Source of the DNA: Stramenopiles sp. TOSAG23-2
Lineage: Eukaryota; Sar
Direction: 5' to 3'
Assembly (NCBI GenBank): GCA_900128395.1
Contig: LT649323.1
Location: 1-37,649, forward strand
DNA length: 37,649 nucleotides
Shown: piece by piece, positions 1-37,649 of the stretch
Layout: every line of letters begins with the position of its first letter
Position numbering within the stretch: position 1 is the stretch's first letter
Notes under the pieces: generated by a model
Seen by the model: the letters and a program-made list of their open reading frames with translations, nothing else
What the model was told of the DNA's origin: nothing
The model's database searches: none
Made by a program: the position numbers and the translations under genes

Positions 1-349
1 ATCTTTCAATTAATAAATAAAGTCTTCTCGCTGGATGTGAAAGTATCAGCTCATTTATACTTCTTCTATCGTAAACCACTTGCAATGCTTCATCACGTAC
101 ACGTTCAAAATCATCACACCCGAATTCTTTTCTTAATTGTTGTATCAAAGATGATTCTTTCACGTTACATAATGATTTAATATCTAAAAATTGAAATATT
201 TTGGTCAAAAAACCACATGTTGATTCAACGCCAGCTGGTAAAACTAATATACCAATTCTAATCGTTCGTGTTGGTTTTTCTTGTAACGCTTCGATTGTCG
301 ACTGTTTCAGTCTCTTTCGTGGTGGTGGTTCAGTCATCAACGACGCCAT
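1..349 (-). CDS. N-terminal part of an unrecognised protein, cut by the window edge
   Basis: An open frame starts at the ATG at 349-347 and runs to base 1 with no stop (116 codons seen). The protein begins MASLMTEPPPRKRLK, a basic, nuclear-signal-like start. Around residues 45-65 it has a leucine-rich stretch (FLTKIFQFLDIKSLCNV) that resembles an F-box core, followed by a charged helical part. It is divergent from DPP III, with about 390 bp between the two start codons, so the two may share a promoter region. The F-box reading is weak and the rest of the gene lies outside the window. Confidence 0.6.
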   Translation of the reverse strand, partial: MASLMTEPPPRKRLKQSTIEALQEKPTRTIRIGILVLPAGVESTCGFLTKIFQFLDIKSLCNVKESSLIQQLRKEFGCDDFERVRDEALQVVYDRRSINELILSHPARRLYLLIER

Positions 350-739
350 GTTTTTGTATTTCGTCTCTCTTTATACTTTCTTGATATTATGTGTGTATAT
401 ATTCTTACTTGTTTGTTTAATATTTATATTAATTCATTCTTATATATATATATTAATACCAGGTATAATAGTCATTCAAATATATTGAATTCACAGAATA
501 ATCATCTGCACAAAAAAATTTATAAATTAATACTACCATTTTCAATATTACATCACTACTCTCTCTCTCTCTACATACAGTTTCTATTTATACGTTTAAT
601 TATCCCTGTAAAGATACCAAAGAAGAAAACAAACTCAATCAAGTATTGTATATATTGTATTTTTTGCAACCGCAAGTAAGAATTATTTTTATTATATTAA
701 ATCTTTAAATATTAATATATTTCAATATTAAAAAATAAT
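350..739. other. Divergent intergenic region between two start codons
   Basis: About 390 bp of very AT-rich DNA between two genes that point away from each other. It holds TATA-type tracts near 440-455 and a short CT run near 560-572. It must carry both promoters, but no specific element can be named. Short open frames here are low-complexity and do not look coding. Confidence 0.5.
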
Positions 740-2941
740 ATGTCAGCAATTGCAAATAAATCATTATATGAAATACCACTTGAAACTGGTATTGTCAATT
801 TAATATGTGCCAAAGCGTTTGAAGGTTTAAGTGACACTGAGAAAAAATATGCAACGTTCATTGCCGGTGCTAGTTGGAAAGGTGCTTTGATATGTTTATT
901 TCAAACATCACCTGAATCCCCATATATATTTGCTATGTTACGGTATGCATTTAATTTTGCATATGAAGCAGAAAATTTTAGTCAATCTGATGATATAGAT
1001 TCTGTTGGTAAAGAATTTAAAACTTCCTTTTTAGCTGCTTCATCTAATGACACCAACGCTGAAGAATCATACAATCAAGTCATGATATACATTGCTAGCT
1101 TTTTTGCAAATTTAGGTAATTATAAATCTTTCGGGGATACAAAATTTGTACCTGCATGTTCAATGGATGATTTTCAAAAAATTATTGAAGCAGCAGCAAC
1201 ACGTTCAAATACACTGGAAAAAGTAAAAGCACTTTGGGAAAAAGTATCTTCACCAATGTTTGCTTTAGAACCTTCTCGTATTCGTTCCATTGGTTTTGGT
1301 CCAAAAGAAGGCTTATCAACGTATTTCTCTTCCAATTGTACAAAAGAAGATGCAGAAAAATGCCAACGATTTCTTGATCAAAACAAAATTAGTGCATATA
1401 ATACAAGACTTTTCAAAATTATGAATGATGATAATAAAACTACATTTCATATAAAGGTTGCTTCAGCGATGGCATCTACACGAGAACCAATTGAATTTGA
1501 AGGTGCTGAATTTGTTGTTATTACTGGAGACCATGCTGCTTTCATGCAAAAAGCTGTTGCGTTGCTACGTGAAGCTGCAAACGTAGGAGCAAATAAAATG
1601 CAAGAATCCATGCTTAACTTATATGCGGAATGTTTTGAAAAAGGTGATTTGCAAAAACACATTGAAGGGAGTAGATCTTGGATTAAAGATAAAGGACCAG
1701 CAGTGGAATCATACATTGGTTTTATTGAATCCTATCAAGATCCATTTGGCACACGTGGTGAGTGGGAAGGTTTTGTCGCCGTTGTCAATAGAGAAACCTC
1801 AGCAAAATTTCAAACACTTGTTGATGCAGCTGAATCCTTTTTACCACTTCTACCATGGCCTGAATCCTTTGAAAAAGATAAATTTCAAAGACCTGATTTT
1901 ACATCTTTGGAAGTTTTAGCATTTGGTAGTTCTGGAATACCTGCTGGAATCAATATACCAAACTATAATGAAGTTCGCCAAGTAGATGGATTTAAAAACG
2001 TTAGTCTAGGGAATGTTTTAGCATCAGCTTATAAACCGAAGAAAAGTGAAGCTGTTACATTTATTCAAGATGAAGATGTTGAATTATACCAAACACTAGT
2101 AACGGAAGCATTTGAAGTACAAGTTGGTCTTCATGAATTACTTGGTCATGGCAGTGGAAAAATGTTCATGGGTGATGATGCTGCTGAAATTGTTAGTAAC
2201 ATTGATAACCCGTTGAATAAGGAGAAGAAAGTTGCATTGTATTATAAAACGGGTGAAACGTATGATTCAAAATTTGGTTCAATGGGATCTAGTTATGAGG
2301 AATGTAGAGCTGAATGTGTTGGCATGTCATTATGTCCAAACAAGACCGTGTTGAAAATATTTGGGCATGAAGGCCAAAATGCGGATGATATTTGTTACAT
2401 CAATTGGTTGCATATGGCACGTGCCGGGATATTAGCATTATTGTTTTGGTCACCAGAAACGAAACGATGGGGGCAAGCACATATGCAAGCACGTTTTGCA
2501 ATTTTACAATGTATGTTGGAAGCTGGAAATGGTTTTGTGAGTGTTGAGAAGAATAACAAAAACGAAACGTATTTAAAAATGGATCGATCTAAAATTGAAT
2601 CTATTGGAAAGCCAGCAGTAGATCAATTTCTTTTACGTATACAAGTATACAAAGCAACTGCAAATTTTGAAGCAGCAAGTGAAATGTATAATAAATATAC
2701 AAATGTTAATGAAAGATTTCAAGAATTAAGAAATGAAGTCATTGCAAGACGTAAACCAAGGAAAATGTTTGTCCAGCCAAATTTATTATATTCCGAAGAA
2801 AAGAAAACAATAGTTTTGGAAGAATATGCTCCAACATCAATGGGCATCATACAATCTTTCATGGCACGATATCGTTTAGAAGAAATGGATGAAATATTAA
2901 AACAAGCAGATGCAGAGGCAAATCATCATCAATATTATTAA
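740..2941 (+). CDS. DPP3: Dipeptidyl peptidase III (zinc metallopeptidase, family M49)
   Basis: DPP III removes dipeptides from the N-terminus of short peptides, usually in the cytosol, as part of late protein turnover. The 733-residue length matches the family (about 730-740). The diagnostic zinc motif HELLGH is at residues 465-470, with the catalytic Glu inside it, and the second motif EECRAE is at 520-525, supplying the third zinc ligand. There is no signal peptide or membrane segment, as expected for a cytosolic enzyme. The start follows an A-rich leader (AAAAAATAATATG) and the stop is TAA. The gene is uninterrupted. It converges on the sugar kinase gene, with 234 bp between the two stop codons, part of which is a duplicated piece of that neighbour. 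Confidence 0.96.
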   Translation: MSAIANKSLYEIPLETGIVNLICAKAFEGLSDTEKKYATFIAGASWKGALICLFQTSPESPYIFAMLRYAFNFAYEAENFSQSDDIDSVGKEFKTSFLAASSNDTNAEESYNQVMIYIASFFANLGNYKSFGDTKFVPACSMDDFQKIIEAAATRSNTLEKVKALWEKVSSPMFALEPSRIRSIGFGPKEGLSTYFSSNCTKEDAEKCQRFLDQNKISAYNTRLFKIMNDDNKTTFHIKVASAMASTREPIEFEGAEFVVITGDHAAFMQKAVALLREAANVGANKMQESMLNLYAECFEKGDLQKHIEGSRSWIKDKGPAVESYIGFIESYQDPFGTRGEWEGFVAVVNRETSAKFQTLVDAAESFLPLLPWPESFEKDKFQRPDFTSLEVLAFGSSGIPAGINIPNYNEVRQVDGFKNVSLGNVLASAYKPKKSEAVTFIQDEDVELYQTLVTEAFEVQVGLHELLGHGSGKMFMGDDAAEIVSNIDNPLNKEKKVALYYKTGETYDSKFGSMGSSYEECRAECVGMSLCPNKTVLKIFGHEGQNADDICYINWLHMARAGILALLFWSPETKRWGQAHMQARFAILQCMLEAGNGFVSVEKNNKNETYLKMDRSKIESIGKPAVDQFLLRIQVYKATANFEAASEMYNKYTNVNERFQELRNEVIARRKPRKMFVQPNLLYSEEKKTIVLEEYAPTSMGIIQSFMARYRLEEMDEILKQADAEANHHQYY

Positions 2942-3063
2942 AAAGGGATGTGTAGGTGGGTGTGAGTGGAGTGTTCTCGTAAAAAGATTTTTTGATAGAG
3001 TGCATATCATATACGAGTATAGTATACGAACGTTCGTATATATTTTAAAATTATTTAAATGTA

Positions 3064-3253
3064 CGCGTATATTTGAACTTTTACTTCCAATTCCTAGTTG
3101 TTGTCAAAAAATGTTCCGGTGTACCAAGATCAAATCTTTCCCCTTTCATAACTAATCCCGCGTATATTTGAACTTTTACTTCCAATTCCTAGTTGTTGTC
3201 AAAAAATGTTCCGGTGTACCAAGATCAAATCTTTCCCCTTTCATAACTAATCC
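3064..3253. repeat. 95-bp tandem duplication of the 3' end of the sugar kinase gene
   Basis: Two adjacent copies (3064-3158 and 3159-3253) look identical by eye. The inner copy holds the last 25 or so codons of the minus-strand sugar kinase/nucleotidyltransferase gene and its stop (3176-3178). The outer copy is an orphan copy of the same gene end, lying in what should be its 3' UTR. Confidence 0.9.
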
Positions 3254-5236
3254 TTTTGCACCAACTTCATTCATTACACTTCGTAAAACATCTGTAAAAC
3301 CAAATTGGCCATTGTTGCCACGTAAATTATTATCATGTTGTTTTTGTAAATGGTCAAAAATAATCGATGGTATTACATAATAACCAAAGACAGTTAAAAA
3401 GGAATTATCATCATATCCAGGTACTTTCAAATGTGCAGTTGCTTCCTCCACTGTAGGCTTTTCTTTTAATGTGCTAATTTTCAATGTTTCATTTCCACCA
3501 GATAGCCATGTACCAGTAGCAGCACCAAAGTGTGAAATCACATCTCCAGGTGATTTCTGTAAACCAATCAATGCACTACCATCGCTACAAATTTCCTTAT
3601 AACATTCTAATATTTGCTGAACGCATGGATGTTTGTTGTCATGTTTGGTTTTATATAAATGATCGCCTAATACTAATAAAAATGTATCTTTCCCAATAGC
3701 ATCTTTTGCACAAAGAACAGCATTGCCAAATCCTTCTTGTTTCAGCTGTACAACAAGTTCGATTTTTTCACCTAAACGCAATATATTTTTTGCCATTAAT
3801 TTTTGTTGCTGGTTTAAACGTGCATAATTTTGTGCAGGTAAAGGTTTTTTGAAAAAACCTTCATATGCAGGCAAATCATTAGGTTGTACGACTATGATGA
3901 CTTTTTCAATACCACCATCAATTAACTCTTGAACCACTATTAAAATTGCTGGTTTAGCAATACCATCTTCATCAACGATTGGAAATAAAGGCGGGCAAAT
4001 CGATTTTGTTGCTGGAAATAAACCAAGTCCAAATCCAGCAGCTGGTATCAATGCTTTTTTAATATTCGATGAGGCTTCAATAACTAATTTCATGACTTCA
4101 ACGGATAAATCTTGTTCTAAAATTTGCTTTACTTCCTCTTGTGCCTCTTCACTTTTACATATAAATTGTGCCGTTCCATCGCCACCAGCACCAACACCTT
4201 TCCCACCATATACTAAATTTTGGATTTTTGGATATTCTAAAATTTTATGCAATACAGGAGCGGTTAATTGTGATGGGCAAACACCTTGTCCAGCACGATC
4301 AAAATGTTCTTGCGCTTCATTCATTAATTTGCCTAGCACCTCCGCGTTGCCCTCGGAAAATGCTTTCGATGCCCTAGAGGTAATATCCAAATTAATTGGA
4401 CCAAGTACATTTTGAACATCTTCTTGTTCTTTTGTTTGTGCTTTTGGATATGCACTTTGTAAATCGCGTAAAATAACAACCGTATCTTTCTTTGCTTTTA
4501 AATCAACAATACAATAATACAATGGTTTTGGTACACGTATTTCCGATACATCAAGAAATTCACCATCATAGATCATTGACACTGGCCTTGAACCAAATGC
4601 ACATGCTTGGTCCATTCGACCACACATAGATGGTGTTAATATTTCACCTTGATATGCATATTCCATCTCGCCACGTGTAGTCATTTTTAAATCATATACA
4701 CGATTGATTGCACGTGCAGTTAAAACACATACAGCAGCAGAACTGGATAACCCTTTTTTTAATGGTAAATCAGTTTTATAATTATTAATCACGATGCCGC
4801 TAATACGATAATCAGTTAATAATTTATATGCAACTCCAGCTGCATAGGACCAAAAATCACCTTTTTGTGCAGCTTCTAATAATTTTTTCTTTTCCATCGG
4901 TATTTCATGTGGTCCATATGTTTTTCCACTCTCATCCGTTGAACGTAAAATTAAACTACTTGGATGTTTCCAACATTCAGCATGTAAGCCTTGATTTGTA
5001 CCAACAACTAATGTACATCCTGGTTGAATTTCATCATTAAATCTACGAAATCCACCAGCCCAGTCGGAATGTTCACCAAAAAGACAAACTCGTCCAGGAA
5101 CAAATAAATAATGTGCTTCCGCATTTTTTGTACTATTATTATTACCACCACTATTACGTCCACCTATTGAAGTTTTTAATGCAACTGTATGTTCTTGCCT
5201 TGGTGATTTTGGTGGAGAAATGGTTAACGATGCCAT
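3176..5236 (-). CDS. Bifunctional GHMP sugar kinase / sugar-1-phosphate nucleotidyltransferase
   Basis: A two-domain enzyme of 686 residues. The N-terminal GHMP kinase has motif 1 at 47-62 (PGRVCLFGEHSDWAGG), the ATP-binding motif 2 at 161-168 (KGLSSSAA) and motif 3 at 344-354 (GGKGVGAGGDG). From about residue 393 a GalU-like nucleotidyltransferase follows (KKALIPAAGFGLGLFPATK), with a GDHLY segment later. By family logic the first half would phosphorylate a free sugar at C1 and the second would turn the sugar phosphate into a nucleotide sugar; the sugar cannot be told from sequence. Oddly, the usual GxGTRxxPxTK signature reads GFGLGLFPATK, so the Thr-Arg pair is missing. The first 40 or so residues are a low-complexity leader. 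Both ends of the gene are partly duplicated outside the gene. Domain calls are firm; the substrate is open. Confidence 0.85.
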   Translation of the reverse strand: MASLTISPPKSPRQEHTVALKTSIGGRNSGGNNNSTKNAEAHYLFVPGRVCLFGEHSDWAGGFRRFNDEIQPGCTLVVGTNQGLHAECWKHPSSLILRSTDESGKTYGPHEIPMEKKKLLEAAQKGDFWSYAAGVAYKLLTDYRISGIVINNYKTDLPLKKGLSSSAAVCVLTARAINRVYDLKMTTRGEMEYAYQGEILTPSMCGRMDQACAFGSRPVSMIYDGEFLDVSEIRVPKPLYYCIVDLKAKKDTVVILRDLQSAYPKAQTKEQEDVQNVLGPINLDITSRASKAFSEGNAEVLGKLMNEAQEHFDRAGQGVCPSQLTAPVLHKILEYPKIQNLVYGGKGVGAGGDGTAQFICKSEEAQEEVKQILEQDLSVEVMKLVIEASSNIKKALIPAAGFGLGLFPATKSICPPLFPIVDEDGIAKPAILIVVQELIDGGIEKVIIVVQPNDLPAYEGFFKKPLPAQNYARLNQQQKLMAKNILRLGEKIELVVQLKQEGFGNAVLCAKDAIGKDTFLLVLGDHLYKTKHDNKHPCVQQILECYKEICSDGSALIGLQKSPGDVISHFGAATGTWLSGGNETLKISTLKEKPTVEEATAHLKVPGYDDNSFLTVFGYYVIPSIIFDHLQKQHDNNLRGNNGQFGFTDVLRSVMNEVGAKGLVMKGERFDLGTPEHFLTTTRNWK

Positions 5237-5420
5237 CTTTCAATTTTTTATATTATTGTTCTTCCGTGTGTGTGTGTATGTATGTATGTATGTATATTGA
5301 AGTTTTTAATGCAACTGTATGTTCTTGCCTTGGTGATTTTGGTGGAGAAATGGTTAACGATGCCATCTTTCAATTTTTTGTATTGTTCTTCCGTGTGTGT
5401 GTGTGTGTATGTATGTATAT
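5166..5420. repeat. 130-bp tandem duplication of the 5' end of the sugar kinase gene
   Basis: Copy 1 (5166-5295) holds the first 24 codons and leader of the minus-strand gene; copy 2 (from 5296) lies just upstream of it. The copies differ by small indels in the leader and in the GT/GTAT microsatellite, so they have diverged and are unlikely to be a pure assembly error. Copy 2 has its own ATG at 5366-5364. Confidence 0.88.
5253..5366 (-). CDS. Upstream ORF copying the first 24 codons of the sugar kinase
   Basis: Reading from the duplicated ATG gives 37 codons. Residues 1-24 are the same as those of the kinase (MASLTISPPK...), then the frame enters the TATG microsatellite (YIHTYIHT...) and stops at 5253-5255, 16 nt before the real start codon. 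If the transcript begins above 5366, ribosomes would meet this ORF first. Whether it is translated is unknown. Confidence 0.35.
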   Translation of the reverse strand: MASLTISPPKSPRQEHTVALKTSIYIHTYIHTHTEEQ

Positions 5421-6043
5421 ATATTATAGTAATATATTATTATAGTTATTATACTAGATGTATATAATACAGTTTTAACATCATTCGGATACATATTATA
5501 TGTATATATGATAGCTCAAGATATATATATATATATTATATTTGCAACATTTTAATTTATTCAACTCTTCTTAGCACCTTATTATAAAAAAAAGTACGCA
5601 ACAACAAAAACTCATGGCAAAAACAACAACAAAACCTTAACCATCATCAGCAGCAGCAGGCCCATCAGCAGGCTGGCAGGCCTGGCAGGCCCGGCAGGCT
5701 ATCAAATAAAATCAAATCTATGATATCATTATATTAATAATACGTAACTTGATATGCGGCCATACTTGAAAGGGAAATTAGACTACTCTTTAAATATTAT
5801 TCTCTTTTTCTAAAATAATTATTGTGACTCATATATTTCTAAATCGAATTCGCTGTAATATTTACCTAGTAAATACAATGGAAATATCATCACCTGCAAT
5901 GGCTCATTTTTATTCACTTTTCACCATAATTCAACTCTTTCCATCTATATAGATGGAAAGACATTCATTGCAGAAACACGTTTTCAATTGCAATCACAAG
6001 TCAAACTATCAATTAAATACAAATTAGTTATTAAAAAAGATAC
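5421..6043. other. Intergenic region between two divergent genes
   Basis: No gene seen. It holds TA tracts (5420-5540), a GC-rich pocket at about 5645-5700 made of short GGCAGGC-type repeats after a CAG run, and a small perfect hairpin near 5938-5960 (CTTTCCATCT / AGATGGAAAG). It should hold the promoters of the sugar kinase and the hydrolase. Confidence 0.5.
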
Positions 6044-6245
6044 ATAAAAGAAAGATGAAAATCAATACTATATTATTCGCAATTATATGCATCAGTGTAT
6101 TATGTATTACATATACTAATGCATCATCACAACAATTATTAAAAATAAAAGAAAGATGAAAATCAATACTATATTATTCGCAATTATATGCATCAGTGTA
6201 TTATGTATTACATATACTAATGCATCATCACAACAATTATTAAAA
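6044..6245. repeat. 101-bp tandem duplication of the 5' end of the hydrolase gene
   Basis: Two copies (6044-6144 and 6145-6245), identical by eye, each with the same leader, ATG and the codons of the signal peptide. The period is 101, so the copies are in different reading frames. Confidence 0.92.
6055..6159 (+). CDS. Upstream ORF that copies the hydrolase signal peptide
   Basis: The upstream copy of the duplication encodes 34 residues: the same 30-residue start as the hydrolase (signal peptide included) and then IKER and a TGA. That TGA (6157-6159) overlaps the real start codon (6156-6158) as ATGA, an arrangement known elsewhere for termination-reinitiation. It may be translated as a free signal-like peptide, or the annotated start may be used directly. 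Confidence 0.4.
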   Translation: MKINTILFAIICISVLCITYTNASSQQLLKIKER

Positions 6246-7784
6246 CCAATTAAACAAGGGACAAAACAAGTTGGTATTGTTTTTGTTCAAGGTGCACAAA
6301 TTGCACCAGAAGCATATTTACCACTTGCAAAGAAAATACAAAAGGAATCAGCGTTATCAATTTACATTGTCATACCAGCCTTTGCATTGAATACACCGGA
6401 GCCACTTGTTTTGAGCAGTGGTATTAAAAATGGTATTAAAGCTATGTATGATGCTGGTTTAGATAAAAATGCAGATTTAATTATGATGGGTCATAGTTTA
6501 GGCGGCGCTATGTTACAAGATTATGTTTTTAAATGTACTAATTGTAAAGCACAAGTATTAATGGGTGCCGGTTTATTACGTAAATATCGCAATGGTTCCA
6601 TGGCATCTGATTATCCAGTCAATACATTGACGATTGATGGTACATTAGATGGTTTGTATCGTGTAACACGACAAGCGGAAAATTATTATCATTACGTGTT
6701 ACATCCACAAAATGATAAACCATTAAATTTCCCTGTAGTTGTATATGAAGGTGTTAGTCATATGCAATTTGCATCTGGAACACCACCATTTTTAGTGAAA
6801 AAATCAGATTTAAAACCAACCGTAACGGAAGAAGTTGCGCATAATTTAACGGCAAGAACAATTGCATTGTATATGGATGTACAATTGCAAACGGTAAATG
6901 CAGGAAATGCTGCGAAAGCATTGCAAGCAGAAATGGATCAAACCGGCGTATTGGTTCAACCATTAATTAATGCATTGGAACAAGAAGGATTTAAACATTT
7001 CATTTCACCATGCAATACGGATTACAACATGCCAAGTCAATGTCCATTTTATCCCCGTTATCCAGGGAAACAACGTAGTGGTACAAATCCATCTAGTTGT
7101 TTGTGCGGGACGCCATGGACCACAAAAGTTGCAATGGAAGTTATGGGGGGATTAGGAGACAATAGCAAAGTAACATATGATGTTCTTGATGGCATACATG
7201 CCGTATCTGATATTAATCCAATTCATTTACCACACGTATGGTCACCAGTATGTCAAAATGAAAATGAAGGATGTACATTAAATTTAACAACTGTTACGGA
7301 AGCAATTTATTCAAAACTTGATAGTTTTGATACTGGATATTCCTACACAAGTGCATCTGAATTGCGTGTGAAAATGATGAGTCGTCAATCCGTTTGGATG
7401 AGTGTTGGTCGTAAAAATGTAAATTTCACGGAAACCGATGTTGTACCAAATACATGTGCAGATATTAATAAATTGGCATGGCAATATGCATTGAAAAATG
7501 CAGGTGAAACTGCATTAAATCGTTTTAATGCAATTGGGGAACCATTGGTCTTTGGTAAAGATCTTGGTCCATACAATGCAGGTCCATTGTGGATTTACAA
7601 TGGTTTGAAATATGAAGATGCAAAAGATAAAAGTGAAATGACGATTCAAAGTCCAATGATGCATACGGATGTTGATTATAAAATTAAAGCTGCTGCAGGA
7701 TTTCATTATTGTAAATTGTTAAGTCCAGCAAGAGCAATGGAATGGCTTTATATTGATGGTTTAAGAGCTAAAGGTGGTTTGTAA
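6156..7784 (+). CDS. Secreted alpha/beta-hydrolase-fold protein
   Basis: A 542-residue protein with a clear signal peptide (residues 1-23, hydrophobic core ILFAIICISVLCITY), so it enters the secretory pathway. Residues 38-210 form an alpha/beta-hydrolase domain: the nucleophile elbow GHSLGG puts Ser at 114, with a likely acid at Asp165 (IDGTLDG) and a likely base at His202 (GVSHMQF). This predicts an esterase, lipase or related hydrolase; the substrate is unknown. The C-terminal half (about 260-542) holds several cysteines (for example around CNTDYNMPSQCP and SSCLCG), fitting disulphides outside the cell, and has no family I recognise. The 5' end is duplicated just upstream. Confidence 0.8.
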   Translation: MKINTILFAIICISVLCITYTNASSQQLLKPIKQGTKQVGIVFVQGAQIAPEAYLPLAKKIQKESALSIYIVIPAFALNTPEPLVLSSGIKNGIKAMYDAGLDKNADLIMMGHSLGGAMLQDYVFKCTNCKAQVLMGAGLLRKYRNGSMASDYPVNTLTIDGTLDGLYRVTRQAENYYHYVLHPQNDKPLNFPVVVYEGVSHMQFASGTPPFLVKKSDLKPTVTEEVAHNLTARTIALYMDVQLQTVNAGNAAKALQAEMDQTGVLVQPLINALEQEGFKHFISPCNTDYNMPSQCPFYPRYPGKQRSGTNPSSCLCGTPWTTKVAMEVMGGLGDNSKVTYDVLDGIHAVSDINPIHLPHVWSPVCQNENEGCTLNLTTVTEAIYSKLDSFDTGYSYTSASELRVKMMSRQSVWMSVGRKNVNFTETDVVPNTCADINKLAWQYALKNAGETALNRFNAIGEPLVFGKDLGPYNAGPLWIYNGLKYEDAKDKSEMTIQSPMMHTDVDYKIKAAAGFHYCKLLSPARAMEWLYIDGLRAKGGL

Positions 7785-8463
7785 TTATTCGAACCAAGGG
7801 AGGAGCAGAGAGTGTATTCACACAATATGTGTGTGTGTGTGTGTACTCATAGATTTTATTCTTTTTTATCATATATAATATAATATGTTTTTATTGCGTG
7901 TATATATATATTGTTATAGATCCGCACTCTTTTTTCATCTTTTATTAAAAAATATGATGCACACATTCTTGACGACACGTGCACACACTATTTTTACATG
8001 AATGTGTACAAGAAACGATCTTATTTACTTTTTAAATAATAAATTTAAACGTACTTGCACTTTCGAGTCATATTACAATTATATATATATGACATACTCG
8101 CTTTTATAACATAATACGATGATGGTTTCTGTTTTCATTTGATCTTTCTACTATTTTGATATTATTCTATATACAACTATTGTGTATAATATATATATAA
8201 AAGTCTCGATATTATTTCATAATATATATATATATATCATGAAAAATATACGTTTAATTAATATTATACATATATCTACATTAGATACATATTCATCAAT
8301 TAATGACAATATATATATATATACGTGTATATATATATATATATAATACATATATTGCAAACAATATTTCTATATAATAATTTCATGTGATATATACATA
8401 ATATATTTCACTATAAATAGTTTATATTCAAAACATCAAAAATTAAAACAACAACAAATGCAT
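7785..8463. other. Intergenic region between convergent genes
   Basis: AT-rich spacer between the hydrolase stop and the eL41 stop. It has a GT run near 7828-7843 and many TA tracts (8080-8100, 8190-8240, 8310-8345). Nothing coding is seen; it should hold both 3' UTRs. Confidence 0.5.
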
Positions 8464-8580
8464 TTATTTTGCACGTTGTCTCATCTTTCTTCTTTTTCTT
8501 TGAAGACGACGAGTTCTCTTCTTCTTCCACTTCCAGCGCATTTTAGCGGTAGATTTCTTGTACGGACATCCATGACCCAT
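8464..8580 (-). CDS. RPL41: 60S ribosomal protein eL41
   Basis: A 38-residue, very basic protein, MGHGCPYKKSTAKMRWKWK followed by alternating Lys/Arg and ending KMRQRAK. The last 25 residues match the tiny, almost invariant eL41, which sits in the large subunit at the subunit interface. The first 13 residues are an extension; as I recall, apicomplexan eL41 has a similar N-terminus, so the upstream Met is chosen as start over Met14. The gene is too short for usual gene finders. A plausible 5'-UTR intron lies just upstream. Confidence 0.93.
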   Translation of the reverse strand: MGHGCPYKKSTAKMRWKWKKKRTRRLQRKRRKMRQRAK

Positions 8581-8587
8581 GATTAAT

Positions 8588-8664
8588 CTGAAATATACTT
8601 TTTTTGTTGTTGTTGTTCAATTAAAACTTGTATAACAATTCTTGTTCTCTTCCTCTCTTTCTAC
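8588..8664 (-). other. Possible 5'-UTR intron of the eL41 gene
   Basis: On the minus strand a good donor (CACAG/GTAGAA) at 8664 and acceptor (TATATTTCAG) at 8588 would give a 77-nt intron ending 7 nt before the start codon. Leader introns are common in ribosomal protein genes, but this rests only on splice-site likeness. Confidence 0.35.
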
Positions 8665-9052
8665 CTGTGAAGGTAGTTCTACACAACCATTTTAATTCTT
8701 TTCTTTAAAAATTGTAAAATATATAATAATATTTTTCCTATAGTTATTAGTTATAATTTGTTGTTTCAAATAATTTGAAGAAACTCGATGCAATACTATT
8801 TCCATATTAGAGCTAGAAGGGTAGTTGATTGGGTGGTAGTATCCAAACAACATAGCTACAGCATTGGTTTTTTAACATACACACAGTACCAGTTTAAAAT
8901 GAACCCATGATAGTTTAAGACACATGACCTGTTTTGCCTATCAAAAGTGAAGAGTATATGATTTGAGTTGTACTTAACATTGAATGTTTTTTGACTATTT
9001 CTCCTATATCTCATAGTTGTTAGAATACCTCCAATGATAATATTCAACTGGC
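8665..9052. other. Intergenic region, no gene seen
   Basis: Upstream of eL41 on its strand. Only short, unconvincing open frames occur (the longest, 71 codons on the minus strand, has no recognisable motif). The eL41 promoter should be in the first few hundred bases. Confidence 0.4.
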
Positions 9053-9490
9053 TATTTTTTATTTTTTCCAATAGTACTATGTTTTATTTTTTCTACATTG
9101 TACAGATGTTTGTATATTGCCTGGAGTGCTATTTTTATTTTTTCCAATAGTACAATGTTTTATTTTTTCTACATTGTACAAATGTTTGTATATTGCCTGG
9201 AGTGCTATTTTTATTTTTTCCAATAGTACAATGTTTTATTTTTTCTACATTGTACAAATGTTTGTATATTGCCTGGAGTGCTATTTTTATTTTTTCCAAT
9301 AGTACAATGTTTTATTTTTTCTACATTGTACAAATGTTTGTATATTGCCTGGAGTGCTATTTTTATTTTTTCCAATAGTACAATGTTTTATTTTTTCTAC
9401 AGTTGTTTGTATTGCCTGTTCTACAAATGTTTGTATTGCTGGATTGCTATTTTTTATTTTTTCCAATATAAATAGTACTATGTTTTATTT
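9053..9490. repeat. 76-bp minisatellite, about 5.5 copies
   Basis: Four nearly exact 76-bp units run from about 9054 to 9357, followed by decayed units to about 9490. Each unit has a 9-bp inverted repeat, GTACAATGT and ACATTGTAC, around a T-rich loop of about 12 nt, and the string TATTGCCTGGAGTGCTA. Because 76 is not a multiple of 3, open frames across the array are an artefact of the repeat. Confidence 0.93.
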
Positions 9491-9664
9491 TTTCTAAGTT
9501 TTTGTATTCTATTTGATCATATTTCCTATCAATGGAAATCAATCGGGTCAGAGGAAAAACCCTCAATTCTACACCACAGAAACCAAAAAAGTGTGAAATC
9601 TAAAATAGCATTGAAATAGTATTAATATCGCAAAGTCAGCTTGATTTTCAACTCTTCAAATGTT
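9491..9664. other. Spacer after the minisatellite
   Basis: No gene or repeat is recognised here. Confidence 0.35.
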
Positions 9665-9890
9665 TATATAGAATGCGAATGATTTCTCCCATTGTCCTAC
9701 GTGTTATTCCAGGATGTTTATCGAACGACCACAATGTTATGTATATATATAGAATGCGGATGATTTCTCCCATTGTCCTACGTGTTATTCCAGGATGTTT
9801 ATCGAACGACCACAATGTCCACTGCTGGCCTGAATTTTCATCCTTGTTTTAGCGAGTGATTCTCCCCATTGTCCTACGTGTTATTTTTGT
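9665..9890 (-). pseudogene. 81-bp duplication plus a third partial copy, with protein-like relics
   Basis: Copies at 9665-9737 and 9746-9818 (period 81) are nearly identical; a third, shorter copy lies at about 9862-9890. On the minus strand each is open in a frame that reads LWSFDKHPGITRRTMGE plus a short Ile/Arg tail, and the third copy (ITRRTMGRITR) keeps the frame with amino-acid changes. A stop separates the third copy from the second. This looks like a decayed coding fragment, perhaps of a mobile element; the family is not recognised. Confidence 0.4.
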
Positions 9891-10856
9891 ATATAATTCT
9901 TCATGGAATAAAGCACTGCTAAATTGGCTGGCCATTGGCTGGTCCACGGTGCACACAGGTCATCTTTCATGAATTAGTATACTAAGAAGTAGAATACTGA
10001 AGCGTCGATCAGGAAAGTTTCCAGTAATAATACTTATTTTTACCACTAATAAATCCATTTTATCCTCTATAAAAATATTCATTGTTACTTCCATTAACAT
10101 ATAAATAACAATAAAATATAAATGATTAAAATATCAATAATAGCATAGTATATAATATTAAATATCCGATTTAGGTCATTTTATTTGCAACACATATATC
10201 AGGAGAAAACGAGAATATATACATATATCAAGACGGAAGTGTACTTGTGAAGAGGTGTGTAGAGTAGATCTTTTAATACAAACGTAAAAGATTATACAAC
10301 GTCTGCAGTAGGTTTACTTAAGAACATTCTTTTTAAGTATTTTTCAATTCAAACGTTTATACAGTATAATCATTTCAATCTTTTCAAGGGAATAATTCAT
10401 TAATAGTAGATTCAATTATTCAAGACAAGATTTATATTCCATTTTTTCAGTAAATAAGTTTTTTTTTTTTTGTTATTCATTCAACTTTTTTCATAAGTAT
10501 AAAGTTAATAACAACAACAACAAACTTTTCAGTTTAATATATATATCGTTTATTATATAGTGTATATATATATCATATACAGTATATACATTTGTTGTCG
10601 ATATTTATAACGAAGCATATATATATATATATATTACATATTTGTTTCAGAAAAGAAAAAAGTTTTACGTCAAACTTTTTTTTTTTTTCTTAGCGTCCAG
10701 TAGAAATATATTTAAATATATATTTATACAACAGTATTTTTAAAACGCTATTTCTAGCATTTCGTACAATAAATTATATACATTTGGTATATATTGTACA
10801 TTTTTAGTAAATAATAATAATAATAATAATAATAATAGTAAAAACATATTTAAAAT
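9891..10856. other. Long 5' flank of the La-related protein gene
   Basis: Nearly 1 kb with no gene. T-rich and TA-rich tracts dominate (10458-10475, 10540-10640, 10676-10690), and an ATA trinucleotide run (10808-10836) sits just before the start codon. A promoter and a long 5' UTR are likely, but no element can be named. Confidence 0.45.
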
Positions 10857-13583
10857 ATGACAGACACGGCAAAACAAGCACAAAATTCAAAGGCGTCGAC
10901 AAAAAATAAAGGTAATAAACCAAAAAAGTTAAAAGGTGATGACTTAGTAAAAGCTGTACAAAAGCAAATTGAGTTTTATTTGTCAAGAGACAACTTGCAA
11001 AATGATGCATATTTGGTACAACAAATGGATGCATCTTTGTATGTACCAGTGAAAGTACTTGCTAACTTTCCAAAAATTGTATCGTTAACGAAAGAAATGA
11101 ATATCATTTTAAAAGCTATTAAAACCAGTAAAGTAGTTCAGATAAATGGTGACGATACGTTGGTCAAGCCTGATATTACTATGGAACGAAATACTATCAT
11201 TTTACGTGACGTATCTTCCGATGTGAAAAAAGAAGATATCATCGCATTATTCAAAGAGCATAACGCAAAAGCGCTTAATGTACGAAGTGACATCAATGAC
11301 GTTTGGTTTGTACAAATGGAAAGTGAAGATGCTGCTCGTGAGGTATTGTTAAAAATGATGTCCTCCGGTAAAAAGTTAAAAGGTAAACCAATACGTGGTG
11401 GTTTGAAAACGGAAAGTTTATTACGCTCTGTGACACCTAAAGGTGGTGCATCTCCAAAAAATGCGTTGTCAGATGGTAACTCCAACAATCCATCCAACAT
11501 GACTGGGCGCAATCCAGGAACGGGTGGAAGCAATATGTATTCGCAACCACCACCACAAAACATGGGAATGCCACAAATGTACCCACCAATGCAAAATGGT
11601 ATGCCACCAATGTATGGATACATGAATGGAATGCCTCAAATGCCACCAGCACCGTACATGAACAATGGTATGGGGTATCAACCGTACATGAATGCACCTC
11701 ATATGTACAGCCCGCGTTTCATACCAGGCCAAGGTCAAGGGCAGCAATCGAATCAAAAAGGCGGTAAAGGGAATCGTACGGCACGAGGTAACAATAACCA
11801 AAGTGGCTATCAGCAAGGTGGTTATCAACAAGCAAATGGTTATACTCGCAATTCAAATCGCAACAATCAAATGCATGCAGGTGGACGTGGTCCACGTGCG
11901 AACCAACATCGTTACAACAACAATCGCAATAATTATAACAATAATTACCATCAACAAAATAATGCTGTTGCTCATAATATGAATAATGCAAACCATCAAA
12001 ATAACCAACATAATAATAGTAACCATCAATCATCGAACAATAATTCACAACATCATAACAATAAAAATCATAAAGTAGACAACAACAACAACAATAGCAA
12101 AAACAATAAGAATAGCAACAATTCCAATAATGCAAGTGCAGAGGTGAATAATAATAGTAATAACAGCAATAACAACTCTGGTAACAGCAGTGGGAAAAGC
12201 CGCAAAAATAAGAAGAAAGGTTCCAAATCTGATACAAATGCTGATAATAATAACAATAGTGGAAACAATTCAAAATCATCAAAAGATAAAGATCAAAAAA
12301 GTTCGAAAGGTGAAAAATCGAAGAAGAGGCGTAATTCGAAAAATGACAAACAGAAAGATAGCAATGCAAATATTAATGTCAACAGTGCATCTGATTTCCC
12401 ATCACTTGGTGGTTCATCAAAACCAGTCAGCACAAAATGGGGCAAAGGCGATGCGAGTGCCATTAAACGTGCACCAGAGCAAGAAGCCAGCGATGCAAAG
12501 AAAGAAGCATTTGCACGTTTAAAAACCAATGTCAATGAGGGAAATGCAAAAAAAGTAGTAACAAACGTCATTGATAATGCTGTTGCACAATCAAATAATA
12601 AAAAAACAAGTGGAAACAACAACAGCAGTGGCAAAAATAATAAATCTAGCGGTAAAAATAAAGATAACAATAATAGTAACAAGAATCAACAAAGTAATAG
12701 CAGTGCTTCGGCTGCGAATAATGTTGAAAGCAAACAGCCAGTTGGCGATAATAAACAATTTTCATGGGCGGCTACCGTTGCAAAGACAGCGAATGTACCT
12801 GTAAAGCCTGTTGCAAGCAAATCCGCTGGTAAAAATAGTGATGGAGGTGATGGTAAGAAAAAGAAAAAGAATGATAAAAATGGAAGTGGTAAAAAGGGGG
12901 ATAAATCAGGATCCAAATCATTGAATAACAATGCAAAACAAGGAAACGCGTCAAAATCTCCTGGATCCAGTCCAAATCGCAATAATCAAACGGGTAATTC
13001 AGATAACAGCAATAATGGTAATAATAATACAGCACCCAATGATAGTTCAAATAAAGCGACTGCTACGAAAACCAGCGCGCCGGCACCTAGACGTGGATGG
13101 GAGCGCCCAGAATTAACAAAAGAAAGGGAGAAACTTTTAAAAGAAAAAGCCCAACGCGAGTCGGTCGATGTTGCCCAAACAGATGGTCAACAAAAAGACG
13201 GTGGCAAAAAAAGTAAAAAGAAAAGTGGAGACAGTGATAAAGGAAACAATAAAAAATCCAATAATAATAAAAACGAAGATAGTAAAGCTAATACAACATC
13301 ATCAGATAGTAAAGGTTCAAATATGAACACGGGAAATGTAGATGATGATCAAAGAGAACGTAGTAATAGTAACAATGGCAAACCAACGTTTGCTGAAATG
13401 CTTCGTAAAAAGCAACAAGCGCAACAAAATAAAGACAAGGCGAATTCTCCAGGGGAAAGAGGTATAAATCAAAATGTTAAAAATTCGAGAGCGCTTGCAT
13501 TTGCCGATGCAACTGGAGCTCAAAGTAGTTTTAATAATGCTGAAAAGCCAGAAAGAGAATTTGTTAGAAGTGATCTTCAATAA
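10857..13583 (+). CDS. La-related protein (La motif plus RRM), LARP4-like
   Basis: A 908-residue RNA-binding protein. Residues about 30-106 form a La motif (QIEFYLSRDNLQNDAYL, then the YVPVKVLANFPKI segment), directly followed by an RRM-like domain at about 111-186. This La module binds RNA 3' ends or poly(A) in the LARP family. The rest is low complexity: a Met/Pro/Gly-rich stretch (about 220-290), then long Asn/Ser/Lys-rich tracts. Islands of conservation include DFPSLGG, FSWAATVAK and the charged RGWERPELTKEREKL near 745; DFPxL and SWA motifs are seen in LARP4-type proteins. A role in mRNA stability or translation is inferred. It could instead be a LARP6-like protein. The Asn tracts are AAT/AAC repeats and cause open frames on the other strand. 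Confidence 0.85.
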   Translation: MTDTAKQAQNSKASTKNKGNKPKKLKGDDLVKAVQKQIEFYLSRDNLQNDAYLVQQMDASLYVPVKVLANFPKIVSLTKEMNIILKAIKTSKVVQINGDDTLVKPDITMERNTIILRDVSSDVKKEDIIALFKEHNAKALNVRSDINDVWFVQMESEDAAREVLLKMMSSGKKLKGKPIRGGLKTESLLRSVTPKGGASPKNALSDGNSNNPSNMTGRNPGTGGSNMYSQPPPQNMGMPQMYPPMQNGMPPMYGYMNGMPQMPPAPYMNNGMGYQPYMNAPHMYSPRFIPGQGQGQQSNQKGGKGNRTARGNNNQSGYQQGGYQQANGYTRNSNRNNQMHAGGRGPRANQHRYNNNRNNYNNNYHQQNNAVAHNMNNANHQNNQHNNSNHQSSNNNSQHHNNKNHKVDNNNNNSKNNKNSNNSNNASAEVNNNSNNSNNNSGNSSGKSRKNKKKGSKSDTNADNNNNSGNNSKSSKDKDQKSSKGEKSKKRRNSKNDKQKDSNANINVNSASDFPSLGGSSKPVSTKWGKGDASAIKRAPEQEASDAKKEAFARLKTNVNEGNAKKVVTNVIDNAVAQSNNKKTSGNNNSSGKNNKSSGKNKDNNNSNKNQQSNSSASAANNVESKQPVGDNKQFSWAATVAKTANVPVKPVASKSAGKNSDGGDGKKKKKNDKNGSGKKGDKSGSKSLNNNAKQGNASKSPGSSPNRNNQTGNSDNSNNGNNNTAPNDSSNKATATKTSAPAPRRGWERPELTKEREKLLKEKAQRESVDVAQTDGQQKDGGKKSKKKSGDSDKGNNKKSNNNKNEDSKANTTSSDSKGSNMNTGNVDDDQRERSNSNNGKPTFAEMLRKKQQAQQNKDKANSPGERGINQNVKNSRALAFADATGAQSSFNNAEKPEREFVRSDLQ

Positions 13584-14561
13584 ATTTTTCTTTTCCATCA
13601 TGTCAATTTACTAAAGTTGACTGAATAGAACATATGGTATATATATATACATACACGTGAATTTTTTGTATATGTACATATATAGGCACATTTTTGAATT
13701 TTTGATTTCGTCAATACATATCTCGTCGAACCTGTCTTGTTTAATAGTAATAATAATAGCAAATAATAATAATAATAAAAAAAAGAATAATATAAAAAAA
13801 AAAAGAAAGAAAAACAACTCATCATCATCATCAAAATATATATTTAAAATAATGAAAAAATATATATGATATACGAAATCGTTCGTATCACATATATATA
13901 GATAGATAGATACATGTTTATAAAATGCACTTTATGGAATTATATATAAATATATAATATATATACACACACATTCATTGATCCAAATCGTATGTTTAAG
14001 CGAAAACATCAATTTTTTATATAGATCAAAGGTATCAATTAATATATATATATATATACATGTATGTATATGTTGTGGATAACACAATTAGTAAAAATGT
14101 ATTTTTAAAAAGAAGCTATTGTATCAATATGCATAAAAGGAGATGGTTCATTCAGAATCAATTGCCTCCTCGAGTACGAATATTTTACATGATAATCGTC
14201 ACAAATAAAAAGCGTGGAAAAATATTTCCGTGCCGATGTATTATTTAAAAAAGAGTGTACAAAAATATTATTTAAAATATATTTTAAAATATAATACGTA
14301 AAAAAATACGAAGTAATATATATATTTTTCATTATTTATCACATCATATTAAGAAAAACTTTACGATCGAGTATTAATTTAACAAACACCACGCACAGCC
14401 ATTCACTCTCTTTCTACACTTGTCCTTTGAGATACTTGCAAAAACATAAAATTACGTGTGTTCTCGTAATAATTAGGAACGTATCATACAACACATGATT
14501 CAGATAGAATACGAAGTACGTATATATATACATAAAAAAAGAAGAAAATGTACTCTTTATT
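13584..14561. other. Intergenic region between convergent genes
   Basis: About 1 kb, very AT-rich, with an AAT run at 13745-13775, poly-A near 13777-13812, a GATA run (13900-13912) and TA tracts (14040-14060). No coding region is supported. It holds the 3' UTRs of the La-related protein and ferredoxin genes. Confidence 0.5.
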
Positions 14562-15035
14562 TTAATAATAGTTACTCGTTTCCGCTGGTAATTTTATTTC
14601 ACATCCATCCAATTCCACTTGATACTCTATCTGACAGGAAAGACGCGACGTATCTGTTAATCCCATTGCTAAATCTAACATATCCTCTTCCTCTTCCTCT
14701 GCTATAGGTAATTCATCAAAAACTTCTTCGGAAGTGAATATACAATGACACGTTGAACACATTGCTTCTCCATCACAAGCGCATTCCAGGTCAATGCCTG
14801 CATCTAACATAGCATCGTGCAGTTTATCTCCAGGCCACATGACAACATCAAATTTCTCTCCTTCGCCATCTTCAACTACGAGTTTAATCTCTTTCTTTTT
14901 GACATGACTGGTATGAAATGAATTCTTTTTTATTTGATTTTGTTTTACAAAAATACTAGAAGATGACTTCATATAATTATATTTCTTTAATGTTGGAAAA
15001 AAAATATTTTTATGTACCACACGTAATATATTCAT
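14562..15035 (-). CDS. Mitochondrial [2Fe-2S] ferredoxin (adrenodoxin/Yah1 type)
   Basis: A 157-residue electron carrier. The first 45 or so residues are basic, Ser/Asn-rich and lack acids, like a mitochondrial presequence; the mature domain starts near IKLVVEDGEGE. Cluster ligands are Cys87, Cys93, Cys96 (C-x5-C-x2-C) and Cys134 (in RLSCQ), the adrenodoxin spacing. The segment EEEEEDMLDLAMGLTDTSRL matches the acidic helix by which these ferredoxins bind their reductase. Known relatives supply electrons for Fe-S cluster assembly and heme A or steroid synthesis in mitochondria. Two extra cysteines (85 and 98) flank the ligand set. Residues before Met22 could be leader or extra presequence. Confidence 0.93.
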   Translation of the reverse strand: MNILRVVHKNIFFPTLKKYNYMKSSSSIFVKQNQIKKNSFHTSHVKKKEIKLVVEDGEGEKFDVVMWPGDKLHDAMLDAGIDLECACDGEAMCSTCHCIFTSEEVFDELPIAEEEEEDMLDLAMGLTDTSRLSCQIEYQVELDGCEIKLPAETSNYY

Positions 15036-15370
15036 TATTTTACACTTTTGAAATCTGTCTTTAAATTTTATTTAAATAATCGAAGGTAAAGGATATATAT
15101 ATATATATATATACGCACAAACAATATATATATATATATATATATATGATGTACACGCTTGACTCTTGTTATTATTTATATATATATTTGTGTTGTTGTT
15201 TGTTCGATTTGGAAATGATTTTTTCAATATATTATATTATACTAACAAGTATATATCTCTATATATAATATATTTTTAAAAAAATGATGAGAAGAAAAAA
15301 TTTATTGATGACAAAAATAAATTATAATATAATTTTAAAAATTTTTATTAATTTTTTTTTTAAATCAATA
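15036..15370. other. Short AT-rich spacer
   Basis: Contains two long TA runs (15093-15113 and 15125-15149). It should hold the ferredoxin promoter and the 3' UTR of the gene to its right. Nothing else is seen. Confidence 0.45.
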
Positions 15371-15898
15371 TCAATCGACATTCAACGATTTTCGTTTGAC
15401 ATCACGAAGTATAAAATTCGTATCTTTCCCCTCTTCTAGACGTTCTTTGCATTCCAATAATTTTCCAACAATACCGACGGTGAAACTTGTACTATACATG
15501 CCATCGAATTCTTTTAACATTTTGGTTGGAATGGTTACTTCGTTTGGTATACCATCTTCGGCTAACTTATTGATATTATTTAATGCTACGTCAAAATTAA
15601 TTATTGCATCAGTCAATTCATTAGTTAAAGTATCATGTGCATTAACATTTTGACTTGAGCTACTTGAACTAGATCTTTCCAGCTCTTTCTCTTTTTTTTC
15701 GATTGAAACATCTTGAATATTTGTATAAAACGTTTGTTTAAAGGTATCTAAAAGTGAAATGGATTTCATAATATTTTCTTGCAAATTTTTAATAGCAGTA
15801 GTGGACCCACCTGTTTCTAATTTATTTACATTATTATTATTATTATTTGTTCTTTTATTTGATCCACCATCTGCATCTTCTCTTTTTCTTTTCTTCAT
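15371..15898 (-). CDS. MED10: Probable Mediator complex subunit 10
   Basis: A 175-residue protein. A basic, Asn-rich start (KKRKRE, poly-Asn) with a possible nuclear signal precedes helical parts at 36-62 and 92-175, split by a Ser run (76-82). The C-terminal half has the MED10 order: a helix NELTDAIINFDVALNNI, then IPTKMLKEFD, where family members have a (V/I)P-hydrophobic-x-x-(Y/F)-(I/F)-D segment, then a Lys/Glu-rich helix. MED10 belongs to the middle module of Mediator, which links transcription factors to RNA polymerase II. Similarity is by eye and modest; another small nuclear helical protein is possible. The transposon has inserted about 250 bp upstream of its start. Confidence 0.5.
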   Translation of the reverse strand: MKKRKREDADGGSNKRTNNNNNNVNKLETGGSTTAIKNLQENIMKSISLLDTFKQTFYTNIQDVSIEKKEKELERSSSSSSSQNVNAHDTLTNELTDAIINFDVALNNINKLAEDGIPNEVTIPTKMLKEFDGMYSTSFTVGIVGKLLECKERLEEGKDTNFILRDVKRKSLNVD

Positions 15899-16143
15899 TG
15901 TTATTTTTTTATGTTTCTGTTAGAGGGGTTATATGTGTAGATAGATGAATGTGTTTAGATATATTTGCATGTCTTTACATTTATATATTTGAATGATGAA
16001 GACTTGTGTATTATCTATATAGTTTATAGTTGTTTTTAAGTTATAGTTTTTGTTCAACAAAACAACACAGTCGTCTATATTATCGTCTACTTGGTAGTTA
16101 TGTGAAAATTTGCTAGTGTTATACTACCTATCATAATATATAA
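15899..16143. promoter_or_regulatory. Upstream flank of the MED10-like gene, interrupted by the transposon
   Basis: About 245 bp lie between the start codon and the target-site duplication of the mobile element, so the element sits in or near the promoter. No specific promoter motif is recognised. Confidence 0.35.
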
Positions 16144-16149
16144 GTATGA
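16144..16149. repeat. Target-site duplication, left copy (GTATGA)
   Basis: GTATGA directly precedes the left terminal repeat and is found again directly after the right one (20811-20816). Confidence 0.8.
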
Positions 16150-16346
16150 TACAGTGCATCTCACTTTGGAATCAATATTTTATTAAGGTAGAAATGGAAC
16201 CATTTGGAACACAGTATTATAATCACAGAATGAAATGGAATCATAAAGTACCTTAAATATTAAAAAAGTAAAAATTTAGACAATTATTTTTTCCTTGGTT
16301 CCTCTTGTTCCAGTTGATTCCGTTTTACTCCAATGCATTCCTGTTT

Positions 16347-17057
16347 CTATGCAAATTCGCCCATTCCTTTGAAAAATGGAACAAAATGCAAATATCCGAC
16401 ATTATTTGAAGGAATTTTTAAAAGTTTCAATCGACGCGATACACAAACATAGTTATTTTCCCATGTTCTAATGAAAATACAAGGGATAATTCCATCAACA
16501 TTTTTCATTCCTGGATTGGGAGGATTTGTTGCTGTTGGCGAATTAATAACTGGAAAATCTGGTCCCAAATTGAAGCTGTATTCTCTATTGTGTATTCTAA
16601 CAGGTACAATTTGCTTGAAACCATCATTGTCAAATTTTGCATAGAACTTCTGCTCTTCACAATGGAAAAATGCGGAAAGAAAACTGTCATCATCATTGTT
16701 TTTACAATATTGTTTACCGCCACCATAATGCAATCGTTTTTGTTTATCTTCTGCACTTTCATCATCAATATCATAGCTACTATCTAGCATATGTAGCGCT
16801 TGCATCATATGAAACTTGTCTGTAACATGCTTTGGCCAATCTTTTGATCCTGTATTGGCAGATTTTGCCCATACTTTTACCCTTCGTATAAAACCCTCAA
16901 AAACACGATCGTTTCCTTCAATGTATCGATAATCAAAAGCAGCTGCTATTAAATTTAACATGTTTGGACGTGCCATGACAAAGAACTTATAAAACTGTTT
17001 CCAACTACCATCTCGTTCCTTTAATAATACTTCAGTAATTTTTTGGCCTCCCCAATA
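16347..17057 (-). pseudogene. C-terminal part of the transposase-like protein, in the -1 frame
   Basis: An open frame from just after a TGA at 17058-17060 down to the stop at 16347. It has 209 codons from its first ATG (16976), but the frame is open above that ATG and reads on protein-like (YWGGQKITEVLLKERDGSW, then KQFYKFF), overlapping the end of the 539-codon frame. So it is most simply the continuation of that protein after a one-base frame change between 17024 and 17057. Residues are mixed and well ordered (IAAAFDYRYIEGNDRVF, FIRRVKVWAK). No family is recognised. It could also be a separate small gene starting at 16976. Confidence 0.55.
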
Positions 17058-18640
17058 TCAAAGTTGTCCTGTCCCATTTTTTTTATTATTTCTTTATATC
17101 GTACAGAGCATATTGTATTACATGGTATTAATTCAGGATTATGCTTAATATTGGCACACCACCCTCTATATTTTGTTGTATTTGAACCCACCCCTGCCAC
17201 CCCAAAAAATTTATAAAAGGCCACACCGTCCATCATGCAAATTACTTCAATTAATTCATCTAAATTTGAAATTTGATGCAAAATATTTTTCAATGCAGAA
17301 TGAAAACCTTCATGATTTCTTGAATATCCTGTAGCTAACGAATAAAATTTTTGGTATGTATGGAATTCATGCATGGACTGTTCATCATCTCTATCAGGAT
17401 AGGGCACCAGGACCATTTGCATAATGCTATTCTTATCTTGCACATTTCCTTTTGCATAATCATCATACCAAAGCATTAAAACGATTTTATTATCCTTAAT
17501 ATCTTGTAATATTTTACATGTTATTTCATTTTCTTGTAGCTCCGTTTTTAAGGATGAACGTAAACGATTCCAAGTTGTCTTTGTTTGATTCCATTCGATT
17601 CTAGATTGTTCAGGCAATTCACTTGGCAATATTTTCCAAATGTCAATATCAATAAACGTTCCATTTGTTCCATTTGCTTCCATATTGGTCTGATGTGATT
17701 CCAAGATGGATTTTAACTTTTCCTCTGTTTCCTTAATCTGATCACGAATTGCTCTTAATGTTTCATTACTGTCAATAGCATTGTTTAAGGAACCGTTTAA
17801 TTCCAAATAATTTTTCATCTTCATCTTTATCTTAATATCACGTTTTGATAAATCCAATAACATTGAGTCTATGTTTAATACAGCTACACCATTCAACATA
17901 TTGCATTCTGGTATACCAATTTCATTTGGCAGTTTCAATACAATGATGCGATATATTTGTTCAGAAGTCAAAATCCCATGATATATATGGGATGTATTCA
18001 CTGTATGTTCTATGAAACTCTTTAATGTACTATGGCTTAGATGCTTTCTAAGAAAGGTAACAAACAAATAATGCAATGATAAAAACAAATCATGTTTGTG
18101 TGTGGCATTATAGTAGATGCTTGTGCCATTGATAGTTTTGGTTACAACATTATTAATTGCCTTATATAAACTTGGGTATATACGATGATACTTGCATTTG
18201 TTGTCATTTGTACATTTCCTGCATGGTGGTAAAGGTGGTGGACCATATATGGTTTGGGATGCAGTTGATATAACTGATGGAACGCCATTTTTATCACTAC
18301 TACTGCAATTATTATTATTATCATTGTTAGTGTTATCATCAAACATATTATCATTGTTAGTGTTATCATCAAACATATTGAAGTCATCATTATCGTTATT
18401 GGCACGGCGACGCTTATTATTTTGTTTTTTGTTTGCTTCATATCGATTGTGCTCACTTAATTTATAAATAGATATTTCATTTTTAAATGTTACTTTCAAT
18501 ATATTCTTGTTGCATTTAATGCATTTAATGAGTATTAGATCTGAATCATCTTGTTGATGTGCTGTATAATAATCATCCATCATTGTCAGATCTACATTAG
18601 GTGCAGACCCATCGTCTTTAAAAGCTTCACTGAGAAGCAT
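17021..18640 (-). CDS. Transposase-like protein of the mobile element (N-terminal frame)
   Basis: A 539-residue open frame of unknown family. Visible parts: an acidic start; a CxxC at 40-43 and a second Cys cluster at 140-152 (CRKCTNDNKCKYH), which may bind zinc and so DNA; a 10-residue duplication inside an Asn/Asp tract (88-107, from two 30-bp DNA copies at 18319-18378); a coiled-coil-like part (about 290-316); and a globular end with LWYDDYAKGN (390-399) and ICMMDGVAFYKFFG (467-480). The acidic residues in those last two motifs could be part of a DDE/D catalytic site, but this is a guess. The role is inferred from position inside inverted repeats. An acceptor-like CTTACAG lies just before the start, so an upstream exon cannot be excluded. 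Confidence 0.6.
   Translation of the reverse strand: MLLSEAFKDDGSAPNVDLTMMDDYYTAHQQDDSDLILIKCIKCNKNILKVTFKNEISIYKLSEHNRYEANKKQNNKRRRANNDNDDFNMFDDNTNNDNMFDDNTNNDNNNNCSSSDKNGVPSVISTASQTIYGPPPLPPCRKCTNDNKCKYHRIYPSLYKAINNVVTKTINGTSIYYNATHKHDLFLSLHYLFVTFLRKHLSHSTLKSFIEHTVNTSHIYHGILTSEQIYRIIVLKLPNEIGIPECNMLNGVAVLNIDSMLLDLSKRDIKIKMKMKNYLELNGSLNNAIDSNETLRAIRDQIKETEEKLKSILESHQTNMEANGTNGTFIDIDIWKILPSELPEQSRIEWNQTKTTWNRLRSSLKTELQENEITCKILQDIKDNKIVLMLWYDDYAKGNVQDKNSIMQMVLVPYPDRDDEQSMHEFHTYQKFYSLATGYSRNHEGFHSALKNILHQISNLDELIEVICMMDGVAFYKFFGVAGVGSNTTKYRGWCANIKHNPELIPCNTICSVRYKEIIKKMGQDNFDIGEAKKLLKYY
18319..18378. repeat. 30-bp tandem duplication in the transposase-like gene
   Basis: Two exact 30-bp copies (18319-18348 and 18349-18378) give a repeated 10-residue Asn/Asp-rich peptide and keep the frame. 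Confidence 0.9.
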
Positions 18641-20794
18641 TTCTGTAAGTCGGTAAGTATATATCTATATGGAACTATATATATTGTATATAAATATATG
18701 TGGAATGATGCGGAACAAACAATTATTCATATGGAACTATATATATTGTAATATAAATATATGTGGAATGATGCCGAATAAAATATACTATTGTATAATA
18801 AATTCATACAATTTTTGATATAAATTAGGATTATATTCAACTTGACAAAACAATATTGAATGGAGCAGAGCAATGCGGAATCAAATGGCGATATATGGAA
18901 CTGATATATGTATGAATTTAAATTATATTAATTTGAATGTTTGTATATAGAGCTTGCAGAACTACTAAGAATATTATGGAATCGAACGGAACAGGATTGA
19001 AAAAATGTACAGAGTTATAAATCTATATTTTATATTATACAATAATTTTGTATTTATTGCTTCCGTATAATGCTATTTCATTCCATGTTGTTCCATGTTT
19101 AGAATTTTTCTTATCTTGTATGAATCTGTATCTATTTGATTCCATATGGTTCTATTTGTTTCATCGAGAAAATAAAAATTTTCACTAAGTTAAAAAAAAA
19201 AAGGGTCTTTTTATACTTTGTGTTTTTTTTTTTACTTTTAAAATCCATACAAATTACATTAAATAAAGACACTACAAATTATTGTATGGGAAAACTAATT
19301 TTCCCCCTAGATAGATAACAAAAGTTCTCATTGATGTTTTAAATTTCCAGAATGTTGTGCAACACAATAGACAACATCTTTTATCTTTTATACTTCGTAT
19401 ACAAATTAACACTAATAACAATGGGGAATTTAAATTAAATTGATTAAATGCACAATTACTTTTCCACCATCAATATTTTGAGTTTTATATTTTATATAGT
19501 ACTTTATCTCACAGTTAAAGTACAAAAACTCTCCTAAATGTCGATATAGTCATTCACAATGAGGTAATAACATAAGCACAGCATTACTTCCAAAAGACCA
19601 TTTTTTGTGTTCTGAAAAATCACGTTATTTGATTCCATGTGCTTCCAAATTTTTTCTAACCACTCAATGGCAAAATAGCATAGAATTAGCACTAGGTGCA
19701 GTCTGACTGTATCCAAAATCACGTTATTTGATTCCATTTGGTTCTACTTTTCTCCATGTTTTGACACTAACACTACAAACAAAGTACTTAATGACCCCTA
19801 TATTAATAAATTTAAATTTTCACGTTGAAGAAAAATTTTACCAATTTTTTGGAAATACACCCACTAATTACATACTATAAATACATATAAATAAAAAACA
19901 TATATATACATCAAAGATATAAATACACATAACTTTTGATCTAGAGCTCCCTAGAACTTCTAGATGTATAGATAGATTGATACTTACATTAGAAAATATA
20001 TATATATATATATATATAGATAGAATAGATAGATAGAATTAAATAGAAAAAATTAAAATTAAATAGAAAAAAGTAAGTATTCTCATTTTCTAAAATTAAA
20101 AATATTTTTTAAATATATTTTAGTTCCATTTGATTCTAATATGTTCTGTTATAACAATTCCAGATGGTTCCATTTAGTTCTAAAAATATCCAATTAATAT
20201 TTTATAAATTTATTGTTTAAGAATGAAATGGAACCATATAGAACCTTTCAAATAGAATCGACAGGAATCAAATGGAACAACACAAAAAGTTTTTGTTAAA
20301 ATTAAAATGAAAATGTTTTATTTTTTTTTTTATTTTTTTTTTATTTTATTTTTTTTTTTTTGGAATGAAATGGAAGAAAATGGAGACGTACTTTTTTCAA
20401 AAGATGAAAAATTAATAATATTAAGGTAAATTTTGAAACATCAATGTCATAGGTACATGTCGAATATTTAAGTACATCTTTAAAGTATATATCGAAAGAA
20501 GAAGTAAAGTTGTAAAAATTGCTTAAATTTTTCATGGAAAGGAAGTTGATAGGAAATTTTTGGTCGTATTGTTGAAATTATTCCGCGTAGCTTTATTCCT
20601 GTTGGTTCTGTCGGGTTCCATGAGTTGTTTTTAGTTTAAGGCTTGCATGGCAAGGAATACAAGTACTGGGCCTGGAATATATTGCGGTAACTACACAGCA
20701 TTACACAGGGAATATAGTATTTTTGGATTTTAACTAACTAAGAAACTATTCCAGTTGATTCATTGTGGTTCTGTATGATTCCAGATAATTCAAG
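18641..20794. repeat. Non-coding right arm of the transposon, with dispersed GGAATC/GGAACC motifs
   Basis: About 2.15 kb with no credible gene. It carries many copies of a degenerate 16-bp motif close to GGAATCAAATGGAACC, on both strands. Clear ones are near 18840-18900, 18970-18990, 19080-19100, 19138-19160, 19628-19650, 19725-19745, 20123-20180, 20222-20280, 20358-20380, 20590-20625 and 20750-20785. A 62-bp duplication (about 18667-18780) and repeated ATCACGTTATTTGATTCCAT strings (19618 and 19717) add to it. Similar motifs occur in the left arm (16166-16345). They are scarce outside the element. Confidence 0.7.
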
Positions 20795-20810
20795 AGTGAG
20801 ATGTACTGTA

Positions 20811-20816
20811 GTATGA
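20811..20816. repeat. Target-site duplication, right copy (GTATGA)
   Basis: Directly follows the right terminal repeat; matches 16144-16149. Confidence 0.8.
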
Positions 20817-21002
20817 TGGAAATAAAAATTACACGCTACACTCTCTCCTATTTTTTTACGTAGTACGAAGAACTATGTCACATATACTACACGTATATAT
20901 ATATATATATATATTCTTTGTACAAAGTACCATATTTTATCACATTATATATACATTAATTACATGTTCGTCTCTCTCTTCATATGTCTTAAAAATTGTC
21001 TC

Positions 21003-22787
21003 TCATATCTTAAAAATTGATTTATTGTTTTTATGATAAAAGTCTCCATACTTCAAAATATATTCAGGTATGTATTTCTCATATCGTTTCCATCTTCCTA
21101 TGAATTTACTAGTTAAACCTTGTTTTACTTGTAATGAGCTTACTGTATGGGTAAACTTTTTATTTAAGTAAAACTTTAACATGGATTCTTCAAATTCAAT
21201 TGTTTCATCATCATTATCATTTTGTTGTATATTTTGATGTACAAATAGCTTATCTAATGTCCGCCTTGGATCCTCTATTAGTTTCTCGTATGAAATATCA
21301 AGCATATGAATTCCAAGACGCTTCCAAGTAGACATTGTTTCAACGTATTGCTTGTAATATTCCTCAATATAATTTGATTTTAATGACCACACCATACCAT
21401 TACTGCGAAAATCATTTAAGAAAATACTTATAAATACATCACGAGGATCTCTCATTATATGAATAATCGTTGATTTTGGAAACATAGCAGTAATAAATGG
21501 GATGTAGCGAATGTTTTGTGGTGTTTTATCAGTTAAATATGATATCTTTATATCCTCGCAAATATTACCATCCTCTTTTAATGATGTCGCTTTGATGTAA
21601 TCTTGAAGTTTAACATTAAAATCATCATGCAATTTCGCCAAATGTGGTTTATCAACGAATGATGGTGTATAATTATTTTTCTTTGTCACTGCTATGGTTG
21701 GTGCTACTTCACTTATTAATCCACTTTCACCTAAACATTTTATTTTTGAATGTGAGCACAATATTTTTTCCAGTAAACTTGTACCAGAACGTGGCATTCC
21801 AATAATGAAAATCATTTTCTTATCTAAACATGGAGTATTGCTTTGATTGATTCCTGGAACTGGATTAAAATTGGTATAGTTGAATATATGTTTATTATTG
21901 TATATCACACGTACAGCTGATAAATAAAAAAAGATTTCCTTTAAAATAGATGGCGGGACAATTCCATCTTCATCCTCTAAATTAGAAATTTTACGTAAAG
22001 CATGTTTTGAATTTCCATTTCGTTTTTCTTTTTCGATAATTTGTAATAATTTCATTCTGTTTGCTTTGTCACTGAGATTAAATGCTATTTTTTCATTATC
22101 AATACGCATTGTAGCTTTGTCGTAATATTCTGCTAGATTATATAACACAAATGGTGATAGTTTAGTCGTAATGTTTTTTTTGGCATTTTGTTGTAATTCC
22201 ATTGAATCTTCTAATAATATTGAATTCATTTTATCATTACAAATTTCAATCTTTTGTTTATCATAAAACTTGGAGCAATATTCAGTCCAAATATCTTCGT
22301 ATGAAGGAATTGTGAATAATGTATAATTGTTTATATTATTTTCCATATATATATCTTGATTTTGTTCTATTTCTATTAATATTTTTAGTGCATCTTCATG
22401 CTTTCCTTGTTGATTCAAAATCCAAACATATGCAAATAGATATTTTTCTCGATTTATATTTATTGCTTTTAATATAAATTTTTCTGCTAATGAAGGATTT
22501 TTTTTTGAATAATTAAATGATATCACAGCTAATATATACAATGGATCGCTCATGAATGGACATACATTAATACAATTTTTCAAATCTATTTCAATTGATA
22601 ATATTGTATCTGGAGATGCATTCGGTGATTCTATGAATTTCAAACGCACATCATCAATCGTTTGTTTAACCAATATTTGACATTCATGATAAATATTCGC
22701 ATTTGTCAATAATAGTACATTACAAAGTAATAATATCATAATGATGGTCCGTATTATCATTTTTAGATACAGTATATATATATCCAC
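21003..22787 (-). CDS. Secretory-pathway sulfotransferase with N-terminal helical (TPR-like) region
   Basis: A 594-residue protein. A hydrophobic segment at 11-30 is a signal peptide or anchor; translation may start at Met1 or Met10. Residues 35-300 are helical with TPR-like parts (for example around AEKFILKAININREKYLFA). The catalytic domain starts near 325: the PAPS 5'-phosphosulfate loop IFIIGMPRSGTSLLEK at 326-341 and the 3'-phosphate motif IMRDPRDVFISIF at 444-456. These define the Sulfotransfer_3/TPST-like superfamily, which moves sulfate from PAPS to sugars or tyrosine in the Golgi. The acceptor is unknown. It sits beside other surface-glycan-type genes. Confidence 0.85.
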   Translation of the reverse strand: MDIYILYLKMIIRTIIMILLLCNVLLLTNANIYHECQILVKQTIDDVRLKFIESPNASPDTILSIEIDLKNCINVCPFMSDPLYILAVISFNYSKKNPSLAEKFILKAININREKYLFAYVWILNQQGKHEDALKILIEIEQNQDIYMENNINNYTLFTIPSYEDIWTEYCSKFYDKQKIEICNDKMNSILLEDSMELQQNAKKNITTKLSPFVLYNLAEYYDKATMRIDNEKIAFNLSDKANRMKLLQIIEKEKRNGNSKHALRKISNLEDEDGIVPPSILKEIFFYLSAVRVIYNNKHIFNYTNFNPVPGINQSNTPCLDKKMIFIIGMPRSGTSLLEKILCSHSKIKCLGESGLISEVAPTIAVTKKNNYTPSFVDKPHLAKLHDDFNVKLQDYIKATSLKEDGNICEDIKISYLTDKTPQNIRYIPFITAMFPKSTIIHIMRDPRDVFISIFLNDFRSNGMVWSLKSNYIEEYYKQYVETMSTWKRLGIHMLDISYEKLIEDPRRTLDKLFVHQNIQQNDNDDETIEFEESMLKFYLNKKFTHTVSSLQVKQGLTSKFIGRWKRYEKYIPEYILKYGDFYHKNNKSIFKI

Positions 22788-23311
22788 ACTAACACAGTCG
22801 CTGTGTATTATATTATCTACTATGATGAGGGGAAATTGAATAATAGCATTGCTTCTTTAATGTCCGTGTCGATTTACAATTGTATTTGTTTTCCACCTGT
22901 TAATTTCGTCATATATATTATATGAATTACATACAGTATTTTTTTTCTATATTTTTATAGATTATTAATTTGTTGTTTTGTTACAATAACTACATGACAC
23001 ATTATTATGAAAACCACTGCCAAGTTATTTGAAATACTAAAAATATCCGATTTTTTGGTGATATCCAATACCTCTCTATCAAATATACATAAATTAGTAT
23101 ACTAAATTAGTACTTAAATTAAACCCGGTTTTGAAATCCACTAATAATCCTTCTCATTTACAAGGTTACATTATAACATTATAAGGCTTTATAATATTCT
23201 CAAAAAATGTGTTTATACTTTTCTAGAAAGAATTACAGTACCTGTGTACCTGCTGTGTGTGAGGCAATAATTTTTTTTCTTCAATATCGAAATCGTCATT
23301 ATAGGTGCTTA
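22788..23311. other. Intergenic region, no gene seen
   Basis: About 520 bp between the sulfotransferase and the aminotransferase fragment. I looked here on the minus strand for the missing part of the aminotransferase and found no conserved segment. A GGTACACAGCAGG-like string (minus strand, about 23240-23262) resembles the minisatellite at 24.4 kb. Confidence 0.45.
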
Positions 23312-23812
23312 TTAGGCCCTATAACCAGCTAAACTGCTGCTGCTAAATATAAAAACTCCTTTATTATTATTTCTATTATTATAATTTATATAGATGTGAT
23401 GTACAAATGTGTACAAATATACATATCCAAATGGAAATAGAAAAGAACAAAACAATAAAACAATATATTTTCCCATTAAACTGTATATAAATACAATTCT
23501 ATCCCCCTGATGATTATTATCGACAATCAAACGGGTTGGGTTTAATGCTGCAGATAACGCAAGCAAAATTGCACTACTTCCAGAATTTACCATAACTGAA
23601 TAGTTTGAATGAATATATTGTGAAAATTCTTCTTGAAATTCTTTCACGACTGGTCCATATGTAATTCTACCACCATTAATTACATCAATCATTGCTTTTT
23701 TCTCCTCTTCCCCTATCCTATTATTAGAAACCATGGTATATTTCTTCGCACCATTGGAAGTATAATTATCATCATTCATTTCATATGCATTTTCAATTAC
23801 AATAGATGACAT
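23312..23812 (-). pseudogene. Truncated DegT/DnrJ/EryC1-type sugar aminotransferase
   Basis: The first 106 residues look like the start of a PLP-dependent nucleotide-sugar aminotransferase: an opening loop and helix (NNRIGEEEKKAMIDVINGGR), ITYGPVVKEFQEEFSQYI, and the cofactor-binding NSGSSAILLALSAAL, then GDRIV where the family has GDEVIVP. After that the likeness stops; the remaining 60 residues are hydrophobic and low-complexity, and the frame ends. The Lys that binds PLP and most of the enzyme are missing, so it is a broken gene or a first exon whose rest has moved. Family members make amino sugars for surface polysaccharides. The start ATG has a normal A/T-rich leader. Confidence 0.7.
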
Positions 23813-24394
23813 CTTTATATATATATATATATTGTCTTTCTCGTATTCTTAAAAATCAATCTAAGAAGACTATATACAGTGTAATATATGTCATACATAA
23901 CATACAAGCGATGGTACATATAATATATATTTTAGGGATATACCATACGCTGATGGTATGTCCATCGTAAAATTTTGGAATATCTCAACTTTTGGTACAG
24001 CTGATTTGATGGACGACAGCAGTGGTGTGACATGCTAATTTTATGTTTAATAAATACTGTACCATTATTATTTCATTTTACGATCTGTTATAATTCATCC
24101 CTTTTCAATACTGAATAGTGTTAATTTGGATGTGACCAAGGATCGTAGAAATTATTGATACACTCTGTATGGATACCATATATTTATAAACATTTCCCCT
24201 ACATTAGTTGTTACGTCACAAGGGTCCTCATTTTAAGGATTATTAACATAAAGTGGTTTAAATTGTTTCTAGTATAAATAGTAATACTGTTAAAGTATTA
24301 AACTTGACCTATCTATATGACTAGTGGAGGTAGAGAGAGACGTACTAATTGGGAGTCTGTAACTTTAATTCGGATATACCTTAATATTACATGG
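23813..24394. other. Intergenic region, no gene seen
   Basis: Upstream flank of the broken aminotransferase and the minisatellite. Holds TA tracts (23818-23832) and a 7-bp-stem hairpin (ATACCAT-ACGCTG-ATGGTAT, about 23941-23960). Nothing coding. Confidence 0.4.
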
Positions 24395-24640
24395 ACACAG
24401 CAGGGTCTACGAATTGGATATTTCGATTTCTCTCAGGTACACAGCAGGCGATATTTCTCCAAATTTTCCCAGGTACACAGCAGGCGATATTTCTCCGTTT
24501 TTTCCCAGGTACACAGCAGGCGATATTTCTGCGTTTTTTCCCTGGTACACAGCAGGCGATATTTCTCCGAATTTACCCAGGTACACAGCAGGTGTTATAT
24601 GTCACAAATCACCATAAAATAGTAGGTATACAGCAGGTCT
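24395..24640. repeat. 36-bp minisatellite built on GGTACACAGCAGGCGATA
   Basis: Four close 36-bp units from about 24436 to 24580, with a fifth partial unit (GGTACACAGCAGGTGTTA) and two looser outliers (GGACACAGCAGGGTC near 24395, GGTATACAGCAGGTC near 24625). The unit is a multiple of 3, so all frames stay open across it, but the peptides are simple repeats without support as a gene. Confidence 0.9.
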
Positions 24641-24975
24641 TAAAATTGAAAAATGTCACATAGGGTGAAATGTTAAAACCAACAGTATAAAAAAGGAATT
24701 ATAGTACAACAATGGTAGCCTTCCGCTATTTACGATTTTAGCACTCATTTCTAAATATTAGTGAAATTTGTGCTAAGTTAAAGTATTTATTGACTTTACA
24801 AACATTGCCAGGATTTAGATTGCCAGATTGCTGCAAATATACAAAAAAAATCACCTCATCCTAACTCACACCCTTAAAAAACAAATGTAGGGCCCTCGCC
24901 GTACGGCATTTTTTTATGTATATATTCGTATATATATGTACATACTGTATTGAATGGAGGAGATAGGCTAATGTA
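24641..24975. other. Spacer before the glycosyltransferase-like gene
   Basis: No gene. Includes a more GC-rich patch near 24888-24910 and TA tracts around 24915-24935. Confidence 0.4.
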
Positions 24976-26241
24976 TTGGGGAATATATATATAAGAGTTA
25001 CATCAATTTATGAACTATATATTGTTATCAATATGATGAAAGATCAAGTTCAATGGCTATTGAGAATGTTCATATATTTTACTATTGTTTTTATAACAAT
25101 AATAATACATGGATCGTTTGCAATGGATAATAATAATAATAAAAAACAAGCTTTGAATTTTGAACATCCACAAGAAATCAATGCAAATTCCTGTATACAA
25201 ACAATTATATTTACAAAAGACAGAGCTGCACAGCTTCATTTATTATTTCGTGGAATGGATAAATATTACCCAGAATGGCAAGTAAATCAAGTAACGATAT
25301 TAGTTGCTGCTTCTACACCAGAATATAGAAATGGTTACATGTTATTACAACGAATGAGAAAGAATATAAATTTTTATTGGCAACAAGATGGAAATGCAGA
25401 TAAGGAATCGATACAAGTTTCATTAAAACGAATTATGCGTTCTAGTAGTTGCGAACTTTTGCATTTACAATGTGATGATTTCTTCTTTATAAATAGTGTC
25501 ACCAATGAAGAAATAATTGGCAGATTTGTAAAATATGGACATAAATTACAATCAATCGTTTTCAGTAGCCATCAAGATATCAAAGTTGGAATATACAACA
25601 TTCGTCATGATGCTCCAAAATCTGTTTATAATGAAGGTATTTGGGAATTGAGAAAGTCACCACATGAATGGGGATTTCATGGAGAAATGGCAAGTGCAAT
25701 ATGGAGAAGATTAGATGTATTGCAAATTATATCAAGCAGTAAATTCTCAACTCCAAATTGGTTTGAACAAGTACTTCATTATTATTCAGTAGCATATCGA
25801 AAACAGTTTGTAGATGTAAATCCAGAAAAAGAATTTAGAATATACAATGCAATTGTTAATCCTAACAGTGGTGAGAAAAATCCAATTGTCATACATACCG
25901 ATATGAATAGTGCAAAAGCAAATGATGGTGTTGATATTGATGCAACAGGTGAAGGTAATACATTTCGCAGTTTACATTATAATGAAAATATTTCCACACA
26001 TGCATTGAATTCTAATTTTATATATAATGGTATTGTACCAATATTAAATGTTGACAAATGTGATCTTCAATATTCCTTTTGTCATGGAAGTCATGCTATA
26101 TCGTTTGAAACATTAAATCCAAAAGAAAATGAGATACGATTAACTTTATTTCGATATCATGATACGGATGATTTCGATCATGAACATGAAACATATCGAC
26201 AAAATGTCTTTCGAGTTGAATATAAAAACAATGATGTGTAG
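24976..26241 (+). CDS. Putative type II membrane glycosyltransferase (GT-A-like)
   Basis: A protein of up to 421 residues. Start is uncertain: Met20/Met21 (25033/25036) would give a usual short cytoplasmic tail before the membrane helix at about 30-49. The outer domain begins IQTIIFTKDRAAQLHLL (74-90), a first strand and helix like those of GT-A glycosyltransferases ('I.F.KDR..QL'), continues with VTILVAAS, and has LHLQCDDFFFI (163-172), where the acidic pair fits a DxD-type metal/nucleotide-sugar site. C-terminal to this are several conserved-looking Trp and His residues (HEWGFHGEMASAIW). A Golgi role in surface glycans is inferred. No exact family is recognised, and no substrate can be given. 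The stop is TAG. Confidence 0.55.
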   Translation: MGNIYIRVTSIYELYIVINMMKDQVQWLLRMFIYFTIVFITIIIHGSFAMDNNNNKKQALNFEHPQEINANSCIQTIIFTKDRAAQLHLLFRGMDKYYPEWQVNQVTILVAASTPEYRNGYMLLQRMRKNINFYWQQDGNADKESIQVSLKRIMRSSSCELLHLQCDDFFFINSVTNEEIIGRFVKYGHKLQSIVFSSHQDIKVGIYNIRHDAPKSVYNEGIWELRKSPHEWGFHGEMASAIWRRLDVLQIISSSKFSTPNWFEQVLHYYSVAYRKQFVDVNPEKEFRIYNAIVNPNSGEKNPIVIHTDMNSAKANDGVDIDATGEGNTFRSLHYNENISTHALNSNFIYNGIVPILNVDKCDLQYSFCHGSHAISFETLNPKENEIRLTLFRYHDTDDFDHEHETYRQNVFRVEYKNNDV

Positions 26242-26584
26242 TGGGTGCTATTATATCTTACAAATATAATATTTGCATGTTTGGTGCATTTTTGGCTTGT
26301 GGGGCAGAGTTTGATGTCAGAATGTTGGAAAACATATATAAAAAAATCTGAAAATAATTGCACAATTTCAACAATTTCCAGATTTAAGTTTATTATTTTA
26401 AGGCTATTTTTAAATGTTTACGATTATTTTCCTATGATCGTACCAGGTATTAGTCCTGTGGCACTCTCTGTCTGATGTTGTCTGATACTGTATTGTACTA
26501 TTTATCAATACTCAATAATACTACTACTACTGTGTTCATGTATTTCTTATTTACATGGCCTTCCAAGGACCAAAGTACGTATGG
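26242..26584. other. Intergenic region with a copy of a long direct repeat
   Basis: About 340 bp between convergent genes. The only structure is the direct repeat at 26453-26530 (listed separately). Confidence 0.45.
26453..26530 (+). repeat. Direct repeat, copy 1 (3' side of the acyltransferase gene)
   Basis: About 78 bp beginning GTCCTGTGGCACTCT and containing TCTGATGTTGTCTGATACTG. A second, slightly different copy is at 28966-29050, in the same orientation, so the two bracket the acyltransferase gene. Confidence 0.85.
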
Positions 26585-28627
26585 TCATTCTTCTTTCTTG
26601 TTCTTGTTGTTTGCTGGTGTAAATAAAACATCTAAATATCCTTTTAAAATGTTGCCAACGACAGAACGATCAGGTACAATGGCAGCTTGTCTATAAATAC
26701 CTGGCATTAATGGTTTTATGTTTTTTTGGCTATCCCCACTAACGTATTTGTGGAAAATAGAATCGTTTAAATAGTAAACACATATACACAAAACAGCTGT
26801 TAGTGTCATGACCAATACCGGATGTACGACATTAAAGTGGATTACCAATATTTTTTGTATAGTTGCACCAAAATAAAACAACATTTTTGAGCTTTTAAAC
26901 ACCGCGTTGTTGTAGCTTCTTCCTATATTAGATAATAACAAGCTTTGAGATAAACAGAATATGAGGACACACAAAAATGGAGGATAGAACAATTCGAATA
27001 ATTGACTTTCACGAAAAATCCATGGAACCATGATCAAAGGAGTAAATGACAAATACCATACTAAGTTAGCAGTACATTGCACATTCACATTTTTCATTAC
27101 ATATCTACATATCCCACCAAGTATAAAATCAGTGTACAAAGCAAACCTTCGATGATGGCCAGCCATATCATCCCAACCACCCTCTTTACTATTTAACACG
27201 CTGTTACTAATTTGAGTTGCTCGCATTGCATAAAACATGGTGTATAATGTAATAAGAAATTGCAATTTCGCTCTTCTATTATCACCAGAGAAAATGTCGA
27301 CGATACACAGTAAAAAATAACAGAAAACATGATGTGGGATTGTCCAAAGCGACTCATTAATGGCATTGCCGGGATGAAATACATTTTCGATACTTGCTTT
27401 TGGTGGCAACAACGTAGTTGGCAGCAATGCAAACATTGCATGTTCAACAGATGATAATATGTACTGTAAAAAGCCACGCTGGAACGCTATATCGTCTCTA
27501 CACATGGCCCACCCACGTTCCGAGCAGGCCGCGATAGAAGCGACAACGGAGCACACAACAACTGCAAGGAAATACTGAGACAATAGACGATCACAACGCC
27601 GTGCACATGTTCGTAAGCTAGCACAACATGTATCCCAACGAAGGCCAACACGCTTCTTGTTACCAATCAAGATAGATGGTGTCGCACATAAGAATCCGCT
27701 GATACACATATGACAGGTTAAGCATATGTTCCCAAGACTATGAAACTCTTTCCGGTCCCCAAAGTGTTTTCTTACAGGTTCCATGTGAATTTGCCCAGTA
27801 AAAACAAACGAATGAGAAAATACCAAGAAAAGCGATGCTATCCATTTAATCTTATCTATGCAATAAAATAATGATTCCGCTTGCTGCATTTTTTGGCTTG
27901 TTTTTCTTTCCGCCATGGGAACCTCATCGTGTTCCTCGGATGATAGTAACAACGTATTGTAAAGTCCATGTTGTATTAGAGCAAACGCTGCACCACATAT
28001 AAGTATTTTAAAACTGAGCAAACGTTCTCCTAAAACTTTTTTATAATTTTTGATGTGCTGTGTAATCATTGTTTTACTTTTCTCAAAATTTATATCATTC
28101 AACCCATTTACACCCATAAATATTCTAATGTCTTGATCTGGATTATCTAGATTATCGATTGTAAAAATTTTGCCGGTTCCTGTTGGGTGCAATCGAATGA
28201 AACACCATGAAAAGTTAGAACGGATACTCCAGGATAAATATTCTAAAAAACCACGCATGGTGAAACATTGATGTTTCCGTGTTTCATGCTTCAACGCATG
28301 GTTCAGTTTATCTATAACATGATCAGAAATAATTTGTATACAATTTTTATCCCCGCTACATGTGGAAGACATTGCATTGTGGACATCGCTTACGTTAATC
28401 AACCCTCTATTTTGTTTATCCACTTTATGAAAATACATTTGACTAATGCTTTCCCCGCGGTAGATTTTATAGGAAATTCCAATACGCTGCACTTGACTAG
28501 TTTTGTTTGTGTACATTTTGTACACTTCCCCATTAGAAAGGTATGGTGAACATGGACCGCGTACATATGGAAGAAAAATGTACCCTAGAAAAAGGAAAAA
28601 CAAGAATGGGTATTTCTTAAAAAGCAT
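26585..28627 (-). CDS. Membrane acyltransferase (acyltransferase-3 / NRF-6-like family)
   Basis: A 680-residue polytopic membrane protein. Signal peptide or first helix at 5-22. Residues 25-200 form a luminal-type N-terminal region with cysteines and two degenerate EF-hand-like loops (70-81 and 147-158). The acyltransferase-3 domain begins near 258: IASLFLVFSHSF with His272 in the place of the family's catalytic His, ISGFLCATPSIL at 309-320 (family 'LSGFLI') and NESLWTIPHHVFCYFLL at 424-440 (family 'LWTLP.E..CY'). About ten hydrophobic helices follow. Relatives O-acylate surface sugars in bacteria or act in lipid handling in animals (NRF-6). Parts of the gene (27480-27700) are more GC-rich than the neighbours, and long direct repeats lie on both sides. 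Confidence 0.8.
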   Translation of the reverse strand: MLFKKYPFLFFLFLGYIFLPYVRGPCSPYLSNGEVYKMYTNKTSQVQRIGISYKIYRGESISQMYFHKVDKQNRGLINVSDVHNAMSSTCSGDKNCIQIISDHVIDKLNHALKHETRKHQCFTMRGFLEYLSWSIRSNFSWCFIRLHPTGTGKIFTIDNLDNPDQDIRIFMGVNGLNDINFEKSKTMITQHIKNYKKVLGERLLSFKILICGAAFALIQHGLYNTLLLSSEEHDEVPMAERKTSQKMQQAESLFYCIDKIKWIASLFLVFSHSFVFTGQIHMEPVRKHFGDRKEFHSLGNICLTCHMCISGFLCATPSILIGNKKRVGLRWDTCCASLRTCARRCDRLLSQYFLAVVVCSVVASIAACSERGWAMCRDDIAFQRGFLQYILSSVEHAMFALLPTTLLPPKASIENVFHPGNAINESLWTIPHHVFCYFLLCIVDIFSGDNRRAKLQFLITLYTMFYAMRATQISNSVLNSKEGGWDDMAGHHRRFALYTDFILGGICRYVMKNVNVQCTANLVWYLSFTPLIMVPWIFRESQLFELFYPPFLCVLIFCLSQSLLLSNIGRSYNNAVFKSSKMLFYFGATIQKILVIHFNVVHPVLVMTLTAVLCICVYYLNDSIFHKYVSGDSQKNIKPLMPGIYRQAAIVPDRSVVGNILKGYLDVLFTPANNKNKKEE

Positions 28628-29283
28628 CGTTTCTTTGTTTTGAAAATGAATGCTAAATTATCTATAATACGAAGCACAACATGTTACTTTCAATTATAAT
28701 TTCAATTTTTAATTAAAACAAAATAATAATAATAATAATTAATTTCAATAAATCTTCTTTTAACTAATTTTATTATTCTAAAATTATACCGGTAAAATAT
28801 TATTATGGCAATTCGAAAACAACAACACGGACTGGGGAGCACCGGAGCACCTCACCAAAAATATTCGGCCTCTAACACATTCAATACATTTCATCAACAA
28901 AAACCCCAAATTCGAGATGATGCCGGATGCCGATGATCCGATCCGATGATGAGCCGCATGAGCACGTCCTGTGGCACTCTGTCTGATGTTGTCTGATACT
29001 GTATTGGTATTATACTATTTATTATTATCAATACTCAATACTACTACTATTAACTTAAACTATACTATACTGTAAGACACAAAAACATATACCTGAATCC
29101 CGAATATCCAAAAATATCCTTTGCCATAAATTCATTTATAGCTATATGCAACATATTCATATATCAGAAATAATATATATCAATACCTTTCACATCCTGT
29201 CGAAGAAATCAACAACAGATTCATCACAACAACAAAAATAACATATATATATACATATACATACATAATTATATTAACTCATC
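28628..29283. other. Divergent intergenic region
   Basis: About 655 bp between two start codons. It holds an AAT run (28722-28738), a patch of higher GC with GATGCCG/GATCCG repeats (28915-28960) and the second copy of the direct repeat (28966-29050). It should carry both promoters; no element is identified. Confidence 0.45.
28966..29050 (+). repeat. Direct repeat, copy 2 (5' side of the acyltransferase gene)
   Basis: Same orientation as 26453-26530, with small indels (for example an added GTAT and ATTATT). Confidence 0.85.
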
Positions 29284-30573
29284 ATGCCAATCTCTACAAA
29301 ATTAACAAAAGCATTAGGAATAAAAGCACCAATTATACAAGGTGGTATGCATTATGTTGGGTACGCCCCATTAGTAGCAGCGGTTGGTGAAGCTGGTGGT
29401 ATTGGTTGTGTAACAGCATTGACACAACCTAGTGCAGAAGCATTACAAAATGAAATACGTCTTGTGAAAAAAATGTCAACAAAACCATTTGGTGTAAATT
29501 TAACATTATTGCCAGCACTAGCACCACCAAATTATAATGAATTTGCTGATGTTGTCGAAGATGAAATGAAGTCTGGACAGTTACGTATGATTGAAACTGC
29601 GGGGCATTTTAAAGGGTTAGAACCATTTGTAAAGCAATTCAAAGATGCTGGTGCATTTGTAATACATAAATGTGTTGCTATACGACATGCAAAAAGTGCT
29701 GAACGATTAGGTGTAGATATGATATCAATGGATGGATTTGATTGTGCTGGACATCCTGGTGAAATGGATATTGGTAATTGGGTGTTATTTGCCAAGGCAG
29801 CACGTGAATTATCAATACCATTTGTAGCATCTGGTGGTTGTGCTGATGGGAAACAATTAGCAGCAGCAATAGCATTAGGTGCTGAAGGTATGAATATGGG
29901 TACACGCTTCATGGCAACAGTCGAAGCACCAATACATGATAATGTGAAACAAGCATTAGTTGATGCAGATGAATTATCAACTACACTTATCATGCGATCA
30001 ATGAGAAATACGGAACGTGTCTTTAACAATAAAGCTGCACAAGAAGTCTTGGAAATTGAAAAAGAAAATCCTGGGGAATTTGATAAAATTCATCATTTAG
30101 TACGTGGTGACAATTATAGAAAAGTGTTTCAAGAAACTGGAAATTTAGACGAAGGTGTTTGGAGTGCTGGTACTGTAATGGGTTTAATTGATAATGTAGT
30201 AACATGTGAAGAATTGATTAACAATATCGTTGATGAAGCGGAAACCATTATTAAAAATCGATTAAATGATAGTGTTATAATTGATAAAGATGGTCCAATT
30301 GTCGCTACACCACGATGGTTATTGGAATATAATTATGTGGAAGATGTTGAAACTGCACGTGAACCACATCGTATGAATCATATATCACTTGTACGTGATA
30401 TGAAAGCAGATGGAAAAATTATTATGGGTGGTGCACACAAGGATATGAAAGGTGCACATATAATATTTAACGATGAAACAAGTTTAGATGAATTTGTGAA
30501 ACAAGATCCATATGTATTAGAAGGTGTTGTTACATCCTTTGAGAAAAAAGAATGGACCGTAGTGGTAGATTAA
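29284..30573 (+). CDS. Nitronate monooxygenase fused to a YciI-like domain
   Basis: A 429-residue protein. Residues 1-340 are an FMN-dependent nitronate monooxygenase (2-nitropropane dioxygenase family): PIIQGGMHYVGYAPLVAAV at the start of the barrel, GFDCAGHPGE with the conserved His at 157, VASGGCADG (182-189) and ALGAEGMNMGTRF (197-209) for the FMN phosphate. Such enzymes oxidise alkyl nitronates such as the toxin propionate-3-nitronate. Residues about 345-429 match YciI: EPHRMNHISLVRDMKADGK, GGAHKDMKGAHIIF and VKQDPYVLEGVVTSFEKKEW. YciI domains are small ferredoxin-like folds with a His-Asp pair, seen alone or fused to other enzymes. There is no targeting peptide, so it is probably cytosolic. 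Domain calls are good; the joint function is unknown. Confidence 0.9.
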   Translation: MPISTKLTKALGIKAPIIQGGMHYVGYAPLVAAVGEAGGIGCVTALTQPSAEALQNEIRLVKKMSTKPFGVNLTLLPALAPPNYNEFADVVEDEMKSGQLRMIETAGHFKGLEPFVKQFKDAGAFVIHKCVAIRHAKSAERLGVDMISMDGFDCAGHPGEMDIGNWVLFAKAARELSIPFVASGGCADGKQLAAAIALGAEGMNMGTRFMATVEAPIHDNVKQALVDADELSTTLIMRSMRNTERVFNNKAAQEVLEIEKENPGEFDKIHHLVRGDNYRKVFQETGNLDEGVWSAGTVMGLIDNVVTCEELINNIVDEAETIIKNRLNDSVIIDKDGPIVATPRWLLEYNYVEDVETAREPHRMNHISLVRDMKADGKIIMGGAHKDMKGAHIIFNDETSLDEFVKQDPYVLEGVVTSFEKKEWTVVVD

Positions 30574-30708
30574 AAAAATTATTGATATATCAATATATAA
30601 TATTTTATGATAAAAATTAAAAAATATTACGGAAGAAGTATATCTCTCCCCCCAATTTTTACAAAAATTTGTCTCCACACACACACTGAAAATCTCTTTT
30701 TTATCACA

Positions 30709-32187
30709 CTACCAATCACTATCCGAACTATCACTACTATAATTATGTTGATATCCTCCCAATGTTACATTGTCCTCCTCGCTATCATCAATATCTTCCA
30801 GATCATGTTTGATCATATTGTTATTTGCAATAGATTTTCTTCTATCTCTTCTTTTAAATTTCTTTTCTGATAAGGATACAATCGATCTACGTCTTAATTT
30901 TTCATTTTTCTTCCTATTTTTTTTAATATCTAACGTTGATTTTGCTAAAGCTTTAAACGTATTATTTCCTTCTTCTTCTCCATCGTTGTCTTCGTTGTCT
31001 TCTTTTTTGATATTCTTAAACGTATTTGTTGTTGATGATGATGACGATGAAGTAGATGTTGAACTTAATGATGATGATGATGATTGTGGTGTAATTACTG
31101 CATTCATTTTATTTTTTGTTTCATCATATGGTGTAGTAAATGTTGTTTCTTCTTTTTCGTTATTATTACTATGATTATTTTGTGTAGTATTGGTATTGCT
31201 ATTATTATGAATTAATTCCATTTGCTTTTCCATATTGGCTTTCAATGCTATACATTGTTCTTCATACTTATCCATCGCATCTTTTATTACTTTCCAACAA
31301 TCTTTTTCTGCATCTTCCAAAGAGGCATGATATTCATCTTTCACTGATTGTATTAATTTTTGATCTAACAATGATAATGTAGTAGTATTTTTTTGATTGT
31401 CGTTTTTTTTATTATTATTATTTTCAATAGAAACATCATTGACATTAGATTTTGGCATTGGTGTCTTAAGTAATTCTTCTTCTTTTTCCTCTTGCTCTTT
31501 CTCCTTTTTTTCTAATGCTTTTGCTGCCTTAATAGTTTTTCTATCAGCAAAAATGTATTGGTTATATCTTTTATAAAATTCCGTATGAGTTATTACTTTA
31601 TTGGAAGTTTTATCATGATAAACATAATCTCCTTCATCATCAGTTGTCCAATACGTAGATGTTATATTTCGTATATTGTCATCATCTTTTTTTCTACCAT
31701 TTATCATAATTTGTAAATCGCCTTGAATTTCCATAATTATCTTTTTACGTTGTGCTAAACGTTGTTTTTTATTCATTTTCACTGGTTTGTCGCTTACGAT
31801 AAAAATCTTTGATAAAGGAAATTTACCAATATTACCGTGTATTTGTATTTGCTTACAAACTTGTTGAAATTCTTTTTCATATTTTATTTTATCATTACTA
31901 TTATAATTTTTCAATTGTACATATTTTCGTAACATCATTGTTAATGATAGTTGTTGTTCTTCTGTTACTTTCGTTTTTATATTAGTTGTTTTATTGGTGA
32001 TATTATTGTTATTGGTGTTGCTACTACGTTTGTTTTTTAATTGATGTATTTTCTTCACAACAGCAACACGTTGATTATTATTTTTTGGTGTGAAAAAATA
32101 TGCATTTGTTAAATCTTGTCCAAATCGTTTTTGTGGTGCAGGAGGCTCAATATTATTTCCATTTGCTTTTTTTACTTTCTTCATCAT
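30709..32187 (-). CDS. Unrecognised lysine-rich coiled-coil protein
   Basis: A 492-residue charged protein with no family I know. In order: a basic start with RFGQDLTNAYFFTPK (21-35); an Asn/Thr-rich tract (55-72); a region around 80-165 with ordered segments (SLTMMLRKYVQLKNY, GKFPLSKIFIVSD); YWTTDDEGDYVYHDKT (179-194), which recalls a WW domain but lacks the second Trp; a Lys/Glu coiled coil (213-241) and a second helical stretch (about 282-335); then Ser/Thr- and acid-rich low complexity and an acidic tail ending SDSSDSDW. Basic clusters suggest a nuclear or nucleolar protein (inference). Its stop is 136 bp from that of the nitronate monooxygenase gene. Confidence 0.65.
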   Translation of the reverse strand: MMKKVKKANGNNIEPPAPQKRFGQDLTNAYFFTPKNNNQRVAVVKKIHQLKNKRSSNTNNNNITNKTTNIKTKVTEEQQLSLTMMLRKYVQLKNYNSNDKIKYEKEFQQVCKQIQIHGNIGKFPLSKIFIVSDKPVKMNKKQRLAQRKKIIMEIQGDLQIMINGRKKDDDNIRNITSTYWTTDDEGDYVYHDKTSNKVITHTEFYKRYNQYIFADRKTIKAAKALEKKEKEQEEKEEELLKTPMPKSNVNDVSIENNNNKKNDNQKNTTTLSLLDQKLIQSVKDEYHASLEDAEKDCWKVIKDAMDKYEEQCIALKANMEKQMELIHNNSNTNTTQNNHSNNNEKEETTFTTPYDETKNKMNAVITPQSSSSSLSSTSTSSSSSSTTNTFKNIKKEDNEDNDGEEEGNNTFKALAKSTLDIKKNRKKNEKLRRRSIVSLSEKKFKRRDRRKSIANNNMIKHDLEDIDDSEEDNVTLGGYQHNYSSDSSDSDW

Positions 32188-32528
32188 TTCAATATAAAAG
32201 TATATATACGTTATTTATTTATTATATATATATATATATATATCTTTTATTTACTAATGATTCTATGATATAATATCAAATCATCTGTAAAAGGAAAATG
32301 ATATTGACTTGTATGTATTTTGTATTTTCCTATTTCTTATATTATATTCTTATATTTTCGAACTTTTTATATTATTTTTTAACTGTCACAAGCACTCAAC
32401 GTTTCCCACGCACTACCCATGGTATCCTAGTATAATGTTTAGTGCTATGATCATGCTAATTATAAAAAATGATGTCCATATTCGTACAATATAGCTTATT
32501 AGTTTTTTACACTCTCGATTATTATATA
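32188..32528. other. Intergenic region, no gene seen
   Basis: AT-rich, with a TA run at 32223-32242. It lies between two genes on the same strand and should hold the 3' end of the right gene and the promoter of the left one. Confidence 0.45.
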
Positions 32529-35500
32529 TTAGGAACTCTCGGATCTTACTCGATTCCTTGTTGATTCTGTTGAGGAATTATTTTTTTTGGAATTGCTTGT
32601 TTTTCGTTTTTTCCAATGTGTCCTTCGTTGAGATTCTCTAATAACTGCTTCAATTGCTTTTAACCAACCTAGTTGATCTGCTCGATTTCGTGGAATTAAA
32701 ATCATCGGCAAAAGACCAACTTTTGCATTGTAGCCTCGTACTTCAATATCATATTTTCGATTGCCATTGGATGCAAGTGGCGCAACAATTGCATTTGCTG
32801 GTAGATATAATTCTCCACGAGGCGCTAAACCCGCATGTGCTTGTTGTTTTGTTAACCACCATTGTAATGAACAAGTATCGCCTCTTAATACAAAGTATCG
32901 TAAATTTATCTTTGCAATTGTACGCCCGAACGCACTTCTACCTGGTGTCTTTAAAAATCCTTCACGTTTTGCATGTAAATTGATCATTCGTGTCATGTTT
33001 CCAGGAGTTTGATAACGCCCTGATTGACCTGGTGTTTTACCACTTTTGTAAATTCGTTTTAATTCTGCATCGGTTGGTATCGTACTAAGCATATGCCTTA
33101 GTCGTTTCAACATGGTACCTTCCTTACGAAATTTCTCCGTAACTAGAACTAAACCATTAAATAATATGACATATCTGGATGGAATTAAAATGCACATTAG
33201 CGTGGCAAACGCAAATAAATACAGAATAATGCGAGATTTTTCAGGATGCACCCATAATAAAACATTTTTCATTCGTTCGTATCTATCAGCCATATGTCCC
33301 ATTTTGTTTTGAATGGAAAATGCAGCTTCCCTCAATTTTCTGTATTGAGCAATTAAATTATAATTGCTTACTAATTGATTTGCTGTGCCGCTTTTTTGTG
33401 ACGATGGACCATTTACAGTGGTACCATCAGAAGCATTGTCGTGCTTGTTACCATTGTTATTTTCATTTCTAGAATTTTCATCATCTTCTTCCGGTAATAT
33501 TAATTGCAAACGTAAATGTATTTTCCCAATAGATCCACGCTTTCTATTTTCTTTTTCTAAATGCCTCGACCACACTCGTTTTGTGGAATGCAATGGTGAC
33601 AATTCATACCACCTATCGATGATAATTTCACCATCATTTGCACTTTTCGTAGAAACGCTACTTTTATTGGACACCGTACTATTTCCTCGACTGCTTCTAC
33701 CATTACCATTTTCATCATCATTTTCATCATGTATTAAATCTTGCATTGGTATCTTCACTTCGCCCATGAAATCATGTGTAGTATTTCCATATGATATTGG
33801 ATTTTCATCATAGACCTCGAATACCAATTCTTGATCTGTAAATATTTCTTCTACTTTTAAAAATGTAACGAAACTCGTATCATGCTCGTCCCATTTTTCA
33901 ATCACCGTTGATTTCCCAGGAATATGTAATCGGCTTCGTCCTGCAGACTTTTCATTCATACCCCATTTTGGATTTAAAGTTAAATATTCCGTATTCGTTC
34001 GTCCGATATGTATGGAATCTTTTTCATATCCTTTTCCAAGATTAATCACAATATACGGATCACTAGTCAAATCATTTGGATTTAATGCATTTTGGTTCAT
34101 TGGCGTCATATTCGAACCTTCCAAACATGCTATTTTCAATTTTGCTTTTTTTCGCAATTCATCATGATGCCATATTTCTGCAAATGACCCATCAAGACGA
34201 TGGCGATACCTGTATATCAAAAATGCAACGAAGAAACCAGGGAAAATGATTAAAAATCTATCAAATGCATATAAACATAGCGGAATGAACAATGTAGTCA
34301 ATAATCCAGTTAAAACAGGATCTTTCCAATCCAAAAACTCGCGGTATGTCCTCCAACAATCATCGTATATATCTATAAGTGCATTTCCACGAGCAACATT
34401 TTCACGAAAGGTTGCCAATTCGAATGGTTTCGACAACGGTTGGACAATGCGAGGGGAAAATATCTTCCAAATATCTTGAACAAACATGACATTTATTGTA
34501 AGAGAACCGACAAATGAATTATCATTGTATTCTGAAGATAATTGTAAACAACATTCTGGCATTAACGGCTTTCCTTGACCAATTGAACCCCCAAGATTAT
34601 TTGTACCATTCTTCTTTTGTTTTTGATCATTCGATACAAAAAATTCCAACGTTTCCACCTCTAATATTTCCATCAATGATATTTGGGCTTTACCAAGCAA
34701 TGCTTTACGATCGCCAGTATATTGAAATATTTCAAATACGACAATATCACTTGGATTTACTACAGGCAAACTTAAAATATTATTTGTATCTCTCTTTTCC
34801 ACTTGTTCTTCTTTTTGATTGTTGTTATTATTTAAATTTTCATCATTTTCTTCGGATGCTTCGGAAATTCCTTTATTATTCATAACACCACCACCACCAT
34901 ACGTATTAGCATTTTTTATTTTATCTTCTACCTGATTTATAGATAAAAATGATTCTTCCTCTTCTTGCATCTGTTCCCAACCAATAAATGATACTTTCCC
35001 ATCCTCAGCCATTTCTTTATTAGGTTCAAATGGTATTGTTTGTGCACTTACATCTTCTAATCTAACTTGACATACAATTTGCGCACCCCAAACATGATCA
35101 TGAACCACCATATTTGGCAGGCCTACAAATAGATTTCCATATGTATCATCACCCCAATTACCAGCAGAAGAAACTCCATCTACCGAGTCGCTGCTTAAAT
35201 TTCTTGCTCGATTGTTTGGAGATGATGGATCTATTTTAAATTCAATAAATTTAAAGGTCAATAATAAGCGACCGGCTGGATCTCCATTTCCCGTTCTTAA
35301 ACCGACCCAACGTTTTTCTGTAGTGCTAGGATTATCAATAAAAGTACTTAATTCCACGTCATTTTCCCCAATCAATGTATCCTTAATAGCGCTGGAAGCC
35401 CATGCTTCGATATGCAAACTAGAATCATAGTTAGAGACAGGAAATGTAAAGCGATTGGAATCATTTATGGACCAACGTGGATTACATCCACCATGTTTGC

Positions 35501-37010
35501 AAAAATTTGTCGCAACTGCTTTTCTAGAACCAGAAGCTTGCAATTTTACATATGGATCTTGCTTTTTAAACTGTGTCACTTTTCGTAGATTGGTACCTTT
35601 TAAGACAATTACGATAATTTTACCATGTACAGGACGATTTGATTTCTCTGATTCACTTGTAAATGAACGACGAATAGATAAATTACTATTTGAATCAACA
35701 AGGTTATTATTATTATGGGAGTTCCGATTATTTCCATCCTTATCTCGTCTTGCTGCATCTTTGGAACTACGTCGTTTTTGTTTCATTTCTGCGATTAAAT
35801 CATTAGTGAATTCTTCGACACGAGGTCGAAGTTCAGTCAATACATTTTCACGCCCAGATTTAAATGCTGTGTATTTTTTCAAATACACTTTCTCCAAGTA
35901 TAGTATACGTTGCATATCTTTATCACTTACTGTGGATACTTTTAATATTTTACAAACGTGTTGAACAAATAAAGGATGAAATACATGATCAATACTACTT
36001 TTTTCCGTTGATAATGTTTGCATTTGACGCAAATAATTTACACATAGACGATCAGATGCTTTCGACATATCAAATCCATCTGTAGAACCGCGCCTTGCTG
36101 CCTCTGTGAAACGTTTTGATGTCATATTTACAAGACTGCCAACAAAAGATACGCGTGGCTTTTTAACATTATTAGATTGTGTGGTTTTATTTGAATGTTG
36201 TATTTGCATTTTGTATTTTGAAGCTCTACCAGATAGTCCACTCTTATCATTTACATTGCTTCTATCGTTGTTATTTGAATACATTTTGTCGCTTTTCGAA
36301 TCAAGATTTGATTTACGACGGGCATGTAAAACATTTACATTATTATGATTCGATGTATTTGATAAACTACGTGCACGAGTTTTAAAGTTCATTTTACTAT
36401 TACTATCACCTTCATCAAACGTATCCGCATCTATTTCCACGTCACTTCTATCCATATCATTACCACTATCAATATCTTCAGAATGTTCATTCTTTAAATA
36501 TTTAATACCTTTATTGATTCCTATTATCCAAGATTCTCTATCTTCTTCTGAAAATAAATATATTCGTAATGCTTTACCTCGTGCTTCAATTTCATCAATG
36601 CTTTCCTTCTTGCCACTGGCAGTTTTTCTAGATTGTTGATATATGGTCAAAGGGTATAATGAACCAGCATCTCCTTGTGGCACATTTGGTGCAGTCGCAT
36701 GTTTATCTACTTTTTCTGCAAAACTATTTGGTGTAAGTTCAAATAAACCTCTGGGTTGTTTATCACCTGCTTGTAAATAATAATATAGACGTAATATTTT
36801 CGTCACTAGGATACCTTTAGGTCTAGGTAAAATGAAAAATCGTTTTTTCCAATTTCGTTTACCAAATAAACCAGTACCAGAACCAAGTTTAAATCCATAC
36901 CCCGATACTAACACATTGCCGTAACTATTAAATCGTTTTATCGGTCTTCTTATATTATTATCATCATTATTTTGTTGATCCTTTTTGTTTTCTCGTAAGT
37001 CCAATGACAT
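32529..37010 (-). CDS. PH-C2-TM-C2-TM-PH membrane protein, MCTP-related
   Basis: A 1493-residue protein, likely a membrane tether or lipid/Ca2+-responsive scaffold. N-terminal PH domain at about 33-173 (GKRNWKKRFFILPR ... SEEDRESWIIGI). A C2 domain at 463-588 (GKIIVIVLKGTNLRKV, KKQDPYVKL), and a second, degenerate C2 with a long acidic/Asn insertion at about 640-845. A membrane hairpin at 899-935 follows WKDPVLTGLL. A C2 domain with inserts at about 955-1170 (TSDPYIVINLG; DEN near 1068-1070), and a second membrane hairpin at 1257-1292. Then a C-terminal PH-like domain at about 1350-1460 (INLRYFVLRGDTCSLQWW, ADQLGWLKAIEAVI). The parts around each hairpin resemble the C-terminal reticulon-like region of plant and animal MCTPs, which act at ER-plasma membrane contacts. 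Poly-Asn/Ser linkers join the domains. Confidence 0.8.
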   Translation of the reverse strand: MSLDLRENKKDQQNNDDNNIRRPIKRFNSYGNVLVSGYGFKLGSGTGLFGKRNWKKRFFILPRPKGILVTKILRLYYYLQAGDKQPRGLFELTPNSFAEKVDKHATAPNVPQGDAGSLYPLTIYQQSRKTASGKKESIDEIEARGKALRIYLFSEEDRESWIIGINKGIKYLKNEHSEDIDSGNDMDRSDVEIDADTFDEGDSNSKMNFKTRARSLSNTSNHNNVNVLHARRKSNLDSKSDKMYSNNNDRSNVNDKSGLSGRASKYKMQIQHSNKTTQSNNVKKPRVSFVGSLVNMTSKRFTEAARRGSTDGFDMSKASDRLCVNYLRQMQTLSTEKSSIDHVFHPLFVQHVCKILKVSTVSDKDMQRILYLEKVYLKKYTAFKSGRENVLTELRPRVEEFTNDLIAEMKQKRRSSKDAARRDKDGNNRNSHNNNNLVDSNSNLSIRRSFTSESEKSNRPVHGKIIVIVLKGTNLRKVTQFKKQDPYVKLQASGSRKAVATNFCKHGGCNPRWSINDSNRFTFPVSNYDSSLHIEAWASSAIKDTLIGENDVELSTFIDNPSTTEKRWVGLRTGNGDPAGRLLLTFKFIEFKIDPSSPNNRARNLSSDSVDGVSSAGNWGDDTYGNLFVGLPNMVVHDHVWGAQIVCQVRLEDVSAQTIPFEPNKEMAEDGKVSFIGWEQMQEEEESFLSINQVEDKIKNANTYGGGGVMNNKGISEASEENDENLNNNNNQKEEQVEKRDTNNILSLPVVNPSDIVVFEIFQYTGDRKALLGKAQISLMEILEVETLEFFVSNDQKQKKNGTNNLGGSIGQGKPLMPECCLQLSSEYNDNSFVGSLTINVMFVQDIWKIFSPRIVQPLSKPFELATFRENVARGNALIDIYDDCWRTYREFLDWKDPVLTGLLTTLFIPLCLYAFDRFLIIFPGFFVAFLIYRYRHRLDGSFAEIWHHDELRKKAKLKIACLEGSNMTPMNQNALNPNDLTSDPYIVINLGKGYEKDSIHIGRTNTEYLTLNPKWGMNEKSAGRSRLHIPGKSTVIEKWDEHDTSFVTFLKVEEIFTDQELVFEVYDENPISYGNTTHDFMGEVKIPMQDLIHDENDDENGNGRSSRGNSTVSNKSSVSTKSANDGEIIIDRWYELSPLHSTKRVWSRHLEKENRKRGSIGKIHLRLQLILPEEDDENSRNENNNGNKHDNASDGTTVNGPSSQKSGTANQLVSNYNLIAQYRKLREAAFSIQNKMGHMADRYERMKNVLLWVHPEKSRIILYLFAFATLMCILIPSRYVILFNGLVLVTEKFRKEGTMLKRLRHMLSTIPTDAELKRIYKSGKTPGQSGRYQTPGNMTRMINLHAKREGFLKTPGRSAFGRTIAKINLRYFVLRGDTCSLQWWLTKQQAHAGLAPRGELYLPANAIVAPLASNGNRKYDIEVRGYNAKVGLLPMILIPRNRADQLGWLKAIEAVIRESQRRTHWKKRKTSNSKKNNSSTESTRNRVRSESS

Positions 37011-37649
37011 TATTGTAGTTGTAAATCTTATTAAATATATATATATATATTAATATAATATGACTGACTTTATGAATAATAATAATCTATCTATCAACAA
37101 AATTTTAATTTATTTTTTCTTATATTCTATTATAATATATATATAAATGTATATATTATACTGTATAATAAAATAGAAGGAAGGAAGAAACAATTCTCAA
37201 TCTCGCCAGATGTGTAATATATATATATATTATTTTCCCAATGGTGGTTGAAAATATCAATCTCTCTCTCTCTCTCTCTCTACATTTACTTCACTAACTT
37301 AATATATTACTGTAATAATATATTATCTTACCAGCTTTCTAAGGCTTGCACGCTTCTTTCCATCAATTGTGCGCAATTATTATTATTATTTTTTCCGCAG
37401 AGATTTTCTCTATGATATTTTTCAGTATAGTCTGCGTCGTTTTCGCAAAATAAACCTTACCTGGATTACCAGGCTTATATTAATACTATCTACCTGTCCC
37501 GCTGGCTTACCAGCTTACCCATCACAGGATTGATTATTTTGACCTTAATGTTAGTTTAACCAGAAGTGCCACAGTGCCACAAAGTTGTTGTTGCCAGAGG
37601 CTGGAAAAGTGGAATCGTATTTTAGGTATTATTTGTCTACTAATTAGTA
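37011..37649. other. Right-edge intergenic region, no gene seen
   Basis: Upstream flank of the MCTP-like gene. It has TA tracts (37038-37050, 37217-37232), a CT microsatellite (37262-37281), an ATT run (37378-37390) and, at 37440-37580, a less AT-rich part with repeated TTACCAG/CTTACC strings. No coding region or RNA gene is supported. Confidence 0.45.

What the first reader, a model, noticed from the sequence alone, without database searches (positions are those of the whole stretch)
16144..20816. An apparently undescribed 4.66-kb DNA transposon, complete to its ends
The ends TACAGTGCATCTCACT and the complement of TACAGTACATCTCACT differ at one of 16 bases and are exactly flanked by GTATGA on both sides. 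The enclosed protein is not one I can place in a known superfamily: it has possible zinc clusters and two acidic motifs (WYDDYAKG and MMDGVAFYKF) but no textbook transposase signature. With a 6-bp duplication it does not fit the TA-target Tc1/mariner, the TTAA-target piggyBac, or 8-bp hAT elements. The inverted repeats and flanking duplication are seen directly; novelty is inference.
Basis: partly seen in the sequence, partly recalled or inferred. Interest (0 to 1): 0.8.

Follow-up and report, generated by a model that had tools for sequence, protein, structure and literature searches.

The report
Orphan DNA transposon, internally deleted
A small eukaryote-like genome carries a jumping-gene copy with intact ends but a damaged enzyme gene, and its enzyme belongs to a small family that matched no transposon family in the libraries searched, so it is a good candidate for an undescribed lineage of cut-and-paste transposons.

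Summary
A 4661-bp element (16150-20810) has 15/16 terminal inverted repeats and GTATGA on both sides, the only such pair in the window outside AT microsatellites. The 17.45-Mb assembly holds no second pair of these ends and no empty-site allele.

The two-frame protein is explained. Both relatives that span the gap between the window's two coding blocks (C775, P0002) carry 0.8-1.1 kb more there; the window copy lost it and the frame changes at the junction. It is end-complete but probably non-autonomous, like Ds.

No transposase family in Pfam, NCBIfam or PHROGs matched. The third is unassigned.

TA..TA ends and a 6-bp duplication resemble IS3EU, but no conserved acidic residue lies 30-40 residues after the second Asp. 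Helically phased words differ between relatives: GGAAY every 10 bp here, GGCAT every 11 bp around C775.

Verdict: a real DNA transposon, perhaps a new lineage.

The parts
16144..16149 (.). left copy of the 6-bp target site duplication, GTATGA
16150..16172 (+). left terminal inverted repeat (16-bp core TACAGTGCATCTCACT, 15/16; 23 nt at 87%)
16347..17057 (-). ORF2, 236 aa: C-terminal block of the transposase; 46% identical to C775
16896..16919 (-). conserved block beginning E and ending E (EGNDRVFE); its last E (16896-16898) is the favoured candidate for the third catalytic residue
   Evidence: alignment of window, C775 and P0002; the matching P0002 stretch is a helix in a part of the model with pLDDT under 50; the assignment is inference
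17022..17044 (-). internal deletion junction: 23 bp here where C775 has 1110 bp (measured on P0002: 71 bp at 16986-17056 where P0002 has 285 residues); the reading frame changes here
17021..18664 (-). ORF1, 547 aa: Cys/His-containing N-terminal part, Asn/Asp-rich linker, and the D1-D2 block (57% identical to C775 over 148 aa)
17228..17230 (-). Asp of the second acidic motif, MMDG, two residues after predicted strand 4
17459..17464 (-). two Asp of the first acidic motif, WYDDY, directly after predicted strand 1
16168..20786 (.). 53 GGAA[TC] words on both strands, some in coding sequence, in groups with spacing peaks at 10, 20 and 31 bp; 9 pairs at 9-11 bp, against a mean of 0.08 and a maximum of 1 in 200 shuffles
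20123..20278 (.). imperfect palindrome containing the same words (74-nt arms, 70% complementary; single-strand DNA fold z -7.3 for 20115-20285)
20788..20810 (-). right terminal inverted repeat
20811..20816 (.). right copy of the 6-bp target site duplication, GTATGA

Best explanation
The element is a cut-and-paste DNA transposon from a lineage not found in the family libraries searched. Its transposase would bind the ends, helped by phased subterminal GGAAY words, cut with an RNase H-like DD(E/D) active site, and join the element to a target with a 6-bp stagger, which repair turns into the GTATGA duplication. The window copy has intact ends but has lost about 0.8-1.1 kb of the transposase gene between the second Asp and the C-terminal block, so it is probably non-autonomous and could move only if a transposase of its own family is supplied from elsewhere. 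Shown: ends, duplication, a conserved protein with signs of purifying selection, the gap relative to two spanning relatives, the phased words. Inferred: the RNase H fold (low-confidence models), the catalytic residues, binding to the words, cut-and-paste movement, loss of autonomy.
For: Inverted ends with a duplication, unique in the window outside microsatellites. Relatives of the protein: C775 (979-aa open frame), P0001 (677 aa; the one hit at E <= 0.01 among 5813 candidates) and P0002 (590 aa; with P0001 the two hits at E <= 10 among 82 candidates). Selection on the protein. Same order of strands in both models, with the two Asp motifs where an RNase H-like enzyme has its first two acidic residues (the comparison is recalled). 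The two best Foldseek rows for the window piece are RNase H1 (E 0.19 and 0.25, not significant). Phased words: 9 pairs at 9-11 bp against a shuffle maximum of 1. Gap.
Confidence: 0.8

Rival explanations
1. A very diverged member of a known superfamily of the hAT/P/MuDR/Kolobok/Dada group, for example a hAT with a 6-bp duplication, too distant for the profiles used.
For: hAT families with 5-, 6- and 7-bp duplications exist (PMC12730594, passages); the group makes 4-10 bp duplications and carries a C/DxxH motif after the second Asp (PMC3706591, passages). A mostly helical region lies between the second Asp and the C-terminal block in the weak model. A DxxH motif, DKYH or DKFH, is conserved in P0002, C775 and the window; if the third residue were the conserved E548 of P0002 rather than E468, that motif would lie in the expected interval.
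Against: No family of this group among the Pfam matches at E <= 1 (window, C775) or E <= 10 (P0001, P0002, C775). Between the second Asp and the favoured E468 no [CD]xxH motif is conserved. E548 lies between two predicted strands, not in a helix (pLDDT under 50).
Confidence: 0.3
2. A member of IS3EU/GingerRoot, whose complete families end TA..TA (IS3EU; GingerRoot mostly) and usually make 6-bp duplications.
For: Ends TACAG..CTGTA and a 6-bp duplication fit PMC10045372 (passages).
Against: No integrase-core family among the Pfam matches. No acidic residue is conserved between D97 and D168 of P0002 (P0002 against C775), so none sits 30-40 residues after the second Asp.
Confidence: 0.05
3. Not a transposon: a host or captured gene that happens to lie between chance inverted repeats.
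For: Single pair of ends; no empty site.
Against: Ends plus duplication are unique outside microsatellites and absent from 3 of 3 shuffles. Closely spaced word pairs (GGAA[TC], 3-6 bases, GGAA[TC]) number 9 inside the element and 0 in the rest of the window.
Confidence: 0.05
4. The window copy is intact in the organism and the missing middle of the gene is an assembly collapse.
For: The assembly is fragmented (793 contigs) and the region is AT-rich; reads could not be examined.
Against: The sequence lost is coding and non-repetitive in the two relatives that span it, C775 and P0002; P0001 carries its beginning but is a near copy of C775, so it is not independent.
Confidence: 0.1

Closest known systems
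IS3EU / GingerRoot
   Same: TA..TA termini and a 6-bp duplication
   Different: no conserved acidic residue at the integrase-type distance after the second Asp; no integrase-core Pfam match
hAT (hAT5, hAT6, hAT7 variants)
   Same: short terminal inverted repeats, subterminal repeats (as in Ac/Ds), a duplication length seen in hAT6, a long region between the second Asp and the C-terminal block
   Different: no hAT profile match; no [CD]xxH conserved between the second Asp and the favoured Glu; ends do not follow the usual hAT consensus (recalled)
Dada
   Same: 6-7 bp duplication; length at the low edge of the Dada range (4666-10979 bp in PMC3706591; this is 4661 bp)
   Different: Dada was reported without terminal inverted repeats and inside small RNA genes; this has terminal repeats, and no small RNA gene was recognised at the site
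Maize Ac/Ds
   Same: works like Ds-del: an end-complete copy with an internal deletion of the transposase gene, with subterminal repeats (PMC3260210, abstract start in a listing)
   Different: no sequence relationship found; Ac belongs to hAT
Galileo (P superfamily)
   Same: several transposase binding sites in the terminal regions (PMC3688188, title and abstract start in a listing)
   Different: very long terminal inverted repeats and a THAP domain; neither seen here

Membership tests
IS3EU/GingerRoot | 6-bp target duplication | tested here: met
   one copy; criterion from PMC10045372
IS3EU/GingerRoot | TA..TA termini | tested here: met
   TACAG..CTGTA
IS3EU/GingerRoot | integrase-type core with the Glu about 35 residues after the second Asp (recalled) | tested here: not met
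   no acidic residue conserved between D97 and D168 in P0002 against C775; no integrase among the Pfam matches. Rests on D97 being the second Asp, which is inferred
hAT | transposase recognised by hAT profiles | tested here: inconclusive
   no hAT family at E <= 10, but remote members can be missed; the fold look excludes nothing
hAT | 8-bp duplication (5-7 bp in named variants) | tested here: inconclusive
   6 bp fits only the hAT6 variant
hAT/P/MuDR/Kolobok/Dada group | C/DxxH motif after the second Asp | tested here: inconclusive
   DKYH/DKFH is conserved, but after the favoured Glu (E468) and before the alternative E548; criterion from PMC3706591
Dada | 6-7 bp duplication | tested here: met
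   criterion from PMC3706591
Dada | no terminal inverted repeats | tested here: not met
   terminal repeats of 15/16 present
Dada | insertion in a small RNA gene | tested here: inconclusive
   0 tRNAs and 0 Rfam families at gathering score in the window, but an interrupted gene could be missed; ARAGORN on the joined flanks found 0; Rfam on each 200-bp flank gave only matches far below gathering scores; the joined site was not run against Rfam
CMCT (EnSpm, Chapaev, Transib, Plavaka) | mostly CA..TG termini and 2-5 bp duplication | tested here: not met
   TA..TA and 6 bp; criterion from PMC12730594
CMCT (EnSpm, Chapaev, Transib, Plavaka) | C(2)C and H(3-4)H between the second Asp and the Glu | tested here: not met
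   neither is conserved between P0002 and C775
KDZ (Zisupton) | 8-bp duplication | tested here: not met
   6 bp; criterion from PMC12730594
Tc1/mariner and piggyBac | TA or TTAA target duplication (recalled) | tested here: not met
   GTATGA
RNase H-like DDE/D transposases as a fold class | RNase H-like core with three acidic residues | tested here: inconclusive

The most novel reading that the evidence does not exclude
A new superfamily of RNase H-like eukaryotic DNA transposons. Each family would pair its own transposase with its own helically phased subterminal word: GGAAY with spacing peaks at 10, 20 and 31 bp in the window element, GGCAT at 11, 22 and 33 bp around the C775 relative. The word that the enzyme reads would change between families while the D1-D2 core stays 57% identical, which makes protein-DNA co-evolution in a transposase directly testable.
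Probability: 0.45. Interest if true: 0.65.

Novelty: new variant of a known kind. Interest (0 to 1): 0.5.

Why it matters
If the lineage is new, the catalogue of eukaryotic cut-and-paste transposons gains a group whose transposase has no recognised profile, so annotation that relies on such profiles would leave its gene as a hypothetical protein. The contrast between two relatives with a similar enzyme core and different phased repeat words would be a natural experiment on how a transposase changes the DNA word it recognises.

Tried and rejected
Other copies: the pattern occurs exactly only at the two ends; with up to 3 mismatches the counts (162 forward, 139 reverse) do not exceed the reversed-pattern control (179, 152), so the weak matches look like chance. 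Ends of the C775 relative: a right end TACAGTATGAAACTGTA at 7850-7866 of L066 was guessed, but no partner was found in the 10,000 bases held and no convincing duplication; its matches elsewhere in the genome are about as many as the control (63 and 65 against 57 and 62). So a 6-bp duplication in a second family was not shown.

Empty site: the joined flanks match only their own two halves. Relatives elsewhere: none confirmed in viral contigs in 5 of 5 scans that ran, none in genome contigs in 2 of 2, none in the phage records at E <= 0.01. The first protein search (ORF1, 3938 candidates) gave none at E <= 0.001.

In the titles and abstract starts listed I saw no element of this description; the lists are capped, the library lacks most subscription journals and Repbase could not be searched, so absence from print is not claimed. 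I saw passages of PMC10045372, PMC12730594 and PMC3706591; other papers only in listings.

Mended after a check against the calls: the gap in C775 is 1110 bp and in P0002 285 residues; the weak Pfam matches, the extra helix, the repetition of one protein and the conserved DxxH are now told; the small-RNA-gene test is now inconclusive.
Full report
What is there. Between two frames on the minus strand, an unnamed 182-aa frame at 15371-15919 and a sulfotransferase-like gene ending at 21003, lies a 4661-bp element with 15/16 inverted ends and GTATGA on both sides. Of 33 inverted pairs in the window with identical 6-bp flanks, 32 are AT-microsatellite stretches and one is this element; 3 of 3 shuffles gave none.

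The protein and its relatives. A protein search of the same genome found one relative, on contig C775: 57% identity over the 148-aa D1-D2 block and 46% over the C-terminal block, in one 979-aa open frame. With the C775 protein as query an N-terminal fragment, duplicated, was also found on C227. In the large protein collection three searches gave two proteins: P0001 (96.6% identical to C775 over 413 residues; 5813 candidates) and P0002 (52% over the core; 82 candidates); the search with ORF1 gave none of 3938. P0001 and C775 are near copies, so the independent lines are three: window, C775/P0001, P0002. Between C775 and the window pN is 0.331 and pS 0.717 over 350 codons; synonymous change is near saturation, so the ratio is rough, but the off-frame controls on the D1-D2 block do not show the pattern. 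The frames have therefore been under selection as protein.

The internal deletion. C775 has 1110 bp between the two blocks where the window has 23; measured on P0002, 285 residues stand against 71 bp. The net difference is about 1.09 or 0.78 kb, and the frame changes there. C775 and P0002 align to each other across the gap, and P0001 carries its beginning, so the economical reading is a loss in the window copy. The copy has its ends but lacks part of its enzyme gene, as Ds-del elements do relative to Ac.

Repeat words. GGAA[TC] occurs 53 times in the element against a shuffle mean of 16.5 (maximum 27 of 200), with spacing peaks at 10, 20 and 31 bp. Around C775 the word is GGCAT, with peaks at 11, 22 and 33 bp: 14 pairs at 9-11 bp against a shuffle maximum of 1; its total (23) is not above the shuffle maximum (24). 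GGCAT is not enriched in the window element and GGAAY only slightly around C775. Phasing with the helix suggests a protein that binds along one face of the DNA; the transposase is the obvious candidate, but nothing here shows binding. Part of the array forms the palindrome at 20123-20278; a 97% copy of 20200-20361 stands on contig C122 without the rest of the element, perhaps a remnant of another copy.

Comparison. No profile in Pfam, NCBIfam or PHROGs matched at a meaningful level (the weak ones are listed under Tried and rejected). Termini and duplication fit IS3EU, but the active-site spacing does not. The duplication also fits hAT6 and Dada, with the mismatches in the membership table. Because a remote hAT-like membership cannot be excluded, I rate this a new variant of a known kind and give a new superfamily 0.45.

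Limits. One complete copy, one genome, an unidentified host, no reads, no Repbase. The ends of the C775 relative are undefined, so the 6-bp duplication rests on a single insertion and could be 7 bp.

Noticed in passing
L066 (C775):1230-2099 (+): An NAD-dependent epimerase-like gene, 70% identical to a Pseudoalteromonas plasmid protein, with 45.5% GC (frame 1176-2099) against 33% for the transposase and the next gene. GGCAT words stand on both sides of it: recent bacterial transfer, transposon cargo, or an assembly chimera.
   Followed up: partly
L066 (C775):2381-3319 (-) and 4173-4649 (+): Two further frames beside the transposase relative without Pfam matches: a 313-aa protein with a Cys-rich end and a 159-aa protein. 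No match to either in the window at E <= 1.
   Followed up: partly
L066 (C775):3646-4025: Three copies of a block beginning AAGTTAAAAAAAAGAAGCCCAAAGTAC upstream of the transposase gene (read by eye).
   Followed up: no
L067 (C122):3484-3643: A 97% copy of window 20200-20361 standing alone between A-rich runs.
   Followed up: partly
L075 (C227):3912-4121: A short stretch with long inverted ends (CACACAGTAATATTATT ... AATAATATTACTGTGTG), a possible MITE (read by eye).
   Followed up: no
L075 (C227):4758-5166: An N-terminal fragment of the transposase, 100% identical to C775 over 62 residues and followed by a second copy, 69% over 78 residues.
   Followed up: partly
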